From Gammaproteobacteria bacterium (GTDB lineage: Bacteria > Pseudomonadota > Gammaproteobacteria > Xanthomonadales > Wenzhouxiangellaceae), in assembly GCA_021772975.1 (NCBI GenBank), contig JAJFKY010000009.1, forward strand, positions 1-64,000: a stretch of DNA of 64,000 bases, given 5' to 3'. Position 1 is the first letter of the stretch; every line of letters starts with the position of its first letter. Position numbers and translations under genes: made by a program. The notes under the pieces were generated by a model. The model ran no database searches, was not told the DNA's origin, and saw nothing but the letters and a program-made list of their open reading frames with translations. Below, piece after piece: positions 1 through 64,000 of the stretch.

Positions 1-1539
1 AAGGTCAACCGCAAGTCCCGCCCATTCACCCGCAGCGTATGCGCCCGAACAGTAATCAACCCCGCCATTGATGCCGAGTTGATTACGTGCCCATATTGTC
101 CCGCCACCTGTAGCGTAATCAATAGCGGCTACATAAAAATCTACGAAACCTTGAGGCAGTCGATCCCCCCATTTGAACAGCCCAAGCGGATCAGTATAGC
201 TCAGTGGATTTCCAGCAACATAATTATACATATTCGGCCCATCCACCATACCCAGCGGGTCCTGCTGGGTAAAGCGCTTACTGGTTGGGCTATAGTATCT
301 GGCGCGGTAGTGATATAGCCCGGTACCATCGTTTTCCCGGCCTGTGTACTGATACGGGTTGTTGCTGGAGAACCCAGGTTCTATGGCCTCAAACTCCGTC
401 TCACCATACGCCTCATAGTGATAGCGGGCCTGGACTTGACCTGCAGCGCCGGTCAGTGCAATGGTGCTGCCCTGGTGATCAGTCAGAAAGTAGCTTCTTC
501 CGGCGTTTTCATCGCGGCCGTAACGCTCATCAAGATTCTGGCCAGGCAATACTTCGTAGGTATCAGTGCTGGTTACTTCCGCAATCGGGTTCAGCCCGTC
601 ATAGCGGTAATCGGTGATCTGCCCGTTGATGGTTTTGCTGATTCTGCGGTTGGCGGCATCGTAGCCGAAGCTGGCCAACATGCCAGGGCCACTCATCTGA
701 ACCAAGCGGTCACGGCTGTCATAAGTGTAGGTGAACACCCCATCATCGATCAGGTTGCCATGCGCATCGTAGCTGTAGAGCAGACCGTCAAACTGCTGCA
801 ACTGATTGTGTGCATCAGCGCTGCCGGGGGTGCTGGTTAAGGTGGCTTGGGCAGTGGTGTCCCAACTGCCGCCTTTGCTGATGATCTGACCGGTATCATC
901 ATAGGTATAGGTTAGGTTGCCGAGCACCTGGTCGGAATGCTGAAAGGTCAGGGCGGTGAGTTGGTCCAGATCGTTGTAGTTGGCCAGAGTGCTGACGCCG
1001 TTGGGCAGGGTGGTGCTGGTACGGCGGTCGTAGGCGTCATACACCATGGAAACTATCTCGCCGCTCTGGTTGATCTGGGTCAGGCGATCACGGCTGTCAT
1101 AACTGTATTGTGTCGGTGTCAGGCCGGTGGGTGTGATCTGGCTTAGGCGCAATCTGGCATCGTAGCTGTAGGTGATGGTACCGGCTGAGGTGATTTCCTG
1201 TAGCAGTTGATCCAGATCATCATAGCTGTAGTCCAGTGTACCGCTGAGGCTGTCATTGATACCCAGCAACCGGTCAGCAAGATCATAACTGAGCGTGACG
1301 GTGCTGCTATCCGCCTGATAATCAACCTGACTCAAACGGTACAGATCATCCAGGGTGTAATCGGTCACCCGGCCCCCTCTATCAGTGCAACTGACCGTGC
1401 GCTCATTACTGGCATAGCTGCACGTGACTGTACGATTTAGGCCGTCACGATAGCTGATGGTCCGCTGACGGTTGTCGTAGGTCCACACGGTGGTGCGGTT
1501 AAATGGATCGATCACACTGAGCACATTGCCCAGGGCATC
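1..1539 (-). pseudogene. RHS core and C-terminal part, separated from its N-terminal half by one amber codon
   Basis: Directly downstream of the TAG at 1540-1542 the same reading frame stays open to the window edge (I checked every codon from 1539 to 1). It encodes many YD repeats and then the RHS core signature, with RYYSPTSKRFTQQDPLG at about 300-250 and a YTDPLGL motif near 190. The last 60 or so codons to the edge are the start of the variable C-terminal tip, which in RHS polymorphic toxins carries the effector domain; its type cannot be read because the window ends. An immunity gene would be expected beyond the left edge. Either the gene is disrupted, or the two pieces are made by readthrough. 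I see no good ribosome-binding site that would start this part independently. Confidence 0.8.
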
Positions 1540-4530
1540 CTAACTGAACTGAGTGAGCTGATTACGCGGATCGCGGATTTGTATAAGATCGTCGTTGATG
1601 TCATAGGTGTAGCGGTTGCGCTGATTTAGCGGGTCGATCTGCTCAATGACCCGGCCCACATTATCGGTCAGGTAATACCAGGTTTGAGCATGAGTGTTGG
1701 TGACGCTGAACAGGTCCAGCAACTGATAGTCCAGATGGGTATCGCGCCCCAGATGATCGGTGATCAGATTGACCTGACTGTTGGCGTTATAAGCCAGGTC
1801 AATGTGTCGCCCATGGCTGTCACTGACTCTAGTGACCCGGCGCAGGTGATCGTATGTGTAACTGACGCTGTCACCATTCCCGTCCACGCGAGAGATCATA
1901 TCGTGATCACTGTTATAACTGACAGTGCTGGTCCGTGCCTGGGCAGTACCGGCCAAAACCGTTAACGCAGTCAGACGCATATCACTGTCGTATACCAGTT
2001 CGGTACGGCGTAGCAGAGGATCGGTAATAGCTTGCACAAAGCCTTTGCTATTACGCTCATAGGTTAGCGTGCGCTGCAAAGCCGTACCCAGAGCATCGGT
2101 ATCGGTCAGCGGATAACCGTCTGCATCGAAGGTAACTTGCCGGATGGTGCCGTTGGGTTGAGTGACCTCGGCAGTGGTGATATCACCATTGGCATCGGTA
2201 ATATAAGCAAAGTCATATTGAGCACCATCGGCCAGTTCCTGGTCGGTGATACGGCCTTGTGTGTCATAGCTGTTCAAGACCATCCGCTGCCCCAGCCGGT
2301 TATGTACCTGAGTCATGCGGTTATTGGCATCGTAGGTGAACTGCTCAATGGTGTTATCCGGATAGGTGACTTGGCTTAGATAACCAGAGCCGTTATAGCT
2401 GTATAACCAGCTACGACCAGTCATATCCGTCAACTGGGTGATTCGCTCACCACCATAGTCATAAAATGCATCCACAAAACGACCGCTGGGTGAGGCTATC
2501 CGGGTAATATTGCCGCCATTGCTATGGGTCATTTCCGTGGTGCGACCATAACGGTCGGTCATGCTGAGCAAATTACCGCCGTGCAGGGAAAATTCCCAGA
2601 CACTGCCATTGCGCAGTGTCATAACCACTACTTGATAGCCACCGGAATTGGTTCGATGCAGTTCCGCACCATAAAAAATGGTGGGAGAGTCATAATGCGC
2701 GCCGCGCCAAGTGCTAGTGGCGGTGGCCGTGACGGGCGTTGTCGCTTCAAAGATCAGCACGGAGCAATCAGGCAGCACCAGTTTCAGCTCATCCCAGAAG
2801 TCGTGTCCGTTTGCGCCGGCAAAATACAGATAGGCCCCATAGGAATGCATGGTGCCTTTACCGAAACCGCGCTCAATATCATCATTGGGCCGGTACTTGC
2901 TGCGCCAGTCAATCGGCGATATGTCCTGCAGTTGCGGGCCCTGGGTTTCATGTAAAAACAAGCCAGTGGCCAAATCGACCGGGTCACCATCGCGTGCCGG
3001 GGCAGCACATTCATTGGGGGTGTTCGTGGCTGGTGGGGCTGCGCCAAACGATATACCGAACCCGGTGACCTGATAAACCACCGTTTCAGGATCAGGGATA
3101 ATCTGCAAACCATCCACGCTGACTTCACCATACCCATAGGTGTACCAACCCTTTCCGCTGGGGTCATAATTCAGAAAACCACTGCGGGTGCCCGCGGGTT
3201 TGCCCGCATAGTTGGGATAAACAAACTGCATGCCCGCCGTCACATCCGGGTCGATATTTTCAACCTGCATACCACCAGGCTGCAGGGTCATATGCAGGGG
3301 CGTGTTAACTGGATACTCCACTGGTACCCGATCCAGTGGCATTGGTATGGTGGCAATTCGCCGAACGATCTTGCCATGTCGGTCGCGCAGTATGGTTCCG
3401 GCTGGCAAATGGATTTCAAAACCCGGCATCAAGTCGCTGTGAACGATCAGGTCAGCGCTCAGTGGTGCCGGAATTTCAATCCAGTCCTGTTCCCGGATTT
3501 TGGGCAAATACATCGGTTTGACGGGTGTTTTCTGGTCAGGATATACCTCCACACCGACCATTATTTCAGCAAATTGCGTTTGCTCATCACCAGCCTGACT
3601 GCCGTCTACCAGCAGTTGATGATGCCCGGCAGGTACATCACGCAATACAAATCGCCCTTGATGGTCTGTGTGGGTGAGCTGTTCTTCAATACTGATCTGA
3701 ACACCAGCCAGCGGCTGATCATTCAGTTTGAATATTTGACCGGTAACCAGCGCTTCGGCGACACCTTGCTGGTGGGCTCGTTGTTCCCGGCCCAATGCTT
3801 TGATGCCGTTAACCGATAACGCCTGATTGATATCGGCGGCGATGGTTTTGGGCAGCGGTCGCCCGGTGCGCCATTGGCTGCCCAGATTCTCCGCTGCAGG
3901 TAACCAGATTTCGTCGTCTTCCGTACTGGTGACATCAAATCTGAAGTGCTGTGACAGTTCAGCCAGACTTAGGGTATCTGCTTGCTCTGAAGGCGGTACC
4001 TGCCTGGTGGGTGTTGGCTGAGTTTCACTGGCCCAGGTCAGACGTTGGTCGAGCGCCATTGGCACAATCTGTTCGGTGATAAACCCGGCAGTGTAGGTCT
4101 GTAAATTTGGTGGTGCTTGATTTTGACCAGGTGGCTTTTTGACCACGATAGTGTAAGCGCTGCCAGGCATAAGCTCCTGAGTGGTTTCAACCAATACCAG
4201 CCGTTGCTGGCGCGCAATGTAGACTCGGGTTGCCGTCACCCCGTGTGGGCCAATCAAAGCCACATGCTCAGTGTCCAGGTTCTCCGGCATTTGTTTAAAC
4301 CGCAAGCCAAGGATCGCATCCAGGGCAATATCGTGCGCCATTTGTCTGCTGGGGTATTGCTTATCTGCCTGCTCGGCATCCAAGCTCAAAAACAGTACAT
4401 GTTCGGCAGCAATCTGCCATAAATCATCGGCTTGGCTGGTTGTACTCCAGGCTGTCTGTGTCTGAACAAAACATAACGCCATCAACGCCGAAACGATTGT
4501 TTTACCCATTTTATTGATCCATTTGTTCAT
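1540..4530 (-). CDS. Secreted RHS/YD-repeat protein, N-terminal half (996 aa, ends at an in-frame amber)
   Basis: The protein starts with a Sec signal peptide (about residues 1-29, hydrophobic stretch IVSALMALCFVQ). A carboxypeptidase-regulatory-like beta domain lies at roughly 262-325 (motif VTGQIFKLNDQPLAGV), a DUF6531-like entry to the RHS shell at about 510-585 (DPVDLATGLFLHE), and YD repeats run from about 670 to the end. RHS proteins form a hollow beta-strand shell around a C-terminal toxin; here the frame ends inside the repeat array at a TAG where the repeat pattern FSYDALGN calls for tyrosine, so the real gene extends to the window edge. The start codon lies 2 nt after the stop of the upstream TIG/YD gene, which suggests coupled translation. 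Secretion through Sec rather than as a type VI cargo is inferred from the signal peptide. Confidence 0.85.
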   Translation of the reverse strand: MNKWINKMGKTIVSALMALCFVQTQTAWSTTSQADDLWQIAAEHVLFLSLDAEQADKQYPSRQMAHDIALDAILGLRFKQMPENLDTEHVALIGPHGVTATRVYIARQQRLVLVETTQELMPGSAYTIVVKKPPGQNQAPPNLQTYTAGFITEQIVPMALDQRLTWASETQPTPTRQVPPSEQADTLSLAELSQHFRFDVTSTEDDEIWLPAAENLGSQWRTGRPLPKTIAADINQALSVNGIKALGREQRAHQQGVAEALVTGQIFKLNDQPLAGVQISIEEQLTHTDHQGRFVLRDVPAGHHQLLVDGSQAGDEQTQFAEIMVGVEVYPDQKTPVKPMYLPKIREQDWIEIPAPLSADLIVHSDLMPGFEIHLPAGTILRDRHGKIVRRIATIPMPLDRVPVEYPVNTPLHMTLQPGGMQVENIDPDVTAGMQFVYPNYAGKPAGTRSGFLNYDPSGKGWYTYGYGEVSVDGLQIIPDPETVVYQVTGFGISFGAAPPATNTPNECAAPARDGDPVDLATGLFLHETQGPQLQDISPIDWRSKYRPNDDIERGFGKGTMHSYGAYLYFAGANGHDFWDELKLVLPDCSVLIFEATTPVTATATSTWRGAHYDSPTIFYGAELHRTNSGGYQVVVMTLRNGSVWEFSLHGGNLLSMTDRYGRTTEMTHSNGGNITRIASPSGRFVDAFYDYGGERITQLTDMTGRSWLYSYNGSGYLSQVTYPDNTIEQFTYDANNRMTQVHNRLGQRMVLNSYDTQGRITDQELADGAQYDFAYITDANGDITTAEVTQPNGTIRQVTFDADGYPLTDTDALGTALQRTLTYERNSKGFVQAITDPLLRRTELVYDSDMRLTALTVLAGTAQARTSTVSYNSDHDMISRVDGNGDSVSYTYDHLRRVTRVSDSHGRHIDLAYNANSQVNLITDHLGRDTHLDYQLLDLFSVTNTHAQTWYYLTDNVGRVIEQIDPLNQRNRYTYDINDDLIQIRDPRNQLTQFS

Positions 4531-4532
4531 GA

Positions 4533-7500
4533 TTATTCCACGCTCACGTTGACGGCTGCTGTGCGACCGCGGTCCGGATCGATCTCAATCCGGTAAGTCC
4601 CGCTGATGGAGGTTGACGAAGAGGACACACTGAAGGCTGTTACCGAAGTGGTGGCTGACATATTGCGAAAGTTAATCGTTTCGCCATTCGGGTCTTTTAC
4701 CCGGATGGTCAGCGGGTTACCCGCATCGATACCCGAGTTACGAGTAACCAGTATCGGCAATGAGGTGCCGCTGGTTACCGGAAATTCCAAATAACCATTT
4801 TGCCCCTGGGCCAGTTGCATATCAGCAACGGTGTCGGCGATGACCAGATCGAGCAATGCAATGGCATCGGCAGTAACGATATCCGAGCCGCGCTCAACCG
4901 GAATATAGGCCACGCCATGGTAGGTGCCGGTTTTAGATAAGGGCGGTAAATCCAGATCACAGTCCCAGGAACCCGAGAGTTGAGTGCAGCTGGAGCTGGT
5001 GTTAGTGCCTGCGGCATCAATCACTCGCAGGTTGTCCGGATCGTACATAACCAATGTGACTTTTGGATTGACGAACGGCGAGGTCGCCAGGTCAACGTTA
5101 TGCAGTGCAAATGACCACTGTTCACCAGCCACGGCATTGAATTCAACTGTCCGCCAGGGCCCGGCAATCGCAGGCACAAGGTTCATACCGTCAATCACGC
5201 CATCGTCCTGTCTGACCGTAAAGTCAGCCGTACTGGCATAGTCAGGGTCAAGATAGAGCGTATAGTTACCCGGAATCGGGAAGTCGCCAATCGAAACAAT
5301 CTTGTCAGGCACAATATCTCTGAACTTGGAGGACAATAACGGAGCCGTACCAAGCACCGTGCCATCGGGCATTAACACATAGCCTTCCAGTTGCTTGCCG
5401 GTTGGATCGGGCATCACATTGCTCAGCACAACCCGTTTGGCCTGACCGGGCTGTCCAGCAAAGCTGAGCCGGGCATTTTGACCGGGTTCAATGATGCTGT
5501 AGCTGAACGGGGTATATTCCACAGCCTGGGTTACATCCAGTGTGGCCTGAACATCAAAGCTGTAGCTGGTCACCGCATTGTTGGGCTCAATGATCAACGC
5601 ATACTGGCCAGCGTAGGGCATGGGTATAAAATCTATATCACAGCCGGGTTGATTGGTGATACTGCAGGTTGTTTGAGTCTGAGTAGAGTTCAGCAGCGGC
5701 ATCAATTGTCCATCCGGGGTATAGAGCTTGGCAGTGAATGAGCGCTGCGAACTGCTGGGTGCTTGAATATCAAGTTGGGTGAAGCCAATACCATAGGATT
5801 CACCGGCCAGCGCATCAATAGTCAAGCGAGCATGGCTGCCAGAGCTTGTGGCGCTGACGGTTAGCGGGGTTGCGCTGATCGGCTGCCCCGGGTTCAGGGT
5901 AATGCTTCCGGTGGCCAAGTGGCCGGCAAAAGGTACCAAACGCAGGGTGTATTCGCCGGTGGCGGGTAAATTCTGATAAGTCACGAAACCGCCCGGTTCG
6001 GTAATCACCGGATTACTGCTGCCATCGACAGGATTGACTATCTCACCACCAGGTGCCGATAAATAAAGCTGAACACGGTTCTCGGTACCGATCACATCTA
6101 GGCTGTTCAGTGAGATCGAAACCCCGTTGTCTGCATTACCCTGGAAAGTATAGTTAATCGTCTGACCGGCGCGCTGGATATCCAAACTCTCCGGTTGGTT
6201 ATCGGATAATGGCTGTGTCTGGATGCTGGAAAGTAACAGCTCTGCGGTGGAGTTGGTTGCTGGATAGTTGGGGCTCCAGTTAAAAATCGGTGCATTGCCT
6301 GGATCAATCGCCTGGTACGACACTCCGCAAGCCGTGGTGCTGCCTGATCCGCTGCAGGTGTTGTCAGAACCATCCAGAGCAGGCACGAGACTGCCTGCCG
6401 GGTCCCTTAACTGAATGGTCGCTGAGCTGCCTCCCTGGATGGTAAGTGACTCTGGTGCTAAGGAAAACCCTTGTCCGCTGCCCAATGGGACCGCTATACG
6501 CTTGGCTTGTGAGCGGGCCGTGTTGACAGTGACCGCCGAACCATCCAATGACAGCGCTGTCGGCGTTTCCAAAATGCCATCAAACCCCAGCCCACTGCCG
6601 ATTTCAATACGATAGACGCCGGGTTCAGTCAGGCGTTGGAATGCGCCAGTGTAGTTGGCGTAATACAGTGTGCCGGTATAAACCTGAGTTTTATCAGGCC
6701 GGTGCAGCTTAAGCGGAACCCACAATGATCCGGCATCAGCATTGGTGCCGCTTACCTGCAGGCTCAACCATTGATCCGATTCGCCTCGAAAAAACCAATA
6801 GGCTTTTTTGCCACTGGGTACACCCGGATGTACCAATGGTGCATCGATATCTATCCAGCGTGAGCTGTCAAAGCTGTTGCACAAGCTACTGCTGGTCATA
6901 ATGGCAACCGCTTGCTCGCTTTCCACGCTGCCGATTGAGGTCACTACTTTAATCTTGCCGCCCATGCTGCTGGCTGGTGCAACTACCGACAACCGCTGAT
7001 TGGATTCAACGGTGGTGGTGGCCAGAAAGTGGCCGATCTCTACCCGGGTGGTGGCCTGATCTCCCAGGTAAAAACCATCAATGGTCAATGTTTGCCCAGC
7101 GGCAATGCAGTCGGATGAGACTGAAATAATGACTGGTAACCCGCTGTCGGCCTCTACGCTTAGTGGATCGCTGCTGTAAGCGGTATCCATGGGTGTATCA
7201 ACCTGAATTAAGCCGGAGGTCGCTCCTGCTGGAATAACGATGGACAGTGAAGTGGTCGATGCTGTTAAGACCTGAGCAGATGTGCCATTGATATAAACAT
7301 CATTGTCTGCCAGAACCGGTGAGAAGCCGGTACCGACAATGTTGACTGTGGTTCCCACACTGCCTGCTTTCGGGGTGAAATCAATGATATTGAGGTCGGC
7401 CGGATCAATTGCCTCAACCGCCAGCAGGTTGCCCGATTCATCGTAGCGGTATACCGTTAACTGCCCGGTGTTCTCGGTAACAGTAATCAGTCTGCCCAAC

Positions 7501-7613
7501 TCATCGTAGTCGTAACTGGTGGCATATGCGAAACCGCTCATCAGGCATACCAACAGCAGTGTCAGATAGTGCGGTAGGTAGGCAAGCCACAGCTTTTTTG
7601 GATTTAATCTCAT
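4533..7613 (-). CDS. Large secreted protein with two YD repeats and TIG domains (1026 aa)
   Basis: A signal peptide (residues 1-31, cleavage near FAYA-TS) is followed at once by two RHS-type YD repeats (residues 34-70: SYDYDELGRLITV, YRYDESGNLLAVE). An IPT/TIG immunoglobulin-like domain follows (about 75-155, with FTPKAGSVGTTVNIVGTGFS) and a second probable TIG at about 160-235. The remaining 790 residues are beta-rich, full of Ser, Thr, Gly and Asp, and resemble tandem pre-peptidase or Ig-like modules; I do not recognise a catalytic motif. It lies 11 nt downstream of the di-haem peroxidase gene and 2 nt upstream of the RHS gene, so the three are probably one transcript. A role as surface partner or cap of the RHS shell is inference from the shared YD repeats and position. 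Confidence 0.8.
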   Translation of the reverse strand: MRLNPKKLWLAYLPHYLTLLLVCLMSGFAYATSYDYDELGRLITVTENTGQLTVYRYDESGNLLAVEAIDPADLNIIDFTPKAGSVGTTVNIVGTGFSPVLADNDVYINGTSAQVLTASTTSLSIVIPAGATSGLIQVDTPMDTAYSSDPLSVEADSGLPVIISVSSDCIAAGQTLTIDGFYLGDQATTRVEIGHFLATTTVESNQRLSVVAPASSMGGKIKVVTSIGSVESEQAVAIMTSSSLCNSFDSSRWIDIDAPLVHPGVPSGKKAYWFFRGESDQWLSLQVSGTNADAGSLWVPLKLHRPDKTQVYTGTLYYANYTGAFQRLTEPGVYRIEIGSGLGFDGILETPTALSLDGSAVTVNTARSQAKRIAVPLGSGQGFSLAPESLTIQGGSSATIQLRDPAGSLVPALDGSDNTCSGSGSTTACGVSYQAIDPGNAPIFNWSPNYPATNSTAELLLSSIQTQPLSDNQPESLDIQRAGQTINYTFQGNADNGVSISLNSLDVIGTENRVQLYLSAPGGEIVNPVDGSSNPVITEPGGFVTYQNLPATGEYTLRLVPFAGHLATGSITLNPGQPISATPLTVSATSSGSHARLTIDALAGESYGIGFTQLDIQAPSSSQRSFTAKLYTPDGQLMPLLNSTQTQTTCSITNQPGCDIDFIPMPYAGQYALIIEPNNAVTSYSFDVQATLDVTQAVEYTPFSYSIIEPGQNARLSFAGQPGQAKRVVLSNVMPDPTGKQLEGYVLMPDGTVLGTAPLLSSKFRDIVPDKIVSIGDFPIPGNYTLYLDPDYASTADFTVRQDDGVIDGMNLVPAIAGPWRTVEFNAVAGEQWSFALHNVDLATSPFVNPKVTLVMYDPDNLRVIDAAGTNTSSSCTQLSGSWDCDLDLPPLSKTGTYHGVAYIPVERGSDIVTADAIALLDLVIADTVADMQLAQGQNGYLEFPVTSGTSLPILVTRNSGIDAGNPLTIRVKDPNGETINFRNMSATTSVTAFSVSSSSTSISGTYRIEIDPDRGRTAAVNVSVE

Positions 7614-7624
7614 TACAAATTCCG

Positions 7625-8695
7625 TTACGGGTTATGTTTGGTGTTCAGGACATCTCCGGCTACCGGGATGTCATCCAACAGGCTTAAAAATTCAACGATG
7701 GCCTGACGCTCGGACAGGCTGAAACTGGCCCCTTTGTCAGTCGCCGAGTAATACAACTCGCGTTCAATCACGGCTGCTATTGAATCAATAGAGCCATCAT
7801 GCATATAGGGAGCAGTACGCATTACATTGCGCAGTGAGGGCGTGCGAAAAGCGCCGATATCTGCCGGCACACCAGTCACCAGAAAACGCCCAAGAGCCGC
7901 TACTTGCGGGTCACTGAGCAGGGCAGCCTTCAGGGTTTTGTCATCCATCAGCGCAACCCGCTGCAACAAAGCCTGGTTGTCCGTCTGCAGATGGTGTGCA
8001 CCCACGCCGTGAGCGTGAAAGCGGTCATCGGTCAACGGCGCTGAAACAGCATCAATCAAATGACATTGGCTGCAGCCGGCACGCCCGGTAAACAGCTCGT
8101 AGCCGAGCATAGCGCCAGGTTCGAGAGTTACCGACCGTGGTGATTCACGCCATTGATCAAATCGGGAGGTTCCGGCGGGCAGACTTTGTAAATGGGCTGT
8201 AATCGCCGTGGCAATAGATACTGTGGTTATTTGCGATTGCGCGCCAATAAGCTCTGCAAACGCCGCTCGATACTGAGCTTTGCTGGATACCCGGTCAACC
8301 AGATCGTCTGGCCCGGTTAAGGCATGCTCATGCTCACTGAAAAAGGGGTCAAGTACTGCCAGGGATAGGTTATCCCTGCGGCCATCCCAGAATAATGGTT
8401 GGTGTTGACGCAGGCCAAGTAACGACGGTGCGTTGCGGGTGATCAAAGTCCCCCGGTGGCCAATAGACTGAGGACGTTGATCAGCCAAGGCGTGGCTTTC
8501 AAGATGGCAAGAGGCGCAGGCAGTACTGTCATCCAGGCTCAAACGCTTATCTTCAAACAGAGAACGTCCCAACCCCTGCCATGCTGAGCTTAGCTCATAA
8601 GCCAATAGGTTGTTTCCAGGGTTGAGAAACAGCCAGATACAACAGACTGATGGAATCAGCTTGATAGTCAGAATCCACCCTTTATGGACATGCAT
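7625..8695 (-). CDS. Di-haem cytochrome c peroxidase / MauG family protein
   Basis: Family members are periplasmic di-haem c enzymes that reduce hydrogen peroxide or, in MauG, oxidise a protein substrate. Two CXXCH haem sites are visible: CASCH at residues 60-64 and CSQCH at 208-212. Other family motifs are the FWDGR segment near 103-107, TPSLRNV at 285-291, and PYMHDGS at 296-302, whose Met or His is a candidate distal ligand. The N-terminus has a hydrophobic export segment (about 10-32). Length (356 aa) fits the family. It is the first gene of a tight unit with the TIG/YD and RHS genes (11-nt gap). I cannot tell a peroxidase from a MauG-like protein modifier by sequence alone; the operon suggests the second, as inference only. 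Confidence 0.87.
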   Translation of the reverse strand: MHVHKGWILTIKLIPSVCCIWLFLNPGNNLLAYELSSAWQGLGRSLFEDKRLSLDDSTACASCHLESHALADQRPQSIGHRGTLITRNAPSLLGLRQHQPLFWDGRRDNLSLAVLDPFFSEHEHALTGPDDLVDRVSSKAQYRAAFAELIGAQSQITTVSIATAITAHLQSLPAGTSRFDQWRESPRSVTLEPGAMLGYELFTGRAGCSQCHLIDAVSAPLTDDRFHAHGVGAHHLQTDNQALLQRVALMDDKTLKAALLSDPQVAALGRFLVTGVPADIGAFRTPSLRNVMRTAPYMHDGSIDSIAAVIERELYYSATDKGASFSLSERQAIVEFLSLLDDIPVAGDVLNTKHNP

Positions 8696-9376
8696 AAACG
8701 CACGTCACAGACCGCCAGATTATCCACACCTTAAATGCTCTCACATTTCAACCAATCTCAATGCATTCCATGCATAGAAATTGGTCTATAACCTAAACTG
8801 CCTGTGAATCCTCACCGGCACTGAATCTTTCCAGTTTGGCTTGAAAACTATTTAACGTTTGTTCATAGTATGAAAGTGCACTATCCGCCATTTTAGGGCC
8901 ATTTTCAATACCCGTAGATCAGATTCTGACAATCTCCTACAAGTGGCCGAGCTGTTTCCTTACAAAGAGCCTATATTATGAGCAAAATTTGATCAAGTCG
9001 GCCTAACTGAGTGCTCGAACCAATCAGGAGGTGATGATACGCATCCATGTGCCTGGATGGTTGCGTGAGTTTGCGGGATGTTCCATATTCATATGTTATT
9101 GGAGAATAATTAATAATGCCTGCCTTCGTAGTGCATAGGTTGGATGTTCGAGTCACCCTGTCGTCACCAAAATTTGCTTTCAAACTTAGCAATGGCTGAA
9201 ATGAGCATGATATTGACATAACGTCATTAATACGGCTCAAAACTTCACGTTCTCTGGCTAACGTAATAAATCATCGTTCATCTTAAGAGTATATTCTTAT
9301 CCAGTTTATTAATAGAGATTACTGATAAACCCGTCTGCAAGGCTGCAAACCTCGCCTCACCATGTGTATCTCAGCA
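8696..9376. other. AT-rich intergenic region upstream of the peroxidase/RHS unit
   Basis: There is no convincing gene in these 681 bases. The only long frame (8971-9240, minus) has no family signature or good ribosome-binding site. A dyad at 8751-8785 (ACCAAT ... ATTGGT) encloses two copies of ATGCAT (8761-8766 and 8770-8775); it lies 55-90 bases upstream of the peroxidase start and could be an operator. The region should contain the promoter for the peroxidase/TIG/RHS unit, possibly read by the neighbouring ECF sigma factor, but I cannot pick its -35/-10 with confidence. Confidence 0.5.
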
Positions 9377-10018
9377 TCAGGTAAAGTAAAGGCTACCGGC
9401 AATCTGTTGCTGACTCATCAGGCGGCGCAGGCGCTGACGGGCGCGGGATAGTACGCGGTATAAGTGATCCTGCCGGATGTTGTTCTGACTGCAGATTTCA
9501 CTGGACTGATGCTCGTTCAGATAATAACTGACCAGAATGTCCTGATCGCGCTGGCGGGGCAGGGTATTGAGCATTTCTGAGACAAAATGTCTGGTCTGTA
9601 TTTCCTCCAGCTGTGCGTCTGGGTTTTTACTGTGGTCCTGGGTCACCGCTGTGGCGATGTCATGCTCCGGATCACAAAATTGAATGTTATCTTTGTCCTT
9701 TTTGTGCCTGCGAATATACTGATAAGCAAGGTTTTTGCCGATGCTAGCCGCATAAGCGGAAAAAGATTCAGGTGTTTTAAGAGCCTGCTGACGAACCTTG
9801 ATCAGGCAGGCAATCAAGGTGTCCTGCAGGATGTCCTCGATAACGTCTGGTTCCCATATGATCTGCTGCAATCTAACTTTCAGTTTTGGCATGATTCTGA
9901 CGATCAGCTCGTTCTCGGCGGATTGATTGCCGTGGCTAACCTGTTCGTAAAGCTCTGCGATGGTCGGCTCGTAACTGTGGCCGGAATGCCACTGCCCGGG
10001 TGGAGTTTGACGGCCCAT
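9377..10018 (-). CDS. ECF-type RNA polymerase sigma factor
   Basis: The 213-residue protein has region 2 at about 20-105 (DVIEDILQDTLIACLIKVRQQ, then YAASIGKNLAYQYIRRHKKD, the DNA-melting and -10 part) and region 4 at about 145-205 (LNTLPRQRDQDILVSYYLNEHQ, then a helix-turn-helix ending in VLSRARQRLRRLM). It has no region 1 or 3, which fits an extracytoplasmic-function sigma factor. No anti-sigma gene is adjacent, so control may be at transcription: four phased repeats sit in its upstream region, directly after the large sensor gene. Its likely targets are its own unit and the peroxidase/TIG/RHS genes next door; that is inference from position. Confidence 0.87.
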   Translation of the reverse strand: MGRQTPPGQWHSGHSYEPTIAELYEQVSHGNQSAENELIVRIMPKLKVRLQQIIWEPDVIEDILQDTLIACLIKVRQQALKTPESFSAYAASIGKNLAYQYIRRHKKDKDNIQFCDPEHDIATAVTQDHSKNPDAQLEEIQTRHFVSEMLNTLPRQRDQDILVSYYLNEHQSSEICSQNNIRQDHLYRVLSRARQRLRRLMSQQQIAGSLYFT

Positions 10019-10086
10019 AATTGATACTCCCTGATGCTGGTAGGGAACATGCTATGGGTGGCATTTTTTGAGGTGTTAGCAGTTAA

Positions 10087-10163
10087 ACGACATTGTTTTG
10101 ATCATAGACGACATGTTGCTGGGGTTTGATGACAGGCGACATCAATTTGAATACAGGCGACAC
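10087..10163. promoter_or_regulatory. Four phased direct repeats upstream of the ECF sigma gene
   Basis: The heptamer RCGACAY occurs at 10087-10093, 10108-10114, 10136-10142 and 10157-10163, giving start-to-start spacings of 21, 28 and 21 bases. The third and fourth copies share the longer core ACAGGCGACA. The set lies between the stop of the hybrid sensor gene (10182) and the sigma start (10018), about 70-145 bases upstream of the sigma start codon. Spacing of 21 places each pair on the same face of the helix. AraC-type regulators often bind direct repeats about two turns apart, so the C-terminal AraC domain of the adjacent sensor is the natural candidate to bind here (inference). Confidence 0.6.
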
Positions 10164-10181
10164 TTTTCATTGAAAAATCAA

Positions 10182-13100
10182 TCAGCTGTGTTTGCGGCTA
10201 TTTTGATGCTGGCTGGGTGGATCACCAAAAAATGCTTTATAACAACGTGAGAAATGCGCCATGGAGGCAAAGCCGCTGGCCTCGTAGGTGTGCGAAACGC
10301 TGTGCCCGAGCTTTAATAACCGTTGCGCCTGTTGCAGCCGGTAATAGCGCAAGTATTCGATCGGCGTCTGATCAAACGCGGCTTTCAGTTTGCGTTGTAG
10401 CTGGCGCTCACTCATGGTCATCTTGCTGGCCAGCGCGTTGATTGAAAAATCTGCGTTGGCGTAATTTTCCGATAGCACTTCATTGAGTTGCTGCAGAAAA
10501 CGGCGTTCCGCGATCGGGATGCCCGGATTGTCTTCGCCGCGGTATGGTAGTGCCCCGTATTGCTTGGCATAGGTGTCGCGAATAGCCAACAGATTATTGA
10601 TTTTGATCAATAACTCCTGCTCATCAAAGGGTTTTACGATGTAGTCATCGACGCCTTTGGAAAGCCCGGTAAGTTTACTGTCACGGCCACCTTTAGCGGT
10701 TAGCAGGATAATCGGGGTATGACAGGTTCTGGCGTTATCCCGCAATAATCGAGACAACTCCAGGCCATCGAGTTCCGGCATCATGATGTCAGACAGGATC
10801 AGATCCGGCAGGTGCTCCAGCGCCATCCGCAAGCCTGCTTTTCCATCCGCGGCCGTCAACAGTTCGTACTCCTGCAGAATATCACTGAGATAGGCTCGCA
10901 TATCCGGTTCATCATCGATGATCAACAATATGGGCCTGGTCTCGTCCCAAGCTGTTATACCCACAGCAGGTTTAGGCGAAGCAACAGACAGTGAAAGTCG
11001 CTCCAGCTGTGCGGCGGTCAGGTGTTCGCTGTCAGCAAGACTGGTTACATCGGCTTCAGGCATGCTCATCGGAAAAGTCAGGTTGAAACTACAGCCCTGC
11101 CGCGGCTTGCTGTCAACAGTGACAGTGCCGCCCTGAATCCGGGTTAGTTCACTCACCAGGGCCAGCCCGATACCGGTTCCCGTGCCATGTCTGTTATCGG
11201 CGGAACGGTGGAATCGGTCAAAAATATGTGGCAGTTCATCAGCTGTGATGCCTGGGCCGGTGTTGCTGACTTTTATACTGACCTGCTCATCATTATGGTA
11301 CCCGGTGAAAATCGTAATGACACCCTGAGCAGGAGTGAACTTGACAGCATTGGAAACCAGATTCACCAGAATCTCTTCCATGGCGATCGCATCATAATAC
11401 AGCAGCAGGTTGTCATGCAGGTCCAGCTTTAATGTCAACTGTTTGTCTGCGATGGCGGTCTGGAAGTTTTCCGTGACCTGCCGGATCTGGTGATTAATTG
11501 GATAAACCGCCGGCTTGATTGTGCGCATCCCTGATTCCAACCGTGAAACTTCCAACAGCTTATTGATCAAACGCAGCAACCGTGCGGCATTTCTGATGGC
11601 TATATCACGGTAGCGTTGAAAGTCAGCCAGCGGCTGGTTCGGCAGCAAGCGTTTAAAATTACCCAGAATCAGGGTAAGCGGGGTGCGGAACTCGTGCGAA
11701 ATGTTTTCAAAAAACTGTTCTTTGGCTTTATCCAGGCTCTTTAATTCTTCAACCTGTGCTTCGATGATGGCTTTTTGCTCGGCGATGTCGTGTGTTCTGG
11801 CATTGACATCATTCCTGAGTTTTTCATTATATTGACGCAGTTTGTAGGTACGCCACTGGATAACTATAAAGCCTGACAGCAGCATGACCAGCGCATAACC
11901 AGTATACGCCCAGCCTGTTTTCCACCACGGTGGAAGCACTTGCAGAGTTATGCTGGCGGCGACTGGGTTCCAGATGCCATTGCTGTTGGCAGCCTCCACT
12001 TTGAAAGTATAGTTCGCTGGCGCAAGGTTGGTATAACGCACACTGTTTTCAGCGCCTTGCGAATAAAACCAGTTTTTGTCCAGGCCTTCCAGCATATAAC
12101 GGGATTGATTTTTATCCGGTGCTTTGTAGTGCAGGCTGGCGTAATGAATATCTAACCCGTAATGCTGGTGATCAAGCTCGATTCGGCCAAGCTTATCACT
12201 GGTTGTGACCAAACCATCACTGTGAGTATTTGAACTGGCCGGGCCAATCAGAGAGACTCCGGATATTAATGGTTGAGCTAAAGTGATGTCGATGTTTATT
12301 TTATCAGGATCAAACAGGTTATAGCCATTGATGCCAATAAAAACCAGCCGCCCATCAGCAAGTTTTTCACAGTTCAGATTAAATTCATTGCTCTGCAGAC
12401 CGTCACGTTCAAAAAAACTGCTGACAGAACGGTTATCAATGTTATATCTGTTTAATCCATTCAGCGTGCTGACCCACAAATTTGACCGGTCGTCTTCCAG
12501 TATGCAGGTAATGGTGTTATTGCTTAGTCCATCACTGACATCAAAAGTAAATTGTTCGATCAGTTGGTTGTCGAGCGCCTGCAATCCATTCCTGCCACCT
12601 TGCCATACCTGGCCGTTAGTGCTTTCCCACAGTGAATTTATTTTATTGTTAGCTTTACTGGAATGGATAAGTTCAACTTTGGAGCCCTTCAACCTGACTC
12701 GATTGACCCCCTGAGGCGTCAGTATCCAGATTTCACCATCGCTGTGTTCGAAAAACTTGTTGACATACTGGTCATTCAGGCCCGCTTGGGTAGTGGTTGC
12801 CCGCGGGTAATGAATAAAATTTTGCGTGCCAGCTGGCCGGACGTATGCACCGGCCAGGTGGGTGCCTATCCAGACGTTATCAGCGCTGTCAATATATAGG
12901 CTGGTAATGGTGCCATTCGCCAGCGGCCCATTATCTTTGATGGTTCTGTAATGGGTGAAAAGCATCGAGCTGAGATTCAAATAATCCAGGCCCTCCGATG
13001 TGCCTATCCACAGACCTTCGGTGTCGGCAGCCAGAGAATAAACGTCGTTGTCCACCAGTGAGTTTTCATTATCGGCATGTAAATAAGTGGTATAACGATT

Positions 13101-14282
13101 ACTCGCCTGGTCCAATTGAACCAGCCCTCCACCCAGGGTGGCAAACCAGAGGTTGCCGTTTTGGTCTGCTTCAACATCAGCGATATACCGCTGGTTCAGT
13201 TCGGTGGAGTTGCTCAGGTGGGGATTACCGTAGCCGAACAGTTCCGCGTCAATGTTCAGCCTGGCAACACCTGCATCGGTTCCCAGCCAGAGCTGATTAG
13301 ATGAGTCATGGAACAGGTCAAACACGATATTCGAAGACAGGCCTTCAGGATGGCGGGCGTTAAACAGATATTGTTGAATTTCACTGCTATCGGGATCATA
13401 GCGAAACAGACCATCCTGATAACTTCCAATCCATAATCTGCCCAGATGGTCGAAAGCCACTGAATTAATCTCGTGTTCAATCAGGAAGCGGGCAGGGCGA
13501 TAACCGCTGTTGGCTCTGCTTAACTGATACAGTCCGTTGGTGAAGGTTGAAATCCAGACGCAATGATTTTTATGCACAAAAATATCTCGCACATAACTGC
13601 TGCCCCAGCTGCTGGATGGTCTGCCTGCATCGTCAAACACAGTGTGTTCGCCAGTACTCATATCGAGCATTGAAAACCCGGATGACAGCGTGCCTATCCA
13701 TAATTGACCATGCTGGTCAAATGCCAGCGAGGTTATCTGGTAGTTATTGTTTTTTAATAATTGCCGAGGCTGAATGCCGGCCAACTGATAAGTCTTATGC
13801 TGAGGGTCAAAAATAACCAGGCCGTGATCTTGTGTTGCCAGCCAGAAGTTGCCGTCCGGGGCGGCAGCAAGCGCGTGGATAACGTCAGCCAGTGAATTTT
13901 GAAAAGAGCTAAAGCCCATGTTACCGGGCAGCCATAGATTCATGCCTCCGTCCGCGGTGGCTATCCACAACTCTCCGGCCTGGCTGGGTTGAATAGCAAC
14001 GATCCGATTGCTGCTTAATGAATTCGGCTGCCCCTGCTGATGGGTGAAGGCCTGTATACGCGTACCGTCAAACCTGTTCAGCCCTCCGTCGGTGCCAAAC
14101 CACATAATGCCCTGGTGATCTTGAGTGACGGCACGGACGGTGGTCTGAGATAACCCATCGCTGACATCAATCGTATCGAATCTTAATGCTGAGTGAGAGG
14201 TGTTCGGGCTCAATACCAACCCTATAAGCAGTCCAATAATTATAAAAGACAATGATTTGCATTTAGCTAGAGTCAGCAACAT
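10182..14282 (-). CDS. Hybrid two-component system protein (propeller sensor, kinase, receiver, AraC output)
   Basis: This single-chain signalling protein has 1366 residues. It carries an N-terminal export/anchor segment (about 12-32), then about twelve Reg_prop-type propeller repeats (MWFGTDGGLNRFDG, LWIGTLSSGFSML, LWLGTDAGVARLN and similar), and a Y_Y_Y beta-sandwich before a transmembrane helix (about 795-815). The cytoplasmic part follows: a HisKA domain with phospho-acceptor His863 (HEFRTPLTLILG), a HATPase domain (NLVSNAVKFTPAQG and GTGIGLAL motifs), a receiver with acceptor Asp1165 (LSDIMMPELDG), and an AraC helix-turn-helix at about 1255-1360. This is the architecture of the HTCS regulators best known from Bacteroidetes polysaccharide loci. 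It diverges by 42 bases from the gene at 14325 and precedes the ECF sigma gene, its probable target. Confidence 0.93.
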   Translation of the reverse strand: MLLTLAKCKSLSFIIIGLLIGLVLSPNTSHSALRFDTIDVSDGLSQTTVRAVTQDHQGIMWFGTDGGLNRFDGTRIQAFTHQQGQPNSLSSNRIVAIQPSQAGELWIATADGGMNLWLPGNMGFSSFQNSLADVIHALAAAPDGNFWLATQDHGLVIFDPQHKTYQLAGIQPRQLLKNNNYQITSLAFDQHGQLWIGTLSSGFSMLDMSTGEHTVFDDAGRPSSSWGSSYVRDIFVHKNHCVWISTFTNGLYQLSRANSGYRPARFLIEHEINSVAFDHLGRLWIGSYQDGLFRYDPDSSEIQQYLFNARHPEGLSSNIVFDLFHDSSNQLWLGTDAGVARLNIDAELFGYGNPHLSNSTELNQRYIADVEADQNGNLWFATLGGGLVQLDQASNRYTTYLHADNENSLVDNDVYSLAADTEGLWIGTSEGLDYLNLSSMLFTHYRTIKDNGPLANGTITSLYIDSADNVWIGTHLAGAYVRPAGTQNFIHYPRATTTQAGLNDQYVNKFFEHSDGEIWILTPQGVNRVRLKGSKVELIHSSKANNKINSLWESTNGQVWQGGRNGLQALDNQLIEQFTFDVSDGLSNNTITCILEDDRSNLWVSTLNGLNRYNIDNRSVSSFFERDGLQSNEFNLNCEKLADGRLVFIGINGYNLFDPDKINIDITLAQPLISGVSLIGPASSNTHSDGLVTTSDKLGRIELDHQHYGLDIHYASLHYKAPDKNQSRYMLEGLDKNWFYSQGAENSVRYTNLAPANYTFKVEAANSNGIWNPVAASITLQVLPPWWKTGWAYTGYALVMLLSGFIVIQWRTYKLRQYNEKLRNDVNARTHDIAEQKAIIEAQVEELKSLDKAKEQFFENISHEFRTPLTLILGNFKRLLPNQPLADFQRYRDIAIRNAARLLRLINKLLEVSRLESGMRTIKPAVYPINHQIRQVTENFQTAIADKQLTLKLDLHDNLLLYYDAIAMEEILVNLVSNAVKFTPAQGVITIFTGYHNDEQVSIKVSNTGPGITADELPHIFDRFHRSADNRHGTGTGIGLALVSELTRIQGGTVTVDSKPRQGCSFNLTFPMSMPEADVTSLADSEHLTAAQLERLSLSVASPKPAVGITAWDETRPILLIIDDEPDMRAYLSDILQEYELLTAADGKAGLRMALEHLPDLILSDIMMPELDGLELSRLLRDNARTCHTPIILLTAKGGRDSKLTGLSKGVDDYIVKPFDEQELLIKINNLLAIRDTYAKQYGALPYRGEDNPGIPIAERRFLQQLNEVLSENYANADFSINALASKMTMSERQLQRKLKAAFDQTPIEYLRYYRLQQAQRLLKLGHSVSHTYEASGFASMAHFSRCYKAFFGDPPSQHQNSRKHS

Positions 14283-14324
14283 GGGCAGGGTTTTAATCGA
14301 TTTTTATTGCTGGGAGAACAGATC

Positions 14325-14687
14325 ATGACACCACGCGCTAAAATTACCGGGGTGGTAATTTCTTATACGGAAAACGGTCTTGAGATAGAAAAAACAATAC
14401 CCTTGAGTGAGCCTGATAAAAGTAGTACCAGTAACTATACTGCACTTTTTTGGTCTGGAGATACTATCAGTCATTTGCTTGCTCCATATTATGCCAAAAA
14501 CCAGGTAGAGTTTACCGATGAGCTAAGATCATATATGGCACAGATCGGCAATGCTCCTGTTCCGGGAAAATATATTCGTCCTGAGGATGTCCAGATACTA
14601 TGGAACAACCCCTTAAATGACGGCAGGTTACCTTTGATGATAGCCAAAGAGGCTCAATCTCCTGTCAAGCCTTATTATTTTGAGTAG
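14325..14687 (+). CDS. Hypothetical protein (120 aa)
   Basis: I do not recognise this protein. I chose the ATG at 14325 (protein MTPRAKITGVV...) because GGGAG at 14312-14316 lies 8 bases before it; an upstream TTG at 14307 overlaps that site. It has no signal peptide, membrane segment or cysteine. The N-terminus looks like a beta-strand domain (AKITGVVISYTENGLEIE) and the C-terminus is rich in Pro and Tyr. The gene is clearly more AT-rich than the housekeeping genes to its right, in keeping with an acquired segment. It diverges from the hybrid sensor gene and converges on serA with a 15-base gap. Confidence 0.6.
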   Translation: MTPRAKITGVVISYTENGLEIEKTIPLSEPDKSSTSNYTALFWSGDTISHLLAPYYAKNQVEFTDELRSYMAQIGNAPVPGKYIRPEDVQILWNNPLNDGRLPLMIAKEAQSPVKPYYFE

Positions 14688-14702
14688 TTCCACCCGGTTT
14701 TA

Positions 14703-15950
14703 TCAGTAAATCACCCGGCACCGAATCGTTGCCGGAATATCCTTGAGCTGGCCGATCAGAGTGGTTGCGTCAGTTGTTTCGACATCCATCACGACATAGC
14801 CCAATTGGTCACGGGTCTGCAAATATTGCGCCGCGATGTTGACTTCACCATCAGAAAAAACACGGTTGATGGCCTGCAGTACCCCCGGTTCATTGCGATG
14901 AATATGCATGATTCGGTGGGTGCCGGCATTATCCGGCAGGCTGACTTCCGGAAAGTTGACCGCCGACTGGCTGGAGCCGTTATCGCTGTAACGAACCAGT
15001 TTACTCGCAACCTCAGTAGCGATGTTCTGCTGGGCTTCCAGGGTGCTGCCGCCGATATGCGGGGTCAGAATGACCTGGTCCAGACCACATAATTCACTGT
15101 TGAATTGGTCCTGGTTGTTTTTTGGTTCGGTAGGGTATACATCAAGCGCAGCCCCGGCAATATGCCCGCTATCCAGGGCATCCCGCAGGGCGGGAATATC
15201 CACCACCGTCCCGCGCGAGAGATTGAGCAGGAAACTGCCGGGTCGCATGGCCTGTAGCTCCTGAGCACCGATCAGCTTGTGGGTCTGTTCGGTTTCCGGC
15301 ACGTGCAGGGTGATAATATCGCACTCGGATAGCAGCAGGTGCAGGCTTTGCAATGGTTCTGCATTGCCCAGCGGGAGCTTGGTTTGAATGTCAAAATACT
15401 TGACCCGCATGCCCAGGCCTTCAGCCAGCACGCCCAGTTGGGTGCCAATATGTCCATAGCCGATAATTCCCAGCGTTTTGCCGCGGGCTTCCACGCTGCC
15501 GCTGGCGGATTTCAACCACTGGCCACGATGCGCAGCGGCATTTTTCTGTGGAATGCCACGTAATAACAGCACGGTTTCCGCCAGGGCCAGTTCGGCCACC
15601 GAGCGGGTGTTGGAATAGGGCGCGTTAAATACCGGAATGCCCTGGTGCTGGGCGGTGTCCAGATCAACCTGGTTGGTGCCGATGCAAAAGCAACCAATCG
15701 CCGTCAGGCGAGGGGCTGCGGCCAGCACCTCAGCGGTGAGCTGGGAGCGCGAACGGATACCCAAAAAATGTACATCCTGCAGCGCAGAGCTGAGTTCGCC
15801 ACCAGCCAGACCGGTTTTACGCTGCTCAATATTGCTGTAGCCGGCTTCATTCAGAATCTGAACAGCCTGCTGGTGGACGCCTTCTAACAACAGAAAACGG
15901 ATTTTGTCTTTATGCAAAGAATGATTTTGCTGGTTGTGCATGCTTGCCAT
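14703..15950 (-). CDS. serA: D-3-phosphoglycerate dehydrogenase
   Basis: SerA catalyses the first step of serine synthesis, NAD-dependent oxidation of 3-phosphoglycerate to 3-phosphohydroxypyruvate, in the cytoplasm. The 415-residue protein shows the D-2-hydroxyacid dehydrogenase fold with the NAD-binding GYGHIGTQLG motif at about residues 173-182, the catalytic Arg in NLSRGTVVD, the Glu in DVYPTEPK, and the His in LTPHIGGST. A C-terminal ACT domain (about 340-415, beginning near HRIMHIHRNEPGVL) is where serine inhibits the E. coli enzyme. The length matches the E. coli type (410 aa). It diverges from a D-2-hydroxyglutarate dehydrogenase gene with 89 bases between the starts. Confidence 0.95.
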   Translation of the reverse strand: MASMHNQQNHSLHKDKIRFLLLEGVHQQAVQILNEAGYSNIEQRKTGLAGGELSSALQDVHFLGIRSRSQLTAEVLAAAPRLTAIGCFCIGTNQVDLDTAQHQGIPVFNAPYSNTRSVAELALAETVLLLRGIPQKNAAAHRGQWLKSASGSVEARGKTLGIIGYGHIGTQLGVLAEGLGMRVKYFDIQTKLPLGNAEPLQSLHLLLSECDIITLHVPETEQTHKLIGAQELQAMRPGSFLLNLSRGTVVDIPALRDALDSGHIAGAALDVYPTEPKNNQDQFNSELCGLDQVILTPHIGGSTLEAQQNIATEVASKLVRYSDNGSSQSAVNFPEVSLPDNAGTHRIMHIHRNEPGVLQAINRVFSDGEVNIAAQYLQTRDQLGYVVMDVETTDATTLIGQLKDIPATIRCRVIY

Positions 15951-16039
15951 TATCGGTCAGAATTATGCATTGTCCCGGTCAGGGGAGTTAAGTTCAACAC
16001 CCCGAAGCGGATTCATTCAGCCTGCCTGCAGTTTAGTTT

Positions 16040-17416
16040 ATGCAAACCGTTGATAATCAGTATTTTCATCAGTACCTGCCTGGCGTGGAAGTCCGTCTGG
16101 ACAGCGCCAGCCTTGAGACTTACGGTCGGGATTGGACGCATCTGCGTGCGCCAGCGCCCTCGGCGGTTTTATTTCCGCGCAATACCAGCCAGGTTCAGGA
16201 GATCATTCTGCGCGCGCGCCAGGATGGCTTTGCATTGGTGCCATCGGGTGGCAGAACCGGCTTGAGCGGTGGGGCGGTGGCCGCGGACGGCGAATGGGTG
16301 ATCAGTCTGGAAAAAATGCGCTCACTTGGCACAGTCAACCCGACCGAAGCCTGCATCCAGGTAGAGGCAGGCGTGATCACCGCCACGCTGCAGCAGGCCG
16401 CCAGTGCAGCTGGTTTGTTTTACGGTGTTGACTTTGCGTCAGCCGGTTCCAGTCAGGTCGGCGGAAATATTGCTACCAATGCGGGTGGAATCCGTGTCCT
16501 GCGCTACGGGCTGACCCGTGAGCAGGTGCTGGGGATGACTGCCGTCACCGGTGCCGGTGAGGTGCTGGAGCTGAATCATGCTTTGATCAAGAATGCCACC
16601 GGTTATGACCTGCGGCATTTGTTGATTGGCAGTGAAGGCACCCTGGCCATTATCACCGCGGCCACGCTTAAATTGTGGCCGCGGCCACCGCTGCGGGATG
16701 TGATGCTGCTGGCGGTGCCGGATGATCAGGCGATTATGGCGCTGTTTGCATCGGCACGTCAGGCCATGAATCTTTCCGCTTTTGAATTTTTCAGCCAGGC
16801 CTGCGTGGAGCATGTCTGTGCCCATGCGGGTCTGCCCGCGCCGCTGGAGTCGCCGACTGCTTTTTATGCTCTGCTGGAATTTGATCAGCTTGATGAGACC
16901 GGCTTAACGGAATGGTTTGAGCAGGCCATGGAGGCCGGCTGGATCAGTGATGGATTGATCAGTCAAAGCGATGAGCAGGCGAAGCAGATGTGGGCTTATC
17001 GGGAACGCATCAGTGAAAGCATCGCGGCACGCAAACCTTATAAGAATGATATCGCGGTGCGGGTCAGCGCGGTGCCGGCCCTGCTGGCGGAACTCGATGA
17101 GCTGGTTCAGCAGCAGTATCCGGACTTCGAGGTGCTGTGGTATGGCCATATCGGTGATGGCAATCTGCATTTGAATGTGCTGAAACCTGACGAGATGGAT
17201 TTGAATGCTTTCAAGGCTCAGTGTGAACAGGTCAATGAGCTGGTGTTCGCCGTGGTGCAGAAGCATTCAGGCAGCATCTCCGCGGAGCATGGCGTGGGTC
17301 TGCTGAAGCAGCCGTGGTTGGCTTACAGCCGCAGCGAAGCGGAAATTGCCTTGATGCGGGCGCTCAAGCAACAGTTTGATCCGGACGGCATTTTGAATCC
17401 GGGCAAGTTGCTCTGA
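16040..17416 (+). CDS. FAD-linked D-2-hydroxyglutarate dehydrogenase (D-lactate dehydrogenase family)
   Basis: The protein (458 aa) has an N-terminal FAD-binding PCMH domain (about 40-215, with LVPSGGRTGLSGGAV and GGNIATNAGGIRVLRYG) and a C-terminal FAD-oxidase domain with the HIGDGNLHLNV metal/substrate motif (about 373-383) and the terminal SAEHGVG...LNPGKL segment. The family includes D-lactate, glycolate and D-2-hydroxyglutarate dehydrogenases. Because SerA also reduces 2-oxoglutarate to D-2-hydroxyglutarate, and a D2HGDH enzyme recycles it in Pseudomonas, divergence from serA favours the D-2-hydroxyglutarate assignment. Electron acceptor is probably an ETF or quinone, not visible here. 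Confidence 0.85.
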   Translation: MQTVDNQYFHQYLPGVEVRLDSASLETYGRDWTHLRAPAPSAVLFPRNTSQVQEIILRARQDGFALVPSGGRTGLSGGAVAADGEWVISLEKMRSLGTVNPTEACIQVEAGVITATLQQAASAAGLFYGVDFASAGSSQVGGNIATNAGGIRVLRYGLTREQVLGMTAVTGAGEVLELNHALIKNATGYDLRHLLIGSEGTLAIITAATLKLWPRPPLRDVMLLAVPDDQAIMALFASARQAMNLSAFEFFSQACVEHVCAHAGLPAPLESPTAFYALLEFDQLDETGLTEWFEQAMEAGWISDGLISQSDEQAKQMWAYRERISESIAARKPYKNDIAVRVSAVPALLAELDELVQQQYPDFEVLWYGHIGDGNLHLNVLKPDEMDLNAFKAQCEQVNELVFAVVQKHSGSISAEHGVGLLKQPWLAYSRSEAEIALMRALKQQFDPDGILNPGKLL

Positions 17417-17512
17417 ACCCGCTCAGAATCGTGCTGACCGTGATACCGGGCGGCCTGCTGGAAACGCCGGGCAGCGTTCCCGGGCAGAACCGTGGTAACG
17501 CGTTGAACAGGC

Positions 17513-19564
17513 TTAAGTTGCGTTGGGATTATTGAACCCATTGATCAGATCCTGCTGCACGCTGGCGGGGACCGGATCATAATGGCTGAATTCCATATCG
17601 TAGGTGCCCTGGCCGCCGGTCAGGCTTTTCAGTTCAACCTGATAATCCTGTAATTCACTGAGTGGTATTTCACCTTCGATCATAATCATGCCGCCCCGCA
17701 TGCTTTCGCTGCCGCTGATTCTGGCACGGCGTGAAGCCAGGCTGCCGGTGATGTCACCCATATACTGCTCAGGCGCGACCACATTGAGTGTGACTACTGG
17801 TTCGAGCACCTGCGGACGGGCGTTATGAATGGCATCCAGAAAGGCTTTTTTACCGGCGGTCAGAAAAGCGATTTCCTTGGAGTCAACCGGGTGGTATTTG
17901 CCGTCATAAACGGTGACCTCAACATCCTGCACGTGGTAACCGGCAATCGCGCCTTCATCCAGTACCTGACGCACGCCTTTCTCGACTGCTGGAATCAGAT
18001 TGGTGGGTATCGAACCGCCCACCACTTTGTTGACAAAGCGGAAACCTTCCCCGCGCGCCAGCGGTTGTACACGCAGAAAAACTTCGCCAAACTGTCCGGC
18101 GCCGCCGGTTTGTTTCTTATGCCGGTAATGGCCTTCCGCATTGCGGGTAATGGTTTCGCGGTAGGCAATTCTGGGCGGGCGGGTATTCAGGTCAAGGTTG
18201 GCCTGGGTTTTTAGCCGCTCCAATGAGACCCGCAGATGCATGTCGCCCAGCCCGCGCATGACGGTTTCGTTGAGCTCCTGGTTGTGTTCGATCAGCAGAC
18301 ACGGGTCTTCCTGAGACAGTTTGTGCAGGTAATCGGCCAGCTTTTGTTCCTGGCCGCGGCTGGATAGCTCCAACGCCAGGCCCAGCATGGGTTGCGGGAA
18401 ATCCAGTGGCTGCAGGAACAACTCATCTTCATCGTGTGAATCATGCAGCACCGAGCCGTAATGTAAATCATCAACTTTGGCGACGGCGCAGATATCACCC
18501 GGAACGCCCCGAGCAATTTCGCTGTATTTGCCACCCTGCAGGCTGAACAGATGATTGACCTTGAAGGGTTTGCGGTTGTCGCCGATGAATAGTTCGCTAT
18601 CGGCATTGATGGTGCCCTGATAAATCCTGAATACCGCCAGTTTGCCCACAAACGGATCATTGATGATCTTGAAAACCCGTGCGATGACATGGGCATCGGG
18701 GTCGGGCCTGGCCTCAACCGGCTCGGCGGTTTCAATATTACTTGGCTGGCCTTTCAAAAACGGTGGCGGGTTACCTTCAGTTGGATTTGGCAGCAGGCGC
18801 TTGCACAATTTCAGAAACTGGCCCAGCCCGGCGCCGGTTTTGGCCGAGACAAAACAGATCGGCACCAGATGACCTTCGCGCAATGCCTGTTCAAAAGCAT
18901 CATGTAACTCTTCTTTGGGTAATTCCTCACCTTCCAGGTAGCGATCCATCAATGACTCGCTGACTTCGATCACCTGATCGGTGATTTCCGCGTGGGCCGC
19001 ATCCAGTGAGAAGATATCGGTATCGCCTTGCTCGTTGAAGAAGCAGTCCAGTACTCTGGAATAGTTTTCGGTGGGCAGATTGACGGGCAGGCACTGATTG
19101 CCCAGCTCCTCGCGGATCTGGCGAACCAGCGCTTCCAGATCAAGTCCATCGGCATCAATTTTATTGATCACGATGATCCGGCATTTATTGCGTATTCGGG
19201 CGCGTCGCAGCATTCTGCGGGTGGCCAGTTCAATCCCGCTCTGGGCATTGATGACCACCGCACTGGTTTCTACCGCATCCATGGCGGGTAGCGCCTGACC
19301 GCGAAAATCCACCAGCCCCGGGGTGTCGATGATGTTGATGTGCACACCGTCATACTGCATGCCGGCCACCGCTGAATACAGCGAGTGCTGGTAGTCTTTT
19401 TCCAACGGTCCATGGTCGCTGACCGTCGTACCGCGCTCGAGGCTGCCCGCCTCACCCAGCATGCCGGTTTTTACCAGCAGTGCTTCCAGCAAAGATGTCT
19501 TGCCGGCGCCGCTATGTCCCAGTAAGGCCAGGTTGCGGATAGATTCAGTGGTGTGGTTTGTCAT
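17513..19564 (-). CDS. Elongation factor G-like GTPase (EF-G2 type)
   Basis: This translational GTPase paralogue (683 aa) has the five-domain EF-G layout: G1 GHSGAGKT at residues 16-23, G3 DTPG at 80-83, G4 NKID at 134-137, domain II around 290-375, domain IV with the RETITRNAEGHY-like start near 455, and the C-terminal domain V ending QGTYDMEFSHYDPVP. The G3 motif reads DTPGLVDF, whereas canonical EF-G has DTPGHVDF, whose His is needed for fast GTP hydrolysis. Together with the shortened G domain this places it in the EF-G-like/FusA2 group, whose role is not settled. It stands alone between convergent and divergent neighbours. Confidence 0.88.
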   Translation of the reverse strand: MTNHTTESIRNLALLGHSGAGKTSLLEALLVKTGMLGEAGSLERGTTVSDHGPLEKDYQHSLYSAVAGMQYDGVHINIIDTPGLVDFRGQALPAMDAVETSAVVINAQSGIELATRRMLRRARIRNKCRIIVINKIDADGLDLEALVRQIREELGNQCLPVNLPTENYSRVLDCFFNEQGDTDIFSLDAAHAEITDQVIEVSESLMDRYLEGEELPKEELHDAFEQALREGHLVPICFVSAKTGAGLGQFLKLCKRLLPNPTEGNPPPFLKGQPSNIETAEPVEARPDPDAHVIARVFKIINDPFVGKLAVFRIYQGTINADSELFIGDNRKPFKVNHLFSLQGGKYSEIARGVPGDICAVAKVDDLHYGSVLHDSHDEDELFLQPLDFPQPMLGLALELSSRGQEQKLADYLHKLSQEDPCLLIEHNQELNETVMRGLGDMHLRVSLERLKTQANLDLNTRPPRIAYRETITRNAEGHYRHKKQTGGAGQFGEVFLRVQPLARGEGFRFVNKVVGGSIPTNLIPAVEKGVRQVLDEGAIAGYHVQDVEVTVYDGKYHPVDSKEIAFLTAGKKAFLDAIHNARPQVLEPVVTLNVVAPEQYMGDITGSLASRRARISGSESMRGGMIMIEGEIPLSELQDYQVELKSLTGGQGTYDMEFSHYDPVPASVQQDLINGFNNPNAT

Positions 19565-19914
19565 AAAAATCCCGATGTCCTAGTGTTTAATGTAGCGTTG
19601 CTTTAATCCGTCAGCAGCTTTGCAATAGTGCTTTGCGGTAGCTGCCAGAGCAGCAATGCGGCACTGCTGTGCTGGGTCAGTACATCTGCTGGAGTTGTGC
19701 TGTGAGCAGTTAACGCGGGCATTCCGGATTTAAGCTGGGTTCCTTGGCTGTGTTGGTTTTCCTGTCTGAGCATAGCATTACTGTAACGTCCCGCGCACAC
19801 GGCGGCAAAAGCGACCGGTCGGGAGCCATTGGCGCTGGCTGCGGTCGTTCAGGTTTAATTCAGCAGGGGGCTTTATGATGTAGCATCAATAACGGGTATG
19901 TTGGAGACACACAT
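19565..19914. other. Intergenic region between divergent EF-G-like and lipoprotein genes
   Basis: These 350 bases should hold the promoters of both neighbours. I see no gene: the 65-codon minus frame at 19603-19800 begins with GTG, lacks a ribosome-binding site and has no recognisable composition. GGAG at 19902-19905 lies about 10 bases before the lipoprotein ATG. No terminator or clear operator is visible. Confidence 0.45.
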
Positions 19915-20487
19915 ATGCTGACCAATCGCTTTACTGATCTGAACATCAAGCCGCAATCAGCTGTGACAGGGTTGCTCCTGCTCGGCCTGCTGATGTTGTC
20001 AGGCTGCGCAGCCTATGGACCTTACGACCGCTATGAGAGCGGCCGTTATGTGTATGCCGATGTGCTCGGCTACGAACCTGTTTATGGCGATGTTCGGGTG
20101 GCTGAACCCCGCACCGTGTGCTACGAGGAAACCGTGCGTTATCGTGGCCGCCAGCCATCCGCGGCGGCACCGATTCTGGGCGCGATTGTCGGCGGGCTGA
20201 TCGGTAATGCGATCGATGGCGGCTATCATCGTGCCGCCGGCACTTTTATCGGCGCGGTTGCCGGTGGCGCTATTGCGCATGATATCGACCGCTCAAACAG
20301 TGGTCCGGGAGGCACGGTCGTCCAGGAACGCTGCGACGAATATGACGATTACCGTTATGAGAAAGGGGTTACCGCTTACCAGGTGACCTATCAATACCAA
20401 GGCAGGACGGGTGAGTTGCAGACTGAGTATGAGCCGCAGGACGTGATCCGCATTCCCTATGAACTGGTCGCTGATTCACATTACTAA
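19915..20487 (+). CDS. Glycine-zipper 2TM-type outer-membrane lipoprotein
   Basis: The N-terminus is a lipoprotein signal with lipobox LSGC (Cys at about residue 26), so the mature protein should be lipid-anchored. Tyr-rich sequence follows (about 28-70), then a glycine zipper at about 84-125 (APILGAIVGGLIGNAI and AGTFIGAVAGGAIAHDI), the pattern of the Rickettsia 17-kDa surface antigen and SlyB-like family. The C-terminal 60 residues (CDEYDDYRYEKGVTAYQVTYQYQG) match the usual tail of these proteins. The family is found at the outer membrane, with a structural or envelope-stress role in known members; the precise job here is unknown. Confidence 0.85.
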   Translation: MLTNRFTDLNIKPQSAVTGLLLLGLLMLSGCAAYGPYDRYESGRYVYADVLGYEPVYGDVRVAEPRTVCYEETVRYRGRQPSAAAPILGAIVGGLIGNAIDGGYHRAAGTFIGAVAGGAIAHDIDRSNSGPGGTVVQERCDEYDDYRYEKGVTAYQVTYQYQGRTGELQTEYEPQDVIRIPYELVADSHY

Positions 20488-20565
20488 CTCCCAGGTCGGC
20501 ATGCATTGAACTGATCAATCGCGCCGCGGTTGAGCGCGGATACGGTCCGTGACTGGCAGTAAAAT

Positions 20566-21201
20566 TTATCCTTCGCTGTTGTATCGCACGCTTTCCGGCA
20601 CCCCGGCCACCTCGTGCCAGAAATTGACGATCTGACAAAACAACGCTGCGGTACGCTCGGTATCGTAGCGCGCCGAATGTGCGTCGTCCTGGTTCCAGTC
20701 CAGCTCCGCGGCCTGTACTGCCCGTGCCAATACTGTCTGTCCATAAGCCAGGCCGGCCATGGTGGCGGTATCAAAACTGCTGAACGGATGAAAAGGTGAG
20801 CGTTTGAAACCGGTGCGTTGAATCAGCGCGTTCAGAAAACCCAGATCGAACGCCGGATTGTGTCCCACCAGAATGGCGCGGCGGCAACCTGAAGCTTTCA
20901 TGGCTGCGCGAATCGGTTGACAGATTTCACGGTAAGCCTGTGCTTCGGGCACCGCCATCCGCAGCGGGTGATCTGGTTTGATGCCGTTGAACTCCAGCGC
21001 TTTGGGGTCCAGATGGCTGCCGGGAAAAGGCTCTATATGACGGGCGATTAGCTCTCCCGGACTGACCCAGCCCTGTTCATCCATTTCGATAACACACGCG
21101 GCCATTTCCAGTACCGCGTCGGTCCGGGCATTAAAACCACCTGTTTCGATATCAACAACAACGGGTAAATAACCACGAAAGCGGTTGCGGATTGTGTACA
21201 T
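20566..21201 (-). CDS. rnt: Ribonuclease T
   Basis: RNase T is a 3'-5' exoribonuclease of the DEDDh family that trims tRNA and other stable RNA 3' ends. The N-terminal VDIETGG motif holds the first Asp and Glu (Asp17, Glu19), [16 protein letters not shown] carries the second Asp, and [17 protein letters not shown] carries the His and last Asp. The length (211 aa) fits the E. coli enzyme (215 aa), and the N-terminal [18 protein letters not shown] is typical of RNase T rather than of DnaQ. It is transcribed away from the sortase operon, 191 bases apart. Confidence 0.94.
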
Positions 21202-21392
21202 ATTGGCTCTTTATGATCAGTTGGAGCCCCTGCCTGCTGTTGCCGCGAGATACTCTGCAAGGGCAGCATAGGGTAAAGCATGCGTGCCGCGATAACCAGC
21301 ATGCCAACATCAAAAGCACACACAGCGGGCATACAAAGCTCACATTGCAGCATCAGACTGCCAGCATGTTTTGATGTTCACAGGAGTTAATC

Positions 21393-23444
21393 ATGTCCAT
21401 GCGTCATCTGATTATGGGCCGCGGCCTGATGGTTCTGACGGTAGTGTGTTTTTGCTGGCAGGTTGTGCAACAGGTTGCGTTGTCGCAAACCCTGCCGGAA
21501 GAAGATCCCGGTCATGGCGTGCTGATGCTGGGTAAGGCTGATGAATGGACACCGGCGATATTGCTGGAAACCCGGCTTGATGTGCAGGTCAATGGGCCGA
21601 TCGCCAATATCACCCTGAGCCAGGATTTCTTCAATAGTTATGACAATTTTGCTGAAGCCAGTTATTTGTTTCCGATGCCGGAGCAGGCGGCAATATACGC
21701 CATGCAGATTCAGATTGATGAGCGTGTTATCAATGGCAGCATTGCAGAAAAGCAGGTCGCTGAAGTTATCTATAATCAGGCACGTGCGGCCGGCCAGCAG
21801 GCGGCTATCACACAGCAACTGAGCGGCAATATATTCCGCACCAGGGTGGCGCATATCGGCAGTGGCCAGAGTATTCAGGTAACACTGCAATACCGGCAGG
21901 TGCTGGAGCCGCACAACGGCCGCTTCAGCCTGCGCCTGCCGACCACCATAAGCCCGCGCTACCAGGGTCGGCAGGTTCCCGTCGAGGCACAGGCTGTGCT
22001 GATCAATCAAGCTAGCGGACGGCCTCCAGCCTGGACTGCCGAGGTGGTGTCAGCCAGCGACCTGCCGATCGAAAATATCAATCTGTTCAGTCTGGCACTG
22101 GACCTCAACGCCGGTCTGGAATTGGCTGAGCTGAGCAGCAGCAGCCATGATATTACGGTACTTCAGCAGGATCAGCGTTATCAGGTCAGTCTGGCCGATC
22201 AATTCGATCTGATGGACCGTGATGTGGTGATCGAATGGGAGCCGCTGGCTACTACCCAGCCACAACTGGTGGCGTTGCGTGAAAGTCGACCGGACAGCGG
22301 CGGGGAGTTCGGTTTGTTAATGCTGATTCCACCGCAAAAAACCTCGCCTCAAAGCAACGCCGGTGAGTTGCCGCGTGAGATGATTTTTGTGCTGGATCGC
22401 TCCGGCTCCATGGGTGGAGAGTTGATGCGCCAGGCCAGCGCCAGCGTGGTCTTCGCGCTGCAGCAGTTAAGTCCACAGGACCGCTTTAACATCATTGATT
22501 TCAGTGATGACGCGCAGCGCTGGGCGCCACAGACACGCTTTGGCAATGCGGCCAACGTCAGCGCGGCGGTGCAGTATGTGGAGCAGCTTCAGGCTGGCGG
22601 TGGCACTAACATTGCGGATGCCCTGCACACCGCGCTGAGTTTGCCGGAGACTTCCGGCTGGTTGCGTCAGGTGGTGTTCATTACCGATGGTTCAGTGGCT
22701 GATGAGGCGGGCGTGCTGCGTATGATCAATACTGATCTGGGTGAGGCACGGCTGTTTACGGTAGGGATTGGTTACGCGCCTAACAGTTTTTTCATGCGCA
22801 AGGCGGCGGAACTGGGCCGCGGTACACAGCATATGATCGGTGACCTGGGTGAAGTCAAACCTCAGATGCAGGCACTGCTCAGCCAGCTTCGCCATCCGGT
22901 ATTGCGGGATATTGAAATGCAACTGCCGGCCGGCCTGAGCGCAGAACACTACCCGGCGCAGCTGCCGGATTTGTATTTCGGTGAACCGCTATTGATTGCA
23001 GCACGCTTTGAGCATTGGCCGGAATGGCTGCAGTTAGAAGGTTTTGACGGGCTGCCCTGGAGTCAGCGACTGCAATTGCGCAATGTGCCGGCTCACAGTC
23101 AGGGCATCGCCAGTCTGTGGGCGCGCGCCAAAATGACTGAGCTGATGGATGGCCGCTATCAGGGCGGCGATGCAGATCAGATTCGCGCGCAGGTGGTTGA
23201 GCTGGCGCTCGAGCATCAATTGCTCAGTGAGTACACCAGCTTTGTGGCGGTCGAGCAGCAACCGGTCAATCCCGATCCGGACTCTGTCAGCAGTGCTTCA
23301 GTAGCGAACCTGATGCCGCGCGGGATGAGCTTCCCACAGGGTGGAAATGGTCTGTACGGCTGGTATCTGCTGGGCGGTCTGGCGCTGCTGCTGTTTTTAT
23401 TCAGTCATGCCGGGCGGGTTGTTCAGGTAACCCATCGAGCCTGA
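21393..23444 (+). CDS. VIT/vWA-domain sortase target protein of the marine proteobacterial type
   Basis: The 683-residue protein begins with an export signal (about 1-31), followed by a VIT (vault inter-alpha-trypsin) domain at about 40-165 (LDVQVNGPIANITLSQDF, ASYLFPMPEQAAIYAM) and a von Willebrand A domain at about 325-500 with the metal site DRSGSMG (Asp335 onward). The C-terminus has a linker ending LMPRGMSFPQGGNG, a hydrophobic helix (about 655-674) and a short positive tail, the layout of a sortase sorting signal. The next gene is a class GN sortase 3 bases away, which fixes this as its dedicated substrate. The sorting motif appears changed (see findings). CAGGAG 6-12 bases upstream of the ATG supports the start. 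Confidence 0.9.
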   Translation: MSMRHLIMGRGLMVLTVVCFCWQVVQQVALSQTLPEEDPGHGVLMLGKADEWTPAILLETRLDVQVNGPIANITLSQDFFNSYDNFAEASYLFPMPEQAAIYAMQIQIDERVINGSIAEKQVAEVIYNQARAAGQQAAITQQLSGNIFRTRVAHIGSGQSIQVTLQYRQVLEPHNGRFSLRLPTTISPRYQGRQVPVEAQAVLINQASGRPPAWTAEVVSASDLPIENINLFSLALDLNAGLELAELSSSSHDITVLQQDQRYQVSLADQFDLMDRDVVIEWEPLATTQPQLVALRESRPDSGGEFGLLMLIPPQKTSPQSNAGELPREMIFVLDRSGSMGGELMRQASASVVFALQQLSPQDRFNIIDFSDDAQRWAPQTRFGNAANVSAAVQYVEQLQAGGGTNIADALHTALSLPETSGWLRQVVFITDGSVADEAGVLRMINTDLGEARLFTVGIGYAPNSFFMRKAAELGRGTQHMIGDLGEVKPQMQALLSQLRHPVLRDIEMQLPAGLSAEHYPAQLPDLYFGEPLLIAARFEHWPEWLQLEGFDGLPWSQRLQLRNVPAHSQGIASLWARAKMTELMDGRYQGGDADQIRAQVVELALEHQLLSEYTSFVAVEQQPVNPDPDSVSSASVANLMPRGMSFPQGGNGLYGWYLLGGLALLLFLFSHAGRVVQVTHRA

Positions 23445-23447
23445 ACA

Positions 23448-24083
23448 ATGCTTGCTTTGGCCCCGGCGATGCGCACTCCCAGAGGTTTTAACCGATTGCG
23501 AACATGGCGCCGGATATTGTTGATTCTGGCAATCCTGGCGCTTGGCAAAGCCAGTTGGATAGATGTAAAGGCGATGATGGCACAGCAGTTATTACAGCAG
23601 GCCTGGCAGCAGACCCGGCAGGATCAGCAAGCGCACAAGCCATGGCCCTGGTTTGACAGTCAGCCAGTGGCTGCGCTGGTGTGGCCGGACGGTCAACAGC
23701 ATATTCTGCTGCAGGGTACTTCCGGCCAGGTACTGGCTTTTGCGCCGGGCCTGCAGGTACTGGATGCGGCAACCAACAGTTTACCGGTCAGTGCCTGGCA
23801 ACAGGCTGATAGCCTGTTGATCGGAGCGCATAATGACACCCATTTTGCCGAATTGGAAAATATTTCAATTGGCGCGCAATTTGGCCTGATATTTGCCAGT
23901 GGCGACCGACAGCGCTATCGGGTAGTACATAAGCGGGTGGTCGATAGCCGTGATCAGCGTCTGTTACCGGCCCACAGCAGCGGAGGGATGAGCGGACAGC
24001 TGCTATTGATTACCTGCTACCCGTTTCAGGCCTTGAGTGCGTCCGGCAGCTTGCGTTATGTGGTGACTGCCTATCCGCTGTGA
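23448..24083 (+). CDS. Class GN sortase
   Basis: Sortases are membrane-bound cysteine transpeptidases that cleave a C-terminal sorting signal. This 211-residue protein has an N-terminal membrane helix (about 22-36) and the sortase catalytic set: His128 in AHNDTHF, Cys190 in LITCYPF and Arg203 in LRYVV. Class GN is the Gram-negative type found as a one-sortase, one-substrate pair, and the substrate gene lies 3 bases upstream. What the substrate is joined to in a Gram-negative envelope is unknown for the family. An internal ATG at 23469 is an alternative start; both leave the membrane helix intact. Confidence 0.92.
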   Translation: MLALAPAMRTPRGFNRLRTWRRILLILAILALGKASWIDVKAMMAQQLLQQAWQQTRQDQQAHKPWPWFDSQPVAALVWPDGQQHILLQGTSGQVLAFAPGLQVLDAATNSLPVSAWQQADSLLIGAHNDTHFAELENISIGAQFGLIFASGDRQRYRVVHKRVVDSRDQRLLPAHSSGGMSGQLLLITCYPFQALSASGSLRYVVTAYPL

Positions 24084-24148
24084 TGGCTAGCAGTCAGGGC
24101 AGCACGTCCGGGTGCCCAGCCGGATTATGGCCAGTTATAATTGATTCA

Positions 24149-24865
24149 ATGCAAACCATATTAATTGTTGAAGATGAGCCGGGTATTGCCGATACCCTGA
24201 CCTATGTGCTCGAACAGGAGGGCTTTGCCACCCGCTGGGTGCAACTGGCCGGTGAGGCCCTGCAGGTACTGGGCAGTGACAGCATTGCGGCGGTGCTGCT
24301 GGATATCGGTTTGCCTGATGCCAGCGGTCTGGAGACCTGTAAGCAGATTCGCGCCCGCTGGCAGGTGCCGGTTTTGTTTCTGACCGCACGCAAAGAAGAA
24401 ATTGACCGCATCATCGGACTGGAAATCGGCGCGGATGATTACATCAGCAAACCGTTTAGCCCGCGTGAAGTGGCGGCACGTGTCAAGGCGGTATTACGGC
24501 GTGCTCAGACGCCGGTTGGCAAGGCAATCGCGCCGCTGGATAAGGCGGTGGCTGAGACCGCGCAACAGTGCGGGGCGTTTGCACTCAATGAGGTCACGCA
24601 TACCATCAGCTATCATGGGCAACTGCTTGAATTAACACCATTTGAGTACCGTATCTTGCGTACTTTACTGGGTCAGCCGCAGCGGGTTTTCAGTCGTGCG
24701 CAATTACTGGATAAGCTTTCTGATACCCCGCTACCCAGTCTGGAGCGCAGTGTCGATTCACATATCCGCAGTCTGCGCGCCAAGCTGATCAATGTGCATG
24801 CCGGGCACCAGCCGGTCTGCACCCGCCGTGGTTTTGGCTATTATCTGCAACCGGAATCCAGCTAG
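24149..24865 (+). CDS. creB: Response regulator, CreB type
   Basis: This OmpR/PhoB-class regulator (238 aa) has a receiver domain with acidic Asp8/Asp9 region (VEDEPGIADTL), phospho-acceptor Asp52 (LLDIGLPDASG) and Lys101 (DDYISKPFSPREV), followed by a winged-helix DNA-binding domain (about 145-236, ending TRRGFGYYL). The GIADTL, EVDR/EIDRIIGLEIGADDY and SPREV segments match CreB best. I start it at 24149, where the CreB N-terminus MQTILIVEDE begins; a longer frame from 24080 overlaps the sortase stop and has no family match. It follows the sortase by 65 bases and precedes creC by 34, so all four genes may form one unit. Confidence 0.9.
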   Translation: MQTILIVEDEPGIADTLTYVLEQEGFATRWVQLAGEALQVLGSDSIAAVLLDIGLPDASGLETCKQIRARWQVPVLFLTARKEEIDRIIGLEIGADDYISKPFSPREVAARVKAVLRRAQTPVGKAIAPLDKAVAETAQQCGAFALNEVTHTISYHGQLLELTPFEYRILRTLLGQPQRVFSRAQLLDKLSDTPLPSLERSVDSHIRSLRAKLINVHAGHQPVCTRRGFGYYLQPESS

Positions 24866-24899
24866 CTGGCTGTCCGGCCGGCTGGTTATGACAACCTGA

Positions 24900-26360
24900 A
24901 TGCGGTTCAGCGTACGCATCTTCATTGGCTATTTTGTATTGGTTGCCGCGGCCATGTGGTGGTACATCAACAGCACGGTGCAAGAACTCAAGCCGGCCTA
25001 TCTGCAGCCCAGCGAAGAGGTGATGGTGGATATCGCCAACCTGCTGGCGGAACTGGCTGCGCCGATGCTGATGAGCCGGCTGCCGGATGATCTGCAGGAA
25101 ACCGAGCTGGCTGATTCGATCAACCGCTATCAGCAACGCCAGTTGGATGCGCAGATATGGTCCTATCATAAAACCCGGCCGGATCTGATTGTGTATATCA
25201 CCGATGCCCGTGGACAGGTGCTGTACCACACCCAGGCCGATCAGCTGGGCGCGGATTACAGTCAATGGCTGGATGTCAGCCGCACCCTGGAAGGCGAGTA
25301 CGGCGCGCGCACCTCCGAGTCGATTCCCGGTCTGGTCAGTACCCGGGTAGCTTACGTGGGCGCGCCGATTAAGGTAGGTGGAGAAATTATAGGTGTGCTG
25401 TCAGTCGGCAAGCCGCATGCCAGCCTGCAGCCACTGCTTAATGCCACCCAGCGCAGTATTGTAGTGCAGGGGTTGCTGCTGATGTTGGCCGCGCTTCTGC
25501 TGGGAGTGCTGCTGTCCTGGTGGCTGACCCATTCCATCCGCAGACTGACTGACTATGCCCGGCGGGTGCGCGACGGTGCCCGGGTGGAGCCGCCCAGACT
25601 GGCGGAAAAGGAACTCAGTTATCTGGCCGAGGCGATGGCGGAAATGCGCACCGAATTACGTGCGGCCAACTATGTGGAGCGCTATATCCACAGCATTACG
25701 CATGAAATGAAAAGCCCTATCGCGGCGATCCGGGGTGCTGCCGAGCTATTGAGCGAGCCGCATATGGCGGAGCAGCAAAGAGATCGGTTTATTGATAATA
25801 TAAATTTTGAAATCAGACAATTACAGAATTTAATTGATAAGTTACTGGAACTAGCGAAGCTGGAAAAGCAAGAACGCCTGCATGCTCCGGAAGTGGTCAA
25901 TATCAGTGCTTTGCTGGGTCGTCTGCAGCGTCGTCTGGCGCTCAGCCCGGCGGGTCAGCAATGTGCATGGCTGTTGGAAATACCGGCCCGGCCGGTGCTG
26001 GTGATGGGTGATCCCTTTCTGCTTGAGATCGCGCTTAATAACGTCCTGGATAACGCCATTCAGTTTTGTCCGCGGCAGGGCGAAATCAGGGTTGCTCTGG
26101 AGGCTGCGGAGCAGACCGTGATCAGCATCAGTAATCAGGGCGATCCGATCCCCGACTATGCTCTGCATCGGGTGTTTGAGCGTTTTTATTCACTGCCGCG
26201 GCCGGGCGTAAAGCGTAAAAGCACCGGTCTTGGGCTGGCAATCGTGCGTGAAATCGTTACTCTGCACGATGGCGCGGTCAGCGTGCATAATCGCGCCGAC
26301 GACAGGGTCGAAGTCACCCTGGTACTGGCAACGCTGGATGAGCGCGCGGAAGGTGCCTGA
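24900..26360 (+). CDS. creC: Sensor histidine kinase, CreC type
   Basis: The 486-residue inner-membrane kinase has a first membrane helix at about 8-25, a periplasmic sensor region with the CreC-like start (NSTVQELKPAYLQPSEEVMVDIANLLA) to about 180, a second helix (about 186-207), a HAMP linker, a HisKA domain with His268 (SITHEMKSPIAAIRG), and a HATPase domain (NNVLDNAIQFCP, STGLGLAIVREI). E. coli CreC/CreB respond to carbon source and control creD and others. No creD or creA gene is visible here; instead the pair follows a sortase and its substrate, where a different dedicated pair (PdsS/PdsR type) is known in other marine proteobacteria. Confidence 0.9.
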   Translation: MRFSVRIFIGYFVLVAAAMWWYINSTVQELKPAYLQPSEEVMVDIANLLAELAAPMLMSRLPDDLQETELADSINRYQQRQLDAQIWSYHKTRPDLIVYITDARGQVLYHTQADQLGADYSQWLDVSRTLEGEYGARTSESIPGLVSTRVAYVGAPIKVGGEIIGVLSVGKPHASLQPLLNATQRSIVVQGLLLMLAALLLGVLLSWWLTHSIRRLTDYARRVRDGARVEPPRLAEKELSYLAEAMAEMRTELRAANYVERYIHSITHEMKSPIAAIRGAAELLSEPHMAEQQRDRFIDNINFEIRQLQNLIDKLLELAKLEKQERLHAPEVVNISALLGRLQRRLALSPAGQQCAWLLEIPARPVLVMGDPFLLEIALNNVLDNAIQFCPRQGEIRVALEAAEQTVISISNQGDPIPDYALHRVFERFYSLPRPGVKRKSTGLGLAIVREIVTLHDGAVSVHNRADDRVEVTLVLATLDERAEGA

Positions 26361-26420
26361 TGCCGGGTGGCGTTCGGGCCGCAGCGGGTACAAAATCCTG
26401 CATGAATTGAAGTGATTGAA

Positions 26421-29042
26421 ATGGCAATGACGGATTGGGTAATACTGAAATTTGGCGGCACCAGTGTGGCTACCCTGGCCGGCTGGCAAACTATTGCCGA
26501 GCGGGTCCGCTATTGCCTGCAGCAGGATGAGCGCCCGGTGCTGGTGTGTTCGGCGCTGGCCGGAGTGACCAATCAGCTGCAGCAACTGGCGAGCGTCGAC
26601 CAAGTTGATTGCCGGGCCGATAGCCAGGCTATCCGGCAGGCCTTATGTGACGATATCATTGCACGCCATCTGCAGTTGCTGGCGGAAGCCGCTATCGATA
26701 CTCCGTCGACCGCTCTGCAACGGCAGTTTGCCGTGCTGAAAGGTTTACTTAATAAGCCAGAAGGCGGCCCGGCGGTGCCAGCCGGCTGGCAGGCACGGTT
26801 GCTGGCCCAGGGAGAATTGCTGAGTACGCTGTTTGGACAGCAACTGTTGTCACACTGGGGGCTGGATATAGTCTGGCGCGATGCGTGCACGGCAATCCGC
26901 ATTCCGTCTGCATGTCCGGCCGACGGCGCGGCAAAGCATTATCTGAACGCGCATTATCAACCCACTGCTGACGCACGGTTGCAAACTCAATGGTCCCGCT
27001 CCGGGCTTGGCGTTATTGCACCGGGCTTTATTGCCAGTGACGGCGATGATCAAGTGGTCGTGCTGGGCCGGGGTGGTTCGGATACCAGTGCCAGTTATCT
27101 GGCGGTCCTGCTGCAGGCTCGCCGGGTGGAAATCTGGACTGATGTGCCGGGTTTATTCAGCGCCAATCCGCGCCAGTTGCCGAGCGCGCGCCTGTTGCGT
27201 CACCTCAGTTATCTGGAAGCGCAGGAACTGGCGTCAGCAGGTGGCCAGGTGCTGCATCCGCGCTGTTTGAAACCACTGCGTGACGCACATATCCCATTGC
27301 AGGTGTATTCCAGCCGGCAACCGGAGGTGGAAGGCAGCCAGGTTTCCGATCAGGCGCGTGATTTTGGCGCCCAGGTTAAAGCCATCGTGTGTTCCTACGG
27401 AATCACCCTGATCAGTATGGAAACGCTGGGCATGTGGCAGCAGGTAGGCTTTCTGGCCCAGGCCTTTGCCAGTTTCGAGCGTCATGGTCTGTCGGTGGAT
27501 TTGATCGCCACCTCGGAAAGCAATGTCACCGTTACCCTGGACCCCGCCGCACAATTGGCCTCAGCGGAGATGCTGGCCAGTCTGGAGCAGGATCTGACAC
27601 GTATCTGCCGGGTCAGTATTACCCTGGATTGTGCCGCGGTTACGCTGGTCGGACGCGGTATTCGCACCATCCTGCATCGCCTGGGACCGGCCCTGGAAGC
27701 GTTTGAAGAACGCCGGATCTATCTGCTAAGCCAGGCCGCCAACGACTTGAATCTGAGCGTGGTGGTGCCACGTGAGCATGCCGACACGCTGGTCCGGCAG
27801 CTACATGAGACACTGATTCCGAAGCAGGCGAGGATTCCGGAAGAATCTGTGTTCGGACCCAGTTGGGAAGCGCTACAGAGACATGCGGACAATCTGCCCG
27901 AGCCCATACCCTCCTGGTACCGGCGGGAACGCGAGCAATTATTGCAGCTGGCGCAACAGCAGGAAGCCGCTTATGTCTACCATTTGCCGACGATTCGCTC
28001 GCAGGCCATGCGATTATTGAATCTGAACAGCATTGACCGGGTGTTGTATGCGATGAAAGCCAATCATCATCCGGCGGTGCTTAGCAGTCTGCACGAGCTG
28101 GGTATCGGCTTTGATTGTGTGTCGATGGCGGAAGTTGAACATCTGCAAGCGCATATCCCTGAGCTGTTGCCGCGGGAGATTTTATTCACGCCCAACTTCG
28201 CGCCGGTGGCTGAGTATCAGCAGGCGCTCAATGCCGGACTCACGGTAACCCTGGATAATCTGTTTCCGTTACAGCACTGGCCTGAACTGCTGCGTGGGCA
28301 GCAGGTGTTCATACGCGTCGATCCAGGTCAGGGGCATGGCCATCATCAGAAGGTCAAAACCGCCGGGACGCATTCCAAGTTCGGTATACCCATAACCGAA
28401 TTGGCGCAGGCCAGAGCCTGGTGTGAACAGCTGGGGGTAACCATCACCGGTCTGCATGTCCATATCGGTTCAGGCCTGAGCGTGCCGGATAACTGGCGGC
28501 GCAGCGCTGAGTTGTTAACTGCAATGCTGGAGGACTTTCCAGATGTCCGGGTGATTGATCTGGGAGGTGGTCTGAGTGTGCCGACCAAACCCGGCGATGG
28601 TGAGCTGGAGCTGGCCGAGCTGGATCGTTTACTGGCTGAAGTCAAGCAGGCCGCGCCGCGCATGCCCCGCTTCTGGCTGGAGCCGGGACGCTTTCTGGTC
28701 TCCGAAGCAGGCGTGTTGCTGGTCCGTGTTACCCAGACCAAAGGCAAGGGCGAGGTGCGTTATGTGGGCGTCAGCAGTGGCATGAACTCACTGATACGTC
28801 CGGCCCTGTATGGCGCTTATCACGACATCATCAATCTCACCCGGCTGGATGATACAGACCAGCGCATGGTCAATGTGGTCGGCCCGATCTGTGAGACCGC
28901 CGATATACTCGGGCTGGACCGGATGCTGCCGGATTGTCAGGAAGGCGATATTCTGCTGGTTGCCAATGCCGGCGCCTATGGACGGGTGATGAGCAGTCAT
29001 TATAATCTGCGCGCGCCAGCCGGCGAAACAGTGCTCGACTGA
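26421..29042 (+). CDS. lysAC: Bifunctional aspartate kinase / diaminopimelate decarboxylase
   Basis: This fusion joins the first and last enzymes of lysine synthesis: aspartate phosphorylation and meso-diaminopimelate decarboxylation. The kinase half has KFGGTSV near residue 9, the GRGGSDTSA ATP-site motif near 217, and ACT repeats at about 315-470 that would sense lysine. The second half (from about 505) is a fold-III PLP enzyme with the Schiff-base Lys546 in YAMKANHHP, HVHIGSG, DLGGGLSVP and the C-terminal CETADILG motif that includes the active-site Cys. The same fusion is known in Xanthomonas. ATGs at 26421 and 26427 and a GTG at 26412 are all possible starts. Its stop overlaps the murL start by one base (TGATG). 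Confidence 0.94.
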   Translation: MAMTDWVILKFGGTSVATLAGWQTIAERVRYCLQQDERPVLVCSALAGVTNQLQQLASVDQVDCRADSQAIRQALCDDIIARHLQLLAEAAIDTPSTALQRQFAVLKGLLNKPEGGPAVPAGWQARLLAQGELLSTLFGQQLLSHWGLDIVWRDACTAIRIPSACPADGAAKHYLNAHYQPTADARLQTQWSRSGLGVIAPGFIASDGDDQVVVLGRGGSDTSASYLAVLLQARRVEIWTDVPGLFSANPRQLPSARLLRHLSYLEAQELASAGGQVLHPRCLKPLRDAHIPLQVYSSRQPEVEGSQVSDQARDFGAQVKAIVCSYGITLISMETLGMWQQVGFLAQAFASFERHGLSVDLIATSESNVTVTLDPAAQLASAEMLASLEQDLTRICRVSITLDCAAVTLVGRGIRTILHRLGPALEAFEERRIYLLSQAANDLNLSVVVPREHADTLVRQLHETLIPKQARIPEESVFGPSWEALQRHADNLPEPIPSWYRREREQLLQLAQQQEAAYVYHLPTIRSQAMRLLNLNSIDRVLYAMKANHHPAVLSSLHELGIGFDCVSMAEVEHLQAHIPELLPREILFTPNFAPVAEYQQALNAGLTVTLDNLFPLQHWPELLRGQQVFIRVDPGQGHGHHQKVKTAGTHSKFGIPITELAQARAWCEQLGVTITGLHVHIGSGLSVPDNWRRSAELLTAMLEDFPDVRVIDLGGGLSVPTKPGDGELELAELDRLLAEVKQAAPRMPRFWLEPGRFLVSEAGVLLVRVTQTKGKGEVRYVGVSSGMNSLIRPALYGAYHDIINLTRLDDTDQRMVNVVGPICETADILGLDRMLPDCQEGDILLVANAGAYGRVMSSHYNLRAPAGETVLD

Positions 29043-30409
29043 TGTCAGCTCAGACAGCCAGGCAATTTGAGCCGAGCGCTTATCAGGAATTTGTATTCGC
29101 CGGTTACGACTGGGAACCGGCTACGGCAACCGTCTATCTGCATTACCGGTTGGAACCGGATATCGAGTTTACCGAGACCCTGCGGTTTCCTCAGCCGGTT
29201 GCCCTGGACGGCATTAACCAGGCGGCTTTGCAGGCGGCTTTGCAGCTGCTGCATTGGGTGGCGGGGGTCAGCTACTGGAAAGCGGCCTGTCCGCCCGGCT
29301 GGCGTTTTAACCGGCAACGGCCAGATGACCGGCAACTCGATTTTTTGTGTGATCTGTACAGGCATGGTCTGGCGGAATTTGCGTTCACCAATCAATTGGA
29401 ACTGACCGACTGCATTGCTGGTATGCGCCGCAATACCCGCACGGCCGCAACTGCCGGGCAAGTCCCGCTTACCACTTTGCGTGAGCGTTGCCTGGTGCCG
29501 CTGGGTGGGGGCAAAGATTCGCTGGTGGCGCTGGAAATGGTGCGCCAGCAGGAGCTGGATATAACGGTTACCGCGGTGCGTCCCGCCGCCCTGATCAGCA
29601 CCCTAGCCGGGCATACCGGTCTGCCGTGGTTGCCCATTGAGCGGCGAATCTCACCGGTTTTACTGGAACTGAACGGGCAGGGCGCCTGGAACGGGCATGT
29701 GCCGATTACCGCAGTGAATGCCTGTGTGCTGATCGTGGCGGCCATTTTGTATGATTTTCGCTGGATTGTGTTCGCCAACGAAGCGTCCGCCGACGAGCCA
29801 ACCAGAATCGGCCCGCAGGGCTTTGCCGTCAATCACCAGTTCAGCAAATCAAGTGCTTTTGAGCAGGCATTGCAGACTTATATCGGGGCTTACATTTCCA
29901 GCGATCTGAGGTGTTTTTCAGTGCTGCGCCCGCTCAGTGAATTAGCCATCTGCCAGCGGTTCGCCCACTACCCTCATTATCATGCGTTGTTTTCCAGCTG
30001 CAATCGGCAGTTTCATCTGGATGGAGCGCGCAGCGCCGGGCGCTGGTGCGGCCACTGTCCCAAATGCCAGTTTGTCTTCCTGGCCCTGGCGCCGTTTCTG
30101 GACAGGCCTGCCTTGCAGAGTATTTTTAGCGCTAACCTGCTGGATGCCGCTGATCAGAGTAATGCTTTCGCTGATCTATGTGGTTTGGGCAACAAACCAT
30201 TTGAATGCGTCGGCAGTATCGCTGAGGCCCGTGCCGCCATGCAGTATCTGGCTGGTCAGCCAGAATGGCAGCACTGTGCGGTAATCACTGAACTGCGCAC
30301 CCGGCTGGCCGCTGGCGGCCTTCCGGCCATGTCGGCATTTTTGGCGGCTGATCAGGCGGTGGTGGCAAAGTTGCCGTTGCCATTCCGGGATATCTATGCA
30401 ACTGCATGA
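29042..30409 (+). CDS. murL: UDP-MurNAc-L-Ala-L-Glu epimerase MurL
   Basis: MurL inverts the terminal L-Glu of UDP-MurNAc-L-Ala-L-Glu to D-Glu in an ATP-dependent reaction and so replaces glutamate racemase in peptidoglycan synthesis. The 455-residue protein shows a PP-loop-like ATP motif CLVPLGGGKDSLVALE at about residues 150-165, the ANEASADEP segment near 243-251, and a C-terminal CGHCPKCQFVF cluster at about 337-347 that could hold metal. It shares one base with the lysAC stop and overlaps murD2 by 14 bases, so the three genes are translationally linked. Family identity rests on the motifs and on the adjacent murD2, the pair described in Xanthomonas. Confidence 0.92.
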   Translation: MSAQTARQFEPSAYQEFVFAGYDWEPATATVYLHYRLEPDIEFTETLRFPQPVALDGINQAALQAALQLLHWVAGVSYWKAACPPGWRFNRQRPDDRQLDFLCDLYRHGLAEFAFTNQLELTDCIAGMRRNTRTAATAGQVPLTTLRERCLVPLGGGKDSLVALEMVRQQELDITVTAVRPAALISTLAGHTGLPWLPIERRISPVLLELNGQGAWNGHVPITAVNACVLIVAAILYDFRWIVFANEASADEPTRIGPQGFAVNHQFSKSSAFEQALQTYIGAYISSDLRCFSVLRPLSELAICQRFAHYPHYHALFSSCNRQFHLDGARSAGRWCGHCPKCQFVFLALAPFLDRPALQSIFSANLLDAADQSNAFADLCGLGNKPFECVGSIAEARAAMQYLAGQPEWQHCAVITELRTRLAAGGLPAMSAFLAADQAVVAKLPLPFRDIYATA

Positions 30410-31775
30410 GCTGGCTGGTCGCCGGGTTGCGGTGCTGGGTTACGGCAAGGAAGGCCAGGCAGTATCTCAAGTGTTACTCGAACGGGTGCCGCAGGCTCAA
30501 GTGACGGTGCTGTGTGAGCAACCACTCACGGCTGGACTCAGTTGCCCGATGCCGTTGCAGATCGGGGCGTTTTCCGCTGCCCGGCTCAGCAGCTATGAAG
30601 TGTTGATTAAATCGCCTGGTATCAGTTTGTATCACCCCGCCATTCAGGCGGCGGTCAAGGCGGGTGTCAAAGTGACTTCCGGGACCAATTTGTGGTTTGC
30701 CGTCAATCCAACTGCACGGGTGGTGGCCATCACCGGCACCAAAGGCAAAAGCACCACTGCCGCATTGACCGCGCATCTACTGCGTCAGGCCGGCTGGCAG
30801 GTGGAGTTGGCGGGTAATATCGGGGTGCCGTTGATTGCGCGGCTGGATGTGCAGGCGGATATCTGGGTATTGGAACTGTCCAGTTTTCAGGTGGCGGATT
30901 TGCACGGCGCACCGGAACTGGCGATATTGGTCAGTCTGTTTCCGGAGCATCTGGATTGGCACGGCGGCGCACGGCAATATTTCGCCGACAAGTTGCGTTT
31001 GTTAAGCCTGGCCAGCCAGGCGCTGGTAGAGCAGGAGCTGTTGGGGCAACTGCGGCAGCATCCCGAATGGGCCGGCCGCCTGCCAGCCAGATCCTGCCTA
31101 ACCGTTTATAACCGCACAACCGGCTGGCAGGCTACTGGTGATGGCCTGGCGTATGCCGGGCAGGCCATGCTGAGTGCCGCTGAGATTCCGGTCCGGGGTC
31201 GGCACAATCACGTCAATGCCTGTGCCGCTTTAACGGTGGCCGAATATTTCGGTATCCAGCAGGCTGTTGCACTGCTGGCTTTAAAGACCTTTCAGCCGTT
31301 ACCTCACCGTTTGGAAATGGTCAGTCAAAGCAATGGCGTCGATTATGTGAACGACAGCATCGCCACTACACCGATGGCAACAGTCAAGGCTTTAGAGGCT
31401 TTTCTGGATCGTCCGGTGATATTAATCGCCGGTGGCTTTGATCGTGGCCTGGAATGGGCTCCGGTGGTCGATTTGATTCGTCAGCAGTTGTCAGCACAGC
31501 AGGGGCTGCAACTGAAGGCGGTGCTGGGTCTGCCCGACAATGGCGGTGCATTATTGCAAGGCTTATCAGCTATGTATGCTGAACTGGGTGTGTCCGGCTG
31601 TACGCTGGAACCGGCTGACGATCTGCCGGCAGCAATTGAAAAAGCCCGCTGTCTGGCGCAAGCTGATGACGTCGTGCTGTTATCGCCCGGCGCAGCCAGT
31701 TTCAGTCAGTTCAGGAATTTTGAGGAGCGTGGTGAGGTTTTCAGGCAACTGGCCGATAAAAAAGCCGGCCCGTAA
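30396..31775 (+). CDS. murD2: UDP-N-acetylmuramoyl-L-alanine-L-glutamate ligase MurD2
   Basis: MurD2 adds L-Glu, not D-Glu, to UDP-MurNAc-L-Ala; MurL then epimerises it. The 459-residue protein is a Mur ligase with an N-terminal Rossmann-type domain (VAVLGYGKEGQAV), the ATP loop ITGTKGKSTTAAL at about 112-124, the ELSSFQ motif, the HNHVNACAAL turn into the C-terminal domain, and the VLLSPGAASFSQF segment near the end, all typical of MurD. It overlaps murL by 14 bases. The stop codon lies inside a terminator hairpin that serves the opposing csbD gene. Confidence 0.92.
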   Translation: MQLHELAGRRVAVLGYGKEGQAVSQVLLERVPQAQVTVLCEQPLTAGLSCPMPLQIGAFSAARLSSYEVLIKSPGISLYHPAIQAAVKAGVKVTSGTNLWFAVNPTARVVAITGTKGKSTTAALTAHLLRQAGWQVELAGNIGVPLIARLDVQADIWVLELSSFQVADLHGAPELAILVSLFPEHLDWHGGARQYFADKLRLLSLASQALVEQELLGQLRQHPEWAGRLPARSCLTVYNRTTGWQATGDGLAYAGQAMLSAAEIPVRGRHNHVNACAALTVAEYFGIQQAVALLALKTFQPLPHRLEMVSQSNGVDYVNDSIATTPMATVKALEAFLDRPVILIAGGFDRGLEWAPVVDLIRQQLSAQQGLQLKAVLGLPDNGGALLQGLSAMYAELGVSGCTLEPADDLPAAIEKARCLAQADDVVLLSPGAASFSQFRNFEERGEVFRQLADKKAGP

Positions 31776-31787
31776 TCACGGGCCGGC
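31758..31787 (-). terminator. Rho-independent terminator for the first csbD gene, overlapping the murD2 3' end
   Basis: A perfect 10-bp stem GCCGGCCCGT (31764-31773) pairs with ACGGGCCGGC (31778-31787) around an AATC loop. Read on the minus strand it is followed by six T (31763-31758). The six A on the plus strand lie upstream of the hairpin, so it mainly serves the csbD gene that ends at 31815. The hairpin also codes the last residues of MurD2. Confidence 0.85.
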
Positions 31788-31814
31788 AAAGCCGAAGGGC
31801 ATGAACGGCGACAG

Positions 31815-32006
31815 TTACCAGCTAAAACTATCAACCTGTCCTTCGGCGGCTTCCCATTTAATTACGTACCGCCGCTGAATATTGGCGACGAGTTGTTCCC
31901 GGTTGCCTGCGATAATAGCGAAGTCTTTATCGGTCAACTTATCCCACCTCCGTTGAGCTTTAACTTTAAGCTCCGACCAGTTGGTTTCAAGATAATCTCG
32001 ATGCAA
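31815..32006 (-). CDS. CsbD family protein (63 aa, TTG start)
   Basis: CsbD proteins are small, hydrophilic, stress-induced proteins of unknown function. The pattern W.ELK.KAQ..W.KLTD.D...I.GNREQLV..IQ.RY covers the protein and matches the paralogue at 32216-32413. I place the start at TTG 32006, because AGGAG lies 7 bases before it and the length then equals that of the paralogue. A longer frame from GTG 32078 would add 24 residues unlike the family. The protein is more divergent than its neighbour and ends SFSW. Confidence 0.8.
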   Translation of the reverse strand: MHRDYLETNWSELKVKAQRRWDKLTDKDFAIIAGNREQLVANIQRRYVIKWEAAEGQVDSFSW

Positions 32007-32164
32007 AACAATGCTCCTGTCGTAGTAGTGGGTTGGCCTTTCCCCAATAAGACCACGGCGGTATCCTAACCAACTCACGGCAAAAAAGTTATTAAATAGG
32101 TTAACTATTAAGCTTAAAAATGATTAATTTTAATGTTTTAACAAGTTGTAAAATATTCAGTAAT

Positions 32165-32192
32165 AAAAAAACCGGCCCGCGGAGCGAGCCGG
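32165..32192 (-). terminator. Rho-independent terminator after the second csbD gene
   Basis: The stem CCGGCCCGC (32172-32180) pairs with GCGAGCCGG (32184-32192) with one mismatch around a GGA loop. On the minus strand it is followed by a run of seven T (32171-32165). It lies 24 bases past the csbD stop at 32216. Confidence 0.85.
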
Positions 32193-32215
32193 TATACTTC
32201 TGTAGAGATTAAGAC

Positions 32216-32413
32216 TTAGTTATTTTTGGTAAACTCTTCCACCTGCTGTTCGGCTTTATCCCGGGCTATGCCGTAACGTTCCTGGATTTTGCCAACCAGT
32301 TCTTCCCGGTTGCCTTCAATAACATCCAGATCGTCGTTGGTCAGCTTGCCCCATTGCTGTTGAGCTTTGCCTTTAAGCTGTTTCCATTGGCCTTTGATTT
32401 TGTCGCTGTTCAT
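32216..32413 (-). CDS. CsbD family stress protein (65 aa)
   Basis: The sequence MNSDKIKGQWKQLKGKAQ begins exactly as CsbD proteins do and continues with WGKLTNDDLDVIEGNREELV and IQERYGIARDKAEQQV. It is short, charged and without membrane segments. CAGGAG lies 7 bases before the ATG. A terminator follows directly. It sits between a second csbD gene and a PRC-barrel gene, all on the same strand and next to a Crp/Fnr regulator, a grouping typical of general stress clusters. Confidence 0.92.
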   Translation of the reverse strand: MNSDKIKGQWKQLKGKAQQQWGKLTNDDLDVIEGNREELVGKIQERYGIARDKAEQQVEEFTKNN

Positions 32414-32501
32414 GAGTAAATCTCCTGATTAGTGATTAAAGCCTGCTTTAACAGGCATATTGTCATAACTGTTTTATGCAACTGAAAAAAACTGCTCGTT
32501 A

Positions 32502-32999
32502 TCAGCTGTTCTGGAATTTGAATTCTGGCGCCTGTTCTAACTGCTGTTGAGTAACATTAAGCAGCAACTGCTCTTCGGTCTGGTTGAAGTGCAGGCTGTC
32601 AAAACGTACAGCCACCAACTTATCGCCAATACCCAGAAAGCCACCAACCGATACAATCGCGTAGACGACTTCATCATTGTTGGTCATTACCAGATCATCG
32701 ATGGTGCCGAGCTCTTCGCCGCTGCCATTGACTACATCCATGCCGATAATCTGCTTGGCATTCATGTGATAAGCCAGATTAGCGGAACCGAAAGTGGTTC
32801 TGGCCTGGCGATGATTGCTGGTTTTGGTAGCGACGGCATTGTGGCTGTGATCACTTGTGCGGCTGCTGTGCTGCTCGGATTTCTGAGCTTGCGGTTTTTC
32901 ACTCTGATGAGAGTCATTGGCATGTACCGATACGCCTGCCAGTAAAATACTTGCACCAAGTGTGGAAATTAAAATCTTGCTGCGCTTTGTATAGCTCAT
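32502..32999 (-). CDS. Secreted PRC-barrel domain protein
   Basis: The 165-residue protein has a Sec signal peptide (about 1-27, ILISTLGASILLAGVSVHA), a His/Ser/Lys-rich linker (28-70), and a PRC-barrel at about 75-155 (NAKQIIGMDVVNGSGEELGTI, LVMTNNDEVVYAIVSVGG, KLVAVRFDSL). PRC-barrels are small beta-barrels in ribosome maturation, photosynthetic and stress proteins; secreted versions are common beside CsbD genes but have no fixed function. A perfect dyad at 33112-33133, about 115 bases upstream, may be an operator. Confidence 0.87.
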   Translation of the reverse strand: MSYTKRSKILISTLGASILLAGVSVHANDSHQSEKPQAQKSEQHSSRTSDHSHNAVATKTSNHRQARTTFGSANLAYHMNAKQIIGMDVVNGSGEELGTIDDLVMTNNDEVVYAIVSVGGFLGIGDKLVAVRFDSLHFNQTEEQLLLNVTQQQLEQAPEFKFQNS

Positions 33000-33111
33000 G
33001 ACTTACTCCTGTTTGAATGAGTTAAAGATTAAATTAGAGATTGCTTGGACAGTCAGCGGTTAGCTGACAGGTAATTACTGTAACGGGTTATGGGAAAAAG
33101 CGTTATTACCT

Positions 33112-33133
33112 ATGTTAATTCAGCTGTTAACAT
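33112..33133. promoter_or_regulatory. 22-bp dyad upstream of the PRC-barrel gene
   Basis: ATGTTAA at 33112-33118 is mirrored exactly by TTAACAT at 33127-33133 with an 8-base spacer. The 22-bp size and symmetric half-sites resemble sites of the Crp/Fnr family, and a Crp/Fnr-type regulator is encoded next to it (33199-33987). Binding is inference. Confidence 0.45.
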
Positions 33134-33198
33134 GAAATTAACTTGCTTGCAGAAGCGTTTATGCGGGTGGCTATTGATTAGCCGAGCTCAGGCGGGCT

Positions 33199-33987
33199 TT
33201 ATTTTTGTTGACTGACCACTGGTGAGATTTGCTGCGTTTGTTCCAGGTAGCGTGGTTGGGATTCGGTTATCCGCATCAGTTCATCAATATCCAGTAAAGT
33301 GATTTCGTTTAACCGTCCGCTGATCATTCCATCCGCCTGTAATTTACGCAGCGTTCTATTCATATGCACGATGCTTAATCCCAGGGTATCGGCCAGCAAA
33401 TCCTGCGTGAGTGGCGTGCTAAAGCTGGTGTCGTTGTACAGGCCGACAATTTTTAACCGATAGTACAGTTCCAGCAATAAATGTGCGGTGCGTTTATAAG
33501 CGGAGCGCCGGCCTATACGGATAACCTGTTCGGCGACAAGGGCATCGTTGCGGCCCAGCATCCAGCCGTACAGCAGACCCAGCCTGGGGTGGGTGGCAAA
33601 TAACTGAATCAGGTGATCAGGTTTAAAAACAGCCACTTGCAAGTCGGTAATGCTGGCGACCGAGTAGTTGGCCTTGGGCATAAATAAGGCAAATGGGCTG
33701 ATGATGTCGCCCGGCACATAGTAATTGATAACCTGACGGTTGCCATTGCGTAATTTGCTAAACCGGTAAGCCCAGCCGTCGGTAATGATCAGGCATTGCT
33801 TGTTGGCATCGCCCTGATTGAGTATGACTTTGCGTTTGGGGATGGTTTTCGTTTGCTGATGCAGCTGTACCAGTGCATCAATTTCCTGGTTCTCCAGTCG
33901 CTGGACATAGCGAAATTTTCTTATCAGCGGCCAGTCGCTCTGCGCGGGTTGATGTTCAGCGGGAACCGGTTTGATTTGTTTGGGCAT
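33199..33987 (-). CDS. Crp/Fnr family transcriptional regulator
   Basis: The 262-residue protein has a cyclic-nucleotide-type sensor beta-roll at about 35-130 (KVILNQGDANKQCLIITDGWAYRF, VINYYVPGDIISPFA), a long dimer helix, and a C-terminal helix-turn-helix at about 185-235 (LTQDLLADTLGLSIVHMNRTLRKLQADGMI). It lacks the Cys cluster of Fnr at its N-terminus and the Crp cAMP-contact motif is not obvious, so the signal is unknown. A perfect 24-bp palindrome 35-58 bases upstream of its start suggests autoregulation. It is probably the regulator of the CsbD/PRC cluster downstream. Confidence 0.9.
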   Translation of the reverse strand: MPKQIKPVPAEHQPAQSDWPLIRKFRYVQRLENQEIDALVQLHQQTKTIPKRKVILNQGDANKQCLIITDGWAYRFSKLRNGNRQVINYYVPGDIISPFALFMPKANYSVASITDLQVAVFKPDHLIQLFATHPRLGLLYGWMLGRNDALVAEQVIRIGRRSAYKRTAHLLLELYYRLKIVGLYNDTSFSTPLTQDLLADTLGLSIVHMNRTLRKLQADGMISGRLNEITLLDIDELMRITESQPRYLEQTQQISPVVSQQK

Positions 33988-34021
33988 ACATCAGCTTCAT
34001 GGTAGCAATCCCTTGGCGCAA

Positions 34022-34045
34022 ATCCGCACAACGGTTTGTGCGGAT
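34022..34045. promoter_or_regulatory. Perfect 24-bp palindrome upstream of the Crp/Fnr-type gene
   Basis: ATCCGCACAA (34022-34031) and TTGTGCGGAT (34036-34045) are exact inverse copies around CGGT. Two more TTGTGC copies lie at 34048 and 34064. The palindrome ends 35 bases before the regulator start, the expected place for an autoregulatory operator. A hairpin role in RNA is the other possibility. Confidence 0.5.
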
Positions 34046-34160
34046 AGTTGTGCTATCACACTGTTGTGCCTGGCAATCATTGCTCAGCATCAGGCGTAGC
34101 CACTCCCTACTGCGGCCGATAATAACAGCAAATGCAAATGTGGTGCGGGTCAGTAAACTC

Positions 34161-34446
34161 AAGGAACCTCTGATTTAATCTGCCATGGCCGCGCCATATC
34201 ATTTACCTGGGGGACCGAAATGCTCCAAGACAAGGCGTCGTTGCGCAGGGCAATAGCCGGTCTATTGCCAAGCAATGCAACGCAGGATTGGAGCATTTCG
34301 GGCGTAACCCTTGTGGGAGCGGCCTTGTTTGGCGCATTGCAGCCCATAGACAATGGCCAATCTGTCCGCCCGACATAACCAGCTATGCTGTCGTTGACAA
34401 AACAGGACTCGCTCGCGACCGTGTCAGATTAAATCAGAGGTTCCTT
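34161..34446. mobile_element. MITE-like element with perfect 22-bp terminal inverted repeats
   Basis: The ends at 34161-34182 (beginning AAGGAACCTCTGATTTAATC) and 34425-34446 are exact inverse copies. The 286-bp body codes nothing convincing. Inside, a second perfect inverted repeat (CCGAAATGCTCCAA at 34215-34228 with its mirror at 34288-34301) and an inner pair GGCAATAG/CTATTGCC (34249-34256, 34262-34269) would form a long hairpin. Compact size, terminal repeats and no transposase fit a miniature element moved by an IS elsewhere in the genome. I see no clear target-site duplication. It lies between the Crp/Fnr regulator and ispB, 8 bases past the ispB stop, and may also end ispB transcription. 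Confidence 0.75.
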
Positions 34447-34454
34447 AAGTGGTA

Positions 34455-35462
34455 TTAATTGTTGCGCTGGACCACGAACTGGCATTTGTCCAGCAGTTCC
34501 TTGCGATAAGGATTATCCGGCAGCGCCAATAATGCTTTTTCCGCCTGCTTGATTAACTGCTCGGCTTTGCGCTGGGCTTTATGAGCTGCGCCGGTGCTTA
34601 GCAGCAGCGCATGCACTTCGGTTAATGATTCGCGCTTGCCGTTCTGAATGATGTCATCCAGGCGTTCACGCTGTTCCGGGGTGGCTGCCATGCGAGCATA
34701 GATCAGCGGCAGTGTGGCTTTGCCTTCGGCCAGATCGTCACCCAGCGATTTGCCCAGCTGCTCTTCATCGGCGGTGTAATCAAGCACATCGTCCATAATC
34801 TGGAATGCGCTGCCCAGCAGTCCGCCAAACCGTGCCATGGCGTCACGCAGGGCGAGATCACCACCGGATATCACCGCACCCAGTTCGCAGGCGGCGCTGA
34901 ACAACCGCGCGGTTTTACTTTCGATCACCTGCAGATATTGCGCTTCATCAAGCGCCGGATTACCCAGGTGCAGTAATTGCTGAACCTCGCCTTCGGAAAT
35001 GATATTGGTGGTGCGCGATAAAATTGCCATTACCGGCATGCTGCCGACTTCCACCATCATTTCAAAACTGCGTGAATATAAAAAATCGCCGACCAGCACA
35101 CTGGCGGCATTCCCCCATACCGTATGCGCAGCGCTTTTACCACGGCGGCGGTCGGATTCATCGACCACATCATCATGCAGTAGGGTGGCGGTATGAATGA
35201 ATTCGATAATCGCGGCAATCCGGATATGCTGCTCGCCGTTATAACCGCAGGCCCGCGCGGCCAGTAGATGTAATAACGGCCGCAAGCGCTTGCCGCCGCT
35301 GTGGATGATGTATTCCGCCACCTGATTGATCAGCACCACATCACTGTGCAGTGAACGGCGGATCAGAGAATCGACGGCCTGCAGGTCATTTTCAATCAGC
35401 AAATGATCTTTGGAAGGTCGTTTGGCACGCAGTACTGCAACATTATTTGAAGGCATAGACAT
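34455..35462 (-). CDS. ispB: Octaprenyl diphosphate synthase (trans-polyprenyl synthase)
   Basis: IspB builds the polyprenyl side chain of quinones from farnesyl and isopentenyl diphosphate. The 335-residue protein has both Asp-rich motifs, HDDVVDESDRRRG at about 94-106 and FQIMDDVLDYTADE near 222-235, plus GGKRLRP at about 56-62. The length and the C-terminal CQFVVQRNN (close to the FVVQRN-type tail of enterobacterial IspB) favour the octaprenyl type over farnesyl synthase IspA. It reads away from the short ribbon-helix-helix gene region, with the MITE-like element directly after its stop. Confidence 0.93.
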   Translation of the reverse strand: MSMPSNNVAVLRAKRPSKDHLLIENDLQAVDSLIRRSLHSDVVLINQVAEYIIHSGGKRLRPLLHLLAARACGYNGEQHIRIAAIIEFIHTATLLHDDVVDESDRRRGKSAAHTVWGNAASVLVGDFLYSRSFEMMVEVGSMPVMAILSRTTNIISEGEVQQLLHLGNPALDEAQYLQVIESKTARLFSAACELGAVISGGDLALRDAMARFGGLLGSAFQIMDDVLDYTADEEQLGKSLGDDLAEGKATLPLIYARMAATPEQRERLDDIIQNGKRESLTEVHALLLSTGAAHKAQRKAEQLIKQAEKALLALPDNPYRKELLDKCQFVVQRNN

Positions 35463-35615
35463 TCATCCATTATAAGGCGATTCAGACAAGCTCTGCATCA
35501 GCCGGCTCAACAGCGTTCAGCAGGGGCAGTGTTGCAGCCGGCGGGTCAGTGGCCCCGGCGCAGGTATTCGCCGCTATATATGGTGACGGAACGGTTTCAG
35601 GCAACGCTGGGTCGA

Positions 35616-35783
35616 TTATTCTCCGTCATCCTCGCGTTTCAGTCGGCCGGACTGGCGTAATGCTTCGCGCAGAAGGTATTCGATTTGCGCATTGACGCTG
35701 CGTAACTCGTCGTCAGCCCACTTTTGCAGGGCGTCAAAGTGGCGGGGATTGAGCCGCAGCGCAAATGATTTTTTGTCAGTCAT
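35616..35783 (-). CDS. Short Arc-like ribbon-helix-helix protein (55 aa)
   Basis: This short frame reads MTDKKSFALRLNPRHFDALQ and continues to GRLKREDDGE, 55 residues in all, ending at TAA 35616-35618. The strand KKSFALRLN followed by two helices (PRHFDALQKWADDEL, SVNAQIEYLLREALRQ) is the Arc/MetJ ribbon-helix-helix fold, which binds DNA as a dimer. It lies 75 bases after the SPFH gene on the same strand, an association often seen in gammaproteobacteria. A perfect 19-bp dyad upstream of the SPFH gene may be its operator. Its regulatory role is inference. Confidence 0.82.
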   Translation of the reverse strand: MTDKKSFALRLNPRHFDALQKWADDELRSVNAQIEYLLREALRQSGRLKREDDGE

Positions 35784-35858
35784 GATGGATCTGGTAGGTC
35801 AACTCGGGCCGCCCGCCATTCAAGCCGGCGGGCGGTTATCGGTGCATAGCCGGCCTGT

Positions 35859-36725
35859 TTAATACAGGCTGCCGGTATTAACCACCGGCTGGGTATGCTC
35901 TTCGCTGCACAATACCACCAGCAGGTTGCTGACCATCGCTGCTTTGCGTTCTTCATCCAGATTGACCAGGTTTTTTCGGCTTAACTCTTCCAGGGCCATT
36001 TCCACCATGCCGACAGCGCCTTCAACAATGCGGGCACGCGCCGCAATGATAGCGCCTGCCTGTTGTCGGCGCAGCATTGCCTGGGCTATTTCAGATGCAT
36101 AGGCCAGATGGCTGATACGCGCCTCAATAACTTCTACGCCTGCTTTATCCAGCCGGTCCTGGATTTCACCACGCAGTGAATCAGACATCGCCTGGGTATG
36201 TGAGCGCAGTGAAGGCACATCGTCATCGTCGGTGTCATAAGGATAGCTGGAAGCCAGATTACGCAGCGCCGCTTCGCTCTGGATGCTGACAAACTGCTCG
36301 AAATTGTCTACTTCGAATACCGCCTCGGCGGTATCCACTACTTTCCATACGACCACCGCGGCAATCTCGATCGGACTGCCCGAGCTGTCATTCACTTTCA
36401 GGGTCCCGCTTTCAAAGTTGCGGATGCGCACCGACACTGCCCGGCGGGTGTAAAACGGATTGGTATAGCGTAGCCCGGAATCGTGCGCGGTACCCCGGTA
36501 AGCGCCGAATAGCTGTAATACTTTGGCTTCGTTGGGCTGCACCATAAACAAGCCGCGCCAGCAGACCGCCAGCACCACAAACAGCAGCGCCGCCAGCATG
36601 CTTTGCATTTCGTCCATCTGGTCGATGGAACGGATGAACCAATAGATACAGGCGATTTCCGCAGCCAGCAGCACAAAGATCATCACCAGCCCGGAAGCCG
36701 GGCTACGTTGTATTTCACGGATCAT
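35859..36725 (-). CDS. SPFH/band-7 domain membrane protein
   Basis: The 288-residue protein starts with two membrane helices (about 14-32 and 43-60) and then an SPFH domain (about 60-240: [73 protein letters not shown]). SPFH proteins form large membrane-associated rings that organise lipid domains or guard proteases. The sequence is of the type annotated simply as SPFH domain protein, not HflK/HflC, which have one helix. The short ribbon-helix-helix gene follows it. Confidence 0.9.
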
Positions 36726-36745
36726 GAATGACTCCTTATTGTTTT

Positions 36746-36764
36746 TGATATTAAAATAATATCA
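36746..36764. promoter_or_regulatory. Perfect 19-bp dyad upstream of the SPFH gene
   Basis: TGATATTA (36746-36753) and TAATATCA (36757-36764) are exact inverse copies around AAA, starting 20 bases before the SPFH start. The site is well placed to block the SPFH/ribbon-helix-helix transcript, and the small Arc-like protein coded at the end of that unit is a candidate ligand (inference). Confidence 0.5.
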
Positions 36765-37035
36765 TAATAAGGTTTTTACCGGCAAGCTATTCAAGCTATC
36801 CCGATACAATCATGGGAGACAGTCGATTCCAGTCATCAGCAGGCATCAAAGTCATTGCGGTCAGAATCAATCGGATGATTCAAGCAAACAAAACACGCTG
36901 CTGGGAGCCGACTGCTAGCGGTAACGAGGGCTGGATTCCGACAGCAAAGGGCCGGTTTTTCTGACAGCTCAGGACAGCTGAAAAGCTGTTGGGCTATGGT
37001 AGACTTGCTGTCTTCTATGAACCAAAGGCACACTC
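36765..37035. other. Intergenic region upstream of ssb
   Basis: No gene is convincing here; a 65-codon minus frame at 36836-37033 has no family signature. A palindrome ACAGCT-GAAA-AGCTGT lies at 36974-36989, 47 bases before the ssb start, and AAGCTAT is repeated at about 36784 and 36794. The ssb promoter should lie between these and 37036; I do not see a good LexA box. Confidence 0.4.
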
Positions 37036-37533
37036 ATGGCACGCGGCATTAATAAAGTTATCCTGGTGGGTAATCTGGGCAAAGACCCGGAAACACGCTA
37101 TACCCAATCCAATACGGCAGTGACCACTCTCACACTGGCTACTTCGGAGTCCTGGCGGGACAAGAATACCGGTGAAAACCAGGAGCGTACCGAATGGCAC
37201 CGGGTGGTGCTATGGGGCCGGTTGGGTGAAATCGCAGGTGAATATCTGCAAAAAGGCCGGCAGGTGTATATCGAAGGCAAGCTGCAGACCCGTAAATGGC
37301 AGGATCAATCCGGTCAGGACCGCTACACCACTGAAATTGTTGCCAGCGAGATGCAGATGCTGGGTGGCAAAGCAGGTGGCAGTGCCGCGCTGGATGATGA
37401 TTCCGGCGGCTACGGCGGGCAAAGTAGCGGGAGTGGCGGCGGCAGCCGCAGCAGCGGCGGACAAAGTCAGCCCCAATCCAGCCCGGCGGCGGACAGCGCG
37501 GATGATTTTGTGGATGACGACATTCCATTTTAG
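37036..37533 (+). CDS. ssb: Single-stranded DNA-binding protein
   Basis: SSB coats single-stranded DNA in replication and repair. The 165-residue protein has the OB-fold at 1-110 ([39 protein letters not shown]), a Gly/Ser/Gln-rich flexible linker (about 111-155), and the acidic C-terminal tip DDDIPF that binds partner proteins. All are standard for the E. coli type. It stands 68 bases upstream of the rml cluster on the same strand. Confidence 0.97.
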
Positions 37534-37601
37534 GCGGGCATTCTGGGTTCATCATCGGCCGGACGGCCAGTTAGTCCGACCGAACGGGATAAATATCACT
37601 T

Positions 37602-38669
37602 ATGTCGCGTAAAACGTGGTTAGTCACCGGTGGTTCCGGCTTTATCGGCAGTCATTTTATCCGTGACAGTCTGGCGCGCGATACCGATCTGCGTATTGTC
37701 AATCTTGACGCCCAGACTTATGCAGCCTGCCCATTGACACTGGAAGATATTGATCCATCCCGCTATGGTCTGATCCAAGGCAATATTCAAGACTCGGCAT
37801 TGGTGGAAAAACTGCTGGTCGAAAGTCGACCAGGCGCGCTGATACATTTTGCCGCGGAAAGCCATGTGGACCGCTCTATTGAGGCGCCGGATATATTTCT
37901 GCAGACCAATGTGCAGGGTACCTTGAATTTATTACAGCAGGCCAATCATTATTGGCGGGCTTTGCCAGCAGAGGCACAGGCTCGATTTCGGTTTCTGCAT
38001 ATTTCCACCGATGAGGTCTACGGTAGTCTTGGTCCGCAAGGGGCATTCTCGGAAGACTCCCAGTATCAGCCCAATTCACCGTACGCAGCCAGTAAAGCCG
38101 CCGCCGACCATCTGGTCCGGGCCTGGCACCACACTTATGGTCTGCCGGTATTGACCAGCAACTGCTCCAACAATTATGGCAGCCATCAATACCCGGAAAA
38201 ACTGATTCCCCTGATCACCCTTAAAGCCCTGGCCGGAGCCAGTCTGCCGGTTTACGGTGATGGTCAGCAGGTTCGCGACTGGCTGCACGTGTCAGACCAT
38301 GTCCGGGCGTTATGGCGGGTGCTGGAAGCGGGTCAGGTGGGGCGGGTGTATAACATCGGCGGGAATAATGAACAGGCTAATCTGAGTGTGGTGGAAAGCA
38401 TTTGCGCGCAACTCGATGACTTACTGCCGGCCGCCGCGCCGCATCAGCGTTTGATTGAATTTGTTACTGATCGTCCCGGCCATGATCAGCGCTACGCCAT
38501 CAATGCAGCACGGATTCAGACCGAGCTGGGTTGGCGGCCACAGGTCGATTTTACCCAAGGATTACGCGCCACGGTGAACTGGTACCGGCATAATCAGGCC
38601 TGGGTCAGGGCCGCCCGTGCTGCTTATCAGGGCCAGCGCCTGGGATTGCCTGTCGGAGCCGTGGCATGA
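37602..38669 (+). CDS. rfbB: dTDP-glucose 4,6-dehydratase
   Basis: RmlB/RfbB makes dTDP-4-keto-6-deoxyglucose, the second step of dTDP-L-rhamnose synthesis. The 355-residue extended short-chain dehydrogenase shows GGSGFIGSHF (about 8-17) for NAD, the HISTDEVYGSLG segment with Thr-Asp-Glu catalytic residues, and YAASKAAADHL with the Tyr-Lys pair. It is the first gene of rfbBACD and overlaps rfbA by 4 bases. Confidence 0.96.
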   Translation: MSRKTWLVTGGSGFIGSHFIRDSLARDTDLRIVNLDAQTYAACPLTLEDIDPSRYGLIQGNIQDSALVEKLLVESRPGALIHFAAESHVDRSIEAPDIFLQTNVQGTLNLLQQANHYWRALPAEAQARFRFLHISTDEVYGSLGPQGAFSEDSQYQPNSPYAASKAAADHLVRAWHHTYGLPVLTSNCSNNYGSHQYPEKLIPLITLKALAGASLPVYGDGQQVRDWLHVSDHVRALWRVLEAGQVGRVYNIGGNNEQANLSVVESICAQLDDLLPAAAPHQRLIEFVTDRPGHDQRYAINAARIQTELGWRPQVDFTQGLRATVNWYRHNQAWVRAARAAYQGQRLGLPVGAVA

Positions 38670-39580
38670 GCATGGTGGCCGCGCAGCCGGAGCATATTGA
38701 CCGCCGCGGTATTATTCTGGCGGGCGGCAGTGGCACGCGCCTGTACCCGCTGACCAAAGTCATCAGCAAGCAGTTACTGCCGGTGTATGACAAACCGATG
38801 ATCTATTATCCGCTCAGCACCCTGATGCAGGCCGGTATGCGTGAAATCATAGTCATCACCACCCCGCATGAGCAGCATCTGTTTCAGGACCTGCTGGAAG
38901 ATGGTACTCACTGGGGTTTGAAAATCAGTTACGCCATTCAGGCGCGGCCGGAAGGTCTGGCGCAGGCGCTGCTGCTGGCGCGTGAGTTTCTCGGTGGCCG
39001 GCCCAGTTGCCTGATTCTGGGGGATAATATTTTCCACGGCAGTGGCATTGCGCAGCTGATGTCCGCCGCCAGCGCCCGGCCACGCGGCGCTACTGTGTTT
39101 GGCTACCGGGTCAGCGACCCCAGCCGCTACGGCGTGGTGGAAACCGGCCCTGCCGGCGAGGTGCTGAGTATCGAGGAAAAACCGGCGCAGCCGAAATCCA
39201 ATTATGCCGTTACCGGCCTGTATTTTTATGATGAAAAAGCACCCGAATATGCAGCCAGTCTGAAGCCATCCAAACGCGGCGAACTGGAAATTACCGACCT
39301 GAACCGGATTTATCTGGAAAAAAACCAGCTGAAAGTGGAACGCATGGGACGTGGTTACGCCTGGCTGGATACCGGCACGCATGATTCATTGCAGCAGGCC
39401 GCCAGTTTTATTGAAACCATCGAAGCCAGGCAGGGCCTGCGGGTGTCCTGCCCGGAAGAAATTGCCTTTCGGCAGGGCTGGATCGATCGTCAGCAGTTAT
39501 TACAGCTGGCGGAGCCATTGATTTCCAGTGGCTATGGACAATACCTGCATGCGGTGGCGGAAAGCCCGCCGGAATGGTAA
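38666..39580 (+). CDS. rfbA: Glucose-1-phosphate thymidylyltransferase
   Basis: RmlA/RfbA joins glucose-1-phosphate and dTTP to give dTDP-glucose, the entry to dTDP-rhamnose, and is inhibited by the end product in known members. The 304-residue protein has the nucleotidyltransferase signature GIILAGGSGTRLYPLT at about 15-30, SKQLLPVYDKPMIYYPLS, LILGDNIFHG with the metal Asp, and VEEKPxxPKSNYAVTGLYFYD-like text in its middle. It overlaps rfbB by 4 bases. Confidence 0.96.
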   Translation: MSMVAAQPEHIDRRGIILAGGSGTRLYPLTKVISKQLLPVYDKPMIYYPLSTLMQAGMREIIVITTPHEQHLFQDLLEDGTHWGLKISYAIQARPEGLAQALLLAREFLGGRPSCLILGDNIFHGSGIAQLMSAASARPRGATVFGYRVSDPSRYGVVETGPAGEVLSIEEKPAQPKSNYAVTGLYFYDEKAPEYAASLKPSKRGELEITDLNRIYLEKNQLKVERMGRGYAWLDTGTHDSLQQAASFIETIEARQGLRVSCPEEIAFRQGWIDRQQLLQLAEPLISSGYGQYLHAVAESPPEW

Positions 39581-39590
39581 CCGCGCAGCG

Positions 39591-40142
39591 ATGAAAGTCA
39601 CCCCTACACGGCTGTCGGATGTGCTGCTGATCGAACCGGACGTGTACGGTGATGCGCGTGGCTGGTTTATGGAAAGCTGGCAGGCTGAGCGTTATCAGAC
39701 GCAGGGCATCCAGGCTGATTTTACCCAGGCCAATCTTTCTTATTCCGAATATGGCGTACTGCGCGGACTGCACTATCAATACCCTGAGCCGCAAGGCAAG
39801 CTGGTGATGGTGGTCAGCGGCACGGTGTTTGACGTGGCGGTGGATATCCGCCGTGGTTCAGCCACTTTCGGACAATGGGCAGGGCTGGAATTGAGTGGCG
39901 AAAATCATCGACAGCTGTGGATTCCGGAAGGTTTCGCGCACGGTTTTCAGGTCCTCTCCGCGCACGCCGTGTTCGCTTATTTCTGTACCCGAAAATATTG
40001 TGCCGACTACGATGCCGTGGTGGCCTGTAATGACCCTGACATCGGGGTGCAGTGGACGTTGCCACCGGCCGGTTTATCCGCCAAGGATGCCGCCGCGCCC
40101 CGTCTCTCGGCGATTGATGCAGACCGTCTACCGGAGCTGTAA
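39591..40142 (+). CDS. rfbC: dTDP-4-dehydrorhamnose 3,5-epimerase
   Basis: RmlC/RfbC epimerises C3 and C5 of the keto-sugar. I start it at ATG 39591 (MKVTPTRLSDVLLIEPDVYG), 10 bases after the rfbA stop, because that is the family N-terminus; the frame is open further upstream inside rfbA but that part is not coding. The 183-residue cupin shows RGWFMESW, LRGLHYQ with the catalytic His, VDIRRGSATFGQW and IPEGFAHGFQVLS. Its stop is followed after one base by the TTG start of rfbD. Confidence 0.95.
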   Translation: MKVTPTRLSDVLLIEPDVYGDARGWFMESWQAERYQTQGIQADFTQANLSYSEYGVLRGLHYQYPEPQGKLVMVVSGTVFDVAVDIRRGSATFGQWAGLELSGENHRQLWIPEGFAHGFQVLSAHAVFAYFCTRKYCADYDAVVACNDPDIGVQWTLPPAGLSAKDAAAPRLSAIDADRLPEL

Positions 40143-40143
40143 T

Positions 40144-41088
40144 TTGCCCAGGGTCCTGATAACCGGCGCCACCGGACAAATCGGCAGCGCACTATGCGCG
40201 ACCGCGCCTGCTGACTTTGAACTGCATCAGGTAGCCAGAAACTGTGTTGCCGAACAGCCATTCCTGCACGCGATCGATTTATCCGGCCCCGCCGAAGTGC
40301 AGCAGTTGCTGCGCGGTGTGCAACCGCAGATCATTATCAACGCCGCCGCCTGGACGGATGTGGACGGCGCGCAGCGGCAGGTTGCAGCCGCTCACGCGCT
40401 GAATGCTGAATTACCGGGCTGGCTGGCAGCCTATGCGGAATCCCGGCAGGTCCTGCTGCTGCATTACTCGACGGATTATGTGTTCGCCGGTGATCAGCCG
40501 CGGGCTTATCAGGAAACCGACCATACCGACCCCGGCAGTACTTACGGGCACGGCAAACTGGCCGGTGAGCAGGCTATTCTGGAGCGAACCGCGGCAGCTT
40601 TGATCCTGCGCACCAGCTGGGTGTATGGCGGGCCAACCCGCAACTTCGTGGCCAGCATAGCGGAGAAGCTGATAGCGGGTGAAACGCTGAAAGTCGTGGA
40701 TGACCAGTACGGTTGTCCTACCTGGAGCCGGGATGTTGCCACCTGCAGTTGGGCTGCCATTCAGCAGCTCTGGCCCGTTCAGGATGGGTTAAACACCGGG
40801 CTTTATCATCTGGCGGGAGCCGATCAAGGCAGCTGGTATGATTTTGCCTGCCGGATCGAGCAGGAACTAGGGCAACTGGATATGTTGCCCTATGATCCCA
40901 ATCTTGCCAGCAGAGTAGCGCCATGCGGCACTGCGGAATATCCACGACCAGCCCCAAGGCCCATGTATTCGATGTTAAACAGCAACAGGTTTTATCAGCA
41001 CTTTAACTGCCGGCCAGCAGGCTGGCCAGCGCTGCGGCAATGCCTGCGCAGTCTGTATGCGACGCCGCCGGATCAGCAGCGATGTTAG
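40144..41088 (+). CDS. rfbD: dTDP-4-dehydrorhamnose reductase (TTG start)
   Basis: RmlD/RfbD does the last, NAD(P)H-dependent step to dTDP-L-rhamnose. The start is TTG 40144 (MPRVLITGATGQIGS); GGAG at 40132-40135 lies 8 bases upstream and the frame to its left belongs only to an unused overlap with rfbC. The 314-residue reductase shows GATGQIGS, NAAAWTDVDGA, YSTDYVFAG and the YGHGKLAGE motif with catalytic Tyr and Lys, then TSWVYGGPTRNFV. The C-terminal end overlaps the start of the mannose gene by 7 bases. Confidence 0.93.
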   Translation: MPRVLITGATGQIGSALCATAPADFELHQVARNCVAEQPFLHAIDLSGPAEVQQLLRGVQPQIIINAAAWTDVDGAQRQVAAAHALNAELPGWLAAYAESRQVLLLHYSTDYVFAGDQPRAYQETDHTDPGSTYGHGKLAGEQAILERTAAALILRTSWVYGGPTRNFVASIAEKLIAGETLKVVDDQYGCPTWSRDVATCSWAAIQQLWPVQDGLNTGLYHLAGADQGSWYDFACRIEQELGQLDMLPYDPNLASRVAPCGTAEYPRPAPRPMYSMLNSNRFYQHFNCRPAGWPALRQCLRSLYATPPDQQRC

Positions 41089-42497
41089 TGCCGGTGATCA
41101 TGTCCGGTGGTGCCGGCACCCGTTTATGGCCGGTATCACGCAAGGCGCACCCCAAGCCGTTTATGCGGATGGCCGATGGACACTCACTGGCGGAACATAC
41201 GCTGCGCCGTGCGCTGGCGGCCAGCCAGGGAGATGGGGTGCTGACCGTTACCTCGCGGGATTATTATTTTTTGACCCGGGATACTTATCTGGGGGTGGAT
41301 AAGCGTGCCGAGCAGTTTGATTTTCTACTCGAACCGTGCGGTCGCAATACCGCTCCGGCGATCGCCATGGCGGCATTGCGCATCCAGGACCGTTTTGGTC
41401 CGCAGGCACAGTTGCTGGTGATGCCGGCCGATCATCTGGTGCGCGACCAGCAGGGTTTTTTAGCCGCGGTCGGCAACGCCAGACAACTGGCCGCTGATGG
41501 TCAACTGGTAACTTTCGGTGTGTACCCCACCGAACCGGAAACCGGTTACGGCTATATCCGCCTGGGTGCGCCGCTGCAGTCCGGCTTTGCAGTGGATGCC
41601 TTTGTGGAAAAGCCTGATCTGAGTACCGCTGAAGGTTATCTCAGCAGTGGTCAATATCGCTGGAACGCAGGTATCTTCTGTTTTCGCTGTGATGCCATTT
41701 TGCAGGCATTGGAAAAATACCAGCCTGGTTTATATCAACAGGCGCTGATGTTGTGGGCGAGCCTGGATAAAACCGCTCAGCCGCTGGAGTTACCGCTGCA
41801 GTCATTTTCCCAGCTGCCGTCAATTTCCATTGACTATGCGGTGATGGAACAGGCCGATAATGTGGCGGTGGTGGAAGGTGATTTTGGCTGGAGTGATATT
41901 GGTTCCTGGAAAGCGATCAGCGAACTGTATGCTCAGGACGAACTGGGCAATCGCATTCGCGGGCAGGCGGTCATGGTGGATAGCCGGAACTGCTTTGTGC
42001 AGTCCGAAGATCGGCTGGTGGCCGCGGTCGGCGTGGATGATCTGGTCATCGTCGATACCGGCGATGCCGTGCTGGTGGCAGACCGCCGGCGCGCCCAGGA
42101 AGTTAAGCAGGTGGTGCAGCGGCTGACCAATGCGGATCACGAAGCGGCCACTTTTCATCGCACGGTACACCGGCCCTGGGGCAGTTATACCGTGCTCGAA
42201 GATGCTGATGACTGCAAGGTCAAGCGGCTGGTGGTTAAGCCGGGGCAGGTGCTGTCGCTGCAACTGCATCATCAGCGCAGCGAGCACTGGACCGTCATTC
42301 GCGGTACCGCCAAGGTGCGGGTTGGTGATGAGGAGAGCATACTGGAACGCAACGAATCGACCTGGATTCCAGTCGCAACGCTGCACCGCCTGGAAAATCC
42401 GGGCACTGATGATCTGCATCTGATTGAAGTTCAAACAGGTGATTATTTTGGCGAAGACGATATCGAACGATTTGAGGATGTGTATGGACGCGCGTAA
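41082..42497 (+). CDS. xanB: Mannose-1-phosphate guanylyltransferase / mannose-6-phosphate isomerase
   Basis: This bifunctional enzyme makes GDP-mannose and interconverts fructose-6- and mannose-6-phosphate. I use ATG 41082 (MLVPVIMSGGAGTRLWPVS), which fits the family N-terminus; an ATG at 41040 would add 14 residues overlapping rfbD. The 471-residue protein has the pyrophosphorylase signature GGAGTRLWPVSRKAHPKPF, FVEKPDLSTAEGYL, and the C-terminal type II isomerase cupin (RPWGSYTVLEDAD, LSLQLHHQRSEHWTV). Position after rfbBACD mirrors the Xanthomonas rml-xanB arrangement; no xanA follows in this window. Confidence 0.93.
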   Translation: MLVPVIMSGGAGTRLWPVSRKAHPKPFMRMADGHSLAEHTLRRALAASQGDGVLTVTSRDYYFLTRDTYLGVDKRAEQFDFLLEPCGRNTAPAIAMAALRIQDRFGPQAQLLVMPADHLVRDQQGFLAAVGNARQLAADGQLVTFGVYPTEPETGYGYIRLGAPLQSGFAVDAFVEKPDLSTAEGYLSSGQYRWNAGIFCFRCDAILQALEKYQPGLYQQALMLWASLDKTAQPLELPLQSFSQLPSISIDYAVMEQADNVAVVEGDFGWSDIGSWKAISELYAQDELGNRIRGQAVMVDSRNCFVQSEDRLVAAVGVDDLVIVDTGDAVLVADRRRAQEVKQVVQRLTNADHEAATFHRTVHRPWGSYTVLEDADDCKVKRLVVKPGQVLSLQLHHQRSEHWTVIRGTAKVRVGDEESILERNESTWIPVATLHRLENPGTDDLHLIEVQTGDYFGEDDIERFEDVYGRA

Positions 42498-43443
42498 TAA
42501 TCGCATTGTAATGGGCTGGGGATTGTGTTTATTCGCTCTGGCCTGCCTGGCCGGGTCAGCCAACGCCGCTGACAGCCGGATGACGGCCCAGCAGCAGAAG
42601 CTATGGCAGCAGGAAATCAAAGACTGGCAATACACCCGTCAGCAGCGTTTGACGCGCCCGGATGGCTGGTTGTCGCTGGTGGCGTTTGCCTGGTTACCGG
42701 ATGGTTCCAGCGAAATCGGCAGCGGTGATGATGTGGATATCCAGATACCCGGTGGACCTGATTACTGGGGCACTGTTTCGGTGCGCGATGATAAGGTGGC
42801 TTTTTTGCCCGCGGATGGCATCGGTATCCTGATTAATGGCAAACAGCAGCCCCTGGCGCAACTGGTTGCCGATCATCAGGGCGAGCCAACCATGGTCACG
42901 CTGGGAACGATCAGTTTCTACGTGATCAAGCGTGAGCAACTGGCCATTCGGGCCAAGGACAGCCAATCACCGGTCCGCACCAGATTTCGCGGTCTGAAGT
43001 ATTTCCCGCCCAATCCAAAATGGCGTAAAGTCGCCCGTTATGAGCCGCATCCGCCCGGTACTACCATGGAGGTGGCTAATGTGCTCGGTCAGGTGATTGC
43101 CACCCCCAATCCCGGTGCACTGGTGTTTGCGCATGAGGGCCGTGAGTTTCGGGTGGAAGGTCTGGTGGAAGAGGGCAGTGAGCAATTGTTTTTTGTCATC
43201 GCCGACCGCACCAGCGCCAAGGAAACCTATGGTGCGGGACGCACCCTGTATGCTGATTATCCTGGTCTGGACGGAACGACCGTGATCGACTTTAACAAGG
43301 CCTACAATCCGCCTTGCGCGTTCACCGAGCATTCCACCTGCCAGCTGCCACCGGAAGGCAATCGGCTGGATGTGAGAGTTAACGCGGGTGAATTGAAATA
43401 TGAACATGAATTGCGAGCAACAAAGAAGTTGTCGGCAGAATAA
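42484..43443 (+). CDS. Exported DUF1684 domain protein
   Basis: The 319-residue protein has a signal peptide (about 1-29: MGWGLCLFALACLAGSANA) and the DUF1684 pattern: WQxEIKDWQYTRQQRLTRPDGWLSLVAFAWL near the N-terminus, then RFRGLKYFPPNPKWRKVARYEP, and YGAGRTLYADYP...VIDFNKAYNPPCAFTEHSTC at the end. The family is widespread, sometimes duplicated, and without known function. I start it at ATG 42484, with GAGGAT 6 bases upstream; it overlaps xanB by 14 bases and the next gene by 44. Confidence 0.88.
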   Translation: MDARNNRIVMGWGLCLFALACLAGSANAADSRMTAQQQKLWQQEIKDWQYTRQQRLTRPDGWLSLVAFAWLPDGSSEIGSGDDVDIQIPGGPDYWGTVSVRDDKVAFLPADGIGILINGKQQPLAQLVADHQGEPTMVTLGTISFYVIKREQLAIRAKDSQSPVRTRFRGLKYFPPNPKWRKVARYEPHPPGTTMEVANVLGQVIATPNPGALVFAHEGREFRVEGLVEEGSEQLFFVIADRTSAKETYGAGRTLYADYPGLDGTTVIDFNKAYNPPCAFTEHSTCQLPPEGNRLDVRVNAGELKYEHELRATKKLSAE

Positions 43444-43915
43444 ACATTGGTTCAGACACTCTACAATCGCGGTATTGATCGTTGCCTTAAGCGGCTGTGC
43501 ACACTACGGTGACCTGGGCTACTCAGCCTCAGCCGATCCATTCGAGCTTTTGGATCAGGCCAGTGAGCAGGCCCGGCGGAGTAACCAGCATATTCTGATA
43601 ATTGCCGGCGGTGACTGGTGTCGATGGTGTTACGTTTTACATGATTTTCTAAATAAAAATGCCCGGGTTAATCAGGCGCTGCAGGAAGCATTCGTTACGG
43701 TAAAAGTTTATTACGGTGAGCAACAGAACAACGACGATTTCTTTGCTCAGTTGCCACCGCCGCAGGGCTATCCTTATTTTTGGATACTTTCGGCTGATCA
43801 GCAGGTTCTTGGGGTTCAGGATGCTTTTGTGCTTGAAAATGGCCGATCTGATTACGATGAAATAAAATTCATGCTGTTTATCAAGCATTGGATGAGGTTC
43901 GCTGGCGATGCCTGA
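43400..43915 (+). CDS. Thioredoxin-like lipoprotein
   Basis: A short positive N-terminus leads into a lipoprotein signal with lipobox ALSGC (Cys at about residue 33). The body is a thioredoxin fold with the redox motif GGDWCRWCYVLH (CRWC at about 73-76), then a conserved cis-Pro region (PQGYPYFWIL) and a C-terminal helix. The pattern resembles the thioredoxin-like domains that reduce periplasmic disulfides. Being lipid-anchored, it should act in the periplasm. It overlaps DUF1684 by 44 bases and the DUF427 gene by 8, so it belongs to the xanB operon. Confidence 0.85.
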   Translation: MNMNCEQQRSCRQNKHWFRHSTIAVLIVALSGCAHYGDLGYSASADPFELLDQASEQARRSNQHILIIAGGDWCRWCYVLHDFLNKNARVNQALQEAFVTVKVYYGEQQNNDDFFAQLPPPQGYPYFWILSADQQVLGVQDAFVLENGRSDYDEIKFMLFIKHWMRFAGDA

Positions 43916-44462
43916 TATTCCCGCTTGGGCGATCGCAGCCCGCAGACACTGGCAATATGATGGTTCGCGACGGCCTGACTTCGCCCAGGCTCCTGGCCCG
44001 GACCAGGAATCGGTCTGGGACTATCCACGTCCGCCCGGGATTGAACCGGATGCTCGCAGGATAACCGTTTGCTTTGAGGGGCACTGTGTCGCTGATTCGA
44101 ATCAGGCACTGCGGGTTCTGGAAACTGCCGGGGCACCGGTGTTTTACCTGCCACCGGAACACGTCAACACCGATTGGTTGCGTCTGGCGGCGGCCACCTC
44201 AAGGTGTGAGTGGAAAGGCATCGCGGAATACTGGAATCTGACTATTGGTCACCAACAGGTGTCGCATGCCGCATGGTCTTATCCTGATCCATTTCCGGAA
44301 TATGCGGCGCTGCAGGGATATTTTGCTTTTTATCCCGGGCTGTTGCGATGCCAGGTTGACGATCAGCCGGTTCAGCCACAACCCGGTGGCCTGTATGGCG
44401 GCTGGGTAACTCCCGACATTGCCGGACCGATCAAAGGCGATCCGGGCACCGAAAGCTGGTAA
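43908..44462 (+). CDS. DUF427 domain protein
   Basis: The 184-residue cytoplasmic protein matches DUF427 over about 45-145: ITVCFEGHCVADSNQALRVLE, PVFYLPPEHVNTDWLRLAA, CEWKGIAEYWNL and AWSYPDPFPEYAALQGYFAFYP. The N-terminal 45 residues (PAWAIAARRHWQYDGSRRPDF) are Arg/Trp/Pro-rich and also found in many family members. No function is known. It overlaps the thioredoxin-like gene by 8 bases and is followed after 3 bases by the glycosylase-family gene. Confidence 0.87.
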   Translation: MPDIPAWAIAARRHWQYDGSRRPDFAQAPGPDQESVWDYPRPPGIEPDARRITVCFEGHCVADSNQALRVLETAGAPVFYLPPEHVNTDWLRLAAATSRCEWKGIAEYWNLTIGHQQVSHAAWSYPDPFPEYAALQGYFAFYPGLLRCQVDDQPVQPQPGGLYGGWVTPDIAGPIKGDPGTESW

Positions 44463-44465
44463 TTG

Positions 44466-45038
44466 ATGCGGGCGCTGCTCAACACCATCAGAGCTTGCGA
44501 GATCTGCTCAGCACATCTGCCGCATGCGCCCAGGCCGGTGGTGGCCGCCAGCGGTGACAGCCGCATCATGATCATAGGCCAGGCGCCGGGCAGCAAGGTA
44601 CACAATACCGGCATCCCCTGGAATGACCCCAGCGGCAACCTGCTGCGGGAGTGGATGGAAGTGGATAAGCAGACTTTCTACGATAGCCGGCGGATTGCGC
44701 TGATGCCAATGGGCTTTTGTTATCCCGGCAAAGGCAAATCGGGTGATCTTCCGCCGCGGCCGGAATGTGCTCCGCAATGGCATACCGCGCTGTTGCGGCA
44801 AATGCCACGGATTGAACTGACCCTGCTGATTGGCCAGTATTCACAACGGTATTATCTGGGTGACAGGATCAGATCGAATTTGACCGAAACAGTCAGGCAT
44901 TTTCAGGACTATCTGCCCGAATTGTTCCCGTTGCCGCACCCTTCGCCTCGCAATCGGCTCTGGCTGAAGAAAAATCCCTGGTTCGCTGCCGAGGTTTTAC
45001 CGGTGTTTAAAGCCCGCGTCAGTCGCCTGCTTGCCTGA
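44466..45038 (+). CDS. Uracil-DNA glycosylase family protein
   Basis: The 190-residue protein has a family 4/5-like glycosylase layout: an N-terminal CEICSAHLP segment, motif A GQAPGSKVHNTGIPWNDPSG at about 39-58, a middle IALMPMGFCYPG strand, LLIGQYSQRYYL, and the C-terminal PHPSPRNRLWLKKNP with the catalytic-loop His. Members excise uracil or act as related base-excision enzymes. Only two of the four Cys of the family 4 iron-sulfur cluster are visible, so it may lack the cluster. I use ATG 44466; a TTG precedes it. It is the last gene of the xanB unit. Confidence 0.88.
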   Translation: MRALLNTIRACEICSAHLPHAPRPVVAASGDSRIMIIGQAPGSKVHNTGIPWNDPSGNLLREWMEVDKQTFYDSRRIALMPMGFCYPGKGKSGDLPPRPECAPQWHTALLRQMPRIELTLLIGQYSQRYYLGDRIRSNLTETVRHFQDYLPELFPLPHPSPRNRLWLKKNPWFAAEVLPVFKARVSRLLA

Positions 45039-45235
45039 TCCAGAGTCACCGCAGCCCTGATCAGCCAGGGGCCTGAGGATGTCCAGCAGAATCACCATGT
45101 GCTCAGCCCGCCGGGCAGACCGGTTTCCAGCCGAACCAGAATTCTGGCTCTGAATGGTTACCGGAAGGTTTTTGATATGCCATAATTAAGTATGGCTAAC
45201 TGTTTGATTATATTAAATAAAAATAATTCATTTCT

Positions 45236-45285
45236 AACCCTGATAGGGGTTCTGTTGCAAAACAGTCGCGGGCGTCGCCTATACT
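45236..45285 (+). promoter_or_regulatory. Candidate promoter and operator of the CHAT unit
   Basis: A dyad AACCC-N6-GGGTT occupies 45236-45251. A -10-like TATACT lies at 45280-45285 and TTGCAA at 45255-45260, but the 19-base gap is long and the -10 is close to the ATG at 45289. So either the transcript is nearly leaderless, the real start codon is further in, or the promoter is of the ECF kind read by the sigma factor of this unit. I cannot decide. Confidence 0.3.
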
Positions 45286-45288
45286 GTC

Positions 45289-47616
45289 ATGACAGATAAC
45301 TCAGCAGGGGATGGAGCGATCAAGCAAAGTCAGCTAACAGCGACTTTCGGCCTGCTGGTCATTGCCGGTGGGTTATTGATTGCCGGTTGCCGGACCGGTG
45401 ATCCGTTCGGCTGTGCGCAGGCCCTGGCGGGTGAGGACTATGCACAGGCCGCCCTGGCCTGTGCCAGTGCTTATGAGCAGTCGGGCCGGCCTGAGTATGC
45501 CGGTCAGGTGGCGCAAGCCTACTATAAGCTGCATGATACAGAGCAGCTGCGGTCCTGGGGGGAACGGCTGGCGGGCACCGCAAATGAGCCGGGCGTATGG
45601 AGCAAACTGGGTAAGTTGCTGCGCGCCAATGGCGAGTACCGACAGGCGGATGCTGCCTTTCAGCATGATTATGAATTGTACCGGGCCGCCCATGATCACC
45701 TGGGCATGTCGCTATGTCAGTATTGGCGTGGCTATGTTGCCTGGGAAACAGCCAACTACAGGCTGGCGTTGGAATATGCCTCTGCCTCCTTCGATGCGGC
45801 CAAAAAAGCGGACAACGTCAAACGCGAAATCAATGCCTTGTATCTGTTGTTCAGCGTTTTTCAGGACCTGGGTTATAACGACAGCTCGGAGGAGATTCTG
45901 GGGCTGATCAAAGCGCGGATTGCGCACGACGACAGTTCGGCGCAAATCAGTTATCTCGTCAATGAAAGCGTATTGCGGATGAGCCAGCAGCGGATGGCGC
46001 TGGCCCGCGATGCTCTACAGAAATCGCTGGTGCTGACCACCGGTCAGGAAAGTAAGCGCACCCTCAGGTCGATCTATATCAACCTGATTGAGGCCAACCT
46101 TTCTCTGGGAGATATTGACAGTGCCGCCCTGCAAATGGAAAAAGCCTGGGAATATATGGAGCCCGGTGGCCGGGTACAAACCCCGTTGCTGCTGAATCAG
46201 GCTTTAATTCACACTGCCAAGGGTGAATATGATCAGTCGCTGGATATCCTGCAGTCCGCGCTGAGCAGAGAAGATATTACCGCCTACTGGCGCTGGCAGG
46301 TCTATCATGAAATCGGCAAGGTGGCCGAAGCCAGATCCGATGACGATTTGCTGGTGGAGGCTTATGGTCAGGCGATTACCACTCTGGAAGGGTTTCGCAA
46401 TACCCTGTCACTGGATGAGTTGAGAGCATCCTATCTGGATAAAAAGCGGCAGCCTTATGAGGCGCTGTTCAAATACTACGCTGTTTCCGGTGATGAAATA
46501 AAAGCGCTTGATATTGTGGAAAAGGCCAAGGCGAGGGTCTTTCTGGATGCTTATATTCATGCCAATCATGCCATTGCCGGAAGTGCCACAGCCGATGCCG
46601 TGATCCAGCAGGCCCCGCAACGTTTCGATATGCTCAGCGAGCTGCTGCCGGCGATGAATGCGTCGCCGGTTACCCAGCCCAGGCAGGCCGAACAGTTGCT
46701 GCGGCAGATAGGCGGCAACTACGTGCTGGTTTATTTTGAAACCGCGGACGGCCTGTGGGCGCTGGTGGTCAATGCAGATGGGGTGAAGGTCAGGTTACTG
46801 TACTCAGATATGCCTTTGCTGAGGGATCTGGTCTATCAGTTTGCCGCCAATCCTGATGATGCCCGGTATGCCGCAACACTGGGCGCTTTATTGATTCCGG
46901 CAGGTCTGATTTCGCGCTCCATCGATAAGCTTTATATTGTTACAGATTCTACTGTTGGCCAGGTGCCGTTTCCGGCGCTGATTGTGAACGGCAGGCGGCT
47001 GGTGCAGGATTATGCGCTAGGCTTTGTGCCCAGTATCAGCAGTTTACTGGCGCTGGAACAGAACGATACCGCACCGCAGTATGTTGACCCGGTGATTATC
47101 GGAGATCCGTTAAATAATCTGCCTTCCGCCAATGCCGAGGCGCTTAATGTAGGCCAGCAGTTAAACAGCCCGTCTTATATCGGCGCCCATGCCAGTCAAG
47201 AGGTTTTCTTCAGCAGCGCTAACGCATCGCTGCTGCACCTGGCGACTCATTCAGGCTTATCCGTGAATGGGCCGTGGTTCAGTCTGGCGGATGGCGAGGT
47301 GACGGCGGCCATGATCATGGCTGAAAAGATTTCACCCCGCCTGGTTATTCTGGCCAGCTGTGCTTCCGGCAGCACTGATAACCGCGGGTTATGGGGCTCG
47401 CTGGGCGCGGCTTTTCTGGCCGCCGGCAGTGCTGGGGTGCTGGCGTCATTATGGTCGGTCGACGATCAGGCGACCAGGGATTTTATGGAAGCGTTTTACC
47501 GGCATGATGCCTTGTCAAATCCGACCCTTGCACTGGCTGAAGTGCAGCGCGAATTTGTGCTGCAGAGCAGGCCGGCTTCGCAGTGGTCCGGATTTATGTT
47601 GCTTGGGATTATTTGA
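45289..47616 (+). CDS. TPR-repeat CHAT-domain lipoprotein (caspase-like protease family)
   Basis: The 775-residue protein begins with a lipoprotein signal (LLVIAGGLLIAGC, lipid Cys at about residue 34), then helical TPR-like repeats from about 40 to 440 (EDYAQAALACASAYEQSG, SKLGKLLRANGEYRQADAAF, LALEYASASFDAAKKADN), a linker, and a C-terminal CHAT domain at about 480-775. The CHAT dyad is visible: His654 in LHLATHSG and Cys691 in ILASCASG. CHAT enzymes are caspase-like cysteine proteases; most studied ones are cytoplasmic, whereas the lipobox here puts the protease outside the inner membrane. It leads a unit with a small membrane protein, an ECF sigma factor and an anti-sigma factor. Protease activity and target are inference. 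Confidence 0.9.
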   Translation: MTDNSAGDGAIKQSQLTATFGLLVIAGGLLIAGCRTGDPFGCAQALAGEDYAQAALACASAYEQSGRPEYAGQVAQAYYKLHDTEQLRSWGERLAGTANEPGVWSKLGKLLRANGEYRQADAAFQHDYELYRAAHDHLGMSLCQYWRGYVAWETANYRLALEYASASFDAAKKADNVKREINALYLLFSVFQDLGYNDSSEEILGLIKARIAHDDSSAQISYLVNESVLRMSQQRMALARDALQKSLVLTTGQESKRTLRSIYINLIEANLSLGDIDSAALQMEKAWEYMEPGGRVQTPLLLNQALIHTAKGEYDQSLDILQSALSREDITAYWRWQVYHEIGKVAEARSDDDLLVEAYGQAITTLEGFRNTLSLDELRASYLDKKRQPYEALFKYYAVSGDEIKALDIVEKAKARVFLDAYIHANHAIAGSATADAVIQQAPQRFDMLSELLPAMNASPVTQPRQAEQLLRQIGGNYVLVYFETADGLWALVVNADGVKVRLLYSDMPLLRDLVYQFAANPDDARYAATLGALLIPAGLISRSIDKLYIVTDSTVGQVPFPALIVNGRRLVQDYALGFVPSISSLLALEQNDTAPQYVDPVIIGDPLNNLPSANAEALNVGQQLNSPSYIGAHASQEVFFSSANASLLHLATHSGLSVNGPWFSLADGEVTAAMIMAEKISPRLVILASCASGSTDNRGLWGSLGAAFLAAGSAGVLASLWSVDDQATRDFMEAFYRHDALSNPTLALAEVQREFVLQSRPASQWSGFMLLGII

Positions 47617-47637
47617 GTTTTAAATAGCGAGGAAAAA

Positions 47638-47931
47638 ATGGATAACAAATTAACCTACATTATTATTCTGTTGGCCGGGGTAGCGCTTGGCGTGCTGCTG
47701 GTCAAACTCCTGGATGAGGACATTACCGGCGCGTGCTCGCCACAAATGCTGGAAGATATGGGCCTGGAGCACTTGAATAATCCCGACTCCACCGGTGCCG
47801 TGATGATTCTTCCGGAGGGCGCCAGTTATGAAGTTGACAGAGTAACCGGTGCGGTAACGGTTACCTGTGGCAGTGAGGCCTGTCCCATTATCGAATCGTG
47901 CACGCTGCCGCCGGACGGCGACCTGAAATAA
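47638..47931 (+). CDS. Small membrane-anchored protein of the CHAT unit (97 aa)
   Basis: I do not recognise this protein. It has one N-terminal membrane helix or uncleaved signal (about 4-25, LTYIIILLAGVALGVLLV) and an acidic exported domain of about 70 residues with four Cys (CSPQMLEDMGL near 34; CGSEACPIIESC near 79-90). GAGGAA lies 7 bases before its ATG. It sits 21 bases after the CHAT gene and 5 bases before the sigma gene, so it is very likely part of the same transcript. The Cys could form disulfides in the periplasm. Confidence 0.75.
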   Translation: MDNKLTYIIILLAGVALGVLLVKLLDEDITGACSPQMLEDMGLEHLNNPDSTGAVMILPEGASYEVDRVTGAVTVTCGSEACPIIESCTLPPDGDLK

Positions 47932-47936
47932 TCAGT

Positions 47937-48560
47937 ATGCCGGCCAATTCAACCAATAGTCAGCAGCAGGCTGTGACAGGCACGGTCTCCCGGTTACAGT
48001 CCGGTGAGGCGCTGCTTGAAGCGGCCTTGACGCAAGGTGATTACCGGCGGGTGTTGACGTTGCTGATGAATCAATACGGCAATCAGATTTATCGTTTCTG
48101 TCTGCGTATGGTCAAAGAACAGGGTATGGCCGAGGATGTGCATCAGATGACTTTTGTGCAGGCCTATGAAAGCCTGCCGGCATTTAAGGGGCATTCATCT
48201 TTGCGTACCTGGTTATTCAGTATCGCGCGTAACCGTTGCCTGGATAGCCTGAAAATGACCCGCCGCAGAGAGCGGCGGATTACGCTGGTTGAGCAATTGC
48301 CGGAAACTGCCGGAGATCAGCATAGCGATGCCCAGCTGTCCAGCGGTGGTTTCAGTGCGCAGCTGGCCCGCTGCCTGCGCCAATTGGCCCCGCATATCCG
48401 CAGCGCGGTGTTATTGCGCTTTCAGGCAGAACATTCTTACCAGGAAATCAGCCAGATATGTTCAGAAAAACCAGCTACTTTACAGGCCCGGGTGGTACGG
48501 GCGCTGCCTGTATTGCGGCATTGTCTGGAACAGGGGGGTATTACCAGTGAATCGCTGTAA
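47937..48560 (+). CDS. ECF RNA polymerase sigma factor of the CHAT unit
   Basis: The 207-residue protein has sigma region 2 (about 45-125: YGNQIYRFCLRMVKEQGMAEDVHQMTFVQAY, SLRTWLFSIARNRCLDSLK) and region 4 (about 148-200: LRQLAPHIRSAVLLRFQAEHSYQEIS, then LQARVVRALPVLRHCL). I begin it at ATG 47937, five bases after the preceding stop, because the longer frame overlaps that gene without a site. Its stop overlaps the anti-sigma start by 14 bases, the usual coupling of a sigma/anti-sigma pair. Confidence 0.9.
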   Translation: MPANSTNSQQQAVTGTVSRLQSGEALLEAALTQGDYRRVLTLLMNQYGNQIYRFCLRMVKEQGMAEDVHQMTFVQAYESLPAFKGHSSLRTWLFSIARNRCLDSLKMTRRRERRITLVEQLPETAGDQHSDAQLSSGGFSAQLARCLRQLAPHIRSAVLLRFQAEHSYQEISQICSEKPATLQARVVRALPVLRHCLEQGGITSESL

Positions 48561-49215
48561 TCGATTTGAACAAGAAGGGTTATTGATGCTGGAAAAGGGT
48601 GAACCACTCAGTCAGCATTTCAGGGAGTGCGGGGACTGCCGGTCTGCTCAGCAGGCTTATCAGGCTATTAAGTCGGAACTCAGGAATATGCAAGATCAAT
48701 CAAAAGCGCCAGAGGGTTGGCAAAACAGGGTTTGGCAACTTATCGCTCAGCGCGAACAACAACCGCAGCGCGATTGGCGTCGCGCACTGTTACCGGTGGC
48801 CGCGTCAGTGGCCGGAGCGGTGTTTATTATCAGCCTGTTGCTGCCGGCGCAGCATGAAGTGTCATTGATGGTGTCGATCGAACCTGGTACGGCAGTGACT
48901 CGCGGTGTCAATGCACGACCGGGTGATTCACTGATCATTGCCGCCACGGCAGGCGAAGCCAGCGTCGCGGATATATTGATATACCGCAATGATCGTGAGC
49001 TGGTGTTCCGCTGCAGCGCGGAACCCGATTGCCATCGTACTGGCCAGCGCCTGACAGGGAAATTGATTTTAACAGGCATCGGCAGCTATCAGCCCGTACT
49101 GATAATGTCCGAGTCAGCTTTGCCCGAACTAAGTAATAATCTGGATGAGGACTCGCGACTTGTCCTGGAGTCAGGGGCAACGATAAAGCTGGCCGAGCAA
49201 ATATCAGTGTATTAA
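48547..49215 (+). CDS. Zinc-finger anti-sigma factor with membrane anchor (GTG start)
   Basis: The protein (222 aa) carries the ZAS zinc motif HFRECGDC at about 24-31 in its cytoplasmic N-terminus, a single membrane helix at about 80-100 (LLPVAASVAGAVFIISLLL), and a periplasmic beta-rich domain of about 120 residues with one close Cys pair (FRCSAEPDC). This is the layout of an anti-sigma factor that holds the ECF sigma factor at the membrane. The GTG at 48547 is chosen for the G-run 48532-48537 about 9 bases before it and for the 14-base overlap with the sigma gene. The periplasmic domain is where the CHAT lipoprotein could act (inference). Confidence 0.87.
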   Translation: MNRCNRFEQEGLLMLEKGEPLSQHFRECGDCRSAQQAYQAIKSELRNMQDQSKAPEGWQNRVWQLIAQREQQPQRDWRRALLPVAASVAGAVFIISLLLPAQHEVSLMVSIEPGTAVTRGVNARPGDSLIIAATAGEASVADILIYRNDRELVFRCSAEPDCHRTGQRLTGKLILTGIGSYQPVLIMSESALPELSNNLDEDSRLVLESGATIKLAEQISVY

Positions 49216-49237
49216 TAATAACGATAGCAACGATTTG

Positions 49238-49275
49238 ACGGAGCACTGAAGCGAAGCTTCAGTGCTCCGTTTTTT
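49238..49275 (+). terminator. Strong rho-independent terminator of the CHAT unit
   Basis: A perfect 15-bp stem ACGGAGCACTGAAGC (49238-49252) pairs with 49256-49270 around a GAA loop, followed by six T (49270-49275). It lies 22 bases after the anti-sigma stop. On the minus strand no T run follows, so it is one-directional. Confidence 0.93.
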
Positions 49276-49306
49276 ATACTGCCATACTCACCCGGCCAGG
49301 GCAGTT

Positions 49307-50089
49307 TCAGCTGCCGGTGAATTCGGCCGGTCTTTTTTCCAGAAAGGCCGTGGTGCCTTCACGCATATCATGGGTGCTGCAGCACAGTGCGAACAAATGG
49401 CTTTCCATATTCAGGCCGGCATCCAGCGGCAGGTCAGAACCGTGTTGCACCGTGTGCAGGATATGCCGCATCGCGATGGGGGCTGACTGAGCCAGTGTTT
49501 CGGCCAGTTTGGTGGCCTGGGCCTGTAGCTCCGCCTGGCTGTATACCTGGCTGACCAGACTAAGCTGTTGCGCGACATCGGCCGTGATCGGGTTGCCGGT
49601 CAAGGTCATTTCCAGCGTCTTGGCGCGGCCGACCATACGTACCAGTCTTTGCGTGCCACCAAAGCCTGGCATGATGCCAAGTTTGATTTCCGGTAAACCA
49701 AAGCGGGCATTATCTGAAGCCAAACGCAGCGGACAGGCCAGTGCCAGTTCACAACCACCGCCCAGTGCAAAGCCATTCACCGCCGCGATGACCGGTTTAC
49801 CCAGGTTTTCGATCTGCAGCATAAGCTGTTGCCCCAGCTCAGAAAAGTCTTTGGCTTCAATAGCTGTTAACTGATTGATTTCACTGATATCAGCACCAGC
49901 CACAAAAGCTTTCTCGCCTGAGCCGGTCAGTATGACAACCCGGACTTCCTCGTCATTGGCCGCTTGCTCGAAAGCCTGGCCCAGTTCCAGCAAGGTGTCC
50001 AGATTCAGCGCATTCAGCTTATCCGGGCGGTTGATAGTGATCCGGGTGATGCCATCGCTGGAAGAAGTCAGTATGTTTTGGAAAGCCAT
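49307..50089 (-). CDS. Enoyl-CoA hydratase (crotonase family)
   Basis: The 260-residue protein has a full crotonase pattern with both catalytic glutamates: Glu114 in GGGCELAL and Glu134 in LPEIKLGIMPGFGGTQRL, and the oxyanion-hole segments FVAGADISE and NGFALGGG. It should hydrate trans-2-enoyl-CoA in fatty acid breakdown. The substrate chain length cannot be read. It stands alone on its strand, converging on the CHAT unit terminator. Confidence 0.92.
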   Translation of the reverse strand: MAFQNILTSSSDGITRITINRPDKLNALNLDTLLELGQAFEQAANDEEVRVVILTGSGEKAFVAGADISEINQLTAIEAKDFSELGQQLMLQIENLGKPVIAAVNGFALGGGCELALACPLRLASDNARFGLPEIKLGIMPGFGGTQRLVRMVGRAKTLEMTLTGNPITADVAQQLSLVSQVYSQAELQAQATKLAETLAQSAPIAMRHILHTVQHGSDLPLDAGLNMESHLFALCCSTHDMREGTTAFLEKRPAEFTGS

Positions 50090-50147
50090 GGTCTACTCCG
50101 CTTGCGCAAAAGACAGTTATTATCCAGTGCTGAGTCCGCAAAGCAAG

Positions 50148-50167
50148 CGGCCCACATCAGTGGGCCG
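50148..50167 (-). terminator. GC-rich hairpin after the 61-aa frame
   Basis: CGGCCCAC (50148-50155) pairs with GTGGGCCG (50160-50167) around ATCA. It lies 27 bases past the stop of the small minus frame at 50194-50379. Only a weak pyrimidine tract follows on the minus strand, so termination is plausible but not certain. Confidence 0.4.
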
Positions 50168-50193
50168 AAGTAGACGGAGTGGTGCTGAGAAAA

Positions 50194-50379
50194 CTAGGCG
50201 GGTGGCGTCGGCCGACCGGCCTGTTCATCCACGCTGGGATTCATCAAGCCGTGGATCAAGGCCAGCCAGACGGACGTATACATCGGCTGCAGGTGAACAC
50301 GCGATTTGGCCGAAGTGTAGGCTTTCGAGTGTAAACGTGGCCGTGCGGTTTCACTGTTATTACTGGTCGGTGTGTTCAT
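50194..50379 (-). CDS. Possible small hypothetical protein (61 aa)
   Basis: The frame begins at an ATG with GAGAG 6-10 bases upstream and ends shortly before a GC-rich hairpin, which is why I keep it. The protein (MNTPTSNNSETARPRLHSKA...) is Ser/Thr/Pro-rich with one weakly hydrophobic stretch (YTSVWLALIHGLM) and no known motif. It follows pspC by 115 bases on the same strand. It may be only a chance frame. Confidence 0.35.
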   Translation of the reverse strand: MNTPTSNNSETARPRLHSKAYTSAKSRVHLQPMYTSVWLALIHGLMNPSVDEQAGRPTPPA

Positions 50380-50494
50380 ATGCGCTCTCGGGCTGTTGGT
50401 CTTGGCCTGTGTTTTGTTCGCTTATTCAATTAGATGCATGTATTCAGGTTTGGTTTAGTCGGCCGGACTGCAGTTGACCGTATGCCGACTGCCG

Positions 50495-50914
50495 CTAGTC
50501 GCGTAACTGGTTGTCGATCTCATATTCTTTGGATGTAATATAGGTTTCCATACGCTGTAATCGCAGTTCCAGGTCGCGGAAGCGGTGGCGCAACTCGCCA
50601 AACAGATTACGGGGCTGATTGGAAACATCGCGCCAGAAAGTTTCATGTTCCTTATCCTTATACAGGTTCTGTGGGCGGGCCGGCAGTAATATCGCCAGCA
50701 CGATGTAAGCCAGTACCACAAAGGTCGAGAACGGAATCAGTGCGATCACGGTCGCGACACGCACCGCCCGGCGCTCAAAGCCCAGGTAATCAGCCAGTCC
50801 GGCGCAGACCCCCGCTATGACGCGGTTCTCAGTATTGCGGTATAGACGGTGAGTTTTCTGTTTGTCATCAGGCGCTTGCTGTGAGCTATGTTTTTGGCGG
50901 TGTTTGCTTTTCAT
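50495..50914 (-). CDS. pspC: Phage-shock protein C
   Basis: PspC is an inner-membrane protein that with PspB senses envelope stress and recruits PspA. The 139-residue protein has the PspC signature RLYRNTENRVIAGVCAGLADYLG at about 23-45, a membrane helix at about 55-77 (TVIALIPFSTFVVLAYIVLAILL), and a C-terminal coiled helix (about 105-135) with basic and acidic residues. Its ATG overlaps the pspB stop (ATGA). Confidence 0.93.
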   Translation of the reverse strand: MKSKHRQKHSSQQAPDDKQKTHRLYRNTENRVIAGVCAGLADYLGFERRAVRVATVIALIPFSTFVVLAYIVLAILLPARPQNLYKDKEHETFWRDVSNQPRNLFGELRHRFRDLELRLQRMETYITSKEYEIDNQLRD

Positions 50915-51129
50915 GATCTGCCTCTCCAGCCAGGGTTGTCAGCATCCAAAATACGTTCCAGAGTGTTGATCCGGTCTTCCATCTTGCGGGTGGATTCCCA
51001 GATTTCGCTGAGCATCGTTTCGTCTTCGGTGGTCAGCCCACGCGCGGTGCGCATCTTGGCAATGTAGTGGAATACGATCCAGATCGGTACTACCACGGTC
51101 AAGACAAGAATTCCCATTAATTCGGACAT
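50911..51129 (-). CDS. pspB: Phage-shock protein B
   Basis: PspB (72 aa) has one N-terminal membrane helix (about 5-23, GILVLTVVVPIWIVFHYIA) and a cytoplasmic coiled coil (LSEIWESTRKMEDRINTLERIL) typical of the family, including the LERILDAD end. It works with PspC in relieving PspA inhibition of the PspF activator. It lies 80 bases after pspA and overlaps pspC. Confidence 0.93.
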   Translation of the reverse strand: MSELMGILVLTVVVPIWIVFHYIAKMRTARGLTTEDETMLSEIWESTRKMEDRINTLERILDADNPGWRGRS

Positions 51130-51209
51130 GGTTTATCTACTCCCATCAGTCAGTTGGCTCAGACTGGCAATCCGCCTGGGACTGCCGGTCATTCATTCTG
51201 GTACCGGAT

Positions 51210-51911
51210 CTATTTCTTTTCGCCGGCAACCGCTTCAACTTTGGCAGCCGACTTATTGCGTCTGGCTTTAAGCGCGGCCAGATCGTCGGCAACCTGTTCC
51301 TGATTGGCCAGGTCTTCAATTTCATCGCTGACGCTGTGTGGTCGGCGGCCCAGCTCCATCGCTTCGCCGCGGGCTTCGACATCTTCAATTCTGCGTTCCG
51401 CGCTTTCAAACCGGAACATGATGTCTTCGATCTTGTCGCTGTGCACCTGTTCGCGCGCCTTTAAGGTTGTGGTGGCGTGCTTTTGTCGCATCACCAGGCT
51501 GCGCTGACGGTTTTTGGCATCCTGCAGCTTGGCCTGCAGGCGTCCAATGTCTTCGTTGAAGCGTTTCAGCTGTTCTTCCAGCAGGTTGATCTCATCGGCG
51601 ACGGTGTCGTGGCGTTGTTGGATATGGCGTTTTTCCAGTAACGCCGCCTTGGCCAGGTCTTCTCGGTCTTTGTCCAGCGCCAGTTCTGCTTTGCGCTCCC
51701 AGTCGATAACCTCTCTGTCCAGTCGGGTCAAAAGACGATTGCGCTCTTTTTTCTCGGCGATGCATTTGGCTGCACTGGAGCGCAGTTCGACCAGTGTGTC
51801 TTCCATTTCCTGAATCATCAGGCGGATAATTTTTTCCGGGTCTTCCGCTTTTTCCAGTACGGCATTAATATTTGAGTTGATAATGTCGCCTAATCTTGAG
51901 AATACGCTCAT
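51210..51911 (-). CDS. pspA: Phage-shock protein A
   Basis: PspA (233 aa) is a peripheral membrane coiled-coil protein of the ESCRT-III-like PspA/Vipp1 family. It binds stressed membranes and in E. coli also inhibits PspF. The sequence starts MSVFSRLGDIINSNINAVLEKAEDPEKIIRLMIQEMEDTL, the amphipathic helix 0 and helix 1, and continues as charged coiled coil (EKKERNRLLTRLDREVIDWE, ALDKDREDLAKAALLEK). A sigma-54 promoter lies just upstream. No pspF gene is visible in this window. Confidence 0.95.
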   Translation of the reverse strand: MSVFSRLGDIINSNINAVLEKAEDPEKIIRLMIQEMEDTLVELRSSAAKCIAEKKERNRLLTRLDREVIDWERKAELALDKDREDLAKAALLEKRHIQQRHDTVADEINLLEEQLKRFNEDIGRLQAKLQDAKNRQRSLVMRQKHATTTLKAREQVHSDKIEDIMFRFESAERRIEDVEARGEAMELGRRPHSVSDEIEDLANQEQVADDLAALKARRNKSAAKVEAVAGEKK

Positions 51912-51947
51912 GTATGTTCTCCATTGGGGATTGTTTGCAGGTTAATA

Positions 51948-51964
51948 TGCAAAAACCATGCCAA
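51948..51964 (-). promoter_or_regulatory. Sigma-54 (-24/-12) promoter of pspABC
   Basis: On the minus strand the sequence reads TTGGCATGGTTTTTGCA, which fits the YTGGCACGRNNNTTGCW consensus with a single change (C to T). The spacing between GG and GC is right. Transcription would begin near 51935, leaving a leader of about 25 bases before pspA. In known Psp systems this promoter is driven by PspF. Confidence 0.85.
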
Positions 51965-52046
51965 TAAATAAAATCTAATTTATTCAATAAGTTAAAAATA
52001 AATAATTCAATAGTTAGATCGTTGAGAACCATAAATCAGCTGATAT

Positions 52047-52063
52047 CTGGTCAAATTGACCAG
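52047..52063. promoter_or_regulatory. 17-bp palindrome between pspA and the FKBP gene
   Basis: CTGGTCAA (52047-52054) and TTGACCAG (52056-52063) are exact inverse copies around one A. Relative to the predicted pspA start point it lies at about -112 to -128, where upstream activating sites for PspF sit in enterobacteria. It also looks like GntR/FadR-type half-sites (TGGTC/GACCA). The rest of 51965-52239 holds no gene that I can see. Confidence 0.45.
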
Positions 52064-52239
52064 TCTGTAGAGCCTCGCGATTAAGGGTTTGATTGGTCGG
52101 CGGAACACGTTGTATTGTTGCAACACAGTGAACCCAGCCCCATAAGATAAGGTCTATCCGCGGTGAGGATGGCCCGCAGCCACTCACGGCGTTACAATAG
52201 CCGGCTGTTTCTAGAACATTTATTTTTTCGGAGGACTTC

Positions 52240-52956
52240 ATGAAATTAACTCTGCGCTTGTCAGGGCCGCTTGCCCTTAGCCTGTTGCTGCTTGGTGGCA
52301 CGGCGTATGCCCAGGATGCAACACCGGATATCAGTAAACTCAGTTATGCAATTGGCTATGACATCGGGATCAATCTGAGCCGGCAGGGTCTGGATCTGGA
52401 TATCGAACAGGTCATGCAGGCGGTACGTGATACCCACAATGAAGTTGAACCGAGTGTGCCGCGTGAAGAAATGCGTGAGCTGTTGACCGCCTTGAATGAG
52501 CGGTTGAAGAAAGAGCGGCTGGAAGAGTTCCGCGTACTGGCGGACGAAAACCAGACCAAGAGCAATGAATATCTGGCCACCAACCGTCAGAAAGAAGGTG
52601 TTGTGGCCCTGCCCAGCGGCGTTCAGTACCGGGTGATCGAAAGTGGCGCCGGCAGCCGCCCCGGTCCGACTGAAACGGTGACCGTGCATTATCGCGGCTC
52701 GCGTATGGATGGGCTGGAGTTTGACAGCTCATTTGCACGCGGCAAGCCGGAAAGTTTCCAGGTCGATAAAGTCCTGCAAGGTTGGCAGGAAGTATTGCCG
52801 TTGATGCGCGAGGGCGCTGTCTGGCAGGTATTCGTGCCACCCGAAATGGCTTTCGGATTGCGTGGTCAGCCGCCGGTCGGTCCTAACGAAGCCGTTAAAT
52901 TTGATCTGGAACTGGTCCAGATCGGAGCCGTGGAAGAATCGGATTCCGGTTCCTGA
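52240..52956 (+). CDS. FKBP-type peptidyl-prolyl isomerase, periplasmic (FkpA/Mip type)
   Basis: The 238-residue protein has a Sec signal peptide (about 1-24, ending AYA-QD), a helical dimerisation domain (about 30-120: KLSYAIGYDIGINLSRQGLDLD) and a C-terminal FKBP domain (about 125-232: VQYRVIESGAGSRPGPTETVTVHYRG, GWQEVLPLMREGAVWQVFVPPEMAFG). The family folds outer-membrane and periplasmic proteins. GGAGG lies 6 bases before the ATG. The two small genes after it read the same way. Confidence 0.93.
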   Translation: MKLTLRLSGPLALSLLLLGGTAYAQDATPDISKLSYAIGYDIGINLSRQGLDLDIEQVMQAVRDTHNEVEPSVPREEMRELLTALNERLKKERLEEFRVLADENQTKSNEYLATNRQKEGVVALPSGVQYRVIESGAGSRPGPTETVTVHYRGSRMDGLEFDSSFARGKPESFQVDKVLQGWQEVLPLMREGAVWQVFVPPEMAFGLRGQPPVGPNEAVKFDLELVQIGAVEESDSGS

Positions 52957-53012
52957 TCGAGTAGCTTTCGGCGGGGCAGCGACTGCCCCGCCAGATATGC
53001 CGCGAATAGACC

Positions 53013-53207
53013 GTGTCGAGCTCAGCACCTGTCACCAGCCCATGTGTCGGGGTATGTACCCTGCAGGCCGATGGCTACTGTATGGGTTGCTGGCGCAACC
53101 TGGATGAAATCAGCCACTGGTTATCCTTTGATCAGCAGCAACGCGACTACCTGATCCAAACTGAATTACCACGCCGCCAGCAGGCCTACTTCGATAATAT
53201 GCGCTGA
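53013..53207 (+). CDS. DUF1289 protein (64 aa, GTG start)
   Basis: The pattern SPCVGVCTLQADGYCMGCWRNLDEISHW, with four Cys that could bind a metal or iron-sulfur cluster, defines DUF1289. The function is unknown. It begins at GTG 53013, 57 bases after the FKBP gene, and ends 21 bases before the Nudix start. DUF1289 genes often accompany Nudix or other small housekeeping enzymes. Confidence 0.88.
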   Translation: MSSSAPVTSPCVGVCTLQADGYCMGCWRNLDEISHWLSFDQQQRDYLIQTELPRRQQAYFDNMR

Positions 53208-53228
53208 TTGGCCATAAGGATATCGTCG

Positions 53229-53846
53229 ATGAAGCATCCCCTGGGCCCGGATTACCTGGGTCGGCGACTGTTGCCGCTGGACACTGACGCCACCAACATT
53301 CCCTCCTGGTCACACAGTCCGCCGGCTGCCAGGCCGCGCCAGGCTGCGGTATTGATACCTCTGCTCGCGCCGGCTGCTCCGGCCGCTGCCGCTGGGCTGC
53401 TGCTGACCCGGCGGGCTGAGCATCTGAAACAGCATCCGGGAGAAATAAGCTTTCCGGGTGGTACCCAGGAACCGGACGACCACAATCTGCTGGCCACCGC
53501 CATCCGTGAAACGGCTGAGGAAACCGGGATTCTGCCGGAGTATGTCCAGCCTGTTGGTATTCTTGGTGAGCTGGATACCATCAGTGGCTATCGTCTGCGT
53601 GCTTACGTGGGCTGGGTGCGGCCAGGTTTTACGCTGGTGCGTGAACGCAGTGAGGTCGCCGAGCTGATCACGGTGGATTCCGCGCAAGCCATCAATACGG
53701 GGAATTTCAGCTGGCAGCGACGCACCACTGCGGCAGGCACCTTTAAACTACCGGAAATTAATCTTCACGGCCATCGGGTGTGGGGCGTTACCGGAGTGAT
53801 ACTATGGCGTCTGGCGGAGCGGTTGATGAATCCTGAGGCCGGCTAG
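53229..53846 (+). CDS. Nudix CoA pyrophosphatase
   Basis: The 205-residue protein contains a full Nudix box GX5EX7REUXEEXGU (GGTQEPDDHNLLATAIRETAEETGI at about 77-101, given here by its key residues Gly, Glu, Arg-Glu and Glu-Glu) preceded by the LLLTRRAEHLKQHPGEISFPGG segment typical of the CoA-pyrophosphatase group (NudL/YeaB). These enzymes split CoA or its thioesters into phosphopantetheine and adenosine bisphosphate. I prefer ATG 53229, with AAGGAT upstream, to the TTG at 53208. Confidence 0.9.
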   Translation: MKHPLGPDYLGRRLLPLDTDATNIPSWSHSPPAARPRQAAVLIPLLAPAAPAAAAGLLLTRRAEHLKQHPGEISFPGGTQEPDDHNLLATAIRETAEETGILPEYVQPVGILGELDTISGYRLRAYVGWVRPGFTLVRERSEVAELITVDSAQAINTGNFSWQRRTTAAGTFKLPEINLHGHRVWGVTGVILWRLAERLMNPEAG

Positions 53847-53909
53847 CAGTCCAATGGGTGGCGCGGGCTCCATGGGCGCATGCGGTGATTAATGACAGGA
53901 GACTGATTG

Positions 53910-55448
53910 ATGACATTGAACAACGAAGTCTGGCGCTATGGCAAATGGTCGGCGCTGGTTATTATGGGTCTGGTTTTAGCCAGTCAGAGCATGCTTATGG
54001 CGCAACAGGATAGCAACCGACCAGACAGTCAGGACAGCATTACTATATACAGCAGCGCCAGTCCGGGCGGAGTGCCGCCTGGTTTGTATTTACCCGGCGC
54101 CGGCCGCTACAGCGGCCAGGTGCCAGGTTTTGCCATGGTCCGGCATATCCGCGAATATGACCTGACGCGGGGCATCAGCACGTTGCGGGTTGTCGATGTA
54201 GCCGCTGGAATTGACCCGACCACGGTGGCTTTCCGCTCGCTCAGTCAACCGGAAACGAGGGTACTGGAGCAAAGCTTTGAATTCGATCTGGTCAGCACCG
54301 ACAAGTTACTGGAACGCTATATAGGTCAACAGGTCATTGTTGAGCAGGTGCGTGGCGATAGCATTGATACCGTCTCGGGAGAATTGCTGGGCACCGCGGG
54401 CGGTTTGATGCTGCGACTGGCCGATGGCAGTGTCCAGACTCTTAGCAACTATCAGAACGTGCGTTTCCCCAGTTTGCCGGACGGCCTGATTACCCGGCCC
54501 ACGCTGCTATGGCAGCTGGATGCTCCACAACGTGGTCGGCAGCAGGTTCAGATTGCTTATCAGACCAGCGGGATGACCTGGTGGACCGATTACAACCTGA
54601 TTATTGATCCAGGCCAGCAATGCCGGATGGATTTATCCGCCTGGGTGACTCTGGTTAATCAGTCCGGTGCGGCTTATCGACAGGCCAAACTGAAACTTAT
54701 CGCCGGTGAGGTCAACCGGGTGCAGGATCAGAATGTGCAATACCGCAATGTGCGGGCCAGTGCGGTGCTGGCGGAGGCTGACAGTGGTTTTAGCGAAAAA
54801 TCGTTTAACGAGTATCATTTGTACACCCTGGGCAGACCCATGGATCTGCCGCAGAATGCAACCAAGCAGGTAGAATTATTTCCGGCGGTCAACAACGCCC
54901 GCTGTGAGCAGCTGCTGGTGATTGACGGTAGTCCACGCTGGTATGCCGGCGGACGGCAGCTGTCCCAGAATATCACCGGCGCCAATGAACTGGACGCCAG
55001 TATTGTGGTGCAATTTGAGAATACTGAGGACAATGGTCTGGGCATCCCGTTGCCGGCTGGCCGGGTGCGCGTTTCACAACTCGATGAAGCGGATGGCAAT
55101 CTCGAGTTCGTGGGTGAAGATGCGATTGGACATACTCCGCGTAAAGACACGGTAGTACTGAATACCGGCGTGGCATTTGACGTGAAAGCTGCGCGCAAGC
55201 AGACCGAGTTCCGGATCGACAGCAAGGCGCGTCAGGCCTGGGAAACGATTGAGGTGCAGGTGCGCAATCGCAAACGTGAGTCGACGGAGGTGGTGGTGAA
55301 CGAAAATCTGTTCCGCGCGAGCGGCTGGGAAATCACCAGCAGCAGCGATAAGTACAGCAAAATCAACAGCAACACCATTCAGTATCGGCTGAGCATTCCG
55401 GCTGATACGGTGAAAACCATCACCTACGAGGTGCACTACCGCTGGTAA
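53910..55448 (+). CDS. Exported DUF4139 domain protein
   Basis: The 512-residue protein has a signal peptide (about 15-32: ALVIMGLVLASQSMLMA) and a long beta-rich body. DUF4139 matches are in the second half: PTLLWQLDAPQRGRQQVQIAYQTSGMTWWTDYNLII, LDLSAWVTLVNQSGAAY-like text near 245, and PLPAGRVRVSQLDEADGNLEFVGEDAIGHTPR, ending in SADTVKTITYEVHYRW-type sequence. Function is unknown. AGGAGA precedes the ATG at 53910. It stands alone and converges on the Gly/His-rich gene. Confidence 0.88.
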   Translation: MTLNNEVWRYGKWSALVIMGLVLASQSMLMAQQDSNRPDSQDSITIYSSASPGGVPPGLYLPGAGRYSGQVPGFAMVRHIREYDLTRGISTLRVVDVAAGIDPTTVAFRSLSQPETRVLEQSFEFDLVSTDKLLERYIGQQVIVEQVRGDSIDTVSGELLGTAGGLMLRLADGSVQTLSNYQNVRFPSLPDGLITRPTLLWQLDAPQRGRQQVQIAYQTSGMTWWTDYNLIIDPGQQCRMDLSAWVTLVNQSGAAYRQAKLKLIAGEVNRVQDQNVQYRNVRASAVLAEADSGFSEKSFNEYHLYTLGRPMDLPQNATKQVELFPAVNNARCEQLLVIDGSPRWYAGGRQLSQNITGANELDASIVVQFENTEDNGLGIPLPAGRVRVSQLDEADGNLEFVGEDAIGHTPRKDTVVLNTGVAFDVKAARKQTEFRIDSKARQAWETIEVQVRNRKRESTEVVVNENLFRASGWEITSSSDKYSKINSNTIQYRLSIPADTVKTITYEVHYRW

Positions 55449-55482
55449 TCAGTTGATTGTTTCGCAATTGATCGGTGGGATA

Positions 55483-55507
55483 TAAAAAAGGGCAGCCGGG
55501 GCTGCCC
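55483..55507 (-). terminator. Rho-independent terminator of the Gly/His-rich gene
   Basis: GGGCAGCC (55490-55497) pairs with GGCTGCCC (55500-55507) around GG. On the minus strand six T follow (55489-55484). It lies 30 bases after the stop at 55537. Confidence 0.85.
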
Positions 55508-55536
55508 AAGTACCATCAAGGAGTGTTTAATTCACT

Positions 55537-55974
55537 TCAGTAACCGGTAGACAGCACCAGCGTCGCACCATTCCCGTAAAATCCTATTCCGCCAAAACCG
55601 ATGCCGTGGCCGCGGAAACCCCGGTGGCCGCGATAGCCCCGATGCCCGCGATAGCCACGATGACCACGATAACCGTTATGACGGTAACCACGATGCCGGA
55701 ATCCATGGTGTCTGCCGCGGAACCCGCGCTGGCCTCGCAAGTGACGGCCGCCACGATAAGCATGGCGGTTATAGCCGCGCTGCTTATAATAACCACGCTG
55801 CCTGGCGTGCCCGCGATAGCCGTATTGACGGTTATATCCCTGGTTGTAATAACCATGGTGACCAGCATGGCCACGATGACCATAACCGTGAGCGGACGCG
55901 GGTTGAGCCAGTAGCCCCAAGCTGAACACCAGCGCCAATGCGCCAGCAAAATGTGCTAATTTCATGCTTCTCAT
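55537..55974 (-). CDS. Secreted Gly/His/Arg/Tyr-rich low-complexity protein
   Basis: A signal peptide (about 1-28, LALVFSLGLLAQPASA) is followed by about 100 residues made almost only of Gly, His, Arg and Tyr, with short repeats such as HRGYRG in tandem (about 100-130), and a C-terminal GIGFGGIGFYGNGATLVL strand. No acidic residue is visible in the repeat region. I use ATG 55974 (MRSMKLAHF), with GAGGA about 9 bases upstream; a longer frame to 56055 overlaps the next promoter. The function is unknown; metal binding through His or a cationic surface layer are guesses. Confidence 0.8.
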   Translation of the reverse strand: MRSMKLAHFAGALALVFSLGLLAQPASAHGYGHRGHAGHHGYYNQGYNRQYGYRGHARQRGYYKQRGYNRHAYRGGRHLRGQRGFRGRHHGFRHRGYRHNGYRGHRGYRGHRGYRGHRGFRGHGIGFGGIGFYGNGATLVLSTGY

Positions 55975-56047
55975 AACTCGGTCCTCGTATTGCTTGGGGA
56001 TCAGTGTAAAACCTGGCTGATTAACGAACTCTGAATAAGGTAAAAAC

Positions 56048-56797
56048 ATGCTCACCGAGACCCGTCACGACCAAATCCTTGAACTACGTCTAACCAGACC
56101 ACCAGTTAACGCGATTGATCCCGCATTACTAGCTGATCTACGGAAAATGGTTAAAAAAATACATGCAAATCAGATAGATGCCAAAGCATTAATCATTTCG
56201 GGTTCGCCCGGCATATTCTCCGCCGGACTGGATGTACCGGCTTTGCTGGGCTGTGACCGGGATGAGATGCGCGGCTTCTGGGCGGATTTTTTTGGCTTAT
56301 GGAAAGGACTGGCTACATTGCCGATACCGGTGGTTGCCGCCTTGACGGGTCACAGTCCGGCGGGCGGCACCGTGCTGGCGCTGTTCTGTGACTACCGGGT
56401 CCTGGCGGAAGGGGATTTTAAAGTGGGTCTGAACGAAGTGCAGGTCGGCCTGGTGGCGCCGCAACCGATCGTTTATGCGTTGCAGCGCCTGGTGGGTATC
56501 CGGGCGGCCGAACGTCACCTGGTGGCCGGTGATCTGATTGCCCCGCAGGCAGCCTTGCAAATCGGCCTGGTCGACGAGTTGGCGCCGGTCGAGCAGGTGG
56601 TAGAGCGTGCCCTGGACTGGTGCCGCCGACATCTGGCGTTGCCCGGGCATGCGATGCTGCGCAGCCGGCAGCTGGCACGTGCGGATCTGCAGCAAAAGTT
56701 TGTCGACGCCGAGAGCGGTGACGTGTTTCTGGATCAATGGTTCGCCCCGGAAACCCAGCAGGTATTGCAGGCCCTGGCCGCGCGCCTGAAAGGTTAG
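56048..56797 (+). CDS. Delta3-Delta2-enoyl-CoA isomerase-like crotonase
   Basis: The 249-residue crotonase shows the single-glutamate pattern of mitochondrial-type enoyl-CoA isomerase: GHSPAGGTVLALFCDYR (Thr108 where hydratases have Glu) and GLNEVQVGLVAP with catalytic Glu130. The text CDYRVLA, NEVQVG and RAAERHLVAGD aligns with human ECI1. It should shift a 3-enoyl double bond to the 2 position in unsaturated fatty acid oxidation. It diverges from the Gly/His-rich gene. Confidence 0.85.
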   Translation: MLTETRHDQILELRLTRPPVNAIDPALLADLRKMVKKIHANQIDAKALIISGSPGIFSAGLDVPALLGCDRDEMRGFWADFFGLWKGLATLPIPVVAALTGHSPAGGTVLALFCDYRVLAEGDFKVGLNEVQVGLVAPQPIVYALQRLVGIRAAERHLVAGDLIAPQAALQIGLVDELAPVEQVVERALDWCRRHLALPGHAMLRSRQLARADLQQKFVDAESGDVFLDQWFAPETQQVLQALAARLKG

Positions 56798-56976
56798 TAA
56801 TGGGGTGTCTGAGGCCGCAATCCACGGCGTAAATACTGGGCGGAGCTGCATTGCGCATGGTTTTCCTGGTCGCCTGTAACATGGCCTGATGCAGTTAACT
56901 GGCGGCAGCGCACAGCAATTATCCGTCTGGCTCATCGGACTGTTAAACTAGCTGGTTTCCTATACTTAAGCAGGTT

Positions 56977-58575
56977 ATGTCTTCAGCAACCGAGTTGCAG
57001 CGTGAAGCTGCGCGCCGGCGAACATTTGCGATCATTTCGCATCCGGACGCCGGCAAAACCACCATCACCGAAAAACTGCTGTTGTTCGGTGGCGCCATCC
57101 AGCAGGCCGGCAGCGTCAAGGCGCGTAAAGCCGCCCGGCATGCTACTTCTGACTGGATGGAACTGGAAAAAGAACGCGGTATTTCAGTCACCTCCTCGGT
57201 GATGCAGTTTCCTTACAAACAGCGGATTATCAACCTGCTGGATACGCCCGGGCATGCCGACTTCTCAGAAGATACTTATCGCACCCTGACCGCGGTTGAC
57301 TCGGCCTTAATGGTGATCGACTGCGCCAAGGGCGTAGAGGCGCGCACCATTAAACTGATGGAGGTTTGCCGCTTGCGCAATACTCCGATCATGACCTTCA
57401 TCAACAAGCTGGACCGCGAAGGCCGTGACCCCATGGAGCTGATTGATGAGGTTGAGCAGGTGCTTGGTATTGCCTGTGCTCCGATCACCTGGCCGATCGG
57501 TATGGGCCGGCGTTTGAAAGGCGTCTATCATCTGCTGAATGATGAAGTGCTGCTGTATCAGGCGGGCAAGAATTATGTCACTCAGCAGGCCGAAACCATT
57601 GCCGGCCTGGACAATCCCGAACTGGATGAAAAGCTCGGTGGGGTGGCCGCTGAATTGCGGGAAGAAATCGAACTGGTGCAGGGCGCCAGCTATCCGTTTG
57701 ATAAGCCGGCTTACCTGCAGGGGCAGCAGACCCCGGTATTTTTTGGCTCGGCGATCAATAACTTTGGCGTGACGCCGTTACTGGATGCTTTTATTGAACA
57801 TGCGCCGTCGCCCGGCACACGCAATGCCGGCGCACGTGATGTGGACGCATCGGAACCGGCCATGAGTGGCTTTGTATTCAAGATTCAGGCCAATATGGAC
57901 CCGGCCCATCGTGATCGTATTGCTTTCATGCGCATTTGTTCGGGGTGTTTCACGCCGGGTAACAAGCTGCATCAGGTCCGGACCGGAAAACCGGTCCGCA
58001 CGGCCGGCGCGCAAACCTTTATGGCAGCAGGCCGGGATGCGGTCGAGACTGCCTGGCCGGGTGATATTGTCGGGCTGTTCAATCATGGCGCCATCCGTAT
58101 CGGGGATACTCTGACCGAAGGCGAACAGCTGTATTTCACCGGTATTCCCAGTTTCGCGCCAGAGCTGTTCCGGCGCGTGCGGCTGCGTGATCCGATGAAA
58201 AGCAAACAGTTGCTGAAAGGGCTGGAGCAATTGTCGGAAGAAGGCGCGACGCAGTTTTTCCGGCCACTGCTGGGCAATGAGCTGGTGGTCGGCGCAGTTG
58301 GTGTACTGCAGTTCGATGTCACTGTTTACCGGTTGAAAAATGAATATAACGTTGATGCGTTGTTTGAACAGGTTAATGTCACTACCGCCCGCTGGGTACA
58401 CAGCGATAATGAAACCAAGCTGGCGGAGTTCCGGCGTAAGAATGAATTGCAACTGGCATTGGATCACGCCGGCGAGCTGGTTTACCTGGCGACCTCGCGG
58501 GTCAATCTGCAGCTGACCCAGGAACGCTGGCCGGACATTACTTTTGCCGCTACCCGGGAATTGAGTAACGAATGA
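56977..58575 (+). CDS. prfC: Peptide chain release factor 3
   Basis: RF3 is a GTPase that removes RF1/RF2 from the ribosome after termination. The 532-residue protein has the P-loop SHPDAGKTT (about 21-29), DTPGHADF (canonical His present), NKLDRE, and the RF3-specific segments [27 protein letters not shown] (given by its ends KARKAAR and ISVTSS) and [17 protein letters not shown]. The length fits E. coli PrfC (529 aa). It is followed after 1 base by the MATE gene. Confidence 0.96.
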
Positions 58576-58576
58576 T

Positions 58577-59929
58577 ATGAATTCAACAACCTGGGCGGAC
58601 TGGCTGCCAAGCGGTGAGCGGCGCACGAAAATGCTGAATATCGCCTTGCCGATTATCGGCGGGATGTTGTCCCAGAATATCCTGAACCTGGTGGACATCG
58701 CCATGGTGGGCCGTCTGGGCGACAGCGCACTGGCCGCCACCGGCGTAGGTTCGTTCGTCAACTATCTATCCCTGGCAGCGGTCATCGGATTGGCTACCGG
58801 AGTGCAGGCAACCGCGGCGCGACGCATCGGCCAGGGCCGTGACGGCGATGCCGCGCTGCCGTTAAACGGTGGCCTGTTACTGGCATTGTTAATTGGCGCG
58901 CTGCTGAGTTTTATTCTGATTGAATCAGCGCCCGCCATTTTAAGCGCATTAAATGATGACCAGCAGGTGGTTGAGCAGGGCACACCTTACCTGCAGGTCC
59001 GTCTGATCGCGCTGGCGGCGGTGGGCATGAACTTCTCGTTTCGCGGCTATTGGAGTGCCGTGCACCTCACGCGGCTGTATTTCCAGACCATCATCTGTAT
59101 GCATGTGGTGAATATTTTTCTGAATTGGGTGCTGATATTCGGGAATCTTGGAGCGCCTGCACTGGGCGTATACGGCGCCGGCATGGCCACTACCATTTCA
59201 ATCTTTATCGGCTTGCTGCTGCATTTCAGCTATGCGTTCCGATATGCCCGGCGGGCAGGCTTCATGGCGGGTCTGCCCGCCCGGCATGAGCTGCTGCGGC
59301 AGGTCCAGATTTCGCTGCCAGCCAGCGTCCAGCAGATGTTTTTTGCCGGTGGTCTGGTGGTTCTGATCTGGATACTGGGTCAGGTCGGCACCGCCGAGGT
59401 GGCTGCCGCCAATGTGTTGTTGACCCTGGGACTGGTGTTGCTGCTACCCGCGATGGGCATTGGCATCGCCTGCTCCACGCTGGTCGGCAACGCATTGGGG
59501 CGTGGTGACCCTGCCGATGCGGAGCGCTGGGGCTGGCAGTCAACCTTGCTGGTGTTGTTGATCAACGGCGGGATCGGATTGGCTCTGATGGCATTCGCAA
59601 AGCCTTTGCTGGGGGTGTTTTTGCAGGACCCGGTCACGCTGGAACTGGCTTACTGGCCGTTGCTGATCAGCGCCGCTGTGATCGGTTTTGATACTGCCGG
59701 CATGGTGCTGATCAACGCCCTGCTGGGCGCCGGGGCGAGCACCCGGGTTATGCTGGTTTCGATTATCTTTCAATGGCTGTTGTTTTTGCCGCTGGCCTGG
59801 CTGGTGGGACCGGTGCTGGGCTATGGCCTGCTGGGGGTGTGGCTGGTACAGGCCTGTTATCGCATCGCGCAGTCGCTGGTATTCGCGCTGAACTGGCGCA
59901 ATGGTTTCTGGAAAAGCATAGAGGTCTGA
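58577..59929 (+). CDS. MATE family efflux transporter
   Basis: The 450-residue protein has twelve predicted membrane helices in two halves and the DinF/NorM-type MATE pattern: LPIIGGMLSQNILNLVDIAMVG at the first helix, GLATGVQATAARRIGQG, and a second-half counterpart LPASVQQMFFAGGLVVL. MATE proteins export cationic compounds using Na+ or H+. It follows prfC by one base, so it is probably cotranscribed. Substrate is unknown. Confidence 0.92.
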   Translation: MNSTTWADWLPSGERRTKMLNIALPIIGGMLSQNILNLVDIAMVGRLGDSALAATGVGSFVNYLSLAAVIGLATGVQATAARRIGQGRDGDAALPLNGGLLLALLIGALLSFILIESAPAILSALNDDQQVVEQGTPYLQVRLIALAAVGMNFSFRGYWSAVHLTRLYFQTIICMHVVNIFLNWVLIFGNLGAPALGVYGAGMATTISIFIGLLLHFSYAFRYARRAGFMAGLPARHELLRQVQISLPASVQQMFFAGGLVVLIWILGQVGTAEVAAANVLLTLGLVLLLPAMGIGIACSTLVGNALGRGDPADAERWGWQSTLLVLLINGGIGLALMAFAKPLLGVFLQDPVTLELAYWPLLISAAVIGFDTAGMVLINALLGAGASTRVMLVSIIFQWLLFLPLAWLVGPVLGYGLLGVWLVQACYRIAQSLVFALNWRNGFWKSIEV

Positions 59930-60076
59930 TGCAGTGCGCCGCCGGTCCATGGGAGACGCAGCAGGCGCAAGGCGTTTGGTTTACTATAATCGCTGCGATA
60001 ACCCAGATTTGCCCGGTGCCCAGACGATTAAAAAATAATCCGGCACCTGAGCGGCGATAACCAGGCGATCTTCATC

Positions 60077-61351
60077 ATGGAACAACTAGGCAATATTCTG
60101 TTCGGCCTGTTCGGACTGACCGTATTATTGAGCCTGATCTGGGCGGTAGGCGGTTTCCGCAGGGATATCAGTCTGCGGCTGGTAGGTTTTGGAGTGTTGC
60201 TGCAGATTGTGTTTGCCCTGATTGTGCTGCGCACCGGCTGGGGCAGGGCGGTGTTTGATGCGCTGGGCAGCGTATTTGTGGTCATTCTGGGTTTTACCCG
60301 GGAAGGCTCAGCATTTATTTTCGGCAGTTTCATGGATGTCGATCAGTTCGGATTTGTGTTTGCCATTCAAGTCTTGCCGACGATTATTTTCTTCGCTTCG
60401 CTGATGGCCGTGCTCTATCACCTGGGCTGGATGCAGAAAGCGGTGCAGGGTGTTGCCTGGATAATGACCCGCACGCTTAAAGTCAGCGGGGCGGAATCAC
60501 TGGCGGTCGCGGCCAACGTATTTGTCGGTCAGACGGAGGCTCCCCTGGTGGTGCGGCCTTACATCAGCCGTATGACTGAATCCGAATTGTTTACCATGAT
60601 GATAGGTGGCATGGCGACCATAGCCGGTGGCGTGCTGGCGGCCTATGTTGGTGTGTTGGGCGGTAGTGACCCGGTCCAGCAGTTGTTTTATGCCAAGCAT
60701 CTGTTGTCGGCCAGCATTATGGCGGCGCCGGCGACCATAGTGGTGGCCAAACTGATGATTCCGGAAACCCAGGAGTCGCTGACCAAGGGGCAGGTCAAAA
60801 TTGAGGTGGAACGTGAAACGCATAACGTTATCGAAGCCGCTGCGACGGGCGCATCGGATGGCGTTAAGCTGGCCTTGAATGTCGGCGCCATGCTGCTGGC
60901 ATTTCTGGCCTTGATAGCCATGTTGAATTACCCGCTGGAAATTCTGGGCAACAAACTGGGTATTGAAGCCGCGCTCGGCAAACCATTAAATCTGGCTTTG
61001 ATCCTCGGTTACATCTGCGCGCCTCTGGCCTGGTTGATTGGTGTGCCCTGGGGCGATGCCACCACCGTCGGCAGCCTGATCGGGCAAAAAGTCGTGGCCA
61101 ATGAATTTGTGGCCTATACGCAGTTGAATCTGGTCAAAGATACGCTCAGTCAGCAAGGTCTGCTGATCAGCACCTACGCGTTGTGCGGATTTGCCAATTT
61201 CTCCTCGATTGCTATCCAAATCGGCGGCATCGGAGGCCTCGCGCCCAATCGTAAGACTGATCTGGCCCGGTTAGGTTTGAAGGCGGTATTTGGGGGCACG
61301 ATTGTGACGCTGATGACCGCGACGATTGCCGGGGTTATAAGCGGTTTTTGA
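60077..61351 (+). CDS. Concentrative nucleoside transporter (NupC type)
   Basis: The 424-residue membrane protein has the CNT layout with an N-terminal helix group, the gate region FAIQVLPTIIFFASLMAVLYHLG, the substrate motif VFVGQTEAPLVVRPYI at about 155-170, and NFSSIAIQIGGIGGLAPNRK near 375-394. CNT proteins import nucleosides with Na+ or H+. A TATAAT at 59985-59990 may be the -10 of its own promoter. It ends 208 bases before the convergent threonine dehydratase-like gene. Confidence 0.92.
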   Translation: MEQLGNILFGLFGLTVLLSLIWAVGGFRRDISLRLVGFGVLLQIVFALIVLRTGWGRAVFDALGSVFVVILGFTREGSAFIFGSFMDVDQFGFVFAIQVLPTIIFFASLMAVLYHLGWMQKAVQGVAWIMTRTLKVSGAESLAVAANVFVGQTEAPLVVRPYISRMTESELFTMMIGGMATIAGGVLAAYVGVLGGSDPVQQLFYAKHLLSASIMAAPATIVVAKLMIPETQESLTKGQVKIEVERETHNVIEAAATGASDGVKLALNVGAMLLAFLALIAMLNYPLEILGNKLGIEAALGKPLNLALILGYICAPLAWLIGVPWGDATTVGSLIGQKVVANEFVAYTQLNLVKDTLSQQGLLISTYALCGFANFSSIAIQIGGIGGLAPNRKTDLARLGLKAVFGGTIVTLMTATIAGVISGF

Positions 61352-61471
61352 TTGTTGACCGATCAGCAGCGAAGCTGTACAGCGTCCATCAGCAAATAGC
61401 CACCGGCCTTATTTTTTCACCTGAATGACATACATGGCTGCCTGCTGAAGCCATCAATCTCTTATCGATAC

Positions 61472-61527
61472 TGTAGGAGCCCGCTTGCGGGCGACCTGAC
61501 GATATCGCCCGCAAGCGGGCTCCTACA
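61472..61527. repeat. REPIN: pair of inverted REP sequences
   Basis: Two exact inverse copies of a 23-base REP (beginning TGTAGGAGCCCGCTTGCGGG) lie at 61472-61494 and 61505-61527 around a 10-base spacer. Each copy also contains its own CCCGC/GCGGG hairpin. The TGTAGGAGC head is the form found in Pseudomonas and Xanthomonadales REPs. It lies between two convergent genes, where it may stop both transcripts. Confidence 0.9.
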
Positions 61528-61559
61528 ATTTTGATGTCGGAGTAACGGCACGTTGAATA

Positions 61560-62519
61560 TTATTCGAGTGAACTCAGTAGCCGGTCAATATCCACATTCC
61601 CGCCGCTTAAAATAACCCCGACACGCTTGCCGGTAAATAAATCAGGCTGCTGGGCAAGCGCCGCAACCACCGTTGCGCAGGAGGGTTCGATCAATTGCTT
61701 GGTGTGCCGCCAGACCAGCCCGAGTGCCTGCATGATCTGGCTGTCGTCAACCAGCACCACCTGCTGCAGATAGGCCTGCATGACCGCAAAATTACGCTCT
61801 CCTACGGTGGCGCGCAGGCCATCGGCAATGGTGTCGGGCTTGATGCTGGTAATCCGCTGGCCCTGTTGCAGTGATTGATAACTGTCGGCCGCTCCGGCGG
61901 GCTCGGCGGCAACCACCTGGATCGGTTGATCGTCAGCCTGGACCGCCAGACATGCGCCACTGATCAAGCCACCACCGCCGACCGGTGCGATCACCACATC
62001 CAGATCGCTTATCTCAGTAATCAGTTCAGCGGTTGCCGTGCTCTGGCCAAAAATAATTCGCCAGTCATCATAGGGGTGTACAGCATGATGGCCCTGCTCG
62101 ACTAAGGCCTGCAAGGCGGTTTCGCGTGACTGCTGGGTGGGCTCGCAAAAATGAATCTGACCGCCATAGGCTTTGACCGCCGCTGTTTTTGCCGCAATGG
62201 AATTATCCGGCATCACAATATGCGCCACCCGCTCAGTGCGCCTGGCGGCGGCCGCCAGGGCAGCGCCATGGTTGCCTGATGAGTGGGTCGCGACGCCGGT
62301 CACTGCCGGATCTAACTGCAGCACGGCATTGCTGGCGCCGCGGTATTTAAAGGCGCCGGTTTTCTGCAGGTGTTCGGCTTTGAAAAACAACTCACATCCA
62401 AACCGCTGGTTCAGTGAGTTTGAAGTTAATACCGGTGTGCGATGAATATAATCCTGCAGGCGCCGCTGGCTGCGTGCGACTTCATCCAGATCAAGCTGGG
62501 TAATTGAAAATTCTGACAT
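61560..62519 (-). CDS. PLP-dependent threonine/serine dehydratase-like enzyme
   Basis: The 319-residue fold-II PLP enzyme has the Schiff-base Lys in KTGAFKYRGA (about 52-61), SSGNHGAALAAAA, and a glycine phosphate loop GGGGLISG near 178-185. It lacks the regulatory ACT domains of biosynthetic IlvA, so it fits the catabolic threonine dehydratase or serine racemase/dehydratase group. The reaction is deamination of Thr/Ser or related racemisation; sequence alone does not decide. It is convergent with the nucleoside transporter. Confidence 0.9.
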   Translation of the reverse strand: MSEFSITQLDLDEVARSQRRLQDYIHRTPVLTSNSLNQRFGCELFFKAEHLQKTGAFKYRGASNAVLQLDPAVTGVATHSSGNHGAALAAAARRTERVAHIVMPDNSIAAKTAAVKAYGGQIHFCEPTQQSRETALQALVEQGHHAVHPYDDWRIIFGQSTATAELITEISDLDVVIAPVGGGGLISGACLAVQADDQPIQVVAAEPAGAADSYQSLQQGQRITSIKPDTIADGLRATVGERNFAVMQAYLQQVVLVDDSQIMQALGLVWRHTKQLIEPSCATVVAALAQQPDLFTGKRVGVILSGGNVDIDRLLSSLE

Positions 62520-62574
62520 ACTTATAAGTGCCGGGCGCAGGCAGTGCTGGTGCCCGGCGGATTTTAGCAGGCGC

Positions 62575-62973
62575 TTATTTTTTCAGTGCATCGCGAATAT
62601 CGCGCAGCAGCAGGACTTCTTCACTGGGCTTGGGCGGCTCAGCCGGCTGTTCTGCTTCCTTTTTCTTCATTCTGTTCATGGCTTTAACCGCCACAAAGAT
62701 GGCCAGGGCCACAATCAGAAAATCAACGATGGTCTGAATAAAGGCGCCATAGCTGATCAGTACCGCTTCAGTCTCAGCGGTGGCCTCTTTAAGCGTGATG
62801 GCCAACTCCGAGAAATTCACGCCGCCGATCGCAATACCCAGGGGTGGCATGATGATGTCTCTGACAAAGGATGCAACAATTTTGCCGAACGCAGCACCGA
62901 TAATGATACCGACCGCCATATCGACCACATTGCCTTTCACGGCGAACTGTTTGAACTCGGACATGAAACTCAT
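62575..62973 (-). CDS. mscL: Large-conductance mechanosensitive channel
   Basis: MscL is a pentameric channel that opens on osmotic downshock. The 132-residue protein starts [37 protein letters not shown], with the pore helix ([15 protein letters not shown]), continues with a periplasmic loop and the second helix ([18 protein letters not shown]), and ends in the charged cytoplasmic helix [15 protein letters not shown]. All match the family. It lies 55 bases upstream of the dehydratase on the same strand. Confidence 0.96.
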
Positions 62974-63209
62974 GCATTTCTCCTGGTTTTTATCATTGTT
63001 GCGGCTAAGTTTGACTGGAAAACAGACTGATCACAAGCAGCCTGGGGTCAGCGTCTCCGGGCAGGGCCGGCATGCCCGGTCAGTGGTGATTGCATGCTCA
63101 GCACAATGGCACGCTCTTTGCTCAAGACCAAAGCAATGCCTGGCACAAAACTCCCGCTCTGCAGATGATAAAATGAGGCTTTGTCATCATCGCAAAGGAC
63201 ATCATCAGC

Positions 63210-64000
63210 ATGCTTGCTATCAACAGCCAATTCGACAGCGGTAACATCGAGTGCGTGGACTGCCGCTCGGCAGACAACATCCAGTTAAAAATCCGGGTCG
63301 ACAACGAATCGCATTTTTACCAATGGTTTTATTACCGGCTCACCGGAGCACGGCGGACTGCCTGCAGGATGCATATCGTGAACGCGGGTCAGTCGGCTTA
63401 CACCGATGGCTGGAAAGATTACCAGGCGGTGGCCAGCTATGATCTGCAGAGCTGGTTTCGGGTGCCCAGTCACTATAGCGACGGTCAGCTCGTGATAGAG
63501 CATGAACCGTTGCTGGACAGTGTTTATTACGCCTATTTCGCTCCTTATCCGGTCAGCCGGCACGCCGCGCTGGTGGCTGATTGCCAAACCTATGATCAGG
63601 TGCGTTATGAGCAGTTGGGCACGACTCTGGATGGCCAGAGCATGGATCTGCTGATGATTGGTGAACCCGCCAAAGACCGTAAGAAATGCTGGGTATTCGC
63701 CCGTCAGCATCCCGGTGAAACCATGGCAGAATGGTGGATGGAAGGTTTTCTGGCACGCCTGCTGGACGATGACGATGCACTTACCCGCCGGTTACTGCAG
63801 CAGGCGGTATTTTATGTGGTGCCCAATATGAATCCGGACGGCAGCCGTCGCGGTCACCTACGCACCAATGCAGCCGGTATGAATCTGAACCGCGAATGGC
63901 GGGATGCCAGTATGGAAAAAAGCCCGGAAGTATTTCTGGTGCGTGAGAAAATGGCTCAAACCGAGGTGGATTTTGCCCTGGATGTGCACGGCGATGAAGC
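63210..64000 (+). CDS. M14-family zinc carboxypeptidase (cytosolic type), start only
   Basis: The frame is open from ATG 63210 (AAGGAC about 10 bases upstream) to the window edge, 263 codons. A beta-sandwich N-terminal domain (about 1-130: HFYQWFYYRLTGARRTACRM) precedes a carboxypeptidase domain with the zinc motif RQHPGE (His167, Glu170), NMNPDGSRRGHLR, MNLNREW and DVHGDE (His260). This layout is that of the bacterial relatives of cytosolic carboxypeptidases (CCP/Nna1). The catalytic Glu lies beyond the edge. Substrate is unknown. Confidence 0.9.
   Translation, partial: MLAINSQFDSGNIECVDCRSADNIQLKIRVDNESHFYQWFYYRLTGARRTACRMHIVNAGQSAYTDGWKDYQAVASYDLQSWFRVPSHYSDGQLVIEHEPLLDSVYYAYFAPYPVSRHAALVADCQTYDQVRYEQLGTTLDGQSMDLLMIGEPAKDRKKCWVFARQHPGETMAEWWMEGFLARLLDDDDALTRRLLQQAVFYVVPNMNPDGSRRGHLRTNAAGMNLNREWRDASMEKSPEVFLVREKMAQTEVDFALDVHGDE

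Follow-up and report, generated by a model that had tools for sequence, protein, structure and literature searches.

A putative exported TPR-CHAT protease encoded with an ECF sigma/anti-sigma pair in a Wenzhouxiangellaceae bacterium, and its possible role as a site-1 protease

What does a CHAT protease do when its gene stands in line with those of an ECF sigma factor and a membrane-bound anti-sigma factor? The question is raised by a locus at positions 45289-49275 of the window, that is, the whole 64,000-nucleotide stretch of contig JAJFKY010000009.1 of Gammaproteobacteria bacterium (Wenzhouxiangellaceae) that was analyzed. To our knowledge, CHAT proteins are common in bacteria and few have a known substrate; the best-studied one, Csx29, acts in the cytoplasm. 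Four ORFs follow one another on the + strand in the order CHAT, four-Cys protein, ECF sigma factor and anti-sigma factor, with gaps of 21 bp and 5 bp at the first two junctions and 14 bases shared at the third, and a strong terminator closes the operon (Table 1). These ORFs, junctions and terminator, pointed out by a first-pass annotation, were all found in the sequence, and its assignments of the four products were borne out as described below. Our preferred reading, held tentatively and at slightly less than an even chance, is that the four genes form an envelope-signalling module in which the CHAT protein would free the sigma factor by acting as site-1 protease; the locus suggests a way for the bacterium to convert an envelope signal into gene expression.

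Table 1. Coordinates of the features of the four-gene locus in the window
Feature	Position	Strand	Basis or remark
Predicted exported TPR-CHAT lipoprotein, 775 aa	45289..47616	+	Pfam PF12770, TPR matches, lipobox
Catalytic His654	codon 47248-47250	+	
Catalytic Cys691	codon 47359-47361	+	
Asp726	codon 47464-47466	+	
Small one-TM protein, 97 aa, four conserved Cys	47638..47931	+	N-terminal membrane helix
ECF sigma factor, 207 aa	47937..48560	+	Sigma70_r2 and Sigma70_r4_2 over cut-off
One-TM ZAS-type anti-sigma factor, 222 aa	48547..49215	+	HxxxCxxC motif and TM
Anti-sigma TM, about residues 81-99	about 48787-48843	+	
Arg119-Gly120 codons, candidate cleavage site	48901..48906	+	20 aa past the anti-sigma TM
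Intrinsic terminator, operon end	49237..49271	+	16-pair stem and T tail
GTCGCCTATACT element	45274..45285	+	just upstream of the CHAT gene; possible promoter -10 region

The product of the first gene was assigned to the CHAT family by a PF12770 match far over the cut-off (E=1.3e-33, 117 bits vs 24) and also carries TPR matches in Pfam. Its N-terminus reads as a signal for export and includes a lipobox (LIAGC) that is conserved, Cys34 being invariant in two orthologues of 53% and 28% identity, which predicts an exported rather than a cytoplasmic protein. The catalytic His and Cys are intact here and were kept in 43/43 CHATs of the own-genome and order sets. The best PDB fold matches of its AF2 model were Csx29, DdvA and separase; this model and that of the anti-sigma factor were built on three sequences each and reached mean pLDDT values of 66 and 56. 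Asp726 was considered as a marker of Arg specificity and dropped, since it is conserved in most CHATs, sigma-linked or not, and therefore gives no argument for the anti-sigma factor as substrate.

The second product has a counterpart of 82 aa and 29% identity at the equivalent place in a genus-mate, with four of four Cys kept; Pfam and other family-model searches gave no match, and it is a possible sensor, adaptor or inhibitor. The third is an ECF sigma factor with regions 2 and 4 (PF04542, E=8.5e-16; PF08281, E=1.7e-7) and TIGR02937 all over their cut-offs, and its counterparts share 69% (genus-mate) and 45% (a Woeseiaceae genome) identity. The fourth has the motif H24-x3-C28-x2-C31, invariant in three orthologues, one TM and a tail predicted to be periplasmic and beta-rich, and its orthologues are 55% and 33% identical. 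Pfam holds no anti-sigma match for it and NF052375 stayed below the cut-off of 100 (E=2.8e-7, 30.8 bits), so that the label 'ZAS-type' is given on account of motif, TM and position. The gene overlap and the motif imply that it probably binds and inhibits the adjoining sigma factor. When genomes of the order, the class and Woeseiaceae were sampled, full-length relatives of the anti-sigma factor were confined to the genus and one Woeseiaceae genome; beyond these the samples gave weak partial matches.

The same four-gene order, with common chromosomal flanks, was found in the genus-mate, and in the Woeseiaceae genome a homologous lipoprotein CHAT adjoins a homologous sigma/anti-sigma pair in convergent arrangement. 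More broadly, of 40 CHAT loci in the window's order 27 had an ECF sigma gene no more than 3 kb away, 25 of them on the same strand, as had 12/20 loci of Woeseiaceae; elsewhere in the class the count was 4/40, and in the phylum 0/22. The sigma density in the order was 0.129 per kb near CHAT vs 0.010 per kb far away. With 31 matches to the sigma-70 family in its 3.7 Mb, the genome would be expected to place one within 3 kb of about 5% of loci by chance, whereas the frequencies in the order and in Woeseiaceae, together with the occurrence of this gene set in two arrangements, refute accidental neighbourhood as a general explanation and leave it practically no probability. The sigma-linked label changes about 16 times on the CHAT tree vs 28 with shuffled labels, indicating that the linkage was gained or lost repeatedly, yet is clustered. 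The usual arrangement is sigma, one-TM anti-sigma-like protein and exported TPR-CHAT, and the window's locus is a reversed-order variant of this widespread module. CHAT genes lacking a sigma link, named by the first-pass annotation as evidence against its proposal, do exist, namely a second CHAT in the own genome (L001), with no sigma gene nearby, and most CHATs of other orders, whereas in the window's own CHAT lineage the pair is kept in 3/3 genomes, in two arrangements.

Several known systems come close to the locus. The Myxococcus xanthus DdvA/DdvS system (PDB 8rot, 8rw5) likewise combines an ECF sigma factor with a CHAT-bearing membrane anti-sigma factor; DdvA was the best PDB sequence match of the window's CHAT group (E=8.6e-13) as well as one of the top fold matches, and His and Cys are present in its aligned CHAT part. 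However, DdvA unites anti-sigma part, TM and CHAT in one polypeptide, whereas CHAT is a separate lipoprotein gene in the window, the genus-mate and the Woeseiaceae genome, and the window's locus adds the four-Cys protein. In Craspase, the type III-E CRISPR system, the TPR-CHAT protease Csx29 cleaves Csx30, the inhibitor of the ECF factor CASP-sigma, the cut falling close to residue 427 in a loop that lacks essential residues (PMC10028731). Csx29 is also the top fold match, and protease, sigma inhibitor and ECF sigma factor recur in both; but Craspase is RNA-activated and tied to Cas7-11, hence cytoplasmic, whereas the window's protease is predicted to be exported and its inhibitor is a membrane protein. 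The CHAT protein scored 14.8 bits with the Csx29 family model NF041237 (cut-off 300), placing it outside that family, and no gRAMP-sized ORF was among those listed at 42-53 kb. The literature searched for a CHAT/ECF link yielded no report besides Craspase. RseA/DegS/RseP and RsiW resemble the locus in the one-TM anti-sigma factor, the ECF sigma factor and the presence of RseP, but the proposed site-1 protease here would be a cysteine protease of clan CD whose gene accompanies the pair, unlike DegS, a PDZ serine protease. Separase (peptidase family C50) is alike in fold and in the D/ExxR-type candidate site of many relatives, yet is eukaryotic and cuts cohesin, and the Pfam C50 match here had E=0.1.

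Where such a protease might cut was sought in the anti-sigma factor. Arg-[S/G/A] counted at any place up to 50 aa from the TM gave a moderate difference, 26/28 vs 14/31 controls, with shuffle expectations of 0.61 (linked) and 0.48 (controls), and the argument was therefore rebuilt on aligned columns. In CHAT-linked anti-sigma proteins a near-invariant Arg then appeared just outside the membrane, present in 18/19 proteins of the discovery set, where only two columns of the entire protein are better conserved. All of 40 further homologues had it too, each with S, G or A in the next position; they amount to a partial replication and were retrieved with a profile that includes the Arg. The Arg-[Ser/Gly/Ala] motif itself was chosen after inspecting the sequences. 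P4 was D or E in 21/46 non-redundant sites vs a background of 0.13 (p=6e-8, exploratory), and the frequent (D/E)xxR form matches the separase cleavage consensus D/ExxR (PMC4626109). A CHAT gene occurred in 37/39 genomes with the motif family, and in the other two a truncated exported CHAT-like N-terminal ORF stood right behind the anti-sigma gene at the contig end. Against the site-1 reading, some anti-sigma genes with no CHAT on their contig keep the Arg (e.g. L276, L290, L292), although the genomes of such genes carry CHAT elsewhere. In the window, the candidate is Arg119-Gly120, invariant in 3/3 orthologues and falling in a low-confidence loop of the AF2 model; the site, AVTR|G, is one of those with no acidic P4, likewise a point against. 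When the profiles of the window's anti-sigma factor and the main motif family were compared, the alignment covered no more than a portion of the cytoplasmic domain (prob 18), leaving homology of the tails unsupported, and a fold search with the tail returned weak Ig-like matches, none with E<=0.001.

Could the CHAT protein instead be an output of the sigma factor? ECF operons often contain their own targets, so the pair might control its own operon and the exported protease act on other envelope proteins, in quality control or self-damage; co-transcription would suit autoregulation, and the usual order of sigma, anti-sigma and CHAT suits a regulator followed by its target. This account leaves the near-invariant periplasmic Arg-[S/G/A] of the partners unexplained, as well as the tails of three control anti-sigma proteins with no CHAT, relatives of the main family that have the common cytoplasmic domain and TM but different tails, and we regard it as unlikely; output and activator roles of CHAT are compatible. 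Alternatively, the TPR-CHAT protein might dock on the anti-sigma tail via the Arg loop and alter its hold on the sigma factor with no cutting. A beta strand, with hydrophobic P7 and P5, ends at the Arg, which may therefore be structural, or else a docking residue, and for DdvA, whose CHAT domain lies within the anti-sigma polypeptide (PDB 8rot), one can readily imagine that it binds or senses; but the His and Cys kept in every CHAT of our sets and in DdvA are unexpected for a pure scaffold, which makes docking with no cleavage quite improbable.

In the site-1 protease reading, the lipoprotein would be a latent separase-like cysteine protease in the periplasm, whose TPR part, perhaps with the four-Cys membrane protein, would detect an envelope signal. 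Once active, CHAT would cut the periplasmic part of the anti-sigma factor near the membrane, most likely at Arg119-Gly120, and RseP and cytoplasmic proteases would complete the degradation and free the ECF sigma factor. The genome encodes RseP (TIGR00054, 358 bits), so that the site-2 protease and a one-TM anti-sigma factor needed for regulated intramembrane proteolysis are both present. The earlier proposal that the exported CHAT acts on the anti-sigma factor gains indirect support from the linkage, the catalytic residues and the Arg-[Ser/Gly/Ala] site; the cutting itself is an inference, as are CHAT activity, the substrate, the site, the signal and what the small protein does. Extended beyond this locus, exported separase-like CHATs might be widespread site-1 proteases of Gammaproteobacteria that cut their partner anti-sigma factors at Arg-[Ser/Gly/Ala], often (D/E)xxR, a generalization we offer as a possibility somewhat below even. 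If it is true, we would know what a large group of exported CHATs cut, where and to what end, and a new kind of protease would stand at the start of an anti-sigma cascade; the module would parallel, outside the cytoplasm, the sigma switch of Craspase, and Craspase and DdvA would be linked as forms of a single, recurring association between CHAT and ECF sigma control. One point mutation per side (Cys691, Arg119) would put it to the test.

CHAT proteases also occur in defence systems, and the locus might serve defence or cell death, with CHAT killing the cell upon infection and the sigma pair confined to the control of expression, as a weak PADLOC match to BovA (E=1.3e-4) and the sub-threshold Csx29 model match could suggest. 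The predicted envelope location, the chromosomal flanks common to the genus-mate and searches in which no defence family matched over threshold render this highly improbable.

Further features of the CHAT gene were noted. A single-protein scan of the genome contigs with CHAT returned no relatives. An N-terminal hydrophobic segment was rejected as a trait of sigma-linked CHATs (21/29 vs 8/14 and 20/22). The GTCGCCTATACT element is also found in the genus-mate, with conservation judged by eye. The start codon of CHAT is uncertain, as the ATG at 45289 lies just 3 bases after a conserved TATACT; a conserved GAGCGATC farther downstream, with an in-frame ATC at 45319, marks an alternative start, and the signal peptide is retained with either.

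Re-examination of the region that the first-pass annotation had described as a four-gene set found its coordinates, gene junctions and catalytic residues all to be correct. The set is closed by a 16-pair terminator, and that the four genes form a module is close to certain.

Genes of the co-directional set of four
Feature	Location	Direction
TPR-CHAT protein, lipobox, 775 aa	within 45289-49215, first gene	
One-TM protein, four Cys, 97 aa	within 45289-49215	
ECF sigma factor	within 45289-49215	same as CHAT gene
One-TM anti-sigma factor, HxxxCxxC motif	within 45289-49215	same as CHAT gene

The same gene order was found in a genus-mate, Gammaproteobacteria bacterium isolate OFTM154, with a CHAT protein of 771 aa (53% identity to that of the window), a four-Cys small protein of 82 aa (29%), a sigma factor (68%) and an anti-sigma factor (55%). 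In the uncultured Woeseiaceae bacterium FO_M_Gamma_097, which belongs to a different family, a lipobox CHAT protein of 803 aa (28%) and a Cys-rich lipoprotein lie on one strand, convergent with a homologous sigma/anti-sigma pair (45% and 33%) on the opposite strand. The gene set was thus kept together while its arrangement was altered, and the three CHAT proteins form one clade in the CHAT tree (SH-aLRT 99%). No other full-length relatives of the window's anti-sigma factor were found in the samples searched.

From the window's order, 40 CHAT loci were picked by similarity to the window CHAT regardless of context. An ECF sigma gene lay within 3 kb in 27 of them, on the same strand in 25, compared with 4/40 loci in the remainder of the class outside this order and 0/22 in the phylum (PF12770 sample). 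Woeseiaceae CHAT loci showed the same pattern (12/20). Based on sigma densities in the window's own genome (31 matches in 3.7 Mb) and another genome (80 in 6.4 Mb), about 5-8% of CHAT loci would have a nearby sigma gene by chance; no p-value is given because loci of related genomes are not independent. The sigma-linked label changes about 16 times on the CHAT tree, against a shuffled mean of 28.3, and the starred branches alone force 5, so that linkage is clustered on the tree yet no single event. The own genome carries two further CHAT genes, one with a sigma gene upstream (L002) and one without (L001), and another ECF-type sigma gene of the window (9377-10018, minus strand) has no CHAT gene near. 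Typically, the sigma gene comes first and CHAT last, and between them lies a protein whose single TM is central and whose tail is periplasmic. At some loci (L039, L060, L070, L071, L254) this middle, anti-sigma position is filled by a protein that resembles Ser/Thr kinases and likewise has a TM and a tail in the periplasm, possibly a kinase-controlled variant. A Cys-rich exported protein of ~195-225 aa, immediately upstream of long CHAT genes, was also seen in the window's family, with sigma present or absent (L001, L002, L034, L036, L054, L056, L057, L058).

As the best, still tentative, reading, a signal would be sensed by the TPR part of the CHAT protein, perhaps together with the four-Cys protein; CHAT would then cleave the anti-sigma factor at Arg119-Gly120, and RseP, present in the own genome, and cytoplasmic proteases would finish sigma release. 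A rival reading makes CHAT the output.

The candidate cut site, first picked out by inspection, is an Arg with a small residue right after it, recurring ~10-35 aa after the TM in tails of CHAT-linked anti-sigma-like proteins. An unaligned count within 50 aa of the TM (26/28 CHAT-linked versus 14/31 CHAT-unlinked anti-sigma proteins; shuffle expectations 0.61 and 0.48) is not decisive; aligned columns are more telling. In the largest family, to which order and class loci contributed 13 members and Woeseiaceae 6, the periplasmic Arg is present in 18/19, its column ranking third in conservation protein-wide and top in the periplasmic part. It recurs in 40/40 further homologues from 200 order genomes, always followed by S, G or A amid variable sequence; these were fetched with a profile including the Arg, yet a single column should not determine E-values of 1e-12 to 1e-40. 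In the pooled pattern, P7 and P5 are hydrophobic, P4 is D/E in 21/46 non-redundant sites (against a background of 0.13), and the Arg precedes S/G/A; a second anti-sigma family has much the same motif (EVLRG, DTLRA, DVLRN; D/E at P4 in 7/10 members listed). Separases cleave following Arg in D/ExxR (PMC4626109). Arg119-Gly120 is invariant in 3/3 members of the window's own anti-sigma family, and the acidic P4 is absent in the window.

Since the alternating hydrophobic P7/P5 puts the Arg at the close of a beta strand, its conservation may be structural; another rival holds that CHAT is a sensor by binding only. With three related but CHAT-unlinked anti-sigma proteins, the main family has only the cytoplasmic and TM part in common. 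A CHAT gene occurs in 37/39 checked genomes with the motif family, and in the other two the anti-sigma gene, at a contig end, is followed by a truncated exported ORF whose N-terminus is of the CHAT-like type. A few sigma/anti-sigma pairs of the motif family (L276, L290, L292) retain the Arg-Ser motif on contigs without CHAT, in genomes carrying CHAT elsewhere; they lend themselves to use as a control or a trans partner.

Built on an alignment of three sequences (mean pLDDT 66), the CHAT model matches Craspase Csx29, the Myxococcus anti-sigma factor DdvA and separase. DdvA is also the best PDB sequence match to the profile of the window's CHAT group (E=8.6e-13), its aligned part containing LATHG and LAACEGG, so DdvA has retained both the His and the Cys. 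The anti-sigma model, at a mean of 56, is weak; its tail is beta-rich, Arg119 falls in a loop of low confidence, and the fold search with this model gave no firm match. In DdvA, CHAT lies inside the anti-sigma factor itself, and in Craspase, a cytoplasmic TPR-CHAT cleaves a sigma inhibitor (PMC10028731), whereas the window's TPR-CHAT is separate and exported, with its anti-sigma partner in the membrane. A further rival, beside the cleavage reading, is that the CHAT/sigma set serves defence. No pairing of an exported, separately encoded CHAT with an anti-sigma factor in the membrane, along with a conserved candidate site, turned up in the literature searched, which left out much subscription literature.

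The CHAT start codon is uncertain in the window (45280-45321) and at the CHAT locus L033 (8850-8898). ATG 45289 sits 3 bases after a conserved TATACT, and GAGCGATC, with an in-frame ATC, is kept in both species; the genus-mate ORF, called from TTG, lacks an in-frame ATG. The start may be a non-AUG codon.
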